Positions 1 to 64,000 of a stretch of 64,000 nt of DNA are shown piece after piece. The DNA comes from Rhodoferax sp. PAMC 29310 (GTDB lineage Bacteria; Pseudomonadota; Gammaproteobacteria; Burkholderiales; Burkholderiaceae_C), in contig NZ_CP072852.1 of assembly GCF_017948265.1 (NCBI RefSeq), positions 1,798,001 through 1,862,000 of the forward strand. Reading direction: 5' to 3'. The position numbers were made by a program, and so were the translations under genes. The first letter of the stretch is position 1. Every line of letters begins with the position of its first letter. Below the pieces are notes generated by a model, which ran no database searches, had not been told where the DNA came from, and worked only from the letters and a program-made list of their open reading frames with translations.

Positions 1-2553
1 CACGGTGGCGATATGAAGCTCAAGCTCACCGTGATGGAAGGCGAGAACGCCAGCACGGAAACAGCCAAGGTCGGCTACCCCTACTTTGGCGGCATCGTGA
101 GCGAGCATTTCCCCAACAACGCCACGGGCGACGCCAGCAATGACGTTTTGGTGCGCACTGTTCCCGTTCAGCGAATCAAGCTGGGCAAAGAAGGTGATCA
201 GCGCGATGCACTGGTGGCCACCGTGTTTGATTTGCAAGTTGCCAACTACGGCGTCGCGCGGGGTCTGCCCGGCGAAATGGCCGCCAAAGACTTCAACGAA
301 GATACACCGTACACCCCCGCCTGGCAGGAGCGCATCACCGGCACACCGCGTGAGCAGTTGATTACCGTGGCCCGCCAGTTTGCCGACAACGCCGACAAGA
401 CCCATGGCAAGTCCATGGTCATCATTGGCGCGGCCATGAACCACTGGTACCACAGTGACATGAACTACCGCGGCGTCATCAACATGTTGATGATGTGCGG
501 TTGTATTGGTCAAAGCGGTGGCGGCTGGGCGCACTATGTGGGCCAGGAAAAGCTTCGCCCTCAAACCGGTTGGCTGCCTTTGGCCTTTGGTCTGGACTGG
601 GTGCGCCCCCCCCGTCAGATGAACTCCACCAGCTTCTTCTACGCACACACCGACCAGTGGCGCTATGAAAAACTGGGCATGGAAGAGGTGCTCTCACCCT
701 TGGCCGACAAAAAACTGTACGGCGGCACCATGATTGACTACAACGTGCGCGCCGAGCGCATGGGCTGGTTGCCATCAGCTCCCCAATTGAAGACCAATCC
801 GCTGCAGGTGATTCGCGATGCCGCGGCCGCCAACATGGACCCCAAGGACTACACCGTCAAGAGCCTGAAAGACGGCTCCCTCACGATGAGCTGCGAGGAC
901 CCCGACCACCCTGACAACTGGCCTCGCAACATGTTTGTCTGGCGCTCCAAAATTCTGGGCTCCAGCGGCAAGGGCCATGAGTACTTCCTCAAGCACCTGC
1001 TGGGCACCAGCCATGGCGTTCAGGGCAAGGATTTGGGCAAAGACCAAGCGAAACCCACTCAAGTGGTGTGGCACGACAAGGCGCCTGAGGGCAAGCTGGA
1101 CCTGGTGGTCACACTGGACTTCCGCATGAGCACCACCTGCCTGTACTCAGACATCGTGTTGCCCACTGCCACCTGGTATGAAAAAAACGACCTAAACACC
1201 AGTGACATGCACCCCTTCATTCACCCGCTGTCTACCGCGGTCGATCCCGCATGGCAGTCGCGCAGTGACTGGGAGATCTACAAAGGTTTCGCCAAGAAAT
1301 TCAGCGAAGTGTGCGTGGGCCACCTCGGTGTGGAAAAAGAGATGGTATTGTCACCGCTGATGCACGACACCCCTGCGGAGCTGGCACAGCCCTTTGGTGT
1401 GCAGGATTGGAAACGTGGCGAGATTGACCTGATCCCCGGAAAAACCGCACCCAACATGGTGGTGGTGGAACGTGATTACCCCAACACCTACAAGCGCTTC
1501 ACGGCACTTGGCCCCTTGTTGAACAAGGTGGGCAACGGTGGCAAGGGCATCAACTGGAACACCCAGATCGAAGTCAAGCAACTCGGCGAACTCAATGGTT
1601 TGGTGAAAGACGAAGGCGTGTCTTGCGGCATGCCCAGCATCGACACCGACATTGATGCCTGCGAAGTGATTCTGCAGCTTGCCCCCGAGACCAACGGTCA
1701 TGTGGCGGTCAAGGCGTGGGAAGCACTGGGCAAACGAACCGGTCTGGACCATACCCACTTGGCCATTCACCGCGAAGACGAAAAAATTCGTTTCCGTGAT
1801 ATTCAGGCGCAGCCTCGCAAGATCATCAGCTCGCCGACCTGGAGCGGAATTGAGTCCGAGACCGTGTCCTACAACGCCGGCTACACCAACGTGCATGAAA
1901 TGATCCCATGGCGCACCCTTACCGGCCGCCAGCAGTTCTACATGGACCAACCCTGGATGACCGCGTTTGGTGAAGGCTTTACCAGCTACCGTCCGCCCGT
2001 TGACCTGAAGACCACCGCTGGCATTCAGGGCATCAAGCCCAATGGCAACAAGGAAATCGCGCTCAACTTCATCACGCCGCACCAAAAGTGAGGCATTCAC
2101 TCCACCTACAGCGACAACCTGCACATGCTCACGCTGGGTCGCGGCGGGCCCATCATCTGGCTAAGTGAAGATGACGCGAAATCCGCCGGCATTGTGGACA
2201 ACGACTGGGTGGAACTGTTCAACCTGAACGGTGCCATTGCAGCCCGTGCCGTGGTCAGCCAGCGTATCAACAATGGCATGACGCTGATGTACCACGCCCA
2301 GGAGAAGACCATCAACACGCCCGGGTCTGAAATCACAGGAATCCGCGGTGGCATTCACAACTCGATGACCCGCATTGTGCTGAAACCTACTCACATGATT
2401 GGCGGCTACGCCCAGTTCAGCTACGGCTTTAACTACTACGGAACCATTGGCACCAACCGCGATGAGTTCGTGGTGGTTCGCAAGATGAACAAGGTGGATT
2501 GGCTGGAAGAAGAAGCCAACTCGAACCACAGCGCCACTGCGCCCCACGCGTAA
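1..2553 (+). pseudogene. narG: Respiratory nitrate reductase alpha subunit, 3' part, interrupted by an in-frame TGA
   Basis: This is the C-terminal part of the membrane-bound Mo-bisMGD nitrate reductase catalytic subunit; its 5' end lies before the window. The reading frame is open from base 1 to the TGA at 2089-2091 and then continues in the same frame to the TAA at 2551-2553. Around the stop, NarG proteins read HQKWGIHSTY; here the W codon TGG is TGA (HQK-stop-GIHSTY), so one G-to-A change explains it. The remaining 153 codons (GIHSTYSDNL ... KVDWLEEEAN) are fully NarG-like, so the lesion looks recent. NarG passes electrons from NarH to nitrate at the cytoplasmic face of the membrane. If the stop is real and not read through, the protein loses about 150 C-terminal residues and is probably inactive. 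A sequencing error cannot be excluded. Identity of the family is certain; functional status is not. Confidence 0.93.
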
Positions 2554-2587
2554 GGAGAACACAAATGAAAATTCGGCACAAATTGGC

Positions 2588-4087
2588 ATGGTCCTGAATC
2601 TGGACAAATGCATCGGTTGCCACACCTGCTCCGTGACCTGCAAGAACGTCTGGACGAGCCGACCCGGCATGGAATACGCCTGGTTCAATAATGTTGAAAC
2701 CAAACCCGGCATTGGCTACCCCAAAGAATGGGAAAACCAGGACAAGTGGAACGGCGGCTGGATTCGCAAGGCGAACGGCACCATCGAGCCCCGCCAGGGC
2801 GCCAAGTGGAAACTGCTCATGCGCATCTTCGCCAACCCGAACATGCCTGAGATCGACGACTACTACGAGCCGTTCACTTTTGACTATGACCATTTGCAGT
2901 CGGCACCGGAGATGAAGGCCACACCCACAGCCCGCGCCCGTAGCTTGATCACCGGCAAGCGCATGGAAAAGATTGAGTGGGGCCCCAACTGGGAGGAGAT
3001 TCTGGGTGGTGAGTTCTCCAAGCGCAGCAAGGACAAGAACTTCGACGATATCCAGAAGGACATCTACGGCCAGTTCGAAAACACCTTCATGATGTACTTG
3101 CCCCGCCTGTGCGAGCACTGCCTGAACCCGGCCTGCGTGGCGAGTTGCCCCTCTGGCTCGATCTACAAGCGTGAGGAAGACGGCATTGTTCTGATCGATC
3201 AGGACAAGTGCCGCGGCTGGCGCATGTGTGTGAGCGGCTGCCCCTACAAAAAGATTTACTACAACTGGAAATCTGGCAAGGCTGAGAAATGCATCTTCTG
3301 CTACCCCCGCATTGAGGCCGGTCAGCCGACGGTGTGCTCCGAGACCTGTGTGGGTCGAATTCGCTACCTCGGAGTTCTGTTGTATGACGCAGACCGCATC
3401 CAGGAAGCCGCCAGCGTGGAACATGACCGCGACCTGTACCAGGCCCAGCTTGATATTTTCCTCGACCCCAATGACCCCAAGGTCATCGAGCAGGCGCGCA
3501 TTGACGGCATTCCTGACAAGTGGATGGAAGCCGCTCGCAAGAGCCCGGTGTACAAAATGGCGGTGGAGTGGAAAGTCGCCCTGCCCCTGCACCCCGAGTA
3601 CCGCACCCTGCCCATGGTCTGGTATGTGCCACCCCTGTCGCCCATCAGCGCCGCGGCCAATGCCGGTCATATCGGCACCAACGGTGAAATTCCTGACGTG
3701 AAGCAACTTCGCATTCCTGTGAAGTACTTGGCCAACTTGTTGACCGCGGGTGACACCCAGCCGGTGGAACGTGCCCTGGAACGCATGCTGGCCATGCGCG
3801 CTTACCAACGTGAAAAGCACGTGGACGGCCGCATCAACACGGCGGCTCTGGATCAGGTCCAAATGACTCAGGCCGAGGTGGAAGAGATGTACCACGTGAT
3901 GGCCATTGCTAACTACGAAGACCGCTTTGTGATTCCAAGCACCCACCGCGAATACGCAGAAAACACCTTTGACGTGCGCGGTGGCTGTGGCTTCTCGTTC
4001 GGCAACGGTTGCTCCGATGGCGCCAGTGAGACCAGCCTGTTTGGCAGCTCCAAGCGTCGCACCATTCCAATCAAGGCGGGGGTATAA
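2588..4087 (+). CDS. narH: Respiratory nitrate reductase beta subunit, N-terminal codons frameshifted
   Basis: This is the Fe-S electron-transfer subunit of NarGHI. Cysteine clusters are intact: CIGCHTCSVTC near the start, CEHCLNPACVASC, CRGWRMCVSGC (the Trp marks the 3Fe-4S site) and CIFCYPRIEAG. The 500 residues match the family from end to end. The expected start is the ATG at 2565, 14 bases after a strong AAGGAG (2552-2557), and NarH proteins begin MKIRxQxGMVLNLDKC. Here MKIR is followed by CA instead of GCA (bases 2577-2578), so one G is missing and the frame from 2565 stops within a few codons. The intact frame can only start at the internal ATG 2588, the family's Met9, which has no convincing ribosome site. 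A short truncated NarH might still be made by internal initiation. A single-base sequencing error is the main alternative. Confidence 0.93.
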   Translation: MVLNLDKCIGCHTCSVTCKNVWTSRPGMEYAWFNNVETKPGIGYPKEWENQDKWNGGWIRKANGTIEPRQGAKWKLLMRIFANPNMPEIDDYYEPFTFDYDHLQSAPEMKATPTARARSLITGKRMEKIEWGPNWEEILGGEFSKRSKDKNFDDIQKDIYGQFENTFMMYLPRLCEHCLNPACVASCPSGSIYKREEDGIVLIDQDKCRGWRMCVSGCPYKKIYYNWKSGKAEKCIFCYPRIEAGQPTVCSETCVGRIRYLGVLLYDADRIQEAASVEHDRDLYQAQLDIFLDPNDPKVIEQARIDGIPDKWMEAARKSPVYKMAVEWKVALPLHPEYRTLPMVWYVPPLSPISAAANAGHIGTNGEIPDVKQLRIPVKYLANLLTAGDTQPVERALERMLAMRAYQREKHVDGRINTAALDQVQMTQAEVEEMYHVMAIANYEDRFVIPSTHREYAENTFDVRGGCGFSFGNGCSDGASETSLFGSSKRRTIPIKAGV

Positions 4088-4090
4088 ATC

Positions 4091-4798
4091 ATGGCACTGC
4101 CCAATGCATCCATCAGTTTGCGGGTTCTAGCGCGCTTGCTCGCCTACCCAGACGCTGAACTGCGAGCCCAACTGTCCGACATGCGTGCTGCGCTTCACAC
4201 CGACAAGGTTTTGAAGTCCGGCCGCCTGACCGAACTGGACGCGCTCATCAACACGCTGCAACATGGCGACTCGCTGGACAACGAGGCGAAGTTTGTGGAA
4301 ATTTTCGACCGCGGTCGCTCCACTTCTTTGCACTTGTTTGAGCATGTGCACGGCGACTCGCGCGAGCGTGGTCCCGCCATGATTGACCTGGCACAGACCT
4401 ACAAAAAGGCTGGCTTGTTCCTGGCCGAAGGCGAAATGCCGGACTACCTGCCGGTGGTGCTGGAGTTTGTCTCCACTCAGCCCCCCAAGGAGGCGCGGGC
4501 GTTCCTGGGTGAGATGGCCCACATCTTCAATGCCATCTTCAGCGCCTTGCAACAGCGAGAAAGCCGCTATGCCAGTGTTTTGGGTGCGCTGCTGGAGATC
4601 GCGGGTGAAACCGCCCACCCCGTCAAGGTGACCCCTGACGAACCTTTGGACAAGGCGTGGGAAGAGCCGGTTGTATTTGACGGTTGCTCGACCAAAGGGC
4701 AAGCCAAACCCGGCGAGGCTCAGCCCATTCACTTTGTCAAAAATGACGCGGCGCGCGCCAGCGCAAAAGCCGCCGCATACCCTGGAGCATCACAATGA
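4091..4798 (+). CDS. narJ: Nitrate reductase molybdenum cofactor assembly chaperone
   Basis: NarJ binds apo-NarG and keeps it in the cytoplasm until the molybdenum cofactor is inserted; it is not part of the final enzyme. The 235-residue length and the helical TorD/NarJ-type sequence (SLRVLARLLAYPDAELR at the start, SLHLFEHVHGDSRERGPAM near residue 80, DYLPVVLEFVS near 120) fit the family. The gene starts 3 bases after narH and ends in a 4-base ATGA overlap with narI, so it is translationally coupled in the nar operon. It is intact, in contrast to the two genes before it. Confidence 0.93.
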   Translation: MALPNASISLRVLARLLAYPDAELRAQLSDMRAALHTDKVLKSGRLTELDALINTLQHGDSLDNEAKFVEIFDRGRSTSLHLFEHVHGDSRERGPAMIDLAQTYKKAGLFLAEGEMPDYLPVVLEFVSTQPPKEARAFLGEMAHIFNAIFSALQQRESRYASVLGALLEIAGETAHPVKVTPDEPLDKAWEEPVVFDGCSTKGQAKPGEAQPIHFVKNDAARASAKAAAYPGASQ

Positions 4799-5529
4799 AC
4801 GCCTTTGACAACTTCCTGTTTGGCCTGTACCCCTACATCGCCCTCACCGTGTTTTTTCTGGGCAGCCTGATTCGCTTTGATCGGGACCAATACACTTGGA
4901 AAAGCGATTCTTCCCAACTGCTCAAAGCGGGACAGTTGCGTGTGGGACGCAACCTGTTTCACGTCGGTGTGCTGTTCCTGTTTTTCGGACACTTTTTCGG
5001 CATGTTGACGCCACACTTTCTGTACGAGCACTTCATTGACGCGGGCTCCAAGCAGTTAATGGCCATGATTTCGGGCGGCATTGCCGGCCTGCTCACCTTC
5101 ATTGGCATCACGATGCTCTTGCACCGTCGCCTGACGGAACCTCGCATTCGCGTCAATTCCAAAACCAGCGACATTGTTCTTTTGGTCCTGTTGTGGTTGC
5201 AGTTGGCTCTCGGACTGGCCACCATTCCGCTGTCAGCACAGCATCTGGACGGCAGCATGATGATGAGGCTGGCCGAGTGGGGTCAGCGCATCGTTACCTT
5301 CCGCGGTGGTGCCGTCGAACTCCTGATTGGCGCCGGCTGGATTTTCAAGATGCACATGTTCTTGGGCATGAGCATTTTCCTGATCTTCCCGTTCACCCGC
5401 CTCGTTCACGTCTGGAGCGGTTTCGGTGCCGTGGCGTACCTGGTTCGCCCTTACCAAGTGGTTCGCGCCCGCCGCTTGAACGTCCCAGCCGATCACAACC
5501 AACCCCGTCGTCCAGACGCGGGTGTTTAA
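4795..5529 (+). CDS. narI: Respiratory nitrate reductase gamma subunit (cytochrome b)
   Basis: NarI is the integral membrane di-heme cytochrome b that oxidises quinol and passes electrons to NarH. The protein has 244 residues and about five membrane helices. The four heme-ligand histidines fall exactly at the positions known for E. coli NarI: His56 and His66 (FHVGVLFLFFGHFFG), His187 (IFKMHMFLGM) and His205 (RLVHVWSG). It starts inside narJ (ATGA overlap) and its TAA overlaps the ribosome-binding site of the next gene. No lesion is visible. Confidence 0.96.
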   Translation: MNAFDNFLFGLYPYIALTVFFLGSLIRFDRDQYTWKSDSSQLLKAGQLRVGRNLFHVGVLFLFFGHFFGMLTPHFLYEHFIDAGSKQLMAMISGGIAGLLTFIGITMLLHRRLTEPRIRVNSKTSDIVLLVLLWLQLALGLATIPLSAQHLDGSMMMRLAEWGQRIVTFRGGAVELLIGAGWIFKMHMFLGMSIFLIFPFTRLVHVWSGFGAVAYLVRPYQVVRARRLNVPADHNQPRRPDAGV

Positions 5530-5539
5530 GGAGTTGAAA

Positions 5540-6337
5540 ATGAATACCGAAATTGCCGCTGAAATCAAACCCGTGGGTGCGCAAGTGAATGGCATTCAAC
5601 TCAATGTCAACGGAGAGGACCTCTCAGCCAATGACTTGCGCCAACGCGCCTGCTCCGAGTTGCTTCGCCAGGCCGCCATGGAAAAAGGCCTGTTGCCTGC
5701 GACCGACTTGCCGTCCGTGGACGGCGTGATGAACGAGGACGCCAGCAGCGCCATTGAGCGCCTGCTGGCGCAAGAAGTCTTGGTGCCAGAGCCTTCCGAA
5801 GACGCCTGCCGCCGCTATCACGCGGCAAATCAGGGCGTTTACAGCACCGGAGAAAGAATCCGTGTTCGCCACATTCTGTTTGCGGTCACACAGGGTGTGG
5901 ACGTCACGGCGCTGCGTAACCGCGCAGAGACGTCGCTGCTGGACGTACGGTGCCACGACGGCAAGAGCACTGAAGACAAGTTTGCCAAAACGGCAAGCAC
6001 GCTGTCCAACTGCCCCAGCGGCGCCGAAGGCGGAAATTTGGGTTGGCTGACCACCCAGGACTGTGCGCCTGAATTTTCCAAAGAGCTCTTTGGACACGCC
6101 GAGGTGGGCGTGCTGCCCCGTCTGGTTCACAGTCGCTTCGGACTGCACATTGTGGAGGTCCTGGAGCGTGAACCCGGTGTGGAGCAATCCTTTGACGCCG
6201 TGCGCGGTGCCGTCACCATGGCACTGCGTCAGAAGTCTTACGTGACGGCGCTTCGTCAGTACTTGCGACTGCTGGCGGGTACGGCCGTTTTGGAGGGCGT
6301 TGACATCGAGGCCTCCAACTCACCGCTGGTTCAATAA
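5540..6337 (+). CDS. Parvulin-type peptidyl-prolyl cis-trans isomerase (PpiC/NifM-like) of the nar operon
   Basis: The C-terminal half is a PpiC-type rotamase domain: RVRHILF at about residue 110, then SGAEGGNLGWLT, and HSRFGLHIVEVLERE. The N-terminal part is helical and has no signal peptide, so the protein is cytoplasmic, like NifM. The start is ATG 5540, with AAGGAG at 5528-5533 directly over the narI stop; an upstream in-frame candidate at 5522 lies inside narI. A parvulin after narGHJI suggests help in folding or maturation of the nitrate reductase, in analogy to NifM for nitrogenase, but that role is inferred from position. 265 residues, intact. Confidence 0.88.
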   Translation: MNTEIAAEIKPVGAQVNGIQLNVNGEDLSANDLRQRACSELLRQAAMEKGLLPATDLPSVDGVMNEDASSAIERLLAQEVLVPEPSEDACRRYHAANQGVYSTGERIRVRHILFAVTQGVDVTALRNRAETSLLDVRCHDGKSTEDKFAKTASTLSNCPSGAEGGNLGWLTTQDCAPEFSKELFGHAEVGVLPRLVHSRFGLHIVEVLEREPGVEQSFDAVRGAVTMALRQKSYVTALRQYLRLLAGTAVLEGVDIEASNSPLVQ

Positions 6338-6358
6338 CGCAACCATTGGAACTTGCTC

Positions 6359-7051
6359 ATGCCTGATGAATTGCTTAGCCGGTTACAACGTTTTCACCAC
6401 GACACGTTTCCGGGTGTTCAGGAGCAGTTCCAAAACCTGGTGAAAGACGGGCAGCACCCCACCATTCTGTTCATCGGCTGCTCCGACTCCCGCCTGGTGC
6501 CATACCTGCTGACGGGAACGGGCCCAGGCGAGCTGTTTATTGTCCGAAACGTGGGGGCGTTCGTTCCGCCCTACGATGGATCGGCTGGTTTTCACGGAAC
6601 TTCAGCTGCGATCGAGTTTGCGGTGTTGAATCTCAAGGTGTCCCGGATCGTGGTGTGCGGACACAGCCACTGCGGGGCCATTCGTGCCCTGTATGACGAT
6701 GTCACCCCACAGGCCATCAACCTCAAAGCGTGGCTTGAGCTGGGTCGGGAAGCCGCTCTGCCCGTCCAGGTCACCACTGCGGCCCTGCGCCGTACCGAAC
6801 AACGTGCGGTTGTGCTCCAGTTGGAGCGCTTGATGGGATACCCCATGGTGCGAGAACAGGTCGAAGCCCAAAAAATGGCCCTGCATGGCTGGCACTACGT
6901 GATTGAAGACGGGGAGGTTCATGTTTTTGATGTCTCAAGCGGCCAGTTCGTGCCGGCATCGAGTGCTCACCACAGCGGAGATGGTCCTTACAAGGAGCAT
7001 TTTGAAGCCCCCGTTTTCAATGAAATTGACGACGCCTACGGGCCCCAATAG
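6359..7051 (+). CDS. Beta-class carbonic anhydrase
   Basis: The enzyme interconverts CO2 and bicarbonate with a Zn ion. Zn ligands and the Asp/Arg dyad are visible: Cys41-x-Asp43-x-Arg45 in FIGCSDSRLVP, and His102-x-x-Cys105 in CGHSHCGAI. The RNVGAFVPP segment is also typical. 230 residues, with ATG 6359 taken as the start; a TTG two codons earlier is the alternative. The gene lies 21 bases after the isomerase and 3 bases before the nitroreductase, so it probably belongs to the nar transcript. Bicarbonate supply or pH balance during nitrate respiration is a possible role, but this is speculation from context. Confidence 0.93.
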   Translation: MPDELLSRLQRFHHDTFPGVQEQFQNLVKDGQHPTILFIGCSDSRLVPYLLTGTGPGELFIVRNVGAFVPPYDGSAGFHGTSAAIEFAVLNLKVSRIVVCGHSHCGAIRALYDDVTPQAINLKAWLELGREAALPVQVTTAALRRTEQRAVVLQLERLMGYPMVREQVEAQKMALHGWHYVIEDGEVHVFDVSSGQFVPASSAHHSGDGPYKEHFEAPVFNEIDDAYGPQ

Positions 7052-7054
7052 CCC

Positions 7055-7701
7055 ATGAGCGAAGCGGCACTTGTAGCGCCCATCGGCACAACACTCTCTG
7101 CGGGCGCAGACGAAGAAGACGACCCGACCCAATTCGCACAGGAATTGATTCACGCCCGTCAGACGGTATTGCCCAAACGGTTGCTCGAGCCCGGGCCCAA
7201 CCCCGCGCAATTGCAACAAACTCTGCAGGCCGCCTCCGCCGCACCGGACTACGGAAAACTGCTGCCGTGGCGGTTCGTTCTGATTCCCGGGTCCGCCCGG
7301 CATCGACTGGCCAAAGTTTTTGAAGAGGCGTTGATCACCCGCGACCCGCAGGCCACACCAGACCAACTGGCGCAAGCCGCAGAGAAAGCTTACCGCGCGC
7401 CGGCCTTGATCCTGGCAATCTCGCAAACAGCGGCAGGTGACACTGGCGTCGACACTATGAGCGGATGGTTTCCATAGAATGCGCGCTCCAAAACATGTTG
7501 CTGCTGGCCACTGCCATGGGGTTTGGCTCCGCCTTGACCAGCGGAAAGGCACTGAGATCGCCTCAACTCAGCACGCTTTTTGCCCTGCAGGATGGCGAAG
7601 TAGCCGTGTGTTTTTTGAGTATCGGAACCGTGTCTAAAAGAAAATCAGCTCGAATCCGGCCCGAGATCAATGATTTTTTTTCGACACTTGCGAATGGGTG
7701 A
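7055..7701 (+). pseudogene. Nitroreductase family protein (YdjA-like), frameshifted
   Basis: Two overlapping frames together make one FMN-dependent nitroreductase-fold protein. The first (7055-7477) gives the N-terminal part, with AAPDYGKLLPWRF (family pattern APDHxxxxPWxF) and AYRAPALILAIS. The second (open through the ATG at 7465 to 7701) gives ALQNMLLLATAMGFGSAL and the C-terminal strand GEVAVCFLSIGT. In the family these are contiguous, with a segment like xxHYERMVSxECALQNM at the join. The bases at about 7448-7456 lack one nucleotide: reading GTC-GAn-CAC-TAT-GAG-CGG-ATG restores the frame. It is the third lesion in this 7.7-kb stretch. Function, if any, is unknown beyond flavin-dependent reduction of an unidentified substrate. 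The start ATG 7055 is 3 bases after the carbonic anhydrase stop. Confidence 0.82.
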
Positions 7702-7749
7702 GGTCAACCGTTCACAGCCGCTGAGCCGCTAATCACCCGCGGACTCCAC

Positions 7750-8154
7750 TCACTCGAAGTTGACGGGTTCACCCTGGCGATTGAAGGGGATGAAGGAGGC
7801 CAACGACCCCATCTTGATTTGCTCCACCATTTGTTGCATGGGCTTTTCAGCAGCCTCGCTGCTTGGCGCCTTGTCCCCGCTGCCGGACATGGCAGCTGCA
7901 AAAACAATCGACCATTCTTTGCCAAAGGATCTGGACTCCAGCTCCAGCGCCGCGAATGACGACAGTTCCTGTGGCAATTTGTCGACGTACATCAATGGCA
8001 CCAACTCGCCACCATGCCCTTTGAAATAACTCGCTTTTTGCTCGGGAGTGCAGTCTTTTGGCAAGTCAGCGCCAGCAAAAACAAACAGCAGCCGCTGGGG
8101 TTGGGTTTGTTGCCCTGCGGCCTGTAGCAAATCGTCGAAACTTGAAATATTCAT
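7750..8154 (-). CDS. Small conserved protein beside nrdJ, function unknown
   Basis: 134 residues, MNISSFDDLLQAAGQQ at the start, then a hydrophobic RLLFVFAGADLP strand, a PLMYVDKLPQELSSF segment and a C-terminal part rich in Met and Gln. There is no signal peptide, membrane helix or metal motif. It is divergent from the class II ribonucleotide reductase gene and shares a 145-base promoter region with it. I recall similar small proteins next to nrdJ in Comamonadaceae, sometimes labelled after the reductase, but nothing in the sequence shows catalytic relatedness. The pairing hints at a role linked to NrdJ or to cobalamin supply, without proof. Confidence 0.7.
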   Translation of the reverse strand: MNISSFDDLLQAAGQQTQPQRLLFVFAGADLPKDCTPEQKASYFKGHGGELVPLMYVDKLPQELSSFAALELESRSFGKEWSIVFAAAMSGSGDKAPSSEAAEKPMQQMVEQIKMGSLASFIPFNRQGEPVNFE

Positions 8155-8299
8155 GACCGGGCCTTGTTGACTGAACGAAAAATATGCCCATCAGGCATGC
8201 AGGAATTTTTACACTTTTTAGTCGACTCAAGCTTGCGCGAGGTCAACAATCATCCTCAGCAGCAATCCTATGATTTTGTTCCCAATGAGGAACCCAGTG

Positions 8300-11191
8300 A
8301 TGTCGCAAAAAAGCCCCGAGAAAACCCAACCCAGCACGACGCTTTCCCCGCAGCTCATCAGCGAAGAGGTGTTGCTTGAAAAATACAGCAAGGGCGCGGA
8401 AAAGTCCATTCTTGATGTGAACTTGCGCGTCGCCCGCGCCTTGGCACAGGCCGAGGCACCTGCGCATCAAAAACAATGGGAGACCAAGTTCCTCCATGCG
8501 CTTCAGAAAGGATTCTTGCCAGCCGGGCGAATTCAATCTGCTGCGGGTACGGACCTGGCCGCCACACTGATCAATTGCTTTGTTCAACCCGTGGGTGACT
8601 CGATCGCCCAGACCGAAGACGGACATCCCGGCATTTACACCGCATTGACCGAAGCCGCAGAAACCATGCGCCGTGGTGGCGGCGTGGGTTATGACTTCTC
8701 ACGAATTCGACCCCGTGGTGCTTGGGTGGGCAGCACGCAAAGCAGCGCATCTGGGCCCGTGAGCTACATGAGGGTGTTTGACAGGTCTTGTGAAACGGTG
8801 GAGTCCGCCGGGGCTCGCCGAGGCGCTCAAATGGGTGTCCTGCGATGCGACCACCCGGACATTGAAGAATTCATTCATGCCAAAGACACTGGCGACCTGA
8901 AGAACTTCAACATCTCCGTGGGGGTCACCGACGCGTTCATGGAGGCGGTTCAGAGCGATGGCGAGTTCCTCCTGACCCACCGCGCAGAGCCAGGGGCAGA
9001 CCAAAAGGCCAATGGTGCCTACCAGTTCGGTGACAGCGGTGACTGGGTGTATCGAAAACTACAAGCGAGGGAATTGTGGGACCAGGTCATGCGCTCCACC
9101 TATGACCACGCCGAACCGGGGGTACTGTTTCTGGATCACATCAACCGCGACAACAACCTGTCGTATTGCGAAACCATTGCCAGCACCAACCCTTGCGCCG
9201 AGCAACCGCTACCGCCGTATGGCTGCTGCTGCCTGGGCTCAATTGATCTGACCCGGTTTGTGGACCAGCCGTTCGAGAAAAAAGCACGCTTTGACAAGGC
9301 GGCCTTCGCCGAGGTCGCCCGAGTTGCAACGCGGATGTTGGACAACGTCCTGGACGTGACGGTGTGGCCGCTGCCACAGCAACAAGAAGAAGCGCGCAGC
9401 AAGCGTCGGGTTGGACTTGGCTTCACGGGCCTGGGTGATGCGCTGGTCATGCTCAACTTGCGCTACGACACAGCAGCCGCACGCGACATGGCCAAAGAAA
9501 TCTCCGAGTTGATGCGGGACACCGCGTATGAGGCCTCTGTCGAGCTTGCCCAGGAACGCTGCCCATTCCCCTTGTTCAATGCCGACCTGTACTTGAGCGC
9601 TCAAACCTTTGCCTCACGCCTGCCCCCCGCATTGAAGGACCGCATCAAGACACACGGTCTTCGAAATTCCCACCTGCTGTCCATCGCCCCCACGGGCACC
9701 ATCAGTCTGGCCTTTGCAGACAATGCCAGCAACGGCATTGAACCGGCGTTCAGCTGGACTTACGCCCGCAAAAAACGCATGCTGGATGGCGGCTTCAAAG
9801 AGTACGCGGTTGAAGACCACGCCTGGCGCCTCTATCGTCACCTGCACGGCGAGACCGCACCGCTGACACCCGCCTTTGTCACCGCGCTGGAAATGAGTGC
9901 CCAGGCCCACGTGGCCATGGTGGCGGCAGTGGCGCCTTTCATTGACACCGCGATTTCCAAAACTGTGAATGTGCCCGCAGACTACCCTTACGCCGACTTT
10001 CAAAACCTGTACATGGAGGCTTGGCAATCAGGCTTGAAGGGCCTTGCCACCTACCGCCCGAACTCCGTATTGGGGTCGGTCCTGAGCCTGACCCCCAGCA
10101 CAGCAGCCACTGCGCCGCCTTTGCACATTGAAGGGGCCAACCAGAGGCTCGCACTGGACCGTCTGCCCTCACCTGTTCTGTCCTCGTTGCGCTGGCCAAG
10201 CCGGCCAGAGCTGCCGGCTGGAAACCCGGCCTGGACCTATATGGTTAATCACCCCTTTGGCAACTTCGCCCTGTTCGTGGGCGAATTGGCACCCGAGGAA
10301 GGCGGCGCGCCGAAACCGTTTGAGGTATGGGTCAATGGCACGGATCAACCGCGAGGACTAGGCGCATTGGCCAAAACCTTGTCCATGGACTTGCGCACCA
10401 ATGACCCTGCCTGGCTACAACTGAAGCTCGATGCTCTGGCAACCGTGGCAGAAGAACACTCCTTTGAAATGACATTTCCGCCACACGGCGGAAAACGTCT
10501 TTTCCCGGGCGTGGTGGCCGCCACCGCCGCGGTGATACGGTGGCGCTGCGATCAACTCCGGGCCCTGGGAAAAGAGTCCAAACTTCCGACGCCCGTTATG
10601 GACGCCATGTTCAGCCAGGGCGAACCACAAACGGGCCCGTCTGGCACGCTGGCATGGTCGGTAGACGTAGACAACCCCGCCACCGGCGAGTCTTTCACTG
10701 TCACGCTCAAAGAAGTCAACCTGCAAGACCACGACGGCGTGGTGGTCACCCGCCCTTGCGCGCTTGGTTTTTCGGGCAACTACCCCCGTGCAATGGACGG
10801 CCTGGCCCGATTGCTGTCCTTGGACATGCGGGTGATTGATCCCGCCTGGATTGGCATGAAGTTGCGCAAGTTGCTCAACTATGCAGAGCCCTTGGGTCAT
10901 TTCATGGCGTTTTTGCCGGGACTGCCCAATGCCGAGCGACGCCAGCAAACCTGGCCCTCCACTGTGGCCTACATTGCGCGGTTGATCATTCATCGCTACG
11001 CCATGCTGGGGGTGCTTGATGAACAGGGCTTTCCATTGAGGGACATGGGCGTACTGGACACTCCAAAGGATCAGCCCGTGTCAACGACCATAGCCGGAAA
11101 ACTGTGTCCCGAGTGCGGCAACCCTACGGTCATTCACAAGGATGGTTGCGATTTTTGTACCGCTTGTGGCTACGTCGGGCAATGCGGTTAG
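8300..11191 (+). CDS. nrdJ: Adenosylcobalamin-dependent (class II) ribonucleotide reductase
   Basis: NrdJ makes deoxyribonucleotides from ribonucleotides with a radical generated from vitamin B12, so it works with or without oxygen. Visible features are the glycyl-rich TMRRGGGVGYDFSRIRP loop, the NPCAEQPLPPYGCC segment with the radical-bearing Cys near residue 299, the IAPTGTISLAFADNASNG loop, and a C-terminal Zn-type tail with CPEC, CDFCTAC and a final CG. Length is 963 residues from ATG 8300, chosen because GAGGAA (8287-8292) sits 7 bases upstream; an in-frame ATG at 8270 lacks this. Residues about 686-713 and 833-859 resemble each other (ALAKTLSMDLRTNDPAWLQL against GLARLLSLDMRVIDPAWIGM), an internal duplication between the barrel and the Zn tail that may be TSCPD-like. 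A hairpin terminator follows at 11196. Confidence 0.95.
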   Translation: MSQKSPEKTQPSTTLSPQLISEEVLLEKYSKGAEKSILDVNLRVARALAQAEAPAHQKQWETKFLHALQKGFLPAGRIQSAAGTDLAATLINCFVQPVGDSIAQTEDGHPGIYTALTEAAETMRRGGGVGYDFSRIRPRGAWVGSTQSSASGPVSYMRVFDRSCETVESAGARRGAQMGVLRCDHPDIEEFIHAKDTGDLKNFNISVGVTDAFMEAVQSDGEFLLTHRAEPGADQKANGAYQFGDSGDWVYRKLQARELWDQVMRSTYDHAEPGVLFLDHINRDNNLSYCETIASTNPCAEQPLPPYGCCCLGSIDLTRFVDQPFEKKARFDKAAFAEVARVATRMLDNVLDVTVWPLPQQQEEARSKRRVGLGFTGLGDALVMLNLRYDTAAARDMAKEISELMRDTAYEASVELAQERCPFPLFNADLYLSAQTFASRLPPALKDRIKTHGLRNSHLLSIAPTGTISLAFADNASNGIEPAFSWTYARKKRMLDGGFKEYAVEDHAWRLYRHLHGETAPLTPAFVTALEMSAQAHVAMVAAVAPFIDTAISKTVNVPADYPYADFQNLYMEAWQSGLKGLATYRPNSVLGSVLSLTPSTAATAPPLHIEGANQRLALDRLPSPVLSSLRWPSRPELPAGNPAWTYMVNHPFGNFALFVGELAPEEGGAPKPFEVWVNGTDQPRGLGALAKTLSMDLRTNDPAWLQLKLDALATVAEEHSFEMTFPPHGGKRLFPGVVAATAAVIRWRCDQLRALGKESKLPTPVMDAMFSQGEPQTGPSGTLAWSVDVDNPATGESFTVTLKEVNLQDHDGVVVTRPCALGFSGNYPRAMDGLARLLSLDMRVIDPAWIGMKLRKLLNYAEPLGHFMAFLPGLPNAERRQQTWPSTVAYIARLIIHRYAMLGVLDEQGFPLRDMGVLDTPKDQPVSTTIAGKLCPECGNPTVIHKDGCDFCTACGYVGQCG

Positions 11192-11195
11192 AGCC

Positions 11196-11229
11196 TCAAA
11201 AAGAAACAGGACCATGGGCCCTGTTTCTT
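11196..11229. terminator. Bidirectional terminator between nrdJ and the uspA-like gene
   Basis: AAGAAACAGG (11201-11210) pairs perfectly with CCTGTTTCTT (11220-11229) around a 9-base loop. On the minus strand the stem is followed by a run of T, which suits the converging universal stress gene; on the plus strand the T-run is weak. Confidence 0.75.
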
Positions 11230-11244
11230 GGCTCTTCTCAGCGA

Positions 11245-11682
11245 TTACGTGCGAACGACCAGCACCGGCAGGTGCGTGTGCGACAGAACCGCTTGCGTCA
11301 CGCTGCCCAGCACCAGTCTTTCCAGTCCGCTGCGCCCGTGCGAGCCAATGACGATCAGGTCGGCCTGTGAGGACTCTGCTTTCTGCACGATCCCCCGCCA
11401 TGCATTATTGGACTCCACCACCGCAGTTTCAACCGCCAAATCGGCCGCTTTGAAAACTGCTTTGGCTGACTTGATCGCTGCATTGGCTTCTGCACTGGCT
11501 GCACTGAGGTACTCCGCCTGTCCGTAGGCAAAGTCAGTTCCGACGCCCGTAAACGGGTAGGGATCAATCACAAAAATGGCTGTGACCTGGCTGCCAAATG
11601 CCTTGGCCAGACCAATGGCTTTGTCCACCGCCAGTTGTGAAGTTGCAGAGCCATCGATGGGAACGAGGATGTGTTTGAACAT
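11245..11682 (-). CDS. Universal stress protein, UspA family
   Basis: 145 residues with the complete single Usp domain: MFKHILVPIDGSATS at the N-terminus (Asp for nucleotide binding) and the C-terminal ATP-binding pattern G-x2-G-x9-GS in GSHGRSGLERLVLGSVTQ. Members of this ATP-binding subgroup (MJ0577-like) help cells survive starvation and stress. AGGAG lies 7 bases upstream of the start on the minus strand. The gene converges on nrdJ and shares its terminator. Confidence 0.93.
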   Translation of the reverse strand: MFKHILVPIDGSATSQLAVDKAIGLAKAFGSQVTAIFVIDPYPFTGVGTDFAYGQAEYLSAASAEANAAIKSAKAVFKAADLAVETAVVESNNAWRGIVQKAESSQADLIVIGSHGRSGLERLVLGSVTQAVLSHTHLPVLVVRT

Positions 11683-11933
11683 GGTTTTCTCCTGTGGTTT
11701 GAATGCGTCCAGTGTCGGACTGAACTTCGCATCAATCCTTGACCAGAATCAAGTTATTTGTAGTGACAGCCAAAACCGGCCCTTCTGCCCAGTCGACAAT
11801 CTCATCAAAGGGGTTCACACATGCGACTGATGCCCGCACGGGAACCCATCAAGCCAAACCCAAAAACTCGGACCTTTTCGCCAATTCAATTGGGCAGGGG
11901 CACCCGAGCAACCCATTCAACCTATTTAGGCGC

Positions 11934-12551
11934 GTGTCACTTTTGAAAAAAGATTCCAAACTGGGGCATCGGCCCTACGAAGATGTTCAGGCGTTGCTGA
12001 CCGGCACCTTGTTTGTGGCTTTTGGTGTACTCATGTTTGGACACACCAGTTTGCTGACTGGCGGCACGGCTGGCATTGCGTTTTTAATCCACTACGCCAC
12101 CGGCTGGAATTTTGGTCTGGTCTTTTTCCTGATCAACCTGCCGTTTTATGGACTGGCCTGGAAACGCATGGGGCCGACATTCACCTACAAGACTTTCGCT
12201 GCCGTCGGGCTGCTGTCCTTGTTTGTCAACCTGCTGCCCTCGCTGATTAGTTTCCAAGCGCTCTCGGCCCCCTTGGCGGCGGTCCTGGGCGGTTTGCTGA
12301 TGGGCAGCGGCATGCTGATGCTGTTTCGCCACCGGGCAAGTCTGGGCGGTTTCAACGTTCTCGTCTTGTATTTGCAGGACCGATTTGGGTGGCGGGCGGG
12401 GCGGGTACAGATGGGGTTTGACTGCTTCATTGTGCTGTGCTCCTTCGCCGTGGTGAGCTGGCAACAGGTGGGGCTGTCTGTGTTGGGGGCAGTGGTGATG
12501 AACCAGACCTTGGCCACGAACCACCGAACGGGTCGCTACGTGACGCCTTGA
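11934..12551 (+). CDS. YitT family membrane protein
   Basis: About five to six membrane helices, beginning ALLTGTLFVAFGVLMFG. The loop SLLTGGTAGIAFLIHY and the later RHRASLGGFNVLVLYLQ fit the YitT/DUF161 family of predicted membrane transporters of unknown substrate. The frame is open upstream to 11739, but the extra residues are not family-like; GTG 11934 (MSLLKKDSKLGHR) is the more likely start, though its ribosome site is weak and the start remains uncertain. The short C-terminus (about 205 residues) means that the cytoplasmic DUF2179 domain found in many Bacillus YitT proteins is absent. Confidence 0.78.
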   Translation: MSLLKKDSKLGHRPYEDVQALLTGTLFVAFGVLMFGHTSLLTGGTAGIAFLIHYATGWNFGLVFFLINLPFYGLAWKRMGPTFTYKTFAAVGLLSLFVNLLPSLISFQALSAPLAAVLGGLLMGSGMLMLFRHRASLGGFNVLVLYLQDRFGWRAGRVQMGFDCFIVLCSFAVVSWQQVGLSVLGAVVMNQTLATNHRTGRYVTP

Positions 12552-12636
12552 CACGCAGGCAAGGCCTGTCGCCTTGGGAACCGCCGCCCGCACAGCAAGA
12601 CGCTAGCATCTCCGGATCCCTTTTCTGGAGCTTCCC

Positions 12637-13680
12637 ATGCCAACTTTGACCGCTTTGACCAACCACCAGATCCGTCTGGCCTCTCGCCCGGTGGGCCTGC
12701 CCACACCGGCCAACTGGCAATTCACCGATGAGCCTGTTCAACAACCCGGTGAGGGTGGTGTGTTGCTGAAAACCTTGGCGCTGTCGCTGGATCCGGCCAT
12801 GCGCGGTTGGATGAACGAGGGCAAAAGTTACATCCCGCCTGTTGGCATTGGCGAAGTCATGCGCGCTGGAGGCGTTGGAGTCGTCATTGCCTCCAACAAC
12901 CCAGCCTATGCCGTGGGTGACCATGTCAGCGCCGGTTTTGGCGTGCAGGAGTACCTGACGCTGGAAAATGCAGACTTCAAGCGCGGCGGCCTGGTCAAAA
13001 TTGACTTGGGCATGGGCTCGCTGACCCAGTGGCTTAACGTGCTGGGCATGCCGGGTATGACCGGTTATTTTGGTTTGATGGATGTGGGCCAACCCAAGGC
13101 CGGGGAAACCGTGGTTGTGTCAGGTGCAGCCGGCGCCGTCGGGCAAACCGTGGGGCAAATGGCCAAGCTCAAGGATTGCCGCGTGGTCGGCATTGCCGGT
13201 GGCGCTGCCAAATGTGACTGGGTCGTCAAGGAACTGGGATTCGATGCCTGCATCGACTACAAGGCCGGACCCAGCGCCGTGCGCGATGGACTGAAGGAAC
13301 ATTGCCCCACAGGTGTAGACGTCTATTTCGACAACGTTGGCGGTGAAATTTTGGATGCGGTCTTGGCGCGCATCAACCGCAGCGCTCGCATCATCATCTG
13401 TGGCGCCATCAGCCAATACAACAACACCACAGCTGTGCAAGGACCCAAAAACTACCTGAGTTTGCTGGTCAACCGAGCACGCATGGAAGGCATTGTGGTC
13501 TTCGACTATGCCGATCGGTACCACCTTGCCGTGGCGGAGATGGCGGACTATTTGAAGTCCGGAAAAATGAAGAGCAAGGAAGACGTTGTGACTGGTCTGA
13601 ACAATTTTCCAGAGGCACTGAACAAGTTGTTCTCTGGTGAAAACTTTGGCAAATTGGTGCTGGAGGTGGCTGCCAACTGA
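12637..13680 (+). CDS. NADP-dependent oxidoreductase of the MDR superfamily (CurA / leukotriene B4 dehydrogenase type)
   Basis: 347 residues. The N-terminal GroES-like half has LSLDPAMRGWMN, diagnostic of the LTD/CurA group. The Rossmann half carries VVSGAAGAVGQTVGQMAK (AxxGxxG-type) at about residues 161-178, FDNVGG and IICGAISQYN. There are no structural or catalytic Zn cysteines, as expected for this group. These enzymes reduce activated C=C bonds (2-alkenals, enones) with NADPH, so detoxification of reactive carbonyls is likely. The gene stands alone and ends at a strong terminator. Confidence 0.93.
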   Translation: MPTLTALTNHQIRLASRPVGLPTPANWQFTDEPVQQPGEGGVLLKTLALSLDPAMRGWMNEGKSYIPPVGIGEVMRAGGVGVVIASNNPAYAVGDHVSAGFGVQEYLTLENADFKRGGLVKIDLGMGSLTQWLNVLGMPGMTGYFGLMDVGQPKAGETVVVSGAAGAVGQTVGQMAKLKDCRVVGIAGGAAKCDWVVKELGFDACIDYKAGPSAVRDGLKEHCPTGVDVYFDNVGGEILDAVLARINRSARIIICGAISQYNNTTAVQGPKNYLSLLVNRARMEGIVVFDYADRYHLAVAEMADYLKSGKMKSKEDVVTGLNNFPEALNKLFSGENFGKLVLEVAAN

Positions 13681-13696
13681 ATTGACGAACAGCTGT

Positions 13697-13733
13697 TCAA
13701 TCAATAGCTTCCTGCGCACAAAGCACAAGGGCC
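13697..13733 (+). repeat. Short dispersed repeat copy (intergenic)
   Basis: TCAATAGCTTCCTGCGCA followed by CAAGGGC matches the copy beside eda (AGCTATTTACGCA ... CAAGGGC) and the copy inside tex (ATAGCTACCTGCGCAG). It abuts and partly forms the terminator stem that follows. Confidence 0.5.
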
Positions 13734-13781
13734 CACCCCCTGTTCCTTCGCTAAGAAGGACGGGGGTGGGCCCTTGTTTTT
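13726..13781. terminator. Strong bidirectional terminator between converging genes
   Basis: CAAGGGCCCACCCCC (13726-13740) pairs perfectly with GGGGGTGGGCCCTTG (13762-13776), with a nested TCCTT/AAGGA inner stem, and TTTTT follows on the plus strand. It separates the MDR oxidoreductase from the converging alpha-E gene. Confidence 0.88.
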
Positions 13782-13792
13782 AAGGCTGCAGC

Positions 13793-14752
13793 TTAGGCCG
13801 CAGAGGGCAGCAGGAAATCCTTGCTGATGTGAGCAGCCAGATCGTTGACGCGATCCAGGAACTGGGTCAGATAGGCATCCAAACCGGTTGCCAGGATCTC
13901 ATCAATGCGTCCGTATTTCAATTCAGCGCACAGCTTGCCGGCAAGGCGATGGGTTTCACCAGAATTCTCGTTGGAAAGCACATTCAGGTTGTTCACCACC
14001 TCATTCAAACTCGCGTGCAACGAGCGTGGCATGTCAGCCCGCAAGATCAGCAACTCGGCCACTCGCTCCGGCTTGATCACATCGCGGTAGACCTTTCGAT
14101 AAACCTCGAACCCGGAGACACTGCGCAGAATCGAACTCCAGTGGTAGAAGTCATGCTCCTGATTTTTGGAGCCCGTTGTCCCATAAAAATCATTTTGAAT
14201 CGCGTGAAACTTCACATCCACCAATCGGGCCGTGTTATCGGCCCGCTCCAGGAAGGTTCCCAAGCGGGTGAAGTGAAACGCTTCGTCCATCAGCATGGTG
14301 CCGACGGTGACACCACGTGACAGGTGCGAGCGGTACTTGACCCATTCAAAGAACTGCCCTGGGTCGTCCTCCAGCTCACCGGCTTTCAGCTTTTTGTTGA
14401 CTTCAAGCCAGGTTTGATTGAGCGTTTCCCAGACCTCGGTGGTCAGCGAGCCGCGCACCGCGCGGGCGTTCTCCCGGGCGGCCCGCAGGCAGGACACGAT
14501 GCTGGAGGGATTGGTCTCATCTTTGACCATGAACTCCATCACCGCCGAAGCCGTGACATCGCCGTGCTTCTCGGTAAAGGTGGATAGCAGCTCGCTGATG
14601 GACAACAAGCCCTGCCAACCCAACAGTGCGACCGAGGCCGACTGCGGTAATAGCGAGGTTTCGTAGTTCACATCGAGCATGCGAGCGGTGTTTTCTGCCC
14701 GCTCGGTGTAGCGGGACATCCAGAACAGGTGGTCGGCTGTACGTGACAACAT
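13793..14752 (-). CDS. Alpha-E domain-containing protein (DUF403)
   Basis: 319 residues, all-helical, opening with MLSRTADHLFWMSRYTERAE, the hallmark of the alpha-E family, and with AFHFTRLGTFLERADNTARL in the middle. The domain is known from operons with circularly permuted ATP-grasp proteins, where it is thought to act in peptide synthesis or modification; the biochemical activity is not established. It lies 17 bases downstream of the ATP-grasp gene on the same strand and surely belongs to its operon. The transglutaminase-like and proteasome-like genes that often accompany the pair are not next to it here. Confidence 0.92.
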   Translation of the reverse strand: MLSRTADHLFWMSRYTERAENTARMLDVNYETSLLPQSASVALLGWQGLLSISELLSTFTEKHGDVTASAVMEFMVKDETNPSSIVSCLRAARENARAVRGSLTTEVWETLNQTWLEVNKKLKAGELEDDPGQFFEWVKYRSHLSRGVTVGTMLMDEAFHFTRLGTFLERADNTARLVDVKFHAIQNDFYGTTGSKNQEHDFYHWSSILRSVSGFEVYRKVYRDVIKPERVAELLILRADMPRSLHASLNEVVNNLNVLSNENSGETHRLAGKLCAELKYGRIDEILATGLDAYLTQFLDRVNDLAAHISKDFLLPSAA

Positions 14753-14769
14753 GGTGTGGCTCCTTTCGC

Positions 14770-16278
14770 TTAATTAGATTGAGTTTGGGTTTGTGACTGA
14801 ACGGACGCCGCTGTGGGCGCACCGTCTTCCAGAACCCAGGTGTCTTTGGTGCCACCGCCTTGCGACGAATTGACCACCAGTGAGCCTTCTTTCAGCGCCA
14901 CGCGCGTCAGGCCACCCGCTACCATTTGAACTTTCTTGCCGCTCAGCACAAAAGGCCGCAAGTCGATGTGACGAGGCGCAATGCCGCTTTCCACAAAAGT
15001 CGGGCAGCTGGACAAGCTCAGGGTCGGTTGCGAAATGTAGCCACTTGGATTCGCCAGCAAGGCTTTACGGAAATCTTCAATCTCGGCCTTGGTGGACGCA
15101 GGCCCCACCAGCATGCCGTAGCCGCCCGCACCGTGCACCTCTTTAATGACCAGGTCTTTCATGTTGGCCAGTGTGTAGGCCAGGTCATCTTTGTTGCGAC
15201 ACATGTAGGTCGGGACGTTGTTCAAAATGGGCTTCTCACCCAAATAGAACTCAATCATCTTGGGCACGTAGGGGTAGATGGACTTGTCATCTGCCACGCC
15301 GGTTCCCACAGCATTGCAGATGGTCACATTGCCCGCGCGGTACGCGTCCATGAGTCCGGCACAACCCAGTGTGGAGTTGGAGCGAAACACCTTGGGGTCC
15401 AGAAAGTCGTCGTCCAAGCGGCGGTTGATCACATCGACCCGAACCGGGCCGCGTGTGGTGCGCATGTAGACAAAGTTGTCCTTCACGAACAGGTCTTGGC
15501 CTTCTACCAGCTCAACACCCATTTGCTGCGCCAAAAACGCATGCTCGTAATAGGCACTGTTATGCATGCCTGGCGTCAGCACAACCACCGTCGGCTCTGC
15601 CGTTGTGGGCGGACTGCTGGCGCGCAGCGTCTCTAGCAACAAGTCAGGATAGTGGGCGACGGGGGCGACACGATGTGAGTTGAACAGGCCCGGGAACAGG
15701 CGCATGGTCATCTTGCGGTTTTCCAGCATGTAGCTGACACCGCTTGGCACACGAAGGTTGTCCTCCAGCACGTAGTACTCGCCCTCTCCGTTTGCATTGG
15801 GTGCACGCACCATGTCAATGCCGGAAATCTGGGAGTAAATGTTGTTAACCACGTCAACGCCCATCATTTCAAGGCGGAACTGGACGTTGTTCTCCAACTG
15901 GTCACGTGGCACGATGCCAGCCTTGATGATCTCCTGATCGTGGTACACGTCGTGAATAAAGCGATTCAAAGCGGTCACACGTTGAACCAAGCCCTTTTCC
16001 ATCATCTTCCACTCGTTGGAAGGAATAATTCGGGGAATCAAATCAAATGGGATCAAGCGCTCGTTGCCCGAGCCATCTTCGTCCTTGTCACCATACACCG
16101 CAAAGGTGATACCAACACGGCGGAAAATCAATTCAGCCTCTTGGCGCCGCTTGGCCATCATGTCGCCGGGTTGTCGGGCAAGCCATTCGTCGTAAATCTT
16201 GTAGTGGTCCCTGATCTGCGCGCCCTGAGTAAAAAACTCATAAGGTAACTGGGTGTACATCTCGTCAAATTTTTGCAT
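14770..16278 (-). CDS. Circularly permuted type 2 ATP-grasp protein (DUF404/DUF407)
   Basis: About 502 residues from MQKFDEMYTQLPYEFF. Family segments seen: FDLIPRIIPSNEWKMMEKGL, RFIHDVYHDQEI, the YYVLEDNLRVPSGVSYMLEN acidic cluster, and NVPTYMCRNKDD with VIKEVHGAGGYGM. The start ATG 16278 has AGGAGG upstream on the minus strand; a longer in-frame extension to 16389 runs into comEC and is unlikely. The family is predicted to join amino or imino groups to carboxylates in an ATP-dependent way and always travels with an alpha-E partner, here the next gene. Substrate unknown. It is encoded 62 bases downstream of comEC on the same strand. Confidence 0.93.
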   Translation of the reverse strand: MQKFDEMYTQLPYEFFTQGAQIRDHYKIYDEWLARQPGDMMAKRRQEAELIFRRVGITFAVYGDKDEDGSGNERLIPFDLIPRIIPSNEWKMMEKGLVQRVTALNRFIHDVYHDQEIIKAGIVPRDQLENNVQFRLEMMGVDVVNNIYSQISGIDMVRAPNANGEGEYYVLEDNLRVPSGVSYMLENRKMTMRLFPGLFNSHRVAPVAHYPDLLLETLRASSPPTTAEPTVVVLTPGMHNSAYYEHAFLAQQMGVELVEGQDLFVKDNFVYMRTTRGPVRVDVINRRLDDDFLDPKVFRSNSTLGCAGLMDAYRAGNVTICNAVGTGVADDKSIYPYVPKMIEFYLGEKPILNNVPTYMCRNKDDLAYTLANMKDLVIKEVHGAGGYGMLVGPASTKAEIEDFRKALLANPSGYISQPTLSLSSCPTFVESGIAPRHIDLRPFVLSGKKVQMVAGGLTRVALKEGSLVVNSSQGGGTKDTWVLEDGAPTAASVQSQTQTQSN

Positions 16279-16340
16279 AAATGTCTTTCCTCCTATATTT
16301 AGGGTAGCAAGGTTTGCGCCAACTTGCATCGGCAATATCC

Positions 16341-18755
16341 CTAGTAAGCCATATGCTGCCAATACCGCGCTTGAATATCGCGTTGGCAAACCACTCTATC
16401 AGGTCGCTCAGACCGCCATTGGGCCGCACCACAACGAGATGAATCGACCAGCTGAATCCCGCGATTCTCATAACGCACCACGACAGGGCGCGCCGGATGG
16501 CCATAGCGATTTCGGTAGCCCGACTGCACCAGTGCAATGCGTGGCGAAACAGCATCCAGAAACTCGGGCGTGCTGGACGTCTGGCTGCCATGGTGTGGCA
16601 CCAACAAAATGTCGGCCTTCAGGTTGACCCCCTGCGCCGTCAATCTCAACTCTTGCGCTTTTTCAATGTCCCCGGCCAGCAATGCCGCTCGCTGCCCATT
16701 GGAAATTCGCAGCGTGCAACTCAGTGCATTGGATTTGGAAGCCCCCTCGTAGTCAGACGCAGATGGATGAAGCACCTCAAAGTCCACGCCGTCCCAACGC
16801 CATTGCTGACCGGCCTGGCACCGCGTGGCTGGGCGCAGTCGCTGCAATTCATGGGTGTCTTCAATCGAACTCAGCATCGTGGCTTTAGGGTGGGCCAGCA
16901 GAACGGCGGCAGCGCCCCCGACATGATCGCTGTCCCGGTGACTGAGCACCAATGCATCCACCCGAGCACCAAAAGCGCTGAGCATTGGCACCAGCACCCG
17001 CTGGCCGGCATCGTTGTCCAGGCCATAACGCGGCCCCGTGTCATACACCAGCACATGGCGGGCTGTTTGCACAATCACTGCATTGCCCTGCCCGACGTCT
17101 GCCGCCCACAACTCAAATTCACCGATTGGTGGGCGCGGCGCCTGCCACAGCAGCACCGGCAAGACCAATGGCAGGCCAATCAGACGAAAACGCCACGGCA
17201 AACTCATCACCAGCAAAACCCCGCCCAGCACCCCAGACGCACCGGCCCATAGTGGTGCCTGAGCCACGGACACCGTGGCAAATGGCAACGCGGCAAGCTG
17301 TGCCAGGTACCAGTTCATGCCCTCAATCGCCATACTGGCAAGACCCCACAAGGGGGGCACAAATACCCCCGCCATAGCCAGCGGGGTGATGACCAAGGTC
17401 ACCCAGGGAATGGCCAGTGCATTCGAAGCCAAACCGACCACAGACACCTGCCCGAACAGCAGCAGAGTGAGCGGCGTCAAGGCCAGCGTGATGACCCACT
17501 GCTCGCGAAACATATGAGCAATTCGTCCGAATGCCCTCGTACCAGATGCGGAAGACGCTCCTGAATTACTAGCAAACAACACCCCAACAGCGACAAAACT
17601 CAACCAGAACCCGGCCTGCAACAAGGCCCACGGGTCGATGAGCAGCACCGCCGCGCAAGCCAGCAACCACACCTGCGGCCAAGGCCAGCGAATGCCCAGA
17701 AGCGTTGAGGCACTGACCACCCACAGCATCAAAATGGTGCGTTGCGCCGGCACACCCCAACCGCTGAACACGGCGTAGACCGTGGCCAGCATCAAGCCCC
17801 CCAGCAACGCCGCTTTCGGTGCGGGCAACCAAAGGCAAAGCGCGCCTGAGCGACGCCACAAGGCGGCAATCAAACCCATGGCCACCCAGGCGAACATCGT
17901 GATGTGAAGCCCGGATATGGCCATCAAATGGGACACACCTGTCGCCCGGAACATGTCCCAGTCCCGGTGTTCGATGGCATTTTGATCCCCCACTACCAAG
18001 GCCGCCACCAGGCCCGCGTGGGACCGATCAGGGATGCGTGCAAAGATCAAGGTCCGCACCCAATGACGCAAGCGCTCCACAGGGTAGAACACAGTTTGGA
18101 GCAATCGTTGCGGCGCGGGGTCGTTAGCGCCGGTTCGGATGTAGCCCGTGGCCTGCACCCCTTGCTCCCACAGCCACAACTCATAGTCAAAGCCATGCGG
18201 ATTGCGGGCGCCATGCGGTGCCTTGAGTCGAACCGTCAAACGCCACACTTCGCCCGGCACGACGGGCGACGGCAATGCCAGCGCTGCAGCATCCCTGGGC
18301 ACACCAAACTGACCCGTATACCAACCCAAATCAATGCGCGGCGGAAGTCGCACCAGGGCGCCATCCAGGCTTGCCGAGTTCACATCAAAGCGAAACCGGT
18401 GTCCGTTCTCGGTGACTTGGGGCAGGCTCGCGACCACCCCAGTGACCTGCAAATCGCGCCCCTCCAGCGCAGGGTTCAATGCCTGCTGCACAAACCCGAC
18501 TGAGCGCAGCCCTGTCGCGCTGAACCCCAGCACAGCAAACGCCAACAGGAGCAGACCTGTTCTTTTGACAACCGCTATTGAAATAGTAGCTAGCCACGCC
18601 CATCCGACCAGCGCCAGAAGCACTAAACCGGCATACAACCATCCAGAGACCAAGTTGGCCTGCTGCAATTGCAAGGCAGTGCCCGCGATCACCCCCAACA
18701 AGGCGGGCCATGTCAATCCAGCCAAAACTAGGCGGTGGATTGGGGGAAGCAGCAT
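16341..18755 (-). CDS. comEC: DNA internalization competence protein ComEC/Rec2
   Basis: 804 residues. The N-terminus has membrane helices and a DUF4131-like soluble region. The central competence domain is polytopic and includes GLVAALVVGDQNAIEHRDWD and GVSHLMAISGLHITMFAW. The C-terminal third is a metallo-beta-lactamase-like domain with LVLSHRDSDHVGGAAAVL and LLVPHHGSQTSS. ComEC forms the inner-membrane channel for single-stranded DNA uptake; the metal domain is thought to degrade the second strand. A short dispersed repeat lies within the coding sequence near residues 53-62 (18573-18600). The natural-competence machinery itself (comEA, pil genes) is not in the window. Confidence 0.95.
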   Translation of the reverse strand: MLLPPIHRLVLAGLTWPALLGVIAGTALQLQQANLVSGWLYAGLVLLALVGWAWLATISIAVVKRTGLLLLAFAVLGFSATGLRSVGFVQQALNPALEGRDLQVTGVVASLPQVTENGHRFRFDVNSASLDGALVRLPPRIDLGWYTGQFGVPRDAAALALPSPVVPGEVWRLTVRLKAPHGARNPHGFDYELWLWEQGVQATGYIRTGANDPAPQRLLQTVFYPVERLRHWVRTLIFARIPDRSHAGLVAALVVGDQNAIEHRDWDMFRATGVSHLMAISGLHITMFAWVAMGLIAALWRRSGALCLWLPAPKAALLGGLMLATVYAVFSGWGVPAQRTILMLWVVSASTLLGIRWPWPQVWLLACAAVLLIDPWALLQAGFWLSFVAVGVLFASNSGASSASGTRAFGRIAHMFREQWVITLALTPLTLLLFGQVSVVGLASNALAIPWVTLVITPLAMAGVFVPPLWGLASMAIEGMNWYLAQLAALPFATVSVAQAPLWAGASGVLGGVLLVMSLPWRFRLIGLPLVLPVLLWQAPRPPIGEFELWAADVGQGNAVIVQTARHVLVYDTGPRYGLDNDAGQRVLVPMLSAFGARVDALVLSHRDSDHVGGAAAVLLAHPKATMLSSIEDTHELQRLRPATRCQAGQQWRWDGVDFEVLHPSASDYEGASKSNALSCTLRISNGQRAALLAGDIEKAQELRLTAQGVNLKADILLVPHHGSQTSSTPEFLDAVSPRIALVQSGYRNRYGHPARPVVVRYENRGIQLVDSSRCGAAQWRSERPDRVVCQRDIQARYWQHMAY
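18573..18600 (+). repeat. Short dispersed repeat copy inside comEC
   Basis: CGCTATTGAAATAGTAGCTA plus CCACGC aligns with TGCTATTGATTAAGTAGCTA plus TTACGC beside eda (46346). It encodes part of the N-terminal membrane region of ComEC. Confidence 0.5.
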
Positions 18756-18955
18756 GGCGCCATGCTACCTTGACCGGCCACCGGGCTGACATCCAAAGGA
18801 TGACCCGGACAATGCGGCATGACGCTGATAGAGGGACGGGGCGGAACGCCCGCTTTCATGAGCTGGGTAAATCTACGTAAATTTCTAAAGCGTTCCCACC
18901 TAAAGGCGGCGTCTGCGGTTCCAATACGCCACATTCGTCAAGAAGGATTGCTCCC

Positions 18956-20455
18956 ATGCCCCCAATCGTCACACCCGACAATCGCTTGCCACGGCGCCAG
19001 GCCCTTCAATGGATGGCGGCCTTGGCCAGCCCCTCTATCGGTGGAAAGGCCTTGGCGCAGACGGTCACTGACATGGCACAGAAGCCCAACGCACAAGCCT
19101 GGCGCGCCATGTCTCGGTTGGGCTATGGCCCCAGCCCCTTTCAAATTCGCAGCGTGGAGGGGGCACCCAACGCGCAGGTTTGGGCAATGCAGCAGCTTGA
19201 ATTGGCGCTGCGTGCCAGCCATCAACCGGCCCGGATCTCGGCAGACGCCGCCGAATTCAATCAATCCTTGCCAGGAATTTTCGAGGGCACCCGAAAGGAG
19301 CGCGAGGCCCGAGCCAAGATCAAGGCGGACCCCGGCTCCATAGCGGACGACCGCGACGAAGTTAACTTCAACCGCTTCATGGTGCGCCAGGCGGCCGCGT
19401 GGCGCTTGAGCAGTTGCAGCAATGCCGAGCAGGAAAACCCACTGCTGGCCCGCATGACCGAGTTCTGGTTCAACCATTTGAATGTCTACGTCGGCAAAGG
19501 CTCGGTTCGACCCTTCGTGGGCCACTATGTGGTGAATGTCGCGCGCGCTCACGCCTTGGGTCCGTTTGAAGAACTGCTGTTGGCCAGCGCTCGCCACCCG
19601 GCCATGCTGCACTACCTGGACCAGGTCCAAAGTGTGGCCGACGGCACCATGGGCCCCAGAGGCACCAAACGCGGACTGAATGAAAACTACGCGCGTGAAC
19701 TCATGGAGCTTCACACCCTGGGCGTGAATGGCGGTTACACACAAACTGACGTGCGCGAGTTGGCCCGGGTTCTGACCGGATGGACCATTGACCCGAACAA
19801 TGCCTCAGGCTTTCGCTTCGCCACCCGCCAGCACGACAACAGTCGAAAATCCGTGTTGGGTCATACCTACCCCTCCGGATTCACCCGCTCAGGCGAGGCA
19901 GAAGGTGAGGAAGCTATTCGCATGCTGGCCAGGCACCCCAAAACCGCTGCACGGATCAGCCTGCGCTTGGCCCAGTTTTTTGTGGCGGACGAACCCCCGC
20001 CGGCCTTGGTCGAGGCCTTAACGCGCAAATTTCTGGTAACGCAGGGCAATATGCACCAGGTCATGCAAGAGTTGCTGTCGTCACCCGAATTTTGGCGCAA
20101 AGAAAACCGGCTTTTCAAAACGCCAATGGACTTCGCATGCTCGGCACTGGCGGCTACGCAAGCGGGCTCAGACCCACGCAAACTGCTGCTTAGCGCCAAA
20201 TTTCTGGACGATGCCGGACAACCCGTCCATGGCTGGCAGACCCCTGATGGCTATACCGTGGACGCCGCCACCTGGCTGGCCCCGGAAGCGCTCACCCGGC
20301 GGGCCGACTTCGCCATGGTGCTGGCGCGTGACACCCGCGACTTGGGCTTTCTTGCCCCCTATATGAGCCCTGCGGCGCGGGCAGCGATTGAACAGGAGCG
20401 CCCCGGCATGCGGGATGGCCTTCTGCTCGCCAGTCCGGACTTCATGTACAAATAA
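18956..20455 (+). CDS. DUF1800 domain-containing protein, exported
   Basis: 499 residues. The N-terminus has a twin arginine (LPRRQALQWMA) and a hydrophobic stretch ending in ALAQ, suggesting Tat export. Then comes the DUF1800 pattern: AWRAMSRLGYGPSP, LLARMTEFWFNHLNVYVGKG, and LNENYARELMELHTLGVNGGYTQTDV, followed by VLTGWTI. AAGGA upstream supports ATG 18956. Function is unknown; the family is nearly always paired with a DUF1501 protein, which follows here 14 bases downstream. The region from 18756 to this gene holds a hairpin (18781-18808) and no other gene. Confidence 0.93.
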   Translation: MPPIVTPDNRLPRRQALQWMAALASPSIGGKALAQTVTDMAQKPNAQAWRAMSRLGYGPSPFQIRSVEGAPNAQVWAMQQLELALRASHQPARISADAAEFNQSLPGIFEGTRKEREARAKIKADPGSIADDRDEVNFNRFMVRQAAAWRLSSCSNAEQENPLLARMTEFWFNHLNVYVGKGSVRPFVGHYVVNVARAHALGPFEELLLASARHPAMLHYLDQVQSVADGTMGPRGTKRGLNENYARELMELHTLGVNGGYTQTDVRELARVLTGWTIDPNNASGFRFATRQHDNSRKSVLGHTYPSGFTRSGEAEGEEAIRMLARHPKTAARISLRLAQFFVADEPPPALVEALTRKFLVTQGNMHQVMQELLSSPEFWRKENRLFKTPMDFACSALAATQAGSDPRKLLLSAKFLDDAGQPVHGWQTPDGYTVDAATWLAPEALTRRADFAMVLARDTRDLGFLAPYMSPAARAAIEQERPGMRDGLLLASPDFMYK

Positions 20456-20469
20456 ATTTGGGAAAAAAC

Positions 20470-21756
20470 ATGACCAAAGCTCTTCTCAACATGCGGTCGT
20501 CAGGCCGTCGTCAAGCGCTGCAAGCCTTGTTGGGCGCCGCCTCGTTTTGGGCCGTGCCTGGCTCGTGGGCACAAACAGACGCCAACCCGGCCACTGACGG
20601 CCGGCTCGTGATCGTGCTGCTGCGCGGTGCCTACGACGGTCTCTCTGCGCTGGTGCCCTATGGCGACCCCCACTACTACGCGTTGCGCCCCAGCATCGCC
20701 ATCGCCCGGCCTGACGGAAGCGACCAGGCCACATTACCGCTGGATGCGACCTTTGGATTGCACCCGGCGCTGTCAGCCTTGCTGCCGCTGTGGCGGGAAG
20801 GTATCTTGAGCGTGGTCCCGGCGTCGGGATCGGCTACCGCGACACGCTCGCACTTCGATGCCCAGCGTTACCTGGAACAAGGCACCAACGGCAAGGCCAA
20901 CGGCGGGGCCGGTTGGTTAAACACCCTGGCCGGCCTGCAAGGCAAGCCCTCAGACAAAGCCGCCCACCTTGTTGGCGTCGGCGAAGCGAACCCATTGATT
21001 CTGGCAGGGGTCCATGCCAGCAAACTGGTTCCTAAGGGACAGGCCGCAACCCGCGAAGGCGTCCTCGGGAACGAGCGCACACGAGACGCGATGATGGCGC
21101 TCTATGCCGGCAATGACGCCCTGTCGGAGGCCTTTCGCGCGGGCGCCCAAAGCCGCATGGACACCGCCAAAACGCTGACGGCGGAAATGAATGACCCCGC
21201 CATGAACGGCGGTGAAATGGCCGCCGCCAACAACGGCGCGGGCTCGGCGCAAGGCCTGTTGCTGGACGCTCGCCATCTGGGCACTCTCATGCGGCAAAAC
21301 CGCGCGCTTAAGCTGGGCTTTTTGTCAGCCGGCGGATGGGACACCCACGCCAATCAGGGTGCGGCCACAGGTGGCCTGGCCCGCAACCTGGAGGGATTGA
21401 GCGGCGCACTGGTGCAATTGCGCCGTGACTTCTCAGGCCCCAAGGATGTGATTGTGGTGATGAGCGAATTTGGCCGAACGACGGCCGAAAACGGCACCCG
21501 CGGCACCGACCATGGGCACGGCAATGCCATGTGGGTTGTGGGCAACGCCGTGAACGGAGGCCGCTGGCATGGTGGCTGGCGCGGCCTGGCTGCAGATCAA
21601 TTGAATGAAGGGCGAGACCTGCCAGTGCTCAACGATTACCGAGGCGTTCTGGCCCAAGTGCTGCGGGCCACGCAAGGGCTATCGGACGCTCAATTGGCGC
21701 AATTGTTTCCCGGATTCTCCTGGGATCCGTCGCTGAACAAACTCATGCGGGCCTGA
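20470..21756 (+). CDS. DUF1501 domain-containing protein, exported
   Basis: 428 residues. A twin-arginine-like signal (SGRRQALQALLGAASFWAVP, then GSWAQ) precedes the domain. Characteristic parts are LVIVLLRGAYDGLSALVPYGD, GGWDTHANQG and VMSEFGRTTAENGTRGTDHG, which resemble the metal-binding elements of alkaline-phosphatase/sulfatase folds. The domain belongs to that superfamily but no substrate is known. ATG 20470 is preferred over 20458 on spacing from the preceding stop. Operon partner of the DUF1800 gene. Confidence 0.93.
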   Translation: MTKALLNMRSSGRRQALQALLGAASFWAVPGSWAQTDANPATDGRLVIVLLRGAYDGLSALVPYGDPHYYALRPSIAIARPDGSDQATLPLDATFGLHPALSALLPLWREGILSVVPASGSATATRSHFDAQRYLEQGTNGKANGGAGWLNTLAGLQGKPSDKAAHLVGVGEANPLILAGVHASKLVPKGQAATREGVLGNERTRDAMMALYAGNDALSEAFRAGAQSRMDTAKTLTAEMNDPAMNGGEMAAANNGAGSAQGLLLDARHLGTLMRQNRALKLGFLSAGGWDTHANQGAATGGLARNLEGLSGALVQLRRDFSGPKDVIVVMSEFGRTTAENGTRGTDHGHGNAMWVVGNAVNGGRWHGGWRGLAADQLNEGRDLPVLNDYRGVLAQVLRATQGLSDAQLAQLFPGFSWDPSLNKLMRA

Positions 21757-21765
21757 GATAACCGG

Positions 21766-22896
21766 CTAGGCGAGCGCCTGCACCTGTGCCATGTCAGGTC
21801 GCGCCAGCCAAGCCTGAAACTCATCAACCAATTGCATGCTCGCCGCGGTCGCGGCAGACCAAGCCTTCATTCGACCCGCCAGATCGGTGCCATAGTGGGT
21901 GAAATCGACGCGGTCAGGCAACTTGCCATTCGGCAAGGTTTTGACCCAATCCGGATGCGGCGAGAGCACCACCATATTGTCCAAAAAGTGGGTTGATTTG
22001 TGCCGCCATCGCAAATGCTTGTCCAGCCAACCCGGGACCACCGTGGATTGAAAGTGCGGATAAATTACCAAGCCTTTTGATGCCCCAGCCCTTTCCTCCT
22101 CGGCGCGAGCAGCTACGGTTTCAATAGCACTTGAACGCCCCGGGTAGTTCAAATGCAGGTGATAGTCCGTCAAGCCACCATCCCAGTAAGCACCGGGTGG
22201 CGCGCCCGGAATGTGGTGCACCGCCCGCAACGCAAACGGAATCGAGCAACTGGCCTGCAAGGCAGGCTGAAAGTTGGCCTCGGTCAGTTTGAGCGCCCGG
22301 GTGCGATAGTCTTGGGTGGCAAATGGCAAAGCGCCCTCACCCGTCGAAAAGACCACGCGCTCCAGCCATGCCCCCATCGCTTTGCGGTGGACCGTGTTCG
22401 TCACAAACGCGCCCAAGTAACCCAACGGTGTGCGCCACGCGGCCTCCCGGTTCAGCACATGGCGTCCCCGCGAGGTGATGATATGCAAGCGATACCGGGG
22501 GTGATGAAGCACCTCGTCCACCCGCCCGCCGTAAAAGGCTTTCAGGTTTTCGCCAAACATGGCGCTGACCCGCTCGGCGGGAGGTCGCTTTTCGCCGGGC
22601 CGGAGCTCAAAATTCTGGCGAATGTAGTCGTGCTCCAGCCGCTCAAAGGCTTGTGCTGGGTCGTTCAGACAGGCGGTAGCCATGCGCCAGGCGCCAATGG
22701 ATGCACCCACCAAATCCACGGTTTGACAGGACTGCGTCAGCCACTCTCCGAAAATGAATTGGTCCAATCGCCCCAAGATCAGGCCCTTGGGCCCGCCGGC
22801 TGCGCCCGGCACCGTGGCCACGTCGCCGGCCTGCAGTCCATGCCTCTCCATGTGGCGCCGTGCCGTGGGACCGGCGTGAATATTCAATGCCCGCAA
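21766..22896 (-). CDS. Patatin-like phospholipase family protein
   Basis: 376 residues. The catalytic dyad of patatins is visible: nucleophile Ser in VDLVGASIGAWRMA (GxSxG) and Asp in AYWDGGLTDYH (DGG). The oxyanion glycine run is GAAGGPKGLIL. A lipid acyl hydrolase is expected, cytoplasmic as there is no signal peptide. It is 9 bases downstream of the HDOD gene on the same strand. A dispersed-repeat copy (22101-22129) encodes SSAIETVAARA after the DGG motif, a spot that probably tolerates insertions. Confidence 0.9.
   Translation of the reverse strand: MRALNIHAGPTARRHMERHGLQAGDVATVPGAAGGPKGLILGRLDQFIFGEWLTQSCQTVDLVGASIGAWRMATACLNDPAQAFERLEHDYIRQNFELRPGEKRPPAERVSAMFGENLKAFYGGRVDEVLHHPRYRLHIITSRGRHVLNREAAWRTPLGYLGAFVTNTVHRKAMGAWLERVVFSTGEGALPFATQDYRTRALKLTEANFQPALQASCSIPFALRAVHHIPGAPPGAYWDGGLTDYHLHLNYPGRSSAIETVAARAEEERAGASKGLVIYPHFQSTVVPGWLDKHLRWRHKSTHFLDNMVVLSPHPDWVKTLPNGKLPDRVDFTHYGTDLAGRMKAWSAATAASMQLVDEFQAWLARPDMAQVQALA
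22101..22129 (-). repeat. Short dispersed repeat copy inside the patatin-like gene
   Basis: On the minus strand TGCTATTGAAACCGTAGCTG plus CTCGCGC aligns with the copies in comEC and beside eda over the core GCTATTGA-GTAGCT-CGC. Confidence 0.45.
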
Positions 22897-22905
22897 GGAT
22901 CGCCC

Positions 22906-23730
22906 TCAGATCAGATCGCGGCCGGGCAATTGCGCCGACCAGTCAATGGGGTCCTGCTGCAACACCATGTCGATGTCCAAGCGCAAAACATCACCCACCC
23001 CGCCAGGAAAAGTAACCGCCAGCTCTCGCTCAGACAAATCGGCCTCTTTCGCCCGTGCGCGCCACGCAGCCAAGTGAATAACACCCGCCAGCGGCTCATA
23101 GACGTCATTCTCAAACGGGGCGTATTGGTGTTCCAGTGCGTCAGCCATGGGTTGCGGAAAATTCCACTTTCGGGCGAAACCGGCCCCCACTTGCGCATAG
23201 CAAAACCCAAATGCACGGCGTTCGGACCGGGCTCGCCGCAGGTCCAGCGCCGGCACAGCTTGGTCGAGTTCCGCACATTGCTCGGGCATACCGATGTGAA
23301 TCGCTAACTCGCCCACTGCGTGAATCAGGCCGCAGGTGAACGCAGCCTGTTGATTCAGCCGAACCAGGCCAGCCAGAGAGCGAGCCAAGCGGGCCACATT
23401 CAGGCTATAGGCCCAAAACTGCAACAGATTGATGCCCGGAACAGCCTTGACCGACGCACCAGAGGCTGCAGACGCGGCCATGGTGCGCACATGGCTGAGC
23501 TCAAGCACCGCCAGTGACTCTGACACGCTGTTGACTCGCCCCGACAACTTGAAAAAACCTGAGTTCGCCAGTTGCAACAAGCGCGTGGTCAAGGCCGGGT
23601 CTGAGCTGATGAGCTGGGTGATTTTTTTCAAATCGGGCTCACTCAATGCCAACTCATTCAGCAAGAGCGCCACCACCCTGGGGATGCTGGGCAGCACAAA
23701 TGGCGTGGCCAGCAGGGCTTTCAATTCCAT
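22906..23730 (-). CDS. HDOD domain-containing protein
   Basis: 274 residues with one HDOD domain covering most of the protein: ALLATPFVLPSIPRVVALLL, ITQLISSDPALTTRLLQLAN, FWAYSLNVARLARSLA and AFTCGLIHAVGELAIHIGMP. HDOD domains are HD-related helical domains without proven phosphohydrolase activity, common in signalling proteins. There is no second output domain here. It is upstream of the patatin-like gene and 50 bases downstream of tex on the same strand. Confidence 0.9.
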   Translation of the reverse strand: MELKALLATPFVLPSIPRVVALLLNELALSEPDLKKITQLISSDPALTTRLLQLANSGFFKLSGRVNSVSESLAVLELSHVRTMAASAASGASVKAVPGINLLQFWAYSLNVARLARSLAGLVRLNQQAAFTCGLIHAVGELAIHIGMPEQCAELDQAVPALDLRRARSERRAFGFCYAQVGAGFARKWNFPQPMADALEHQYAPFENDVYEPLAGVIHLAAWRARAKEADLSERELAVTFPGGVGDVLRLDIDMVLQQDPIDWSAQLPGRDLI

Positions 23731-23780
23731 AAGGACTGTTCTCCTTTCATCGCAGTACGCACGTCATCACACCATGCAAC

Positions 23781-26186
23781 TTAGTTGCCCTTGAGCTTGG
23801 CAAAGGCCGATGCCATGGCACTGGCTTGCGGCGCATTAACCGGCGCGCCACCCGAGCGGCCACGTTGTTGATTGTGAGCGCCTTGAAAGCGGTTGTCACC
23901 CGGGCTGTCGCGACGGCTCGGCGCGGCACCCAGCTTCATTGTCAGGCCAATGCGCTTGCGGGCCACATCCACCTCAACCACCTGCACCTTGACGATGTCG
24001 CCGGTCTTGACGACCTCGCGCGCGTCGGTCACAAATTTGTGGCTCAACTGACTCACATGCACCAAGCCGTCCTGGTGCACGCCCAGGTCAATGAACGCGC
24101 CAAAGGCGGCCACGTTGCTCACGGTGCCCTCCAGCACCATGCCCTCTTTCAGGTCTTTGATGTCCTCGACGCCGTCGTTGAAACGCGCCACCTTGAAATC
24201 GGGGCGCGGGTCACGGCCCGGCTTTTCCAGCTCGCCCAAGATGTCCTTGACGGTGATCACGCCAAATTTCTCGTTCGAGAACAGTTCAGGCTTGAGCACC
24301 TTGAGCATATCGGCGCGCCCCATCAGCTCCGCCACCGGCTTGGCGGTGTGGCTCATGATTTTCTCAACCACCGGGTAGGTCTCAGGGTGCACACCCGTCA
24401 TGTCCAGCGGGTTGTCTCCGCCGCGAATGCGCAGAAACCCGGCGCTTTGCTCAAAGGTTTTCGCGCCCAGACCAGTCACTTGCATCAACTGCTGGCGGTT
24501 GTTGAAAGCGCCATTGGCTTCGCGCCAACGCACCACGGCCTTGGCCACGCTACCACTCAAGCCGGACACACGCGACAGCAACGGCACGCTGGCGGTGTTC
24601 AGGTCAACACCCACCGAGTTCACACAGTCTTCGACCACCGCTTCCAGCGTCTTGGCCAACTCGCTTTGGTTCACATCGTGCTGGTACTGGCCCACGCCAA
24701 TCGACTTGGGATCAATCTTGACCAGCTCAGCCAAGGGGTCTTGCAAGCGGCGGGCAATACTGGCTGCACCGCGCAAGCTCACATCCACATCGGGCATTTC
24801 CTGCGACGCAAACTCGCTAGCCGAATACACCGACGCACCGGCTTCGCTCACCACCACTTTTTCAATCACCCGATCGGACGCCTTGGCCAACAGCTTGATC
24901 AAGTCGGCGGCCAATTTGTCCGTCTCACGGCTGGCGGTGCCGTTGCCAATGGCGATCAGGTTCACACCGTGCTTCTCGCACAGCTTGCCCAGCGTGTGCA
25001 ACGAGCCTTCCCAGTCCTTGCGTGGCTCGTGCGGGAAAACGGTTGAAGTGTCCACCAACTTGCCCGTCGAGTCGACCACCGCCACCTTGACGCCGGTGCG
25101 AATGCCGGGATCCAGCCCCAACACCACGCGGGGGCCGGCGGGGGCTGCCAGCAAGAGGTCACGCAAGTTGTCGGCAAACACCTTGATCGCCACTTTTTCT
25201 GCGTCTTCTCGCAGGCGAGTGAACAAGTCCCGCTCGGTCGACAGGCTTAGCTTCACGCGCCATGTCCAGGCCACACACTTGCGAATCAAATCGTCCGCCG
25301 CACGTGCTTTATGGCTCCACCCCAGGCGCAGGGCGATACGCCCTTCAGCCAATGACACCACGGGCGTCGCTCTTGTTTTGATAGCTACCTGCGCAGACGC
25401 AGCGGGCGTATAACCGGGATTTGGCTCAGGAAGTATCAACTTGGCATCGAGAATTTCCAACCCGCGCCCCCGAAAGACGGCCAGCGCCCGATGGGAGGGC
25501 ACCCGGCCAATCGGTTCGTCGTAGTCAAAGTAGTCCCGAAACTTGGACACATCGGCGTTGTTTTCGTCCTTGCCGTCCATCAGCTTGCTCTGAAACAAGC
25601 CCTCGGTCCACAACCACTCGCGCAAATCCTGTACCAGGCTGGGCGTCTCCGCCCAGCGCTCGCTCAACAAGTCACGCACACCGTCCAACACCGCTTGTAC
25701 GGTCGAGAAATCAGGTTGTTTGTCTTCGCCCTCCCCCACCGGACGCATGGGAATCACATAGGCCAGCGCCTCATCGGCGGGCACCAAATCCGGGTTGGCA
25801 AACAAGGCGTCGGCCAGCGGCTCCAGGCCAACTTCACGCGCCAGTTGACCTTTGGTGCGGCGCTTGAGCTTGAACGGCAGGTACAGGTCTTCAAGCTCCT
25901 GCTTGGTCGCGGCACTCACCAGGGCAGCCATGAGCGAGGGCGTCATCTTGCCTTGTTCATCAATGGCTTTGATCACGGTTTGAAGGCGGTCCGCCAGTTC
26001 ACGCAAATAGCTCAGACGGGCCTCCAGCTCACGCAGCTGAATATCGTCCAGCTCGTTCGTCACCTCTTTGCGGTAACGCGCGATAAACGGCACGGTGGCA
26101 CCACCGTCAAGGAGCTCAACAGCTGTCTGAACTTGTTGCGGTTGAACCCGGAGTTCTTGCGCGATCTGCGCGATGATTTTCTGCAT
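23781..26186 (-). CDS. tex: Transcription accessory protein Tex, S1 RNA-binding
   Basis: About 801 residues. The N-terminal Tex helical domain (VELLDGGATVPFIARYRKEV, then LPFKLKRRTKGQLA) is followed by a YqgF/RNase H-like core (VVLGLDPGIRTGVKVAVVD), helix-hairpin-helix segments (VDLNTASVPLLSRVSGLS), and a C-terminal S1 domain (VLEGTVSNVAAFGAFIDLGV, DGLVHVSQLS). Tex binds nucleic acid and influences transcription of stress and virulence genes. The start was placed at MQKIIAQIAQEL (26186); the open frame upstream to 26261 has no family residues. Residues encoded by 25371-25422 (NPGYTPAASAQVAIKTRA) come from a copy of the short dispersed repeat. Confidence 0.95.
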   Translation of the reverse strand: MQKIIAQIAQELRVQPQQVQTAVELLDGGATVPFIARYRKEVTNELDDIQLRELEARLSYLRELADRLQTVIKAIDEQGKMTPSLMAALVSAATKQELEDLYLPFKLKRRTKGQLAREVGLEPLADALFANPDLVPADEALAYVIPMRPVGEGEDKQPDFSTVQAVLDGVRDLLSERWAETPSLVQDLREWLWTEGLFQSKLMDGKDENNADVSKFRDYFDYDEPIGRVPSHRALAVFRGRGLEILDAKLILPEPNPGYTPAASAQVAIKTRATPVVSLAEGRIALRLGWSHKARAADDLIRKCVAWTWRVKLSLSTERDLFTRLREDAEKVAIKVFADNLRDLLLAAPAGPRVVLGLDPGIRTGVKVAVVDSTGKLVDTSTVFPHEPRKDWEGSLHTLGKLCEKHGVNLIAIGNGTASRETDKLAADLIKLLAKASDRVIEKVVVSEAGASVYSASEFASQEMPDVDVSLRGAASIARRLQDPLAELVKIDPKSIGVGQYQHDVNQSELAKTLEAVVEDCVNSVGVDLNTASVPLLSRVSGLSGSVAKAVVRWREANGAFNNRQQLMQVTGLGAKTFEQSAGFLRIRGGDNPLDMTGVHPETYPVVEKIMSHTAKPVAELMGRADMLKVLKPELFSNEKFGVITVKDILGELEKPGRDPRPDFKVARFNDGVEDIKDLKEGMVLEGTVSNVAAFGAFIDLGVHQDGLVHVSQLSHKFVTDAREVVKTGDIVKVQVVEVDVARKRIGLTMKLGAAPSRRDSPGDNRFQGAHNQQRGRSGGAPVNAPQASAMASAFAKLKGN
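25371..25422 (+). repeat. Short dispersed repeat copy inside tex
   Basis: TTTTGATAGCTACCTGCGCA then GACGCAGCGGGCGTATAACC aligns with AGCTATTTACGCAAGAC ... CAAGGGCCATAGCCC beside eda. It lies in frame in tex, in a segment before the conserved GRIALRLGW. Confidence 0.5.
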
Positions 26187-26442
26187 AGCTTGATGAGAGA
26201 GTCGGCCTGGCGCCAACTGGAGTCTGAAAAGGACAAGTTTGCCACACCCCTGCACCCACAACTGCCTGCGTTAAAGCAGGTGGCCCCCCTTACCAGCATC
26301 CATCACTCTTTAGTACAGAGGCTCGCTCGGCAACGAACATGCACTGAAGCCCGGTATCCATGTAAGGGAACCCCTACACGCGGATTAGTAAAACCCTGAC
26401 AACAGTTCTTAAAACAGCGAACTACATTGGATGCAAACGCGT

Positions 26443-26457
26443 CTTTTGCAACAAAAG
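26443..26457. promoter_or_regulatory. Inverted repeat upstream of the acyltransferase gene
   Basis: CTTTTG-CAA-CAAAAG is a perfect 6-bp inverted repeat 39 bases before the start codon at 26497. Its position and AT-rich setting suit a regulator-binding site overlapping the promoter, but no regulator can be named. Confidence 0.35.
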
Positions 26458-26496
26458 TCACATTTTGATTCATTAATTCACTGAAGGAGTATCACC

Positions 26497-27342
26497 ATGT
26501 TTGATCCCGCCTCCGCCGCTATGTCCGCCGTATTTCACCCTCAACGCATTGAAACACGACCCAGCGACATCGCCGACGCTGCGGCTTCCACCATGGCGGA
26601 AGAAATACTTCCATTTACTGTTCGAGTGGTTCGAAATGAGAGTGCCCTACGCAAAGCTGTCGACATCCGACATCATGCTTATGCCCGCCACCTGCCCGAT
26701 TTTGCCGAGTCGCTGAAAAGCCCAGAGGCGGCGGACACGGAAGACGGTGTCATTGTTTTACTGGCCGAGTCCAAGTTGGACGGCTCCCCGCTGGGCACCA
26801 TGCGAATTCAGACCAACGAGTACGCCCCACTGTGCCTCGAGCAGTCGATTGTTCTGCCAGAGCCACTGCGAGTGCAGCGTTTGGCTGAAGCGACACGTTT
26901 GGGTGTCACGAACGATCGCGGGGGGCGCTTAGTCACCACCACGCTTTTTAAAGCCCTTTATCAATACTGCCTCCAAGAAAGTATTGATTGGATGCTCGTC
27001 ACCGGTCGCGCGCCGGTCGACCGCACATACGATCGTTTGTTGTTTAGCGATATATTCCCTGGCGCTGGCTATATTCCCATCCACCATGTTGGTGGCATTC
27101 CACATCGAATCATGAAATTCGAGATCGCAAGTGCGAAATCGCGCTGGGAGGCCTGCGGTCACCCACTACTAGACTTCATGTGCTTCACAAGTCACCCCGA
27201 CATTGACGTCGGGCTCACTCGTTCTTCTACTGTAAGTGCCCACTCAGACGACACGGCAGAAAATAACACCCCAAAGCGCGCTATAACCGGACTTTCAAAT
27301 CCTGCTCCTAGAGCCTATGTGTCAAGTCCCGCCTGTTCATAA
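26497..27342 (+). CDS. N-acyl amino acid synthase (FeeM-like GNAT acyltransferase)
   Basis: 281 residues. A GNAT-like fold of the FeeM/N-acyl amino acid synthase type is indicated by VRVVRNESALRKAVDIRHHA, LGTMRIQTNEYAPL, RVQRLAEATRLGV and DWMLVTGRAPVDRTYDRLLF. Such enzymes use acyl-ACP to acylate an amino acid; related proteins work with exosortase/PEP-CTERM loci. AAGGAG lies 8 bases upstream of the ATG. The last codons run into an IS481-family element: after TAT at 27316 the frame reads VSSPACS from the element. Removing the element restores GCC-TAT-TGA, so the original protein ended at ...APRAY and only a short foreign tail was added. The enzyme may therefore still be functional. Substrate unknown. 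Confidence 0.75.
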   Translation: MFDPASAAMSAVFHPQRIETRPSDIADAAASTMAEEILPFTVRVVRNESALRKAVDIRHHAYARHLPDFAESLKSPEAADTEDGVIVLLAESKLDGSPLGTMRIQTNEYAPLCLEQSIVLPEPLRVQRLAEATRLGVTNDRGGRLVTTTLFKALYQYCLQESIDWMLVTGRAPVDRTYDRLLFSDIFPGAGYIPIHHVGGIPHRIMKFEIASAKSRWEACGHPLLDFMCFTSHPDIDVGLTRSSTVSAHSDDTAENNTPKRAITGLSNPAPRAYVSSPACS

Positions 27343-28286
27343 ACTCGCTTGACAAACAAATCAGGTTTTTCTGCGCGCCATTTCTGCAAAGCTTGAATAG
27401 GTGTTTGGTGCTTCAAAGCCCGCTGCGGGATATGGTGGTTGTAGGTCTTTAAATAGAGCGTCAGAGTCGTCTCCAGCTCAGCCGCTGATGAGAAACGTGT
27501 TTGCTTAACCAAGTCGCTGATGCGCCCATTGAAGCGCTCCACCATGCCATTGGTTTGCGGATGGCGTGGGGGCGACAGGCGATGCACGATACCCATCTCG
27601 GCACAGCTGATGTCGAACGTATGCTTGCCCGTGGCTTGTTTGCTCTTGGCTGTAAAACGGTCGGTAAATTGACTTCCGTTGTCAGTCAGAATCTTTTGAA
27701 TTCTCATGGGCGAGACTTTTCTCAACCGGCACAAAAAATCGGTACTGCTGACGTCAGTCTGGTCGTTGTAAATGTGGAAATAGACCCACCGTGTCGCTCG
27801 ATCAATGGCCACAAAGAGGTAGCGCCTCTTCGTCTCATCAGGCATCTGCGGCAGGTACTTGCTGTCAATGTGTATGAATCCAGGCTCGTAGTCCTTGAAG
27901 GTTTTCAGTGGCGCAGGCTCCCCCTCAACTTGTGGCAGCAGGCCTTTCAGATCGGAGACGCCATGGCGGCGCAAACAACGGTCCAAGCCTGAGCGTGAAA
28001 CAGCGGCATTGATGAACTCGCGGGTGATCGCCAGCAGGTCGTCCAGGGGCAGTAGAACTGTGCGCCGAAGCTCGACAACAAGTTGCTCCTGCGCTGGACT
28101 GAGCGTCGTCTTCAGCGTACGCGGGCGGTGGGAGCGATCCTCTGAATCTTCGCGCTCTTTCCACTTGCGAGCGGTGGCGGGCGTGATGTTGTATCGGTCG
28201 GCCAGCGCACTGGCACCAGCGGGCGAGGTCCTTATCTCAGCGCGTGTGCGAGGGGTGGTTCGGGCGCAGGGATGGACTTGACTCAT
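27315..28286 (-). CDS. IS481-family transposase
   Basis: 323 residues. An N-terminal helix-turn-helix (ALADRYNITPATARKWKERE) is followed by an rve/DDE integrase core: first Asp in GFIHIDSKYLP, second Asp in ILTDNGSQFTDRF, and Glu in RHPQTNGMVERFNGRI. AAGGAG lies 10 bases upstream of the start. The frame is intact, so the element could be active. The stop codon TAG (27315-27317) lies 3 bases outside the left inverted repeat and is supplied by the target gene, so the final codon depends on the insertion site. Confidence 0.93.
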   Translation of the reverse strand: MSQVHPCARTTPRTRAEIRTSPAGASALADRYNITPATARKWKEREDSEDRSHRPRTLKTTLSPAQEQLVVELRRTVLLPLDDLLAITREFINAAVSRSGLDRCLRRHGVSDLKGLLPQVEGEPAPLKTFKDYEPGFIHIDSKYLPQMPDETKRRYLFVAIDRATRWVYFHIYNDQTDVSSTDFLCRLRKVSPMRIQKILTDNGSQFTDRFTAKSKQATGKHTFDISCAEMGIVHRLSPPRHPQTNGMVERFNGRISDLVKQTRFSSAAELETTLTLYLKTYNHHIPQRALKHQTPIQALQKWRAEKPDLFVKRVYEQAGLDT

Positions 28287-28390
28287 GACGTCTTCTCTCC
28301 TTGTAAGGACGCAATCACGCCCCGCATCAACTGGCGAGCTTTGAATAAGGGCCAGCTGCGGACGGGAACATGATCACACGGGACGCGACA
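27320..28390 (-). mobile_element. IS481-family insertion sequence, 1071 bp, with readable ends and target duplication
   Basis: The left end TGTCAAGTCCCG (27320) and the right end, read inward on the minus strand, TGTCGCGTCCCG (from 28390) are imperfect terminal inverted repeats starting with TGT, as in IS481 elements. CCTAT flanks both ends (27314-27318 and 28391-28395) and is the likely target duplication; the sixth base differs (G left, T right). Length and the single DDE transposase gene on the minus strand fit the family. It sits at the 3' end of the acyltransferase gene. Confidence 0.8.
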
Positions 28391-28701
28391 CCTATTGACT
28401 GCAGCAATTCCTAGCTTAGGATCGCGCACGCAAAGTTCAACGCTGTCAATTAAATGAGAGAATCTGCGGCCTTCGAATAGAGTATTCACCGCCCAGATTG
28501 AAATTTGCCAACTCAATTTCCCTGACTTTCTTGGCGACAGTCAAGCCCAACAAGAGCGCTACACTTGTCGTTGGGAATGGGGGATTGATCAAGATTGAAC
28601 TTATTGCTCACAAGGCCTGAATTTCATTCTTTTTCGTGTCCAAAATCGAAGTGTGCATTGAGCACAAGTGGCGCCGGCGCGTTAACTGGACAAGTTAAAA
28701 G
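28391..28701. other. Intergenic region between the IS element and the GGDEF/EAL gene
   Basis: About 310 bases with lower G+C than the neighbours and no convincing gene. It begins with the right-hand CCTAT target copy. Near its end TTAACT (28682-28687) and AGTTAA (28693-28698) form an inverted repeat only 3 bases before the ATG at 28702; no clear ribosome-binding site was seen there. GCGCCGGCGC lies just before it. Confidence 0.5.
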
Positions 28702-31701
28702 ATGAATGACAAGAAGACCACATCCGACACAACCACCAAGCTAGGTAGCGGTTTCGTTCATGTGATGGACAGTGGTTTGTACATATTGTCAACTTACATT
28801 GTCCCGCTGGCCATTGGTGTTTTCTGTGCAATTGCGTTGGCCTATTGGCCCTCTCAGCTCAAGACTGACAGTCCGGAAATTCTGCAAATTAGGGTCGTGT
28901 CCCACAGCGCGGAAATATCGCAGCCCGATCAAGCTCTGATGGCATCAATTGGTCAATCACCATCACTTTTTCTTGACACAGATTTATCTGTGAATCCTTT
29001 TTGGATTTCATTTCCAATTGATCCCAAATCCACCGAGCAACCTCATGTCGTGGAGTTTCCTTCGCGGCACACCACGCGGATCGAATGCTGGGGAGGCAAG
29101 CCGCTCCGGACGCTGGGTTCTGGCAGCCGATCTCACACTCACGGAACAATTTCCGAAATCAAATCCGGCTTTTCATTGCCGATAGACCCAACGCTGATAG
29201 GCAGCACAATCGTTTGCAAGGCAGCTTCCTCAGGACCGGCTAGATTGACAGCAATGCTGTGGAATTCGGATGAACTGCAGGTTTCTGCCAGACAATTCCA
29301 ACGAAAGTCTGGCCTTCTCGACGGTGGAGTTTTGGTATTAGCTACTTTTATTGTCATAACTGCATACATCAATCGGAAAAGCTTGTATTTATTGTTTGCG
29401 GCTTGGCTGATCATCAATTTGCGAATGGGCGCGCTGTCGGCAGGGTGGGACACACAGTGGCTTGGCTCGGCAATTCCAGAGAACATACTGATGGTGACCC
29501 GAGCAGTAACCCTTGCGCTCTACTATATTCTGACGCTCACTCTTTTCACGTCCCTTTTCAGGGATGATTTAAAAAAGGTCGGCTACCGATCAATCCTTTT
29601 TGTCACTCGCTTTTCTTGCCTGCCAATTCTGGCATTTTCTATCTTATTGCCATATGGTTACTTTTTGCCCGTTATGTGGGCGGCCTCCGGCGTTGGAATT
29701 GCATTATTGGCTTTTCTATTGGTTCGAATTTTGACTTTGACCAGGTCGCGAGTTGCTCTTTTATATAGTGCGTCAATCGCGGTGAGCCTACTAGCGAGTT
29801 TGTACGAGGTCATTGCGGCGTCCCTTGGAATGCATGCATTGCTTGGGTCGATTAACAGCGTAACTGCAGCCCTGTCCGCAAGTCTCTTAACTGCATTGGC
29901 GATTTCGGAGCAAATGCGACTTGAGCACAACGAGCGATTGGCCGCTCAAGCCGAACTGGAGCACACTTATGACGCGATGCCCATTGGCTTGTTCACACTT
30001 GATGTGAAAGGGCGTTTTTTGAGCGCCAACCCGGCACTTGTGCAAATGCTGGGTCCGCTGGTGTTAACGGATGGCGGAAGCACTTGGTCGCGCCATTTCA
30101 GCCTGAACGACTGGATTCGGCTCCACCAGATGGTCAGCGGCCAAGATCAGGATGAAATGGAGATCAATGGCAGGAAAATTCCAGGCTTTATTGACACAAA
30201 ACGATTTTTAGTTAAAGCCACCCTGGCCAGAGGCAAGATTGAAGGATCGCTGCAGGACGTCACCGAAAAATCTCGAGCTACCGAACATTTGCTTTTTCTG
30301 GCCAACCACGACACATTGACCAAAGCCTACAACCGCCGCGGCATTGACACATTGCTCACCGGCGCCATTGGGGAACTCAGAAGTGGCAAGCAAAGCACGA
30401 TCTCGGCCGCATACCTGGATCTGGATCGATTCAAACTGATCAATGACCTTTTTGGTCACGATGCCGGTGATGAAGTTTTGCGTCAGGTCTGCGCCCGGGT
30501 GAGCGCGAAATTGGATGACGGTCAGTCTTTTGGGCGGGTTGGGGGAGACGAGTTTGTCATCATCTTTCCCGGCGTCCCCGTTGCCGAGGCTGAGTTCATC
30601 TGTAACAGGATCGTCGAGAACCTTGGCGCTACGCCCTACCGTGTGGGAGATAAAGCGTTCTATGTGCGTGCATCTATAGGATTGATTGAGGTCAGTTCGC
30701 AGATGCAGTTCAATGACGTTATGTCCAGCACCGATCGAGCGTGTCGTGAGGCGAAAGCCAGCAACGGTGGATCGGTGGTTGTGAACGAACGCAATTCCGC
30801 AGCTTTTCTGAAGCACGAGGCTGAACTCAACCTGATCGCCTTGCTTTCACGCCCAGAAGCTACTGAGGGTTTTCATCTTGAGATGCAGCCCATCATGTCG
30901 CTAACCGCTCCGCATCAATCTCTCAACTTTGAGGTGTTACTGCGGATGCGTGACCTCTTGGGCAATCCGGTTCGTACTGATCTACTGATCCATGCGGCAG
31001 AGAGCTGCGGCCGCATGGGCATGATTGACCGCTGGGTGCTGACGACAACCGTCCAGTGGCTGGAGACCCATTTTTCTGAAATGAAGCACACAAAGTTCGT
31101 GTGCGTGAACTTAAGTGGTGCTTCGTTAAATGACGAAGCCTTTCTGAGCGACGTTTATGCGCTTTTTGAAAGCAAGCCTGATCTCGTTCGTTACCTGTGC
31201 CTAGAGGTCACGGAAAGTGTGGCGTTGCATGATCTGGCTAACACTCGACGGTTTGTTGACCGAATTCGGGGGTATGGCGCGAAAGTCGCACTGGACGACT
31301 TTGGTGCGGGCTACACCTCTTTTTCCTATTTGAAAGAATTCTCAGCTGACCTGCTGAAGATTGATGGCAGCTTCATCGTGAACATGAACCAGCATCCCGC
31401 CAACATCGCCATCGTCGAAGCTATTGTGAGCCTGGCCAAAAACCTAGGCATGAAGGTGGTCGCCGAGTGGGCTGAAGACCTTGGCACCTTGAAGACGCTA
31501 AGTGACATTGGTGTTGACTACGTCCAGGGCTTTGTCATTGCGCGCCCACAGCATCCTGATCAGCTTCGGCAGGCGCGCTCGTCGGCCAGTTTTATCGACG
31601 ACTCCAAAGTGGCGGAGTTCGTCGCCAAGCTGGATAAATTCAATGCACAAAACGCTACCAGTGATCTTTTCTCGAGTTCTATGGATGGCCGGCTTCACTA
31701 A
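28702..31701 (+). CDS. Membrane-bound PAS-GGDEF-EAL cyclic-di-GMP signalling protein
   Basis: 999 residues. One membrane helix (about residues 27-48) is followed by a periplasmic domain of about 160 residues, and then a block of about six to seven helices (residues 205-395), a 7TMR-like sensor layout. Next come a helical linker, a PAS domain (TYDAMPIGLFTLDVKGRFLSA cut here: starts near residue 427), a GGDEF domain with intact RVGGDEFVIIF near residue 614, and an EAL domain with NFEVLLRM (EVL) near residue 744, NLSGAS, EVTES, DDFGAGYTSFSYL and KIDGSFI. Synthase and phosphodiesterase motifs both look complete, so the direction of activity cannot be told. The gene lies downstream of the acyltransferase gene, from which the IS element now separates it. 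Confidence 0.92.
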   Translation: MNDKKTTSDTTTKLGSGFVHVMDSGLYILSTYIVPLAIGVFCAIALAYWPSQLKTDSPEILQIRVVSHSAEISQPDQALMASIGQSPSLFLDTDLSVNPFWISFPIDPKSTEQPHVVEFPSRHTTRIECWGGKPLRTLGSGSRSHTHGTISEIKSGFSLPIDPTLIGSTIVCKAASSGPARLTAMLWNSDELQVSARQFQRKSGLLDGGVLVLATFIVITAYINRKSLYLLFAAWLIINLRMGALSAGWDTQWLGSAIPENILMVTRAVTLALYYILTLTLFTSLFRDDLKKVGYRSILFVTRFSCLPILAFSILLPYGYFLPVMWAASGVGIALLAFLLVRILTLTRSRVALLYSASIAVSLLASLYEVIAASLGMHALLGSINSVTAALSASLLTALAISEQMRLEHNERLAAQAELEHTYDAMPIGLFTLDVKGRFLSANPALVQMLGPLVLTDGGSTWSRHFSLNDWIRLHQMVSGQDQDEMEINGRKIPGFIDTKRFLVKATLARGKIEGSLQDVTEKSRATEHLLFLANHDTLTKAYNRRGIDTLLTGAIGELRSGKQSTISAAYLDLDRFKLINDLFGHDAGDEVLRQVCARVSAKLDDGQSFGRVGGDEFVIIFPGVPVAEAEFICNRIVENLGATPYRVGDKAFYVRASIGLIEVSSQMQFNDVMSSTDRACREAKASNGGSVVVNERNSAAFLKHEAELNLIALLSRPEATEGFHLEMQPIMSLTAPHQSLNFEVLLRMRDLLGNPVRTDLLIHAAESCGRMGMIDRWVLTTTVQWLETHFSEMKHTKFVCVNLSGASLNDEAFLSDVYALFESKPDLVRYLCLEVTESVALHDLANTRRFVDRIRGYGAKVALDDFGAGYTSFSYLKEFSADLLKIDGSFIVNMNQHPANIAIVEAIVSLAKNLGMKVVAEWAEDLGTLKTLSDIGVDYVQGFVIARPQHPDQLRQARSSASFIDDSKVAEFVAKLDKFNAQNATSDLFSSSMDGRLH

Positions 31702-32027
31702 CCATTGCAGCGGCCAGGGGCAAACCAGCCTGGACATGAGTCGTCCCGGCCGACAGATAAATTTGACAGCGTTTCGTACTAACTTCGGTGCCCTGATCAT
31801 TGCAACCCGCACCAAAAGGTAGCAACTTCGCTTGCCAACCTGGCACACATCCTGCATACACTTTTAACGCAAATCAACTGGATTAAGTTATGAGGAAAAT
31901 GCATGGCTTTCCAGCGTAAACCCTGATGGAGGACCTATTTTGGTGCTGCTACAGTCTTTCAATAGGAAGAGCGTGGCAATAAATGCTGGCTTTTTTTATA
32001 ACTATTTCTTTCACTGGAGTAATACTA
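31702..32027. other. Regulatory intergenic region upstream of aapJ
   Basis: 326 bases without a convincing gene. It holds a sigma-54-type promoter (31841-31856). GCACCAAAAGGTAGC (31810-31824) upstream of it and GGACCTATTTTGGTGC (31931-31946) downstream resemble half-conserved NtrC sites (GCACC-N5-GGTGC). The leader from the promoter to the start codon would be about 160 bases. Confidence 0.5.
31841..31856 (+). promoter_or_regulatory. Sigma-54 (RpoN) promoter candidate for the aap operon
   Basis: TGGCACACATCCTGCA matches the consensus TGGCAC-N5-TTGC with the exact 10-base spacing between the GG and GC doublets; only the first T of TTGC is changed. Nitrogen-regulated amino-acid uptake fits such a promoter. 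Confidence 0.6.
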
Positions 32028-33059
32028 ATGAACTTGAACCAACTCAAAACCACTGCGGCCATCGTGGCAACACTTGCCACCTTGATGGCAGCCCCGGCAC
32101 ATGCGGGAAAAACTTTGGACGCCATCAAGGCGCGCGGCCAAGTGGTTTGCGGCGTGAACACAGGCTTGGCTGGTTTCAGTGCTGCAGACTCATCTGGCAA
32201 GTGGAGTGGACTTGATGTTGACGTGTGCCGTGCAGTCGCAGCAGCGACCCTGGGTGACGCCGAGAAAGTCAAGTACGTGCCCTTGAGCGCACAAGCCCGA
32301 TTCACAGCGCTGCAATCCGGTGAAATTGACGTCCTGTCACGGAACACCACGTTCTCGTTGACTCGCGATGCGTCATTGGGTTTGATGCAGACCGTGGTTA
32401 CTTATTACGACGGCCAAGGCTTCATGGTGCCTACCAAGACCAAGATAAAGAGCGCCAAACAGCTGAAAGGCCAAACAGTTTGCGTGCAGTCGGGCACCAC
32501 CACTGAGAAAAACCTGAACGACTACGCCAAAGCCAACAACCTGAACATCAAGACCGTGGTGTTTGAGAAGGTCGAAGCCGCCACCGGCGCTTACTTTGCC
32601 GGCCGTTGTATTGCTTACACCACTGACGCCTCTGGTTTGGCCTCGGTACGTAACAAGGAAGCCCGTGATCCAGCAGAGCACGTGATTTTGCCCGAATTGA
32701 TCTCCAAAGAGCCACTTGGCCCAATGGTGCGCCGTGGTGATGACGAGTGGTTCACCATCGTCAAGTGGGTGATCTATGGCTTGGTCGAGGCAGAAGAGTA
32801 TGGCATTACAGCCGCCACCGTGGACTCGCTGAAAACCAGCCAGGACCCAGTGGTTCAGCGTATTTTGGGTACCACCGAAGACACTGGCAAGCTGCTGGGT
32901 CTGGACAAAGAGTGGATGGCGCGCGCTATCAAGGCCACAGGCAACTACGGCGAGATCTTTGAGCGGAATGTCGGTCCAAAATCCGCACTCGGATTGCCAC
33001 GTGGTGTGAACAACCAGTGGAACAAAGGCGGCCTGATGTACGCCATGCCTATTCGTTAA
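32028..33059 (+). CDS. aapJ: General L-amino acid ABC transporter, periplasmic substrate-binding protein
   Basis: 343 residues with a Sec signal peptide ending in APAHA. The mature protein has the family-3 binding-protein pattern RGQVVCGVNTGLAGFSAADS, GLDVDVCRAVAAATLGD, SRNTTFSLTRDA and VCVQSGTTTEKNL, as in AapJ/YhdW. It captures a broad range of L-amino acids in the periplasm. ATG 32028 is chosen over the upstream in-frame start because GGAG (32016-32019) lies 8 bases before it and the signal peptide starts here. First gene of the aapJQMP operon; a hairpin after it may limit transcription into the permease genes. Confidence 0.94.
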   Translation: MNLNQLKTTAAIVATLATLMAAPAHAGKTLDAIKARGQVVCGVNTGLAGFSAADSSGKWSGLDVDVCRAVAAATLGDAEKVKYVPLSAQARFTALQSGEIDVLSRNTTFSLTRDASLGLMQTVVTYYDGQGFMVPTKTKIKSAKQLKGQTVCVQSGTTTEKNLNDYAKANNLNIKTVVFEKVEAATGAYFAGRCIAYTTDASGLASVRNKEARDPAEHVILPELISKEPLGPMVRRGDDEWFTIVKWVIYGLVEAEEYGITAATVDSLKTSQDPVVQRILGTTEDTGKLLGLDKEWMARAIKATGNYGEIFERNVGPKSALGLPRGVNNQWNKGGLMYAMPIR

Positions 33060-33080
33060 GCTGGAGTTGATCAAGTGAAG

Positions 33081-33115
33081 GCCGCCTGACAGGCATTGAC
33101 CTGCAGGCGGCTTTT
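33081..33115 (+). terminator. Attenuating hairpin between aapJ and aapQ
   Basis: GCCGCCTG (33081-33088) pairs with CAGGCGGC (33104-33111), followed by TTTTCTTTC. A leaky intrinsic terminator after a binding-protein gene is a common way to make more binding protein than permease. Confidence 0.65.
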
Positions 33116-33145
33116 CTTTCATTCATTGACAACGTTTTTCATCTC

Positions 33146-34321
33146 ATGACTACCTCAACTGCCCCTAAGAAGAACAAATGGTCGTGGCGAAGTCAGGCCT
33201 TTCGCGGACTGGTTTATCAATTCCTCGCCATCGTCGTTATTGGCCTTGCGGTCTGGTTTCTGGCCCACAACACCTTGATCAACATGAAGGTGCGAGGCAT
33301 CCAAAGTGGCTTCGACTTTTTGAACCAAACCGCTGGATTCGGCATTGGCGAAAGTCTTTACGAATTTGATTCCAGCGAAAACTATTGGGCCGCCTTTCTG
33401 GTGGGCATCTCCAACACACTGCGGGTGGCCATTGTCGGCATCATCCTGACGACGTTGATTGGCACAGCCATCGGCGTGGGCCGCTTTTCCCGCAACGCCC
33501 TCGTGCGTGGACTGTGCGTCTTGTACGTTGAAGTGTTCCGCAACGTCCCCATCCTGCTGCAACTTCTGATGTGGTACCTGTTGCTGACAGAGGTGCTTCC
33601 TGCATCCTACGAAGCTTGGCAGGCAGGCCCCTTCTTTTTGAGCAAGGGTGGTCTGAAATTCCCGATTCCTGTCTGGGGCATGGGCCAGGCATGGGCCGCC
33701 GGTGGCTTGATAGCCGGCGCTTGTGTGGCTTGGGTTTACCGCAAGTGGGCGATTCGCCGCTTTGAGGAAACCGGGAAATTAAAAAGCCTGTTTCTGGTTC
33801 CTTTGGCCATTGCCATCGTCGGCAGCTTTGTAGGATGGGGCCTTGGTGGCGCGCCTACAGCCTTGAACTACCCGGTTAGAGGCAGTTTTGCCATCGAAAA
33901 CGGGGGTGCGCTGACACCCGAATTCATGGCAGTGCTTCTGGGGTTGACGGTCTACACAGCGGCCTATGTGGCTGAAGTGGTTCGTGCCGGTATTCAATCG
34001 GTGTCGGCTGGTCAGGGTGAGGCTGCTGCGGCTCTGGGTTTGAGCCGTCGTCACACCATGCGATTGGTGATGTTGCCGCAAGCGTTGCGCGTGATCATTC
34101 CGCCCATGACCAATCAGTTCCTGAATCTAACTAAAAACTCATCCTTGGCGGTCGCCATTGGCTACCCTGACGTGGTATCCATTGCCAATACAGCGCTGAA
34201 CCAGACGGGTCGGGCAGTCGAGTGCATCTCGATCGTGATGCTGGTGTACCTCACCACCTCACTCATCACTTCCTTGCTGATGGGTTGGTACAACACCCGC
34301 TCGGCCATCAAAGAACGCTGA
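33146..34321 (+). CDS. aapQ: General L-amino acid ABC transporter, permease
   Basis: 391 residues, an integral membrane protein of the His/Glu permease family. Helices begin at about residue 20, and after a long inserted periplasmic part the conserved EAA region reads AGQGEAAAALGLSRRHTMRLV, then PQALRVIIPPMTNQFLNLTKNSSL. The N-terminus FRGLVYQFLAIVVIGLAVWF and the IQSGFDFLNQTAGFGI segment are typical of AapQ. Pairs with AapM in the inner membrane. Confidence 0.94.
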   Translation: MTTSTAPKKNKWSWRSQAFRGLVYQFLAIVVIGLAVWFLAHNTLINMKVRGIQSGFDFLNQTAGFGIGESLYEFDSSENYWAAFLVGISNTLRVAIVGIILTTLIGTAIGVGRFSRNALVRGLCVLYVEVFRNVPILLQLLMWYLLLTEVLPASYEAWQAGPFFLSKGGLKFPIPVWGMGQAWAAGGLIAGACVAWVYRKWAIRRFEETGKLKSLFLVPLAIAIVGSFVGWGLGGAPTALNYPVRGSFAIENGGALTPEFMAVLLGLTVYTAAYVAEVVRAGIQSVSAGQGEAAAALGLSRRHTMRLVMLPQALRVIIPPMTNQFLNLTKNSSLAVAIGYPDVVSIANTALNQTGRAVECISIVMLVYLTTSLITSLLMGWYNTRSAIKER

Positions 34322-34337
34322 GCAAGAGGCACTGACT

Positions 34338-35441
34338 ATGACTTCACAAACTTTTATTCCAATCACCGCACGCACAGCGCCGATCCGCACCGATGGCCTG
34401 ATGTTTTGGCTTCGTGCCAATTTGTTCAACGGCTGGAAAACGTCTTTGGCCACGATTTTCGTTGGCGGTTTTTTACTCTGGTATGTTCCACAATTTCTGA
34501 ACTGGGCGGTCTTCAGCGCCCGTTGGGCCCCGATCGCCGAGGCGTGCCGCGTAGAAGGCGCTGGCGCTTGCTGGGGTGTGATTACCGAGAAATACCGATT
34601 GATCCTTTTCGGTCGTTACCCGTTTGAGGAGCAATGGCGCCCCTTAGTGGCCACGGTACTGATGCTGGGTCTGGTGGTTGCCAGTTGCATTCGCTTCTTC
34701 TGGAAGCCGGCGTTGGGGCTTCTCTGGGTTGTCGTTCTCGCGGCGTTCTTCACGTTGATGTACGGCGATACCATGGGGTTAACCAAGGTGGAAACTGACC
34801 GCTGGGGCGGCTTGCCGCTGACACTGCTGCTGGCAACCTTGTCTATGGTGGCTGCATTCCCAATTGCGCTGTTGGTGGCCCTGGGGCGTCGCTCCAACCT
34901 GCCTGCGATTCGCAGTTTTTGCACCATCTATGTCGAGCTGATTCGCGGTGTACCTCTGATTTCGGTGCTGTTCATGGCCTCCTTCATGTTCCCTTTGTTC
35001 ATGCCTGTCGGGTTTTCGATTGACGTGCTGATCCGGGTATTGGTGGGCATCACCTTGTTTGCTGCGGCCTATATGGCTGAAGTGATCCGGGGCGGCCTGC
35101 AAGCCATTCCCAAAGGGCAAATTGAAGCCGCGGCCACACTGGGTCTGTCCTACTGGCAAACACAGCGCAAAATCGTGCTGCCACAAGCGCTGGCCATGGT
35201 GGTGCCCGGCATCATGAACAACTTCATCGCCATTTTCATGGACACCTCGCTGGTCACCATCGTCAGCTTGTACGAACTGACCGGTGCGCTGGGTCTGGCC
35301 CTGAACTCTGACTCTGACTGGCGCCCGTTCAAGATTGAAGGCTACTTCTTCATCGCCATGATCTACTTCTTTTTCTGCTTCTCCATGTCGCTTTACAGCC
35401 GTTGGATCGAAAAACAAGCCAACCGTGGCAAGCAACGCTGA
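34338..35441 (+). CDS. aapM: General L-amino acid ABC transporter, permease
   Basis: 367 residues, about eight membrane helices. WLRANLF near the N-terminus and the EAA loop KGQIEAAATLGLSYWQTQRK followed by PQALAMVVPGIMNNFIAIF identify AapM/YhdY. DRWGGLPLTLLLATLSMVAA marks the start of the transport core. It begins 16 bases after aapQ and is followed by the ATPase gene 28 bases later. Confidence 0.94.
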   Translation: MTSQTFIPITARTAPIRTDGLMFWLRANLFNGWKTSLATIFVGGFLLWYVPQFLNWAVFSARWAPIAEACRVEGAGACWGVITEKYRLILFGRYPFEEQWRPLVATVLMLGLVVASCIRFFWKPALGLLWVVVLAAFFTLMYGDTMGLTKVETDRWGGLPLTLLLATLSMVAAFPIALLVALGRRSNLPAIRSFCTIYVELIRGVPLISVLFMASFMFPLFMPVGFSIDVLIRVLVGITLFAAAYMAEVIRGGLQAIPKGQIEAAATLGLSYWQTQRKIVLPQALAMVVPGIMNNFIAIFMDTSLVTIVSLYELTGALGLALNSDSDWRPFKIEGYFFIAMIYFFFCFSMSLYSRWIEKQANRGKQR

Positions 35442-35469
35442 TCGTCACACCTATCTATAAAAAACCATC

Positions 35470-36213
35470 ATGTCTGAACCCATCATTACCTTTGACAAAG
35501 TCAACAAGTGGTACGGCAACAACTTTCATGTGTTGCGTGATATCGACCTCACCGTGGCCAAGGGCGAGCGCATCGTCATCTGTGGCCCCTCTGGCTCAGG
35601 CAAGTCGACGTTGATTCGGTGCATTAACCGACTCGAAGAGCACCAGGAAGGCCGCCTCATCGTTGATGGCGTGGAGCTGTCTGACGACGTAAAAGCCATC
35701 GACCAGGTCCGCAAGGAAGTGGGCATGGTCTTCCAGCAGTTCAACCTGTTTCCCCACCTCACCGTCCTGGAGAATCTGACCCTGTCGCCCATGTGGGTTG
35801 GCAACTTGCCCAAGCGCGAGGCCGAAGAACGGGCCATGCAACAACTGGAGCGTGTGCGCATTGCCGAGCAGGCCACCAAGTACCCTCTGCAACTCTCAGG
35901 GGGTCAACAGCAACGTGTGGCCATTGCCCGCGCTTTGTGCCTGACGCCAAAAATCATGCTGTTTGATGAGCCAACATCCGCGCTCGACCCCGAAATGATC
36001 AAAGAGGTGCTGGACGTGATGGTGGAGATGGCTGACCAAGGGATCACCATGATTTGCGTCACGCACGAAATGGGCTTTGCCAAGGCTGTGGCTGACCGGG
36101 TGATATTCATGGATCAGGGGCAAATCGTGGAGCAAAACACGCCTCACGAATTCTTCAACAACCCGCAAAACGAGCGCAGCAAAGACTTTTTGTCCAAAAT
36201 TTTGGGGCATTGA
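35470..36213 (+). CDS. aapP: General L-amino acid ABC transporter, ATP-binding protein
   Basis: 247 residues. Walker [21 protein letters not shown]-loop [16 protein letters not shown], signature [16 protein letters not shown] and Walker [16 protein letters not shown] are all intact, and the H-loop is VTHEMGFAK. It powers the AapQM permease in the cytoplasm. Last gene of the operon; a perfect 12-bp hairpin follows at 36230. Confidence 0.95.
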
Positions 36214-36229
36214 GCGCAGCAGTACCCGT

Positions 36230-36260
36230 TCGCCACCAACCTGATCAGGGTTGGTGGCGA
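36230..36260 (+). terminator. Hairpin after the aap operon
   Basis: TCGCCACCAACC (36230-36241) pairs perfectly with GGTTGGTGGCGA (36249-36260) around TGATCAG. No T-run follows, so it may be Rho-assisted or an RNA-stabilising 3' stem. Confidence 0.6.
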
Positions 36261-36332
36261 CTTAGCCTGTACTTTTGGCAGTTGCCAACGATTTGGTTGA
36301 ACTTTTCAACGGCACCTGAGTCAATCGAACCC

Positions 36333-36767
36333 ATGCGTATTCTTGTGCTCGCCCTCATGATGATCATGCTGCCCTTGCGCGGCTGGATGGGCGATGTCAT
36401 GGCCATGGAAATGGCCGTCGATCGGCTTCACGCTACACATTCAATAGCTACTCCTGAAGGAACTGCGAGGACCAGTGGACCTTCGGGTGTTGATTCAGCG
36501 TCTTCCAAGTCATCTGAGCGCGATTGCCACGAAATCGTTGCCCAAACTGCTGTTGAGGCGGTTGGCGGGCAACTTGAACCAAACGACAACGTCTCATCAA
36601 ATAACTGCGGTAGCTGCAGTGCTTGCCAGTCCTGTCACACCATGGGCTTGCTGGCCATGAGCCACCCAGCGTTTATCCATGTTGAGCCAACCGTCGAGGC
36701 CACTGCAGGTCATCCGCTCTTAGAGGGCGTCACGCCCGACCCAGGTCTCAAACCACCTATTTCCTGA
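36333..36767 (+). CDS. Cys-rich exported protein of a copper-efflux-type locus, function unknown
   Basis: 144 residues from ATG 36333, with a signal peptide (MRILVLALMMIMLPLRGWMG). A cysteine cluster NNCGSCSACQSCHTMGL lies near residue 95 and the C-terminus is GLKPPIS. I recall similarly built proteins, with the CxxCxxC cluster and a GxKPPI end, as first genes of TolC-CusB-CusA type efflux operons in Comamonadaceae; the remnants downstream support that setting here. Metal binding by the Cys cluster is plausible but not shown. An in-frame extension back to 36210 overlaps aapP and lacks a signal sequence at its start, so it was not used. A dispersed-repeat-like ATTCAATAGCTACT lies at 36440-36453. 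Confidence 0.62.
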   Translation: MRILVLALMMIMLPLRGWMGDVMAMEMAVDRLHATHSIATPEGTARTSGPSGVDSASSKSSERDCHEIVAQTAVEAVGGQLEPNDNVSSNNCGSCSACQSCHTMGLLAMSHPAFIHVEPTVEATAGHPLLEGVTPDPGLKPPIS

Positions 36768-36869
36768 AGCACAAGCCCGAGATCCGTCTTGCCTTTCCCG
36801 CAAGGGCGAGAGGCTGGACCCACCCATGACGACAACCGCGTCATCGTTTTGTAGTTTCAGGAGTCATGT

Positions 36870-37224
36870 TTGAAAAATATTCCCCGGTTGATAGGCACTC
36901 TGCTGCTTACCCCTTTTGTCGTACTTGCGCCAGCGCTTGCCGACTCTGTCATGCCATCTTCCCTTACGCGTCAGCCTTTGATACGGGCCCTGCCCACCAT
37001 CGATGACACCAGTAGCCCCACACGGTGGGAACATGAACTTTCAGGTTCAAGACGAAGCCATGTTGAGCCAGGTCGAGGCCGGTGACAAAGTGAAATTTAT
37101 CGTCGAGCGGCCCAGCGGTGCCATGGTCGTCACGCAGTTGCAAACCAACAACGAACGCCAATGCAGTGAGGTGAGTGGGAGCCAAAATTGGCACTCCCCG
37201 CCCGAAATACTATTAAATCAGTAG
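36870..37224 (+). pseudogene. Deletion scar: TolC/CusC-like signal peptide joined out of frame to a CusF-like C-terminus
   Basis: A TTG at 36870 with AGGAG at 36859-36863 begins MKNIPRLIGTLLLTPFVVLA, then PALA, a signal peptide like those of outer-membrane efflux proteins; that frame stops at 37085 without any TolC domain. From about 37024 the next frame reads HGGNMNFQVQDEAML, then VEAGDKVKFIVERPSGAMVV and TQLQ, which is the C-terminal barrel of a CusF/CusB-type periplasmic copper-binding protein. The two pieces meet near 37000. The simplest reading is that a cusC-cusB-cusA-cusF-like operon lost everything between the first codons of the first gene and the last codons of the last one. Neither piece is likely to be functional. 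Confidence 0.6.
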
Positions 37225-37286
37225 CACCTCCCGCTCACCCTATCTAGGCCAGTGACCGATTTCACTTACAAACCAGGAGCATCACT

Positions 37287-37763
37287 ATGCAAAGACGAAT
37301 CCTTCTCCAATCAGCGACTTCTCTCCTTACCTTGGGTATTGCCACCCACTCCTTGGCACAGTCGCCGGCGAAACCGACTGTTGAAGTCTGGAAATCCCCG
37401 ACCTGCGGCTGCTGCAAAGACTGGGTCAAGCACATGGAGTCCAACGGATTCAGCGTCACGACCCACGAGGTTGGCGAGGCCGAAAAAACAGCGATGCGCA
37501 ACAAACTAGGACTTGTCAACAAATTTGGCTCCTGCCACACCGCCTTAGTGGGTGGCTACGTCGTCGAAGGCCATGTGTCCGCCGAAATGGTTCACCGTCT
37601 CTTGAAAGAGCGCCCCAAAGCCGTCGGCATCGCAGTCCCCGGCATGCCCATCGGCTCACCCGGCATGGATGGACCGGAATACGGCGGCCAAAAAAATGCT
37701 TATTCGGTGCTTCTGGTTCAACGCAATGGTGCCTCCATCATTTACAAAAGCTATAACGTTTAA
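37287..37763 (+). CDS. DUF411 domain-containing exported metal-binding protein
   Basis: 158 residues with a signal peptide ending near SLAQ. The DUF411 pattern is complete: VEVWKSPTCGCCKDWVKHME, GSCHTALVGGYVVEGHVSA, and AVGIAVPGMPIGSPGM. The CxCC and the second Cys-His suggest copper or silver binding; the family usually lies in copper-resistance loci. AGGAG is 8 bases before the ATG. Here it follows the remnants of a Cus-type operon, so it may be the surviving last gene of that locus. Confidence 0.9.
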   Translation: MQRRILLQSATSLLTLGIATHSLAQSPAKPTVEVWKSPTCGCCKDWVKHMESNGFSVTTHEVGEAEKTAMRNKLGLVNKFGSCHTALVGGYVVEGHVSAEMVHRLLKERPKAVGIAVPGMPIGSPGMDGPEYGGQKNAYSVLLVQRNGASIIYKSYNV

Positions 37764-37825
37764 TCGGCAGTCAACGCCACTGGCGGGGCTCGGTTGCGGG
37801 GCGGCGGCGTCGATAATGGCGCCGC

Positions 37826-39184
37826 ATGTCCAAGACCATTCGCTACACCCTACTTTCCATCCGGGAGATGATCACCTCTGCCGGCCCCTTTGTCCTATTG
37901 ACATTGGGTTTGCTGGCCCTGGCCTACTGGTGGCTGGACCCGACACCCCCCAAACATGTCACCCTCGCCACCGGCCCTGCCCAAAGCGCCTACGACGAGT
38001 TTGGCAAACGCTATGCCCAATCCCTGGCCGCTTACGGCATTGAGGTCAAGCTACTGCCCAGCGAAGGGTCAGCCCAAAACCTGGGGTGGCTCGCGGCCGG
38101 CAAGGTTGATCTTGGCTTTGTTCAGGATGGCACCAGCACCTTGCCCGACACCGCCCAGGACGCGCTGGTGTCCTTGGGCAGCCTGTTCGTCGAACCCGTT
38201 TGGCTGTTTTACCGCGAGGCTGTGGCGCCCAAGGCCAGAAACGGCATGGATCGTCCGTTGGAGACGCTCCCGCAATTAAAGGGCTTGCGGGTGAACGTGG
38301 GCACAGTGGGCAGCGGCGTACCGGCTTTGATGGAGAAACTATTCGACGCCAACCGCATGGAGGCGAAGAACCTGACGCTGTCCTACCTTGAGCAAACCCC
38401 GGCCACTGTCGGTTTTTTGAATGGCCAATTGGATGCACTGGTTTTTGTCTCAGCCCCCGAATCCCCCATGGTTCGCATGCTACTTCAGTCGCCCGGTGTG
38501 AAATTAATGAACTTTGCGCAAAGTGAGGCCTATTCGCGCCGCTTGCCGTTTTTACGGCCAGTTACTCTGCCTCGTGGTGTGGTCAACCTGGCGAGCAACG
38601 TGCCTGCCCATGACGTTCGACTGATTGCGCCAACCACAACATTGATGGCCCGGGAGCCGGTTCACCCTGCGGTACTCCAGCTGTTCTCACAAGCCTCACT
38701 GGCCTTTCACGGTCCTGCAGGTTGGTTCAACCGGGCCAGGGAGTTCCCCAATGTGGGCGCCACCGAGTTCCCCTTGTCGGGTGAGGCAGAGCGCACGCTA
38801 CGCAGTGGTGTTCCTTTGATGCAGCGCTATCTGCCCTTCTCCTACGCCAACCTGATGGAGCGCATGTGGCTGGCACTGGGCATTATTGTGGCGGTGCTGC
38901 TGCCCCTAAGCCGCATTGTCCCGCCACTGTACGAGTTCCGAATCCGCTCTCGCGTGTTCCGCTGGTACGGGCAATTGCGCGACATCGAGGAGCGAGCTAT
39001 AGACGGCAATGCTACTTTGTCAGACCTGCTGGACGAACTCAGCCAGCTGGAAACCCGGGCCGGAAGAACTACCGTGCCCTTGTCGTACACCGACGAGCTT
39101 TACGCCCTGCGCAACCACATCGAGCTGGTACGCAAAAAACTGACGCGACAACAACCCAACCTGGGCACGCCGACCTCACCATGA
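37826..39184 (+). CDS. TAXI family TRAP-type solute-binding protein, membrane-anchored
   Basis: 452 residues. An N-terminal membrane helix (about residues 18-38, FVLLTLGLLALAYWWL) anchors a TAXI binding domain: VTLATGPAQSAYDEFGKRYA, GSAQNLGWLAAGKVDLGFVQ and GLRVNVGTVGSGVPALMEKL. A second helix near residue 350 (MWLALGIIVAVLLPLSRIVP) and a cytoplasmic helical tail follow. TAXI proteins feed fused TRAP permeases with glutamate or other acids, but no TRAP permease is nearby, so this one may be a solute sensor or work with a distant permease. It ends at a terminator shared with ettA. Confidence 0.88.
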   Translation: MSKTIRYTLLSIREMITSAGPFVLLTLGLLALAYWWLDPTPPKHVTLATGPAQSAYDEFGKRYAQSLAAYGIEVKLLPSEGSAQNLGWLAAGKVDLGFVQDGTSTLPDTAQDALVSLGSLFVEPVWLFYREAVAPKARNGMDRPLETLPQLKGLRVNVGTVGSGVPALMEKLFDANRMEAKNLTLSYLEQTPATVGFLNGQLDALVFVSAPESPMVRMLLQSPGVKLMNFAQSEAYSRRLPFLRPVTLPRGVVNLASNVPAHDVRLIAPTTTLMAREPVHPAVLQLFSQASLAFHGPAGWFNRAREFPNVGATEFPLSGEAERTLRSGVPLMQRYLPFSYANLMERMWLALGIIVAVLLPLSRIVPPLYEFRIRSRVFRWYGQLRDIEERAIDGNATLSDLLDELSQLETRAGRTTVPLSYTDELYALRNHIELVRKKLTRQQPNLGTPTSP

Positions 39185-39222
39185 AAAAAGCCCTGCCCCT
39201 GCACGCAGGGACAGGGCTTTTC
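39185..39222. terminator. Bidirectional terminator between the TAXI gene and ettA
   Basis: GCCCTG (39190-39195) and CAGGGC (39212-39217), with inner CCCTG/CAGGG, form a near-perfect stem bounded by AAAAA on the left and TTTT on the right, so it can act on both strands. Confidence 0.85.
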
Positions 39223-39239
39223 AAGCCGCAAAGTAAAGC

Positions 39240-40901
<1,662 letters not shown>

Positions 40902-40989
40902 GTGTCCTGCGCGTAGTCTGTGGGTGAAAACCATCCATTATCGACGCATACCCCATTCATCCTTGACTCCTGCCCGTTCAAACCGTGAA

Positions 40990-43200
40990 TCAATGACGGT
41001 TTCGACCTTCCTCACTGTCATTGCGAAGCGCAGCTTGGGCGACGGCGTCCAGCGCTTTGTCCACGAGGTGACCTTCTGAAACCACTCGAATTGCCCCCTG
41101 CATGCGCAGTCGCGCCATGGTGCGACGTGACATCGAGTGCGCTGTGCCGCCTCGCGCCACAAACATGAAGAGCGTGCGGTGAGGACTGGCCCAAGTCAAC
41201 TGAGCGCGCAACCACCGCCCCTCGACAATCAACTCCACCCACACCCCAATACTCAAATCCCGGGCGGAAAACACGCGGTAGGTCGATGAGTCGTCTGCTG
41301 GATCAGCGTGCTCGGTAAAGTAGCCAGACTCCAATGCTTCACTCGTTGCCATCCACAAACTTCCCGCATCGGCTTGGGGTGAAGCATCCGCATCAAGTGC
41401 CAAACTCTGGTCCAGACCATCGTCGGTGGCTGACAAGTCGCCCATTCGCGGGCCTTCAAATGCCTTTTCATGCTCAGTGATCAAGGCGTCAAAAATCACA
41501 GTCAGTCGGTCGGAAGAAAAGTCAATGACCTGCAAGCCTTGGCGCAGCTTGATCAGCATGCTTGGCACGAGGCCGACCAAGCGGGGACGATTGTGCCGGG
41601 TCTGCTCGGTCTGTACGCTCCACAAAAGCTCGTCGACCAGCTCAACGTAGCCCCCCGGGTCTGAATGCCCGTCTTTGCAGGCCAGTTCGGCTTGCGCTAC
41701 CACCTGAGACCACGGCCCGCGCAAAAAGGTTGACAGCCAGTCAGGTACCACTTTGTCCTGCATGCGGACTTTGAATTCATCGGCCCAGCGCTGGGCCAGA
41801 AGGTTGCGTTGCTCGGCATGCAGCAAGGCACGCGCCGCGTCTTCCAATTGTTGACGGTGCGCGGCCTCGTCGCGCGCCCAACCCGCCTCCAGGGTTTGCA
41901 GTACCACGGCAAATTCGTCGGCGCTCCCTTTGCTGGCAATCAAGCTGACAACAGCCTTCGAGATCGTTTTCAGGAACAAGGCAAATCCATCCTCCGCCTC
42001 GGCGCCAAAGGCCAAGCTTTGGTCCATGACGCGATCAAGCAGCAAACGGGCGGGGTGTTGGCGTTCGCTGAAGAAACGCGGGTCATTTTGCGCCAGGGTC
42101 AGCAACAACGGCTCCATCGAGCGAATCAGGTGACTGACGGGGGGCAAGAGCCGATTGTCTTGCGAAAGGCGCTCAACCATCATGCCAACCACTTCTTCGG
42201 TCAGCTGGCGGCCCAATTGCTTCCCCTGCGGTCCTTCGCTTGCTGCCGCCGGACCAACATTGGCCGGCTTGCGAACGCGAGGCGTTTTCGGCTCTTTGCC
42301 AAGGGCTGCGGCGCGTTCAGACAGTCGGCGCATCATCGGTTCTATCAGCTTCAAGTCTTCCATGGCCACGAAGGAGGCCGGCATCGTGTGCAAAAAACCA
42401 GGCGATGGTGCATCGTCGAGCTCGCCCGATAGCAGGCGTCTGAGCTTATCCATCGTCAACACCCTTCGAACCAGTGAGTTGCCGTCGTCGCTGGCAAATC
42501 CCTCGCCTGCCCTGCTCAGGCGCCCGGCCAATGTGGCGGCGGAAGCGGCGGGCTCAACACCCTGTGCACGCAACCACGCGGTGATTTCTTTGTACAACTG
42601 ACGCAAACCAATGCCCAGCAAACCCGCGGCGGGCAATATCAACGCCGACCGCGACGACGCATCCGGTGAGTGTTTGAGCAGCGTCTCCTGCAATGCCCGC
42701 ACGAATGCTTGAGGCTTCATTGGGTTAAGTGAACCTTGAACGGTCGTCCACCCCAACAAACTGCTGACCAGCGCGTTGAGTGCAGGCAGCACCTCGTCCA
42801 CACTTCGATCCACTTCTTGCTGGGCCAGGGCAAACTCAATATTGCCGTCAATCTGGCTGGAGTCCAGCAGCTGAAGGTCTTCAAAGCGAACGGCCGTCTG
42901 GTCCTGCGCGTCCTGGGTCACCGGCTGATAGATGCTGCGACGGACCCGTTTGACAAAGGATTTTTTAACCGCCGGTGCTTGGCTCATGAGAAATTCGACG
43001 GCTGCTGACGATGGTGCCACTTTGCTCGCCAATCCAACAGGTCTCTGCGCAGGGGCGCTAGAAATCAGCAAGCCATCGAGCACCCCTTGCATCAGTGCAT
43101 CGGAACGCTGCAGCACCATTTCTAGGCACGCAGGAAGTGAGGCTGTTTGCCCCGACTCGACATCGGCCACACCCATACTGCGAAGTAAAAAATTTTTCAT
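40990..43200 (-). CDS. DUF1631 family protein
   Basis: 736 residues, mostly helical and acidic. Segments such as QLYKEITAWLRAQG, FLMSQAPAVKKSFVKRVRRS, LRRLLSGEL and HLIRSMEPLLLTLAQNDPRF fit the DUF1631 family of beta- and gammaproteobacteria. The C-terminal 150 residues (IGVWVELIVEGRWLRAQLTW, HRTLFMFVARGGTAHSMSRR) form a PilZ-like beta region, which suggests cyclic-di-GMP or ribosome-associated regulation but shows no RxxxR signature I can be sure of. Function unknown. It is divergent from the rhlE helicase gene, with 324 bases between. Confidence 0.85.
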   Translation of the reverse strand: MKNFLLRSMGVADVESGQTASLPACLEMVLQRSDALMQGVLDGLLISSAPAQRPVGLASKVAPSSAAVEFLMSQAPAVKKSFVKRVRRSIYQPVTQDAQDQTAVRFEDLQLLDSSQIDGNIEFALAQQEVDRSVDEVLPALNALVSSLLGWTTVQGSLNPMKPQAFVRALQETLLKHSPDASSRSALILPAAGLLGIGLRQLYKEITAWLRAQGVEPAASAATLAGRLSRAGEGFASDDGNSLVRRVLTMDKLRRLLSGELDDAPSPGFLHTMPASFVAMEDLKLIEPMMRRLSERAAALGKEPKTPRVRKPANVGPAAASEGPQGKQLGRQLTEEVVGMMVERLSQDNRLLPPVSHLIRSMEPLLLTLAQNDPRFFSERQHPARLLLDRVMDQSLAFGAEAEDGFALFLKTISKAVVSLIASKGSADEFAVVLQTLEAGWARDEAAHRQQLEDAARALLHAEQRNLLAQRWADEFKVRMQDKVVPDWLSTFLRGPWSQVVAQAELACKDGHSDPGGYVELVDELLWSVQTEQTRHNRPRLVGLVPSMLIKLRQGLQVIDFSSDRLTVIFDALITEHEKAFEGPRMGDLSATDDGLDQSLALDADASPQADAGSLWMATSEALESGYFTEHADPADDSSTYRVFSARDLSIGVWVELIVEGRWLRAQLTWASPHRTLFMFVARGGTAHSMSRRTMARLRMQGAIRVVSEGHLVDKALDAVAQAALRNDSEEGRNRH

Positions 43201-43524
43201 TCACGTCCTTACTTCAGCACCAATCGCCCCCTGCCCGATTTTGCACGGAGGGCGAGAGCCTGCCCAGTGATTGCAACATATTGTTTCGAATCGCAGGCAA
43301 CCACCTGCGATTACCCGGTTTTAACGCGAGTTTGCCCATCTTATGAAGGGCGTGCGATAATATGAAGAGTTGTGGCGCTTCAGTTGCCCACAATGTCAGC
43401 ACCTTGCTGGGAACAATGCCTCTCGCAAACGTTCCGTCTATGTATCCCATCTGCCTTTGACTGACTCAGTGCTCAAAACACGGAGCAGGCCGATGCCCTA
43501 GCGCCCGGATGGGCGCCACACTAA
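43201..43524. other. Divergent promoter region between the DUF1631 gene and rhlE
   Basis: 324 bases without a convincing gene. TTGCCC (43332-43337) and GATAAT (43356-43361), 18 bases apart, form a possible sigma-70 promoter toward rhlE, leaving a leader of about 155 bases. A GCGCCCGGATGGGCGC hairpin (43500-43515) lies just before the rhlE start, and no strong ribosome site is visible. Long structured leaders are common before cold-induced helicase genes, but this link is inference. Confidence 0.4.
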
Positions 43525-45267
43525 ATGAACTTTGAAGAATTGAATTTGGCCCCGGCCATTGTTAAAGCCGTGCTTGAGCAAGGTTACGAGACACCTACGG
43601 CCATTCAGGCTCAGGCCATTCCCGTGATCCTTGAAGGTCACGACCTGCTGGGCGGCGCCCAGACCGGCACCGGCAAGACAGCCGCCTTCGTGCTGCCGAT
43701 GCTGCACAAGCTCAGTCAGGGGCAAACCAACAAAAACAAATTCGGCGGCCTCGGCATCCGAGCCCTGGTCCTGACGCCGACCCGCGAATTGGCCGCGCAG
43801 GTCGAAGAGTCGGTGCAAACCTACGGCAAATACTTGGAACTGTCCTCCACCGTCATCTTTGGTGGTGTTGGCATGAACCCACAAATCAGCCGCGTTAAAA
43901 AAGGCGTCGACGTTTTGGTGGCAACACCGGGTCGCTTGCTGGATCTATTGCAACAAGGCGTGCTGGATCTGGGCCAAGTCGAAATTTTGGTGCTCGACGA
44001 AGCCGACCGCATGTTGGACATGGGCTTTATCCATGACGTGAAAAAAGTGCTGGCTGTTGTGCCCAAGAACAAGCAAAGTCTGTTGTTCTCTGCCACCTTC
44101 AGCGACGAAATTCGCGATCTGGCTGCAACCTTGCTCAAGAATCCACAAAGCGTGCAGGTGACGCCTCGCAACACCACGGTGCAGCGTATTACGCAGCTGA
44201 TTCACCCGGTGGGCCGTGGCAAAAAGAAAGCCATCCTGGCGCACATCATTCAGGAACACAACTGGAGTCAAGTGCTGGTGTTCACCCGCACCAAGTTCGG
44301 CGCCAACAATGTTGCCGAATTCCTGACCAAGAATGGTATTCAGGCGATGGCCTTGCATGGCAACAAGAGCCAGGCAGCCCGTACGCAGGCTCTGGCCGGG
44401 TTTAAGAGCGGTGACATCCGCGCGTTGGTTGCCACTGACATTGCCGCTCGCGGTATTGACATTGATGATCTGCCCCATGTCGTGAACTACGAAATCCCCA
44501 ATGTGTGCGAAGACTATGTGCACCGCATTGGCCGCACAGGCCGCGCAGGTGCTGACGGCACGGCGGTGAACCTGGTTTGCCTGGACGAGGAAGGCTTCAT
44601 GCAAGCCATCGAGCGCTACACAAAGCAAGACATTCCAGTCCAGGTGATTGAAGGCTTCATGCCTGAACCCGGTGAAAAAGCAGAGCCCATCGCCATGGGT
44701 CGCCAAACCATTTGGGGCGGTGCTGGCAAGCCACCAAGCCGCGACGTGATGCAAGCAGCGGCTCGCTCAGCCCGCACTGAAATGCTGCAACGCGTGCGTG
44801 ACAGCAAGGGCCCGCAAGGCGAACGCCCTGCCAATGGCGGCGGTGGCCGTGGTGGCAACGGTGGCGGTGGTGGTGGTGGTGGTGGCCGTGGCGGCAATGC
44901 CGGCGGTCAACGCAGTCATGCGCCTCGCAGCCATGCTCCAGCCGGAGAATTTGCACCCCGCAACCCAACCCAGCGCCCAGTGCAAGGCCGTGGTGGCAAC
45001 GGTGGCGGTGGCGGCTATGGCGGCGAGAACCAATCTCAACGCCCGCCACAAGGTCAGCCTGATCCCATGCGGACCAGTGTCGACATGATGGCTGAACGCG
45101 GCGCCCGCCGCGGCGGTGGTGGTTTTGGTGGTGGCAACCGCAATGGTGGAGGTGGTGGTTATGGTGGTGGCAACGGCGGTCGCTCCGGCGGCGGAGCGGG
45201 TGGCTTTGGTGGCGGGGGCAACGGGTCTCGTGGGCCAGGCGGTTCTCGCGGGTCTTTTAACCGATAA
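43525..45267 (+). CDS. rhlE: DEAD-box ATP-dependent RNA helicase, RhlE type
   Basis: 580 residues. Q motif ([20 protein letters not shown], then [11 protein letters not shown]), motif I AQTGTGKT near residue 46, Ia [18 protein letters not shown] near residue 157, III FSATFS, and the C-terminal motifs [18 protein letters not shown] and [10 protein letters not shown] are complete. Residues from about 430 on form a long RGG/GGN tail of low complexity, typical of RhlE, which aids RNA binding in ribosome assembly and mRNA decay. The last 68 bases of the tail overlap the next gene in another frame. Confidence 0.95.
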
Positions 45268-45871
45268 GCACTACACGGCGGTTCATGCCGTGGGGCGCCG
45301 TCATTTGGCGCTTACCCACCCCAAGCTCTTCAGCCATGGGGTGGATTTCTCGAACCTGACTTCATTACCCGGGATAGAACACGTCGATGACGTGTTCATC
45401 GCCCTCGGAACCACGATCAAGGTGGCCGGGAGTGAAGCGGCATTTCGAGCCGTTGACTTTGACGCCGTCTTGGCTGTCGCACGCGCGGCTCGCCAAGCGG
45501 GCGCCCGCAAGCTGGGCGTCGTCAGCGCCATGGGTGCCAACCCTGACTCCACCGTGTTTTACAACCGAGTCAAGGGAGAGATGGAAGCCGCCCTTCGAGC
45601 ACTCCAATTTCCCGTTTTGGTAATTGCCCGCCCGTCCCTTCTGACTGGGGATCGAGCCGCACTGAACCAAGTCAAACGACCCGGTGAGCAGTTGGGCAGC
45701 TTGGCCATGCGCTTATTGAAACCCCTGATTCCTCTGAACTACCAGGCCATTCCCGCCAGACAAGTGGGACAGGCCCTGCTGGAAGCGGTCAGAGGCACGC
45801 AAAACGGCGCCCGCGTTCTGCTCTCCGGTGACCTATGGGACGGCTCCAAGCCCACTTGGCCCACAAGGTAG
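45200..45871 (+). CDS. NAD(P)-binding Rossmann-fold oxidoreductase/epimerase-like protein
   Basis: About 223 residues. [20 protein letters not shown] is the N-terminal dinucleotide-binding motif (GxxGxxG), followed by [40 protein letters not shown] (YxxxK-like) and [12 protein letters not shown]. It belongs to the atypical SDR / NAD(P)H-binding group. The fold demands that the protein start just before VALVAG, i.e. at GTG 45200 or TTG 45206, inside the coding sequence of the rhlE Gly-rich tail (overlap 62-68 bases, +1 frame). GGAG at 45193-45196 may serve as ribosome site, best spaced for TTG 45206. Substrate unknown. Confidence 0.85.
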
Positions 45872-45896
45872 GCACGTATGCGCCACAATGCGGCGC

Positions 45897-46310
45897 ATGA
45901 GATTTCTACACACCATGCTGCGCGTCGGCAACCTTCAACGCTCGATTGACTTCTACACCGAGGTGCTCGGTATGAAACTTTTGCGTACTTCTGAGAACAC
46001 CGAGTACAAGTACACCCTCGCGTTTGTCGGCTACGCCAGCAACCCGGAACAAGCCGAACTAGAACTCACCTACAACTGGGGCGTCGAATCCTACGACTTG
46101 GGCTCGGCGTATGGTCACATCGCCTTAGGTGTGCCTAACGCCTATGCAGCCTGCGACAAGATCAAGGCCGCGGGCGGCAATGTCACCCGTGACGCAGGAC
46201 CTGTCAAAGGCGGCACCACCGTCATCGCGTTTGTTACCGACCCTGACGGCTACAAAATTGAATTGATTCAGCGCACCGAGGATGGCGCCGGCGGCGGACT
46301 GAACGCCTGA
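45897..46310 (+). CDS. gloA: Lactoylglutathione lyase (glyoxalase I)
   Basis: 137 residues; converts the methylglyoxal-glutathione adduct to S-lactoylglutathione. All four metal ligands sit at the positions known from E. coli GloA: His5 (RFLHTML), Glu56 (ELELTYN), His74 (YGHIAL) and Glu122 (KIELIQR), so it is probably the Ni-dependent type. ATG 45897 gives the canonical [10 protein letters not shown] start; the open frame upstream to 45828 is not family-like. It lies 25 bases after the Rossmann-fold gene and ends at a strong terminator. Confidence 0.96.
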
Positions 46311-46320
46311 TCAAAGACAA

Positions 46321-46347
46321 AAAAACCGGGGCCAAGCCCCGGTTTTG
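46321..46347. terminator. Terminator between gloA and eda
   Basis: AAAACCGGGGC (46322-46332) pairs with GCCCCGGTTTT (46336-46346) around CAA. The A and T runs on each side allow termination on both strands. Confidence 0.9.
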
Positions 46348-46399
46348 CTATTGATTAAGTAGCTATTTACGCAAGACCTACAAGGGCCATAGCCCTATT
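46345..46399 (+). repeat. Short dispersed repeat copy beside eda
   Basis: TGCTATTGATTAAGTAGCTA then TTTACGCAAGACCTACAAGG and GCCATAGCCC is the longest copy of the repeat in this window. It fills the space between the gloA terminator and eda and supplies the eda stop codon (46395-46397). Confidence 0.55.
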
Positions 46400-47027
46400 T
46401 CTTTAGTAAACGAGTGGCTGCTGCCAGTTCAGTGATCAATGCCCAGTCGCCCTTAATCATGGCCTCTGCCGGCACCAGCCAGGATCCGCCCACACACACC
46501 ACATTCGGCAGAGCCAGCAAATCCGGTGCGTTCTGAAGGGTGACGCCACCGGTGGGGCAAAACTTGACATCAAAGAACGGACCGCTCCAGGCTTTCAGCA
46601 TGGCAGGGCCGCCAGCTTGCATGGCGGGAAAGAACTTGAGCTCGGTGAATCCGTCTTCTTGCGCCATCATGATCTCGCTGCCCGTCGCCACACCAGGCAA
46701 CAAAGCCAGACCAGCATCTCGGCAGGCTTGACCCACGGCGGAGGTGTAACCAGGGCTCACGGCAAACTGGGCACCCGCCATTGCGGCCGCTTGGGCATCC
46801 GCTTTGCTGCGAACCGTGCCTGCGCCGACCACGGCCTCAGGCACTTCGCGGGCAATGGCTTCAATACATGCCAGCGCTTGAGGGGTGCGAAGTGTCACCT
46901 CCAACATGCGCACACCGCCGGCCAACAACGCCCGAGCCATTGGCACCGCGTGGGCAATGTCGTTCAGCACAATTACCGGGATCACGGGAGCGTCCTGCAT
47001 CACTTGCAAGGCAGTCAATCGGGTCAT
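46395..47027 (-). CDS. eda: 2-dehydro-3-deoxy-phosphogluconate (KDPG) aldolase
   Basis: 210 residues, a class I aldolase with a TIM barrel. The Schiff-base Lys lies in ELKFFPAMQAGGPAMLKA, the general base Glu in MLEVTLRTPQAL, and the phosphate-binding loop in FCPTGGVTLQNAPD. It cleaves KDPG to pyruvate and glyceraldehyde 3-phosphate, the last step of the Entner-Doudoroff pathway. It follows edd by 21 bases on the same strand. Confidence 0.96.
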   Translation of the reverse strand: MTRLTALQVMQDAPVIPVIVLNDIAHAVPMARALLAGGVRMLEVTLRTPQALACIEAIAREVPEAVVGAGTVRSKADAQAAAMAGAQFAVSPGYTSAVGQACRDAGLALLPGVATGSEIMMAQEDGFTELKFFPAMQAGGPAMLKAWSGPFFDVKFCPTGGVTLQNAPDLLALPNVVCVGGSWLVPAEAMIKGDWALITELAAATRLLKK

Positions 47028-47048
47028 ATCGTCTCTTTCTAGGGTTAA

Positions 47049-48869
47049 TCAAAGCCAGCTACAAGCACCTTGCTCGGCAGTCAGCGCACTGCGGCGCATA
47101 CCGGCAAAAAGCTCTCGGCCCATGCCGACACTGTTGTCCTCGCACAATTCGGCGGGCATCACCGCCAGTGGGCGAGCATTCCATTCTGCATCTGTGACGC
47201 GTACCGCCAAAGTGCCTGCATTGGCATCCAAACGGATGATGTCCCCATCACGCACCCGCGCCAAGGGTCCACCAGCCGCCGCCTCGGGTGAAAGGTGAAT
47301 GGCGGCTGGCACCTTGCCCGACGCGCCGCTCATGCGGCCATCGGTGACCAACGCGACTTTAAAACCCTTGCCCTGCAAGACCGCCAGGGGTGGTGTGAGT
47401 TTGTGAAGTTCCGGCATGCCATTGGCTTGAGGCCCTTGCCAGCGCACCACACAAATCACATCCTGATTCAATTCGTTGGCGTTAAAGGCGTGGTGCAACG
47501 CTTCCTGCGAGTCAAACACCCGGCAAGGGGCTTCGACCACATGCCGATCCTCCGGCACAGCCGACACCTTGATCACACCCCGACCGAGATTGCCCTGCAA
47601 CAATTTGAGCCCCCCAGTCGCGCTAAATGGTGCACTGGCAGGACGAACGACGGAGTCATCTTTGCTAACACCGGGATCAGTCCACTGCAGCATGCCGTTG
47701 GGCGCAGCAGCTGGAATGCCTGTGAACTCACGCAAACCGCCCGCGCGCACAGCCAACACATCGGCGTGCATCAAGCCCGCATCCAGCAATTCGCGGATCA
47801 CATAGCCAGGACCACCCGCCGCCTGAAATTGGTTCACGTCGGCGCTGCCGTTGGGGTAAACACGGCTGAGCAATGGCACCACATCAGACAATGCAGAGAA
47901 ATCATCCCAGTCAATCACGATGCCAGCGGCGCGTGCCACGGCCACCCAATGAATCAGGTGATTAGTGGAACCGCCAGTGGCCAGCAAAGCGACCATGGCA
48001 TTCACAATACAACGTTCGTCCACCACGTGGCCAATCGGCGCAAAGCGCTTGCCCTTGGTGATGTCGAGCACGGTGCGCACGGCTTCCCGAGTGAGCTCTT
48101 CCCGCACCGCTGCGCCAGGGTTGATGAACGCCGTACCCGGCACATGCAGACCCATCGCTTCGAGCAGCATTTGATTGCTGTTGGCGGTGCCGTAAAACGT
48201 GCAGGTGCCAGAGCTGTGGTAGGCCGCAGATTCTGCTTCCAGCAACTCTTCCCTGCCCACCAAGCCTTGTGCGGCCTTCTCACGAACCTTGGATTTTTCA
48301 TTGTTGGACAAACCCGAGGTCATGGGCCCGGCCGGGATGAACACGGTCGGCAGGTGGCCAAAATGCAGCGCGCCAATCAAGAGGCCGGGGACGATCTTGT
48401 CACACACACCCAACAACAACGCCGCGTCAAACACATCATGGCTGAGCGACACGGCCGTGGCCATGGCGATCACATCACGCGAAAACAAACTCAGCTCCAT
48501 GCCAGGGGTGCCTTGCGTGACGCCATCGCACATCGCTGGCACGCCACCGGCCACCTGCGCGGTGGCGCCGTGCTTGCGCGCTTCGTTCTTGATGATGTCC
48601 GGGTACTGCTGCATGGGTGCGTGGGCCGACAGTACGTCGTTGAAGGCCGTCACGATGCCGATATTGGGTGCGCGCTCGGCGACAACCCTCAGCTTGTCAT
48701 TGACGGGCAGTGCCGCAAACGCATGCGCGACATTGGCACAACCTAGGCGCTGCGCGCCAGGCGGTCGACTCGCCGTTTTCGCCAGCCTCTCCAGATAAGC
48801 GGTTCGTGTGGGGCGGCTGCGCTCCTGGATTCGCGCTGTGACTGTTTCTACAGTGGTGTGGAGTTTCAT
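47049..48869 (-). CDS. edd: Phosphogluconate dehydratase
   Basis: 606 residues, IlvD/Edd family. It dehydrates 6-phosphogluconate to KDPG with a [4Fe-4S] cluster. Cysteine-containing family segments are [36 protein letters not shown] and [40 protein letters not shown] at the N-terminus is Edd-specific and separates it from IlvD. It is the first gene of the edd-eda operon, and a HexR-like palindrome lies 10 bases before its start. Confidence 0.96.
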
Positions 48870-48876
48870 GATAAGT

Positions 48877-48893
48877 TGGTAACTAAATTACAA
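48877..48893. promoter_or_regulatory. HexR-like operator of the edd-eda operon
   Basis: GGTAACTAAATTACA (48878-48892) matches the HexR consensus I recall (TGTAATTAAATTACA) at 13 of 15 positions. HexR is an RpiR-type repressor of Entner-Doudoroff genes released by KDPG. TTGGTTACCAA (48945-48955) upstream is a second, weaker palindrome sharing TTGGTxAC. The 142-base region from 48870 to 49011 holds these and a terminator. Confidence 0.5.
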
Positions 48894-48957
48894 ACCTCAT
48901 GGTACTCCTGAAGCAGGGATATTTTGCCAATAGGGAGTAACGAGTTGGTTACCAAAA

Positions 48958-48987
48958 TTAAAAAGCCCGAACAGGTCGGGCTTTTTT
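48958..48987 (-). terminator. Terminator downstream of the OmpA-family gene
   Basis: AAAAGCCCGA (48961-48970) pairs with TCGGGCTTTT (48976-48985). Read leftwards from the OmpA-like gene the stem is followed by TTTTTAATTTTGG. Confidence 0.85.
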
Positions 48988-49011
48988 AAGAGATGCGGAC
49001 AAGCAGTTACC

Positions 49012-49503
49012 TTATTTGATACTGACTTCGACGCTGCGCGCTTGAGCGTTGTCGCCGTCAGCCAGGGTCTCTTCCGGCTTCATCAACTCAACTTTGTCAG
49101 CGGCCACACCCAAACCTTGTAATAAGTCACGAACGCCAAACGCGCGCTGTTTGGCCAACTCAGCGTTTTTTGCAGCATCACCCGTGGAGTCATGAAAGCC
49201 GCTCACGATAAGAGATTTACCTGCCATTACGGCCGAAATCGCGTCCACCACGGCTTCAGAAGCGCCAGCAGCCAGGTCTGAATTGCCGGAGGCAAAGTAG
49301 AACTTAACGACGCCACCTTCCACGATCACACGGGCACCATCGGCGGCGTCTGATACGGCTGCCTTCATAGGCAGGGTCACTGGCATGACCTTGTCGCCTT
49401 TCTTGCCCAGCCCAAAACCGACTGCCAACGCCACGGCCAAGACAACCACCGCACCCAAAATTCCAAATACAACCCCTTGGTTGTCATCACGCTGAGAAGA
49501 CAT
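49012..49503 (-). CDS. OmpA-family protein with N-terminal membrane helix
   Basis: 163 residues from MSSQRDDNQGVVFGILG. One membrane helix (about residues 11-32, GVVFGILGAVVVLAVALAVG) is followed by an OmpA-like peptidoglycan-binding domain: VVKFYFASGNSDLAA, LIVSGFHDSTGDAAKNAELA and KQRAFGVRDLLQGLGV. It is likely anchored in the inner membrane and faces the cell wall. The same frame is open back to 50289, but that extension lies opposite pdxH and is not family-like. GGGG upstream of 49503 may be the ribosome site. It is divergent from pdxH with 57 bases between. Confidence 0.88.
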   Translation of the reverse strand: MSSQRDDNQGVVFGILGAVVVLAVALAVGFGLGKKGDKVMPVTLPMKAAVSDAADGARVIVEGGVVKFYFASGNSDLAAGASEAVVDAISAVMAGKSLIVSGFHDSTGDAAKNAELAKQRAFGVRDLLQGLGVAADKVELMKPEETLADGDNAQARSVEVSIK

Positions 49504-49560
49504 TATTCGTCCCCCAATTGAAGAAGCCAGAATTGTACGAACGCCTTTTATACTGAGCCT

Positions 49561-50199
49561 ATGATCTCCATCGCTGACCTCCGAAAAAGCTACGAACGTG
49601 CCGAACTCAACGAGGACGCGTCCCCCCCCGATCCCATGGACCAGTTTGACAAGTGGATCAAAGAGGCGATCTCCTCTGAAGTGCCTGAGCCCAATGCCAT
49701 GACGCTGGCCACCGTGGCCAGCGATCTGCGCCCCAGTACCCGCGTCGTGCTGATCAAAGGCTACGACGAACGCGGCATCACCTGGTTCACCAATTACGAC
49801 AGCCGCAAAGGTCAGGAGTTGGCGGGTAACCCCTTCGCCGCCTTGCAATTTCACTGGGTGGAATTGGAACGGGTGGTGCGCATTGAAGGGCGGGTGGAAA
49901 AGGTCAGCGACAAGGAAAGCGACGAATACTTTCACAGCCGACCACTGGATTCCCGCATTGGCGCTTGGGCCTCGCCGCAGAGTCAGGTCATTTCGGGCCG
50001 GAGCGTGCTGGTCGCCAATGCCGCCAGATATGGCGCTCAATTCCTTCTGCAACCACCCCGCCCGCCGCACTGGGGAGGTTATCGCCTGGTCCCGGACAAC
50101 TGGCAGTTTTGGCAAGGTCGCAAAAGCCGCTTGCATGACCGCCTGCTCTACACGCTTACCACGGAAAAAAACTGGTTGCGCGAACGCCTTGCGCCCTAA
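49561..50199 (+). CDS. pdxH: Pyridoxamine 5'-phosphate oxidase
   Basis: 212 residues. It oxidises pyridoxine or pyridoxamine 5'-phosphate to pyridoxal phosphate with FMN. Family parts: [52 protein letters not shown], and the C-terminal [20 protein letters not shown] with the end WLRERLAP. Its stop overlaps the stop of the converging argP gene by 4 bases. Confidence 0.96.
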
Positions 50200-51107
50200 A
50201 TTACGGCAATCAAGGCACGACTTGCCGCTTGCTTGACTGCGAGCGTCAACCGCTGCGCAGACGCGGGCTCTCGCTCCCAGTGGTGCCAATACAAAGAAAC
50301 ATCCACCGCGGATCCTGGCAGAATTTGAGCCAGCGGCAGCGGGCCGGCACGGTCTGTCAAATAGACGTCCGGCACCATGCCCCAGCCGAGACCGTGTTCC
50401 AAGGCACTCTCAAACGCATCAACCGCTGGTACAAAATGGCGCGGGTAGTGGGGAGAACTCAAGTTGAAGTGTTGCGCCAAGAAGGCATCCTGCAAAGCGT
50501 CTTTGCGGTTGAAAATGACTGCTGGCGTGGCCAATAAACGGTGCACCGACAGAGCGCCGCTTTGGGTATGACAGCTTTTGACCACCGCCGGGGATGCCAC
50601 GCAGCGGTATCGCATGACACCCAGCGACTCGGCCAGGCAGCCGCGCATGGGTTGAGCAAGCGCGCTGACGCAGCCCATCACATCACCGTGTTTCAAGGCG
50701 TCGTGGGTGTGATCCTGATCGTCAATCACCACGTCCAACAACAGATGGTGGCGCATCAGCGAACTGGCCAGCCCCGGCAAAAACCAACTGGTCAATGAGT
50801 CCGCATTCACTGCCACGCTCAAGGTTTGCCACAGTGCTTTGTCACCTGCCCCGCCGCCGCTTAATCCCGCCAGTAAATCCGACTCCATCAATCGAAGCTG
50901 TTTGATGTGGGCCAGCAGCACCTGGCCTGCCGGTGTGGCACGCACGGTTTTGCCGCGCACCAACAGGCGCTGACCCAGAGCCGACTCAAGGCCTTTGATG
51001 CGCAGCGACACCGCCGCCAGCGTGAGATTCAGTGCCTGTGCGGCAGGGCCAAATCCGCCGTATTCCAGCACGGCGGCCAAGGCATCGAGTTGTCGGGCGT
51101 CCAGCAT
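50196..51107 (-). CDS. argP: LysR-type regulator ArgP
   Basis: 303 residues. A winged helix-turn-helix spans residues 3-62 ([40 protein letters not shown]) and a LysR co-inducer domain follows. ArgP-type features are the [20 protein letters not shown] segment and the divergent lysE/argO neighbour. ArgP activates arginine/lysine export genes when arginine or lysine analogues are high. The 132-base space to argO should hold its binding site. Confidence 0.92.
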
Positions 51108-51239
51108 GGCAAATTTACTTAGTTAAATATTTTTTATGTATTACTAGTTTAATTTAGTTAGATTCAATAAGAAGACGATTCGCGGCACACTGCGTTTCGT
51201 CTTGATTTATTTCTCATTCTTTGATTCACCGAGCTTCAC

Positions 51240-51899
51240 ATGCTGAGTTTCTCCCCTGCCTTTGCCTTCGCCCCCGCCTTCAATGCCGGCCTGCTGCTCA
51301 GCCTGTCGCTCATCATGGCGCTGGGCCCGCAAAACGCCCATGTCATGCGCATGGGGCTGCGCGGCCAACATGTGTGGCTGACAGTCGCGGTGTGCATCGT
51401 CTCAGACGTGCTGCTGATTGGCTTGGGCGTGCTGGGAATTGCCTATGTGGGCGGAATGTCCGAGGGCGTGCGTGTGGGTCTGGTGCTGGCTGGCATTGCC
51501 TTTTTGATTTACTACGGTGCGCAAGCATTTGTGCGCTGCCGCAATGGGGAATCGGGCGCGCTGCCCGACATCCAGGTTGATCACTCTGCTGGGCGCATAA
51601 CCCGTCGCCAAGCCACAGCCTCAGCGCTCGCCTTTGGCTGGCTCAATCCGCACGCCTGGCTGGACACCGCCGTACTGATTGGCACCGCCTCCATCGCCTG
51701 GGGCACGCCCGGCAACGCCGTTTTTGGCCTGGGCGCGGCGGCAGGCTCGGTGATCTGGTTTTTGGGCTTGGGCCTGAGCCTGTTCTGGCTGGGGCAGCGT
51801 CTGCGCTCGCCCCAGGTCTGGCGCGTGCTTGACGGGCTGGTGGCCCTGATGATGTGGGGAACGGCCCTGACGCTGGGCTGGGGTCTACTCGGTCTGTGA
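51240..51899 (+). CDS. argO: LysE/ArgO family amino acid exporter
   Basis: 219 residues, about six membrane helices. MALGPQNAHVMRMGLRGQHV and ALAFGWLNPHAWLDTAVLIG are the LysE/ArgO signatures. Exports basic amino acids (arginine, lysine) out of the cytoplasm. Divergent from argP, its likely activator. A small hairpin follows the stop. Confidence 0.93.
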   Translation: MLSFSPAFAFAPAFNAGLLLSLSLIMALGPQNAHVMRMGLRGQHVWLTVAVCIVSDVLLIGLGVLGIAYVGGMSEGVRVGLVLAGIAFLIYYGAQAFVRCRNGESGALPDIQVDHSAGRITRRQATASALAFGWLNPHAWLDTAVLIGTASIAWGTPGNAVFGLGAAAGSVIWFLGLGLSLFWLGQRLRSPQVWRVLDGLVALMMWGTALTLGWGLLGL

Positions 51900-51903
51900 T
51901 TCA

Positions 51904-51923
51904 AGGCGCCATTTGAGGCGCCT
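51904..51923 (+). terminator. Hairpin after argO
   Basis: AGGCGCC (51904-51910) pairs perfectly with GGCGCCT (51917-51923) around ATTTGA. There is no T-run after it, so termination strength is unclear. Confidence 0.5.
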
Positions 51924-51992
51924 GTGAAATTATCCAGATGCGATCCTGATCTGATGTGGATGAAAACTTATCCGCCTCTGTAAGATCGATTT

Positions 51993-52367
51993 ATGACAAC
52001 TGCACTTCCACTGAATGCGAAAGTACGCTTTACGCAAGAGCGATTATCCGTCTTGACGCCGCGTGACCGACAAGGTTTGGCTGGGCGTGTCGGCGTGATT
52101 CAAACTGATGGCAATCTCAATCGCAAACCGACGGTCTATTTTTCAGCCGACGAAACCCGTCTGGACATTCGCCTGTTTCGGGTCGACCCACGGCACCTTG
52201 AACTGGTTGAAAGTCCGCCCCAAGCTGAGCAGGAGCCCACTCAGGACGATGACGCAACAGATTCCACCCCCACCAAGGAGGTTGATAAAACTGCTGCCGC
52301 GCAAGCCTCGGAGCCTGAGGGTGGCGGGAAACTCTCGCAAAGTGAGATGGATGATCTGTTTGGCTAG
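51993..52367 (+). CDS. Small protein with a FliM/FliN-like C-terminal tail, function unknown
   Basis: 124 residues. The N-terminal 75 residues look like a small beta barrel (VRFTQERLSVLTPRDRQGLA, GRVGVIQTDGNLNRKPTVYF), possibly KOW- or SH3-like. An acidic, Ser/Thr/Pro-rich linker follows, and the end is KLSQSEMDDLFG. That end resembles the LSQDEIDALL peptide at the N-termini of FliM and FliN-type switch proteins. No flagellar gene is nearby. I do not recognise the family; codon use and a clean frame support a real gene. Confidence 0.65.
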   Translation: MTTALPLNAKVRFTQERLSVLTPRDRQGLAGRVGVIQTDGNLNRKPTVYFSADETRLDIRLFRVDPRHLELVESPPQAEQEPTQDDDATDSTPTKEVDKTAAAQASEPEGGGKLSQSEMDDLFG

Positions 52368-52407
52368 CAGCAACACCATAGGCGAAAATTTGAAAGCAGG
52401 CTCCTGA

Positions 52408-53193
52408 CTACCCAGCCACAGACACCTGGGCCAAACCCGCATCCACAATCAGGTTCTGACCCGTGATGCCGTCGCTGTCGTCGGCCGCCAGAAAGAGCGT
52501 CGAGCGCGCCACATGGGCGCTGTCCAGGCGGAACTTGAGGCATTGCAGGTCAATGAACTTTTGGTCCTCTTCCGGGTTGCGCCACAGCGCGGTTTGGCGC
52601 TCTGTCACGATGGCACCAGGCACCAGTGCGTTCACGCGAATGGCGTCCACACCCAACTCACGCGCCAGCGTCCGAGTCATGCCCGAGATGGCGGCCTTGC
52701 TGGCGGTGTAGCCAATCAGGTTCGGGCGGCCGCGCATCCACGAGATACTGCCCATATTGATAACCGAGCCACCGACCTTGGCCTCGCGAAGTTGCCTTGC
52801 CACAGTTTGTGTGGCAAACACTTGGTGCCGCAAATTCAAATTCAGGCAGTTGTCCCAGTACTCGGGCGTCAGTTCGTCCAGCGAGTGGCGGTCATCCCGG
52901 CCCGCGTTGTTGACTAGCACGCGAATGGGGCCCCAAGCGGTTCCCACGCGGGTTAAATAGGCCTGCAAGGCGGGAATGTCTCGCACATCGCAGGCTTCAT
53001 ACATCAACTGCGTGTGCCCAGCCTGGTTCAGCTCGTCAATCAGGGCTTTGCCACCATCGGGCTTGGTGCCGCAAAAAGCGACACGGCTGCCCTGCGCGGC
53101 AAAAGCGCGAACCAACTCGGCACCAATGCCGGATGAGCCGCCAGAGATAAAAACAACGCGATCGCGCAGTGAAGGGTAAGGGGTGTAACTCAT
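52408..53193 (-). CDS. Short-chain dehydrogenase/reductase, probable sugar dehydrogenase
   Basis: 261 residues. Cofactor motif FISGGSSGIGAELV, NNAGRDD, catalytic Ser in INMGSISWM and YxxxK in GYTASKAAISGMTRTLAREL; PGAIVTERQ follows. Classical SDR. As last gene of the sugar-acid operon it may oxidise the sugar at C1 or a later intermediate. The start MSYTPYPSLRDRV (53193) is preferred over the TTG two codons earlier. It starts 21 bases after the Gfo/Idh/MocA stop. Confidence 0.9.
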   Translation of the reverse strand: MSYTPYPSLRDRVVFISGGSSGIGAELVRAFAAQGSRVAFCGTKPDGGKALIDELNQAGHTQLMYEACDVRDIPALQAYLTRVGTAWGPIRVLVNNAGRDDRHSLDELTPEYWDNCLNLNLRHQVFATQTVARQLREAKVGGSVINMGSISWMRGRPNLIGYTASKAAISGMTRTLARELGVDAIRVNALVPGAIVTERQTALWRNPEEDQKFIDLQCLKFRLDSAHVARSTLFLAADDSDGITGQNLIVDAGLAQVSVAG

Positions 53194-53214
53194 GAGCAAT
53201 TCAAAAATATTCAG

Positions 53215-54327
53215 TTACCAGCCGGCGGGCAGCACTTCGCTCAGGGCCACTGCGCGCCCTTCGGCAATGCTCAGGTGGGCGGCCACACCCGTGGCCACAC
53301 TGCGGAGCCCGTCTTCCAGCGAAACTTCGGGTGGCAGGCCGTTGCGCAGCGCGTGGGCAAACTTTTCATGTTCAATGAACGATGCCCCAAAGTGCTGACC
53401 GGGGTATTTGATGTTGGTGTCCCACACCCGGCGCACTGATACACCTTTGCCGCTGCCGGAGGGCTCGCCCCAGACTTTGCGCGTTCCCCAGTCCTCACGG
53501 CGGCCGTAGCGCAGCGTCAAAGACGGCAACAGAGACTCCAGCTTGCCTTCGTTGCCCACCACACTGATGTGCTCGTTATCGACCGAGTTTTCAGCAAACA
53601 TGCACAAATCCAGCATCGCGCGGGCACCGCTGGGGTACTCCACGATGACAAAGGCACTGTCCAGAATGTCTGGCGTGCGTTCGTCGTAACGCTCGTCCAA
53701 ATGATTGACGCGTTGGCCCCCTGAGGCGAAGACGCGCACCGGGTGCTCACCCAACACAAAGTCCATCAGGTTGAAGTAGTGGCAGCACTTCTCCACCAGC
53801 GTGCCGCCGGTGTTTTCGGTGAATCGGTTCCAGTCATCAACCTTGGGGTAGAACGGCTCGCGGTGTTCACGAATGCTGACCTGATGAATCTGCCCTACCG
53901 CGCCGGCATGGGCCATGCGCACCATCTCGGCCACAGGCGGCATGTAGCGGTACTCCTGCGCCACCCACACGAGGGCCTTGCGGCCTTTGGCCAACTCGAC
54001 CAGCTCATGACAATCTTGCACACGGGTGCACAAAGGCTTTTCCGCCAGGATGTGAAGATCGGTCGCCAGCGCTGCCCGCAATATTTCGACATGGGTGAAA
54101 TTGGGCGTGGCAATGACCACGGCGTCACACAAGCCGCTGCTCAGCAAATCGGCGTAGTTCTCAAACACGGCCGGGGCCGGGTCCAGCAAGGCCACCGCCT
54201 GTTCACGGCTTTTTTCATTGGTGTCGGCCAAGGCCGTCACCGTCGTGCCGGACATGGCCCGGATGTTCTCGATGTGTTCTCGGCCCATGCTGCCGCAACC
54301 AATAATGCCGTAGCGAATTTTTTTCAT
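53215..54327 (-). CDS. Gfo/Idh/MocA family oxidoreductase
   Basis: 370 residues. N-terminal Rossmann fold with YGIIGCGSMGREHIENI, then the EKP motif in LAEKPLCTRVQDC. The C-terminal Gfo/Idh/MocA domain includes EKCCHYFNLMDFVLGEHPVR, the HxxD-like histidine region of the family. It likely oxidises or reduces a sugar or inositol-type substrate with NAD(P). Its place after the permeases makes it a candidate for the first dehydrogenase step of the pathway. Confidence 0.92.
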   Translation of the reverse strand: MKKIRYGIIGCGSMGREHIENIRAMSGTTVTALADTNEKSREQAVALLDPAPAVFENYADLLSSGLCDAVVIATPNFTHVEILRAALATDLHILAEKPLCTRVQDCHELVELAKGRKALVWVAQEYRYMPPVAEMVRMAHAGAVGQIHQVSIREHREPFYPKVDDWNRFTENTGGTLVEKCCHYFNLMDFVLGEHPVRVFASGGQRVNHLDERYDERTPDILDSAFVIVEYPSGARAMLDLCMFAENSVDNEHISVVGNEGKLESLLPSLTLRYGRREDWGTRKVWGEPSGSGKGVSVRRVWDTNIKYPGQHFGASFIEHEKFAHALRNGLPPEVSLEDGLRSVATGVAAHLSIAEGRAVALSEVLPAGW

Positions 54328-54366
54328 GATGAATGAATTAGAAAAACCAGAGAAACTAGAAAAACG

Positions 54367-55197
54367 TCAGCCTTTCAGGCCGCCTTGCGTCAAACCACCC
54401 ACCACACGCTCCTGAAACACGGCGATGAGCACCGCAATCGGAACAATGGCAACAATCAGTGCCGCCGAGATGATGGGCCAGGGGAAGGTGAACTCGCCCT
54501 GGTACAGCGAAATGCCCACAGGCAGCGTGCGCATGCTGGCCGACGAGTTCAGCGACAAGGCCAGCAAGAACTCATCCCAGGCATTCACAAAGGCCAGAAT
54601 GCCGGCCGTGAACACGCCAGGCGCGGCCAGGGGAACCACAATGCGCCACAACGCACCCATGCGGGTGCAGCCGTCAATCATGGCGGCGTTCTCCAGGTCT
54701 TTGGGAATGCTCTGGAAAAAGCTCACCAGCACCAGCGTGCACACCGGCAGGTTCAGCACCACATACGGCAAGATGAGTGCGGTGTAGGTGTTCAGCAAGT
54801 CCATGGCCCTGAAGGTCTCAAAAATGGGCACCAACAAAGTCACCAGCGGGAACATGCTGGATGCGATGATGGTCGTCAAAATAACTTGGCGGTACTTTAA
54901 ATTGAGCCGGGCGATCGCATACGCGGCGCAGGCCGACACCAGCAAAGACAGTGCGGTGGCCCCCAGCGCAACAATCAAACTGTTGCTCAGGTAACGCAGC
55001 AAGGGTTGGTCGGTGAAGGCCTGCACATAGTTTTGCAGGGTGACGTTTTGCGGCCACCAAGTGATGGGCTTCTGAACCAGCTCGGTTTCGCTTTTGAGCG
55101 AGGTGAACAAAATCCAGACGGCGGGAAAGAAGCCGTTGATGACCACCAGACCGGCGGCAATCACGCGCAGTTGCATGGATGACCAGCTCCAGTTCAT
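54367..55197 (-). CDS. Carbohydrate ABC transporter permease (MalG/UgpE type)
   Basis: 276 residues, six membrane helices. The EAA motif region reads DLENAAMIDGCTRMGALWRI, then VVPLAAPGVFTAGILAFVNA. The C-terminus VVGGLTQGGLKG is typical of MalG-type proteins. It overlaps the preceding permease by 4 bases (ATGA), so the two halves of the channel are translationally coupled. Confidence 0.94.
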   Translation of the reverse strand: MNWSWSSMQLRVIAAGLVVINGFFPAVWILFTSLKSETELVQKPITWWPQNVTLQNYVQAFTDQPLLRYLSNSLIVALGATALSLLVSACAAYAIARLNLKYRQVILTTIIASSMFPLVTLLVPIFETFRAMDLLNTYTALILPYVVLNLPVCTLVLVSFFQSIPKDLENAAMIDGCTRMGALWRIVVPLAAPGVFTAGILAFVNAWDEFLLALSLNSSASMRTLPVGISLYQGEFTFPWPIISAALIVAIVPIAVLIAVFQERVVGGLTQGGLKG

Positions 55198-56084
55198 GCG
55201 TTTCTCCCGACACGGTGCAAGTAAAACGAGGTCACCACAATCGACAGCAGGAACATGCCCACCGCCAAAGTGGAGCCGTAACCCACGTCCAGGTACTCAA
55301 TCGTGGTTTTGTGAATCAGCATGGCCAGCGTTTCAGTCGTGTTGCCCGGGCCGCCCCGGGTCATGGTGTAGGGAATATCAAAGGTCTGCAAGGCGGTAAT
55401 CGTTCGAAAGATCAGCGCCACGATGATGCTGGGCATCAACATGGGAATGGTGATCTGCCAGAACTGCTGCCACTTGTTGGCGCCATCCACTTCCGCCGCT
55501 TCATACAGCGACTTTGGAATCATTTGCAGCCCAGCCAGCAGGATCAGCGCCATAAAGGACGAGGTTTTCCAGATGATGGTCAGGCAGATCGCGGTGAACG
55601 CCCAGTTGGGGCGCAGCAACCACATGGTGGGCTCGGTCTGCAGGCCCAAGCGGCGAACAATGTCATTCACCACGCCGTACTCGGTGTGAAAAAACCAGGC
55701 AAATATCAATCCAGCAAAGCTCAAGGGCAAAGCCCAAGGCAGCAGCAGCGAAAGACGCACCGGCCACTTGCGGCGAAAAGGCAGGTTGGCCAGCAGGGCC
55801 AGCCCCAAGCCCATCACCAAAGCACCGGGTACCGTGATCAAGGTGATCAGCAGCGTGTTTTTGGTGGCATTCCAAAAATCGGCGTCTTTGATCACATCCG
55901 CATAGTTCTGCAGGCCCAAAAACAGGGCGCCACCGCCCCCACCAGACAGGCGCAAGTCAAAAAAGCTGTTGTAAATCAGCTTGCCGATCGGGTAGACAAC
56001 AATCAGCCCGATCAAGATAAAAGCCGGTGCCAACAGCAGCCAGGCCAGTGCCTTCTCGGACGGATCGCGTAATTTGCTCAACAT
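55194..56084 (-). CDS. Carbohydrate ABC transporter permease (MalF/UgpA type)
   Basis: 296 residues, six helices; ALAWLLLAPAFILIGLIVVY is the usual first one. EAA region: IPKSLYEAAEVDGANKWQQF, then ITIPMLMPSIIVALIFRTI. It begins 21 bases after the binding-protein gene. Confidence 0.94.
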   Translation of the reverse strand: MLSKLRDPSEKALAWLLLAPAFILIGLIVVYPIGKLIYNSFFDLRLSGGGGGALFLGLQNYADVIKDADFWNATKNTLLITLITVPGALVMGLGLALLANLPFRRKWPVRLSLLLPWALPLSFAGLIFAWFFHTEYGVVNDIVRRLGLQTEPTMWLLRPNWAFTAICLTIIWKTSSFMALILLAGLQMIPKSLYEAAEVDGANKWQQFWQITIPMLMPSIIVALIFRTITALQTFDIPYTMTRGGPGNTTETLAMLIHKTTIEYLDVGYGSTLAVGMFLLSIVVTSFYLHRVGRNA

Positions 56085-56105
56085 GGGTCTGCAGTCCTGG
56101 TTCGC

Positions 56106-57362
56106 TTAGCGCATGACGCGGTTCAATTTGCCTTCGATTTCTGCCACGCCATCGGCCGGTGTCTTGACCCGGGCCAAGATGGCACTGGTGGTGGTGCGAA
56201 CCACGTCAGACACCTCACCATAGCGCGCGCTAATGGGACGGGCACGACCGGCCACCACCACTTTGGCGGCATCTTTGAACCAAGGCACAGCCTTGATCAC
56301 ATCAGCGTCGGTATAGACACTTTCCACGGTGGGCAACAAGGAGCCTTCAACCGCCAGAAACTTGCTTGATGCGGGAGAGGCCATGAACTGCACCAACTTG
56401 GCGGCATCAGCTTTGCTCTTGCTGAAGGAGCTCACCGCCCACTGCCAGCCACCCACGCAGGTGGCGCTCTTGCCGCCAGCCATTGCGGGCAATGGCATCA
56501 CGCCTACCTTGCCCTTGACCTGGCTGTCAGCGTCGTCTTTGAAACGGTCCCAGGCAAAGCCCCAGTTGATGGCAAAAGCCACCTGACCAGCCTTGAACTC
56601 GTTCACCGTGGCCGGTGTGGTTACCTCGGCGATGTTTTTCTTCATCACGCCCTGGTCCACAAGCTTGAGCCACATCTCCATGCCTTTGGTGGCCGCTTCT
56701 TTGTCCAGCGTGAGCTTGCCATTGGCGTCATTGAACGACTTGCCGGCGCTCCAGTAAGGCAGCAAGAAGGTGCACACGGCGCCTTCAATGGGTGCGCCCT
56801 GGATGCTCAGGCCTTGCAGGTTCGGGTTGCCCTCGCCTTTTTGAATGGTCTGGGCGGCTGCGCTCAACTCGTCCCAAGTCTTCGGCTCAGCCAGCTTGTA
56901 CTTTTCCAGCAAATCTTTGCGGTAGTACATGAACATGGCATCCGCAAACGCGGGCATGGCCGCAACTTTGCCGTTCACCACATTGGCATTGGCATAAACA
57001 GGCAAATACGGCTTCAAGGCGGCGGTGCCACCCACATAGCTGTCCAACGGCTCAATCCAGCCGGCGTTGGAGTACTGGCTGGGGTTGACGATGTCGATCA
57101 GGAAGATGTCGATGGCCGAATCTTTGGCATTCAGCACCGTGCTGAGGTATTGGCGCTGCAATTCTGACGTCGCCCCGCCGGTTTCGATGTCAACCTTGAT
57201 GCCGGGGTTGGCGACCTGGAACTGGTCAAACAACTTGCGCATCAAATCCGGGCGCTGGTTTTGGCCGCCCGAGAACACACGCAAAGTGGTTTGCTGGGCC
57301 GAAGCCATGCCAGCAACCAGGCTGGCGCCCAGTGCCAGCGTGACGAGATGGGAACGTTTCAT
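56106..57362 (-). CDS. Carbohydrate ABC transporter substrate-binding protein (family 1)
   Basis: 418 residues with signal peptide MKRSHLVTLALGASLVAGMA-SAQ. The mature part has TTLRVFSGGQNQRPDLMRKL, DIFLIDIVNPSQYSNAGWIE and FKAGQVAFAINWGFA, as in extracellular binding proteins for sugars. ATG 57362 is chosen because AAGGAG lies 8 bases upstream; the open frame to 57392 is not a signal sequence. A 119-base gap to the ATPase gene upstream could hold an internal promoter, but none is evident. Confidence 0.93.
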   Translation of the reverse strand: MKRSHLVTLALGASLVAGMASAQQTTLRVFSGGQNQRPDLMRKLFDQFQVANPGIKVDIETGGATSELQRQYLSTVLNAKDSAIDIFLIDIVNPSQYSNAGWIEPLDSYVGGTAALKPYLPVYANANVVNGKVAAMPAFADAMFMYYRKDLLEKYKLAEPKTWDELSAAAQTIQKGEGNPNLQGLSIQGAPIEGAVCTFLLPYWSAGKSFNDANGKLTLDKEAATKGMEMWLKLVDQGVMKKNIAEVTTPATVNEFKAGQVAFAINWGFAWDRFKDDADSQVKGKVGVMPLPAMAGGKSATCVGGWQWAVSSFSKSKADAAKLVQFMASPASSKFLAVEGSLLPTVESVYTDADVIKAVPWFKDAAKVVVAGRARPISARYGEVSDVVRTTTSAILARVKTPADGVAEIEGKLNRVMR

Positions 57363-57481
57363 TGCAGTCTCCTTGGTATAAATATCAAACAACTAAACTC
57401 AAGAATTTCATGGCTTTTAGGCCTCCGGCCCAGATATACCGTTCGGGAGAAGCTCTCTTTTTAATAGCAAACCAATTTCAG

Positions 57482-58558
57482 TCAAGCGACCAACGCCAAA
57501 CCGGAATCGGCATCAAACAGATGCATATGGCTAAGGCTCAAGTACACCGTCAATGACTCACTTGGATTCAACTCAAAACTGGCTGGGCAGCGCGCCACCA
57601 GTTCGCAGTTGCCCACGCTCAAAGTCACCAGGGTTTCAGCCCCCAGCGGCTCGGTGAGTGCCACTTTGGCCGACACCGGCACCCGGCCATCGCCAGCGTC
57701 CAGGGCAACGTTCTCGGGCCGAATCCCAAATCGCAAGTCTTTGGCTGTGGCGCCGGCAAGGGCCAAAGCCGGCGGCAAGACAAAGCGGCAATTCCCCAGC
57801 ACCACCTGGCCGTCTGCCAGCGTGCAGGGCACCAGATTCATGGCCGGCGAGCCGGTGAACCCGGCCACAAACAAGGCGGCAGGCGTGTTGTAGATGTTCT
57901 TGGGCGTGTCGTATTGCATCTTGTGCCCCGCACTCAAGACCACAATGCGGTCGGCCAGCGTCATGGCCTCCACCTGGTCGTGGGTGACATAGATGATGGT
58001 GGCGCCCAAGCGCTGGTGCAAGCGCTTGATCTCGGTGCGCATTTCGGTGCGCAACTGGGCGTCCAGATTGCTCAGCGGCTCATCGAACAAAAACACCTTG
58101 GGTTGGCGCACGATGGCGCGGCCAATGGCCACCCGCTGGCGCTGCCCGCCTGACAAAGCGGCGGGCTTGCGGTCCAGCATGTGATCAATGCGCAACAAGC
58201 GGGCCGCGTCCATCACCCGGCGGTCAATCTCGTCGGCAGGCGTCCCCCGCAGGCGCAGGCCAAAGGCCATGTTGTCATACAGGCTCTTGTGCGGGTACAG
58301 CGCGTAGTCCTGAAACACCATGGCGATGTCGCGGTTGCGCGGGGGCTCATCATTCACACGTTTGCCATCAATGACCACATCACCACCACTGATCTCTTCC
58401 AGGCCGGCAATCATGCGCAACAAGGTGGACTTGCCGCAGCCCGAGGGGCCCACGAACACGACGAACTCGCCGTGCTCGATGTGCAAGTCCATGCCGTGAA
58501 TGATGACGTTCTTGCCGTCGTAGGTCTTTCGAACCTGTTGGAGTTCTACGCTTGCCAT
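57482..58558 (-). CDS. Carbohydrate ABC transporter ATP-binding protein (UgpC/MalK type)
   Basis: 358 residues. Walker A GPSGCGKSTLLRMIAGLE, signature LSGGQRQRVAIGRAIV, Walker B VFLFDEPLSNLDAQLR, H-loop VTHDQVEAMTLADR. The C-terminal TOBE/OB region (LRFGIRPENVALDAGDGRVP) is the regulatory domain of this group. It energises the two permeases encoded downstream. It starts 1 base after the aldolase stop. Confidence 0.94.
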   Translation of the reverse strand: MASVELQQVRKTYDGKNVIIHGMDLHIEHGEFVVFVGPSGCGKSTLLRMIAGLEEISGGDVVIDGKRVNDEPPRNRDIAMVFQDYALYPHKSLYDNMAFGLRLRGTPADEIDRRVMDAARLLRIDHMLDRKPAALSGGQRQRVAIGRAIVRQPKVFLFDEPLSNLDAQLRTEMRTEIKRLHQRLGATIIYVTHDQVEAMTLADRIVVLSAGHKMQYDTPKNIYNTPAALFVAGFTGSPAMNLVPCTLADGQVVLGNCRFVLPPALALAGATAKDLRFGIRPENVALDAGDGRVPVSAKVALTEPLGAETLVTLSVGNCELVARCPASFELNPSESLTVYLSLSHMHLFDADSGLALVA

Positions 58559-58559
58559 C

Positions 58560-59357
58560 TCAATACCCTTGACTTTGAATTTGAATGTCCTGCGCCCGAA
58601 TGGCCGACAGCACAGCAGCGTTTTGGCGCATCAGCAAGCCCAAGTCAGAGCCGCAACCAATGTAGTCAAACCCGGCCGCCCGGTACAAGGCCACCGCCTC
58701 GGGCGTGCCGCCCACGGTGCCCACGGGCTTGCCCACCTGGTGACAGCGCTTCACGCCATCGGCCATCAGCGCCACCACCTCGGGGTGCAACAAATCTCCC
58801 ACATGGCCCATGGCGCCGCTCAAATCACCCGGCCCCATGAAGATCGAATCGACGCCCGGTACGGACGCAATTTCTTCAATGCAGGCCATGGACTCTGGGG
58901 TTTCAACTTGCACAATGACGCTCACCCCCGCGTTGGCCACCTTGAAATAGTCCTTGACCGTGCCAAATCGGGAGGCGCGGCTCATGCCTGCCATGCCACG
59001 CGAACCCTCGGGGGCGTATTTGGCGGCAGACACCGCCCGCCGGGCCTCTTCAGCCGACTGAACAAAGGGAAACATCACCGTCTGCACGCCGGCATCTAGC
59101 ACCCGCTTGACCATCACGGCGTCATTCCACGGCACGCGGGTGATGGGCACCATGGGGGTGCCCGCCACGGCCTGCAGCAGATAGATGATCTCCATCATGT
59201 CCAGTGGTGTGTGTTCCATGTCCAGCACCGCCCAGTCGTAACCGGCGCAGCCCATGGCCTCGGCCACCACCGGACTGGCCGACATGACCCAGGAACCGAC
59301 CGGGTAGCCGGCAGGCAGGTCTTTGCGCGCCAACAAGGTTTTGAAAGGGTTGTTCAT
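58560..59357 (-). CDS. HpcH/HpaI family aldolase (2-keto-3-deoxy sugar acid type)
   Basis: 265 residues, class II metal-dependent pyruvate aldolase. WAVLDMEHTPLDMMEIIYLL holds the metal/substrate region, RVPWNDAVMVKRVLDAGVQT the Arg for pyruvate, and VQVETPESMACIEEIA the metal-binding Glu; GPGDLSGAMG completes it. Members split 2-keto-3-deoxy-aldonates (such as keto-deoxy-rhamnonate) into pyruvate and an aldehyde. It is translationally coupled (ATGA) to the dehydratase gene that would make its substrate. Confidence 0.92.
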   Translation of the reverse strand: MNNPFKTLLARKDLPAGYPVGSWVMSASPVVAEAMGCAGYDWAVLDMEHTPLDMMEIIYLLQAVAGTPMVPITRVPWNDAVMVKRVLDAGVQTVMFPFVQSAEEARRAVSAAKYAPEGSRGMAGMSRASRFGTVKDYFKVANAGVSVIVQVETPESMACIEEIASVPGVDSIFMGPGDLSGAMGHVGDLLHPEVVALMADGVKRCHQVGKPVGTVGGTPEAVALYRAAGFDYIGCGSDLGLLMRQNAAVLSAIRAQDIQIQSQGY

Positions 59358-61096
59358 CAGAAAATCACCGGTTCAGGGGTAGGCGAATTGCCCTGCAAAA
59401 AGTCGAAGTCGCAGCCTTCATGCGCCTGGGTCACATGCTGCTGGTACAAGCGAGTGAAGCCACGCATTGGCAAGGCTGAGGTGGGTATCCAGGCGGCCCG
59501 CCGGGCCTCCAGCTCTTCGGCCGACACCTCCAAATGCAGGCGTCGCTGCGCCACATCCAGGTCAATCATGTCGCCTGTTCGCACCAGCGCCAGCGGTCCA
59601 CCGACCGCACTTTCAGGAGAAATATGCAGCACGCAGGTGCCGTAGTGCGTGCCGCTCATGCGGGCATCACTCAGGCGCAACATGTCGCGCACACCTTGTT
59701 TGAGCAGCTTGGCGGGAATGGGCAAATTGCCCCACTCCGGCATGCCGGGTGCGCCCACGGGGCCAGCATTGCGCAGCACCAACACGGTGTTTTCGTCGCA
59801 ATCCAGGGCCTCGTCAGCCATGGCCTTGAGCATCTCGGGTTGGTTGTCAAACACCAAGGCCGGGCCCCGGTGCTTCAGCAGCTTTTCACTGGCGGCACTG
59901 GGCTTGATGACCGCACCGTTGGGCGCCAAGTTACCTTTCAACACGGCCAAAGCGCCGGCATGACTCACCGGGCGGTCCAGCGGACGAATCACATCGGGAT
60001 CCAGCACCTCGGCTTTCGACAGGTTTTGCGCCACCGTGCTGCCTGCCACCGTGAGTTCGGTGGTGGACAAAAAGGGTTCAATGACTTTCATCAACGCAGG
60101 CAGGCCACCGGCGTAATAAAAATCTTCCATCAAGCGGTCACCACTGGGAAACAAGTTGGCCAACACGGGCACCGTTTGCGCCATGGCATCCAGATCATCC
60201 AGGCTCAGTTCAATGCCCAGGCGCCCTGCCATGGCTATGACGTGCACCGCTGCGTTGGTGGAGCCGCCCAGCGCCATCTGCACGGCCAAGGCATTTTGAA
60301 ACGAGCCACGCGTCACCACGCGGGAGGGCTTCAGGTCTTGCCACACCATCTCGACAATACGCTCGCCACAGGTGGTGGCCATGCGGGTGTGGGCCGAGTC
60401 CATGGCGGGGATGCTGCTGGCACCGGGCAAAGTCAGGCCCAGTGCTTCCACCATGCCGGTCATGGTCGAGGCCGTGCCCATGGTGTTGCAGGTGCCGGGG
60501 GCGCGCGTCATGCGGCTCTCCAGATGCTGCAGCTCGGCAGCATCAATCTTTCCCGCCTGGTAGTCGTCCCAGAAAATGCGGGTGTGGGTGCCTGCGCCAA
60601 TGCTGCGCGAGACACCGTCTTTGACGTAGCGGTCATTGAGCATGGGCCCGGCAGGAACAAACAGTGTGGGAATGTCCATGCTGAACGCGCCCATGAGGGT
60701 GCCCGGCGTCGTCTTGTCACACCCAGCCAAGATCACCACACCATCGCAAGGCAGGCTGCGCAACAGCTCTTCCACTTCCATGGCGAGAAAGTTGCGGTAC
60801 AGCATGGTGGTGGGCTTGACCATGACCTCACCCAAACTCATGGCGGGCAGCTCTACCGGGTAGCCACCGGCGGCCAAAATGCCTTTTTTGACCGACTCCA
60901 CCCGCTGGGGAAAGTGCGCGTGGCACGGTGACAGGTCGCTCCAGGTGTTGATGATCGCAATCATCGGGCGATTCATGACGTCTTCCCGGCGTGCGCCCTG
61001 CTGCTGCATGCGCTGTCGGTGTGCAAAGCCGCGCATGCCGGTGTCGGCAAACCAGCGGCGGCTGCGCAGTTCAGCCAGTGTTTTTCGATCGTTCAA
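59357..61096 (-). CDS. IlvD/Edd family dehydratase, probable sugar-acid (arabinonate-type) dehydratase
   Basis: 579 residues. Fe-S and metal segments: GCDKTTPGTLMGAF, APGTCNTMGTASTMTGM; NGAVIKPSAASEKLLKHRGP and MSGTHYGTCVLHISPESAVG near the C-terminus. The opening LRSRRWFADTGMRGFAHRQR is typical of the arabinonate/xylonate/galactonate dehydratase branch and not of valine-pathway IlvD. It would turn an aldonate into 2-keto-3-deoxy-aldonate. First gene of the leftward operon, divergent from the LacI-type gene and next to its operator. Confidence 0.92.
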   Translation of the reverse strand: MNDRKTLAELRSRRWFADTGMRGFAHRQRMQQQGARREDVMNRPMIAIINTWSDLSPCHAHFPQRVESVKKGILAAGGYPVELPAMSLGEVMVKPTTMLYRNFLAMEVEELLRSLPCDGVVILAGCDKTTPGTLMGAFSMDIPTLFVPAGPMLNDRYVKDGVSRSIGAGTHTRIFWDDYQAGKIDAAELQHLESRMTRAPGTCNTMGTASTMTGMVEALGLTLPGASSIPAMDSAHTRMATTCGERIVEMVWQDLKPSRVVTRGSFQNALAVQMALGGSTNAAVHVIAMAGRLGIELSLDDLDAMAQTVPVLANLFPSGDRLMEDFYYAGGLPALMKVIEPFLSTTELTVAGSTVAQNLSKAEVLDPDVIRPLDRPVSHAGALAVLKGNLAPNGAVIKPSAASEKLLKHRGPALVFDNQPEMLKAMADEALDCDENTVLVLRNAGPVGAPGMPEWGNLPIPAKLLKQGVRDMLRLSDARMSGTHYGTCVLHISPESAVGGPLALVRTGDMIDLDVAQRRLHLEVSAEELEARRAAWIPTSALPMRGFTRLYQQHVTQAHEGCDFDFLQGNSPTPEPVIF

Positions 61097-61142
61097 GATA
61101 GTGATACACCTACGGTTGATTCAGATTAATAACAAGGACTTT

Positions 61143-61158
61143 ATGTTAGCGCTAACAT
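61143..61158. promoter_or_regulatory. LacI-family operator, perfect 16-bp palindrome
   Basis: ATGTTAGCGCTAACAT is perfectly symmetric with the central CG dyad that LacI/PurR-type repressors recognise. It lies between the divergent dehydratase and repressor genes, 47 bases from one start and 27 from the other, so it can control both. Confidence 0.85.
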
Positions 61159-61184
61159 TAACGACAATCTGAGTAAAAATCATC

Positions 61185-62267
61185 ATGGAAAACCCTGATT
61201 CACCCAAAATTGCTGTCACGTCGGTTGGCCGCCGTGGCCATGGCAAGGCCACTTTGGCTGACGTGGCTCGGCGCGCGGGCGTGACCACCATGACGGTGTC
61301 CCGCATGCTGCGTGAGCCCCACCGGGTGTCCGATGAAACGGGGGAGCGCATCCGCCAAGCCCTGGCCGACACGGGCTACTCGCCCAATAAGCAGGCTGGT
61401 GTTTTGGCCAGTGGCCGCTCTGCCATCGTGGCCGCCATCATTCCCAACGTCGCCAACTCCATCTTTGCCGAGACCGTGCAGGGCCTGTCTGATGTGTTGC
61501 AACCCGCCGGCTTGGAGTTGCTGCTGGCGTCCACCAACTACAGCCTGGAACGCGAAGAGGAACAGTTGCGCGCCGTGATGGGCTGGGCCCCAGCCGCTCT
61601 CGTGGTCACCGGGTTGCGCCACACAGACGGGGCCATGGCCCTGTTGCGACAGGCACAGGCCAGTGGCACGCCGGTCATCGAGATTTGGGAGAAAGATCCC
61701 GCAGAGGTGGAGTTCATCCAGATTGGCTTCAACCACCGCAGCGTGGGCCAAACCATGGCCCAACATCTGCTGGAGTGCGGTCACACCGACCTGGTTTATG
61801 TGGACAGTGGCGTGGAAGAAGACTTTCGCGCCCATGAGCGCGGCGAGGGATTTGCGGCGACGGCCGAGCGGGCCGGCGCCACGGTGCGCATCATCAGGGC
61901 CGAGCGTGGCGAACCGATGGCGGCGGGACGAAAAGCCTTGCTGGGACTAGACCCGGCCCAATTGCCCCACGGCATGGCCTTTGCCAACGATCACTTGGCT
62001 GCTGGTGCGTGGTTGCAAGCGCAGGAGGCCGGCATTCATGTGCCCACTGATCTGGCCTTGCTCGGGTTTGGCGACTTCCCCATCGCCGGCCAGTTGGGCG
62101 GTGGCATCAGCACGATGGCGGCACCCCGCTATGACATTGGTCAAAACGCCGGCCTGAAAATATTGAGCGACCTGGACTTAAAACCGTTGTGCAACGGCGT
62201 CTCAAACTCTCTCAAGCCGACGTTGATTATGCGCAACACCACCCGGCTGCCGCCTAAATCAAGCTGA
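61185..62267 (+). CDS. LacI-family transcriptional repressor of the sugar-acid locus
   Basis: 360 residues. N-terminal helix-turn-helix and hinge: ATLADVARRAGVTTMTVSRM and LREPHRVSDETGERIRQALA. A periplasmic-binding-protein-like sensor domain follows (AIVAAIIPNVANSIFAETVQ), GntR/gluconate-type by similarity. A sugar or sugar acid should release it from the adjoining palindrome. Its 3' end overlaps the converging AEC transporter gene by 14 bases. Confidence 0.93.
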   Translation: MENPDSPKIAVTSVGRRGHGKATLADVARRAGVTTMTVSRMLREPHRVSDETGERIRQALADTGYSPNKQAGVLASGRSAIVAAIIPNVANSIFAETVQGLSDVLQPAGLELLLASTNYSLEREEEQLRAVMGWAPAALVVTGLRHTDGAMALLRQAQASGTPVIEIWEKDPAEVEFIQIGFNHRSVGQTMAQHLLECGHTDLVYVDSGVEEDFRAHERGEGFAATAERAGATVRIIRAERGEPMAAGRKALLGLDPAQLPHGMAFANDHLAAGAWLQAQEAGIHVPTDLALLGFGDFPIAGQLGGGISTMAAPRYDIGQNAGLKILSDLDLKPLCNGVSNSLKPTLIMRNTTRLPPKSS

Positions 62268-63201
62268 CCAGCGCCATCACCAGGGAAATGGTCACCACGC
62301 CAATGACCGTCGAAACGGCCAGGCTGGCGGTGATGAGGTCCTGAGCGACTTCGTACTTCTGGGAAAACATGAATACATTGGCGCCTATCGGCAAAGCGGC
62401 GGCCACAATCATCACGCTCAGAGGCAGGCCGTGCATGCCCGCGGCCCACCCCACAGCCGCCATGATGGCGGGAAACACCAAATTTTTGATCAAGCTCAGC
62501 CCCAAGGCGGCCTTGAGCTGCTTACCGACTCGCCCATTCGTGATGGTCACCCCCACCAGCACCAGCGCCAGCGGGCCAAAGGCATTGCCCAGCAATTGCA
62601 GCGGTTTGTCCACCACCTCGGGCACCACCAGCCCCGTCTGCGCAAACAGCAGTCCCACAATGATGGGCAGCGGCACCGGGTGAATGATGCCGTTGCGCAT
62701 CGCCGTCAAAATGGTGCGAAACATCGGGCGCCCGGCCGCAGCGCCGCTCGCCGCGTCCTCGCGGGCCACGGACAACTCCAGCACCACTGTAGCCATCGTC
62801 AACAGCACCAGCGCATGCACGGAAATCAAGGTGAACAAGGTGATTAGTCCCGCCTCACCGTAGGCCAGTCCGATCAGCGGGGTACCAATCACCAGCGTGT
62901 TGCTGAAGGTGGCGCCCAGCCCCAACACGGCAGCCCGTCGGGTCGCACCTTTCCAGAAGAACATGGCAAAAAACAGAATCGCAGCGGCCACAAAGTACAT
63001 GGCCACCGGTTTGAAATTGAGGTCTTCCACATGCACCGTGCTCATGGTTCGAAACAGCAAGGCTGGCGTCAACACCATAAAAACCAGATTTGAGAGATCT
63101 TTTGTGGCCTCAGCCCTTATCCAACCTGCACGACCAGCTATAAAACCAATAGCAATCAACAGCATCACGGGCAAGAGTGCGGAGAGGACAGGGTTGTTCA
63201 C
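62254..63201 (-). CDS. AEC family transporter (auxin efflux carrier-like)
   Basis: 315 residues, about ten membrane helices in two inverted halves. LPVMLLIAIGFIAGRAGWIR at the start and FSNTLVIGTPLIGLAYGEAG in the middle fit bacterial AEC/MdcF-type permeases, which move organic acids such as malonate. ANVFMFSQKYEVAQDLITAS near the C-terminus is strongly conserved in the family. No operon partner; converging with the LacI-type gene. Confidence 0.92.
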   Translation of the reverse strand: MNNPVLSALLPVMLLIAIGFIAGRAGWIRAEATKDLSNLVFMVLTPALLFRTMSTVHVEDLNFKPVAMYFVAAAILFFAMFFWKGATRRAAVLGLGATFSNTLVIGTPLIGLAYGEAGLITLFTLISVHALVLLTMATVVLELSVAREDAASGAAAGRPMFRTILTAMRNGIIHPVPLPIIVGLLFAQTGLVVPEVVDKPLQLLGNAFGPLALVLVGVTITNGRVGKQLKAALGLSLIKNLVFPAIMAAVGWAAGMHGLPLSVMIVAAALPIGANVFMFSQKYEVAQDLITASLAVSTVIGVVTISLVMALVSLI

Positions 63202-63497
63202 GGGCAGGCAATCAAAAGGGTCAGAGCAGGTTGTTGCTTATTTTCACCGGCTTTTTCGGTCAAGGTGCCCCGGTCACCCCCAACTCGTTGCGCAGGGATG
63301 GTCACCGTTGTCCTCGGCATGCAGCACATCTGACAAAACGCATTGATAAGATTCCTCAACTGCCTAAAATAGACCAAAATTCGCGGTATTTCCGGTCTTC
63401 TTGTGCGATTCCGGGCGCTTTCCCAAAGATGCGTGGAGACATCGGGGCGAAATGGTTCAACCTGCGTCAGCCACATTGCAGCCAGGGAGGGTTTAGT

Positions 63498-64000
63498 TTG
63501 TCCAATCTGCCCGTCACCCGCCGGCCCGTCAAGACTGCGACCTCTCACGCCACTCCGCCCCTCAGCGAGCTGGCAGGGGTGACACAGAAACTGATTTTGG
63601 ATCGGTTCTCACCGGCGGCAATTCTGGTCAATGCTGACAACGCGGTGCTGTACCACTGCGGCCCCACTGAAATTTTTTTGCTGCGCCGACGCGGTGTGCC
63701 GGTGAAGAACTTATTGCTCATGGTCCGCGAAGGACTGCACGCGCGGCTGCGCGACGCCCTGAACGAGGCCGCTGCCACCCAAGTGACTGTGGTCACGACG
63801 GGCGCTCGAATACGGTGCGCCCAGGGCTATATGCCGGTCGAGATCACGGTCACGCCGCACTCCAGCGGAAAGTCGGGCACCTTGTATTTGGTGGTACTGC
63901 GCCAGCAAGGCCAAGCCTCGGCCCTGCCCGCTGCCGACACGGCCGAGGCCACGCTGGTTCGTCACCTGGAAGAAGTCGTGCAGGCCACCCGGGACGACCA
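63498..64000 (+). CDS. PAS-domain sensor protein, 5' part (CheB/CheR-hybrid type), runs off the window
   Basis: The frame is open to the end of the window. QKLILDRFSPAAILVNADNA, then VLYHCGPTEIFLLRRRGVPV and LMVREGLHARLRDALNEAA, is the PAS-like segment I recall from CheB/CheR-type methyltransferase-kinase hybrids, but no CheB or CheR domain precedes it. The start was set at TTG 63498, 7 bases after a strong AGGGAGG (63484-63490); ATG 63429 in the same frame (MRGDIGAKWFNLRQ) is the alternative. The output domain lies beyond the window, so kinase, cyclase or other roles remain open. The space 63202-63497 holds no other gene I can support. Confidence 0.65.
   Translation, partial: MSNLPVTRRPVKTATSHATPPLSELAGVTQKLILDRFSPAAILVNADNAVLYHCGPTEIFLLRRRGVPVKNLLLMVREGLHARLRDALNEAAATQVTVVTTGARIRCAQGYMPVEITVTPHSSGKSGTLYLVVLRQQGQASALPAADTAEATLVRHLEEVVQATRDD

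Follow-up and report, generated by a model that had tools for sequence, protein, structure and literature searches.

The nar cluster and the stop codon in narG

The window, a stretch of 64,000 nucleotides from the single-contig genome of Rhodoferax sp. PAMC 29310 (G000; 4,593,249 bases), starts inside narG, the one NarG gene of this genome. Positions 1-2088 (forward strand) hold a NarG frame that ends at a TGA at 2089-2091, between AAG (2086-2088) and GGC (2092-2094), and the following 153 codons stay open in the same frame as the NarG C-terminus to 2550, where the native TAA follows (2551-2553). The gene is intact further upstream, outside the window (L002 12735-16088, starting at G000:C1 1796735), with matches to the N-terminal domain PF14710 and to PF00384. 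Its 1,118 codons before the TGA include 36 Trp codons, all of them TGG. In a profile search TIGR01580 matched the 5' part with 1120.5 bits (profile 410-1095) and the 3' part (2092-2553) with 259 bits (profile 1097-1235), the two matches being collinear and leaving a single profile position for the TGA; the part beyond the stop aligns with E. coli NarG (PDB 1q16) starting at chain residue 1097. The TGA is present in the assembly, and NarG is accordingly not encoded by one uninterrupted frame. The sequence 3' of the stop encodes almost the whole molybdopterin-dinucleotide-binding domain PF01568 (profile 12-106 of 110), so that a product ending at the TGA would be expected to be without nearly all of it.

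To compare this codon with its counterparts, we read it in four sets of narG loci, which are partly non-independent because some places were fetched twice. All 29 family loci, all 29 genus loci and all 80 loci from named genomes carry TGG there; the named-genome set is biased, since it was partly picked by the peptide HQKWGIH, which contains this Trp. Three of five further loci also carry TGG, and the other two stop at a contig edge short of the codon. None of the relatives read shows TGA here, and as in a pseudogene the disabling change has no counterpart in the relatives, being confined to G000 in all four sets. Among 146 motif matches outside the listed narG copies, one with ACG was discarded as an unrelated protein of G000 itself. 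The NarG C-terminus is matched in 54 of 89 genus genomes, G000 included and G285 weakly; many are drafts, so absence from the others is not firm. Across the part in the window, NarG is 92% identical to a relative. By narG, the closest relative found is G229 (96.1% identity, 585 codons), in which narG, narH, narJ, narI, ppiC, can and the fetched part of narK2 each form one stop-free frame. An earlier note on this DNA had described a NarG-like frame on both sides of the stop, a TGA in place of a Trp codon that relatives write as TGG, and a well-preserved 3' part, all of which these comparisons bear out.

narG is not the only interrupted gene of the cluster. The narH frame starting at ATG 2565 is one base short in codon 4 compared with relatives and closes at a TGA at 2595-2597. 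The next in-frame ATG, at 2588, corresponds to residue 9 of the relatives' protein, and from there the remainder of narH (2588-4087) is open and matches TIGR01660 with 959.5 bits. Among the 148 narH starts compared, own copies and repeats included, the codon-4 region is also shortened at one other locus, L084, which belongs to a metagenome-assembled genome (MAG); its narH is shortened both at the 5' end and in the middle, reflecting either decay or MAG error. The same two explanations apply to L113 (Polaromonas sp. UBA5171 MAG), where narG and narK1 each lie in two frames. In G000 a frame change also interrupts narX, which lies upstream of the window; it falls in a stretch of nine C (L002 8123-8131; G000:C1 1792123-1792131). 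Open, by comparison, are narL, narK1, narK2, narJ (4091-4798), narI (4795-5529) and the PpiC-like and carbonic-anhydrase-like genes. Gene order and sequence are like those of the narXL-narKK-narGHJI operon of Comamonadaceae (TIGR01580, TIGR01660; E. coli NarGHI, PDB 1q16), from which G000 differs in having narG, narH and narX interrupted. Next to the cluster, downstream of the carbonic-anhydrase-like gene, lies a nitroreductase-like gene (7055-7701, forward strand), not a denitrification gene, with one frame change near 7441-7474: PF00881 is matched collinearly at 14-96 in the 5' frame and at 114-166 in another, and NF008088 likewise in two frames.

To gauge the age of the loss, we counted derived changes along the narG branches of G000 and G229. 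Over 585 codons, the G000 branch shows 10 nonsynonymous changes (stop included) and 20 synonymous ones (dN/dS 0.14), against 8 and 30 on the G229 branch (dN/dS 0.076; Fisher P = 0.28). At 724 near-invariant positions narG carries 11 changes, stop included, which places it at rank 4 of 120; narH carries none at 324 such positions. These figures suggest that most of the G000 branch evolved under constraint and that the loss looks recent. Of the very recent loss that had been proposed, "recent" is supported by the good preservation of the genes, but "very" is mildly opposed by the changes at near-invariant positions of narG, which may have drifted slightly more than narH.

nirK and the remaining denitrification genes

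Before its state was known, nirK was chosen as the next step of the pathway. About 2.1 Mb from the nar cluster, G000 contains one nirK over the family cut-off (3903847-3904680, minus strand), whose match leaves out profile positions 1-49. These are encoded immediately upstream in a different frame, where an in-frame TAA (3904719-3904721) is followed by a frame change within 3904693-3904718; the broken gene as a whole spans G000:C1:3903847-3904958 (L265). Against copper nitrite reductase, its N-terminal piece aligns as far as chain residue 82 of 7p2f (E = 3e-5), and its C-terminal piece covers the shorter mature chains from about residue 55 onward to the end (E = 8e-131). Only two of 89 genus genomes have a nirK over the cut-off; given this rarity, the gene was perhaps acquired by transfer before it broke.

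With narH and narX in the cluster and nirK far from it, further disabling changes are thus present in both operon and pathway, and the single transition that the earlier note took for the inactivating event is not the whole story. The other steps were searched by profile. Two nosZ profiles found no match in G000. An open frame of 772 codons matches PF00115 and is consistent with a quinol-type NO reductase (qNor). PF00384 has seven matches, NarG being one of them. Five of the six others were scanned with profiles, and none came near the NapA cut-off; one of the five is NasA-like by ranking, though below the cut-offs. The sixth, at 1646372, appears to lie in a nuo run. With five of the six others scanned, NarG seems to have served this lineage as its sole respiratory nitrate reductase. 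The same steps are described for Rhodoferax sediminis CHu59-6-5, which according to PMC7074706 has narGHJI, nirK and qnor but no nos, the genes being present and functional. G000, with narGHJI, nirK, a putative qNor and no nosZ found, is a different genome (4,593,249 against the 4,387,497 bases given there) in which narG, narH and nirK are broken.

Distribution of interrupted genes in the genome

To place these lesions in the context of the genome, we compared orthologues between 620 kb of G000 and 1.42 Mb of G121, a genome of the same genus. Orthologues of 167 G121 genes were present in the sample, and eight of them were flagged in G000, namely narX, narG, three adjacent genes, a GGDEF/EAL-like gene and the genes at 1901835 and 253582. 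The last two have stops near the gene start and were set aside by eye, leaving six accepted as broken. In the reverse scan 2 of 168 genes were flagged in G121, both near gene starts and likewise set aside, so that none was accepted. The narH break was spotted by eye and not by the scan, which similar 5'-end lesions elsewhere would also escape. At the sensitivity of the scan the other orthologues of the sample are open, including a nuo-like run at 1640-1657 kb.

Counting nine denitrification genes (narX, L, K1, K2, G, H, J, I and nirK), four are broken (narX, narG, narH and nirK) as compared with four of 159 other orthologues (Fisher P = 0.00025). The value shifts with how individual genes are counted: P is 0.0007 if both set-aside genes are counted as broken and 0.0077 if, in addition, narH is not counted as broken, 0.0034 if only narH is dropped from the broken genes and 0.001 if the three-gene place is also counted once. 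Restricting the count to nar genes gives P = 0.0023 if narH is taken as broken and P = 0.027 if it is not. The nine lesions of the sample fall at three places, against a mean of 6.9 in shuffles (P = 0.0015). All of these clustering tests are post hoc.

The four broken orthologues outside denitrification occupy two loci of the 620-kb sample. At G000:C1:143787-146287 (minus strand; L187), three adjacent genes that are intact in G121 contain four in-frame stops, all TAG, and are otherwise well kept; judged from their sequence, as are the other gene names in this paragraph, they encode an ABC ATPase-like, a permease-like and a small protein. At G000:C1:204355-206203 (L190), the GGDEF/EAL-like gene is spread over three frames, with changes near G5 and T5, and forms one frame in G121. 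Two more putative interruptions were seen, an in-frame TAA at G000:C1:158195 (L187) in a pyruvate-carboxylase-like gene and an in-frame TAG at G000:C1 1781168 (L041) in a PfpI-like gene; because of these, too, G000 shows some decay outside denitrification.

Two other scans were less informative. A scan for frame changes by codon usage was too insensitive, giving five candidates in G000 and two in G121, several of them seemingly antisense frames, while missing narX. A scan for in-frame stops gave four places in each genome but, at the threshold used, not narG. In the early orthologue scans, stops within leader sequences were flagged because the queries spanned stop to stop, and matches at leaders or gene starts were discarded by eye (G000 1651981, 253687 and 1903388-1903529; G121 1280543, 1660223 and 1749146).

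Origin and meaning of the interruptions

We consider it probable that the TGA in narG is a real nonsense mutation, and that it belongs to a group of disabling mutations that arose independently in the nitrate and nitrite respiration genes of one Rhodoferax lineage. Translation of NarG would then end ahead of the C-terminal cofactor-binding domain, no active NarGHI would be made and nitrite reduction by NirK would likewise be lost. The lesions would have arisen once selection on denitrification lapsed, and the loss would be recent because the rest of the broken genes is well kept. Against decay stand the post hoc nature of the tests, the homopolymer sites at some frame changes, the lesions beyond denitrification and the five open nar genes. 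The main rival holds that the TGA and the small indels are miscalls in a complete yet imperfect genome sequence, and that the cell itself has unbroken genes. G000 does have more interruptions than G121 (six accepted against none; eight flagged against two), and several of its frame changes are at or close to homopolymers, which are also prone to base-calling errors (C9 in narX, G5 and T5 in the GGDEF/EAL-like gene). Errors would, however, be expected to spread, whereas the lesions gather in denitrification genes, at two loci far apart, and at two other places, the remaining orthologues of the sample, the nuo-like run among them, are open, and narH is unchanged at all its near-invariant positions. 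This rival is unlikely, though it deserves more weight than any reading that keeps the enzyme alive by translation.

Such readings start from tRNA-Trp or another tRNA reading the TGA often enough for a working NarG. UGA is the leakiest stop codon, and some basal leakiness is possible; the TGA is also the sole in-frame stop in narG, dN/dS is low, and narJ and narI are open. In-frame stops within genes under purifying selection, possibly read through, are described in PMC7918605 and share with narG the stop and the low dN/dS, but the further lesions of G000 in operon and pathway argue for loss. Functional readthrough is very unlikely, as none of the relatives read has TGA at this codon and the pathway would stay blocked even if narG were read through, since narH starts out of frame and nirK is broken. 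RF2 is present, so there has been no loss of RF2 of the kind that accompanies UGA-to-Trp reassignment, and TGA closes 213 of the 411 open frames of at least 200 codons in the G000 sample, spurious frames included; a change of the code was rejected on these grounds. The one tRNA-Trp copy examined, beside nusG (L217 844-919), has the anticodon CCA, a fully paired 5-bp anticodon stem and G24, and shows neither a UCA anticodon nor a 4-bp anticodon stem nor G24A, the Hirsh suppressor form. It thus also differs from the tRNA-Trp with a 4-bp anticodon stem that was shown to read UGA in PMC13092985. With the examined tRNA-Trp ordinary, RF2 in place and narH still out of frame, the readthrough alternative of the earlier note is left unsupported.

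Selenocysteine was rejected as well. TGA is its codon and molybdenum enzymes of NarG's superfamily can be selenoproteins, but selA has no match in G000, the same search being positive in four of 14 control genomes, including E. coli, and the relatives carry Trp and not Cys at this codon; we regard insertion here as having a negligible chance. A slim chance, smaller than that of functional readthrough, is left for a lineage that retains a leaky, near-silent nitrate reductase through low UGA readthrough in narG combined with a restart of narH at ATG 2588. With the same slim chance, this state would yield trace NarGHI and be reversible instead of dead; it is compatible with the data because dN/dS is low and narJ, narI, narK1 and narK2 are open.

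Most likely, then, the stop is a recent pseudogene lesion in a pathway under loss and not a novel reading of the genetic code. Interrupted coding sequences and pseudogenes of bacteria, as described in PMC2277376, likewise show stops and frameshifts in well-kept genes; the breaks of G000 differ in gathering in one pathway at two loci. A search of the open-licence PMC literature, by titles and the starts of abstracts, found no report of these broken genes.

If the breaks are real, a lone in-frame TGA is a reason to check the neighbouring genes before recoding is inferred, and G000 offers an early snapshot of denitrification loss, in which fresh breaks affect the sensor narX, the catalytic narG, the electron-transfer narH and nirK, the next enzyme, but have left the genes for the transporters, the chaperone and the membrane subunit open. 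A survey based on counts of narG or nirK fragments would label this organism a denitrifier, which it probably is not.
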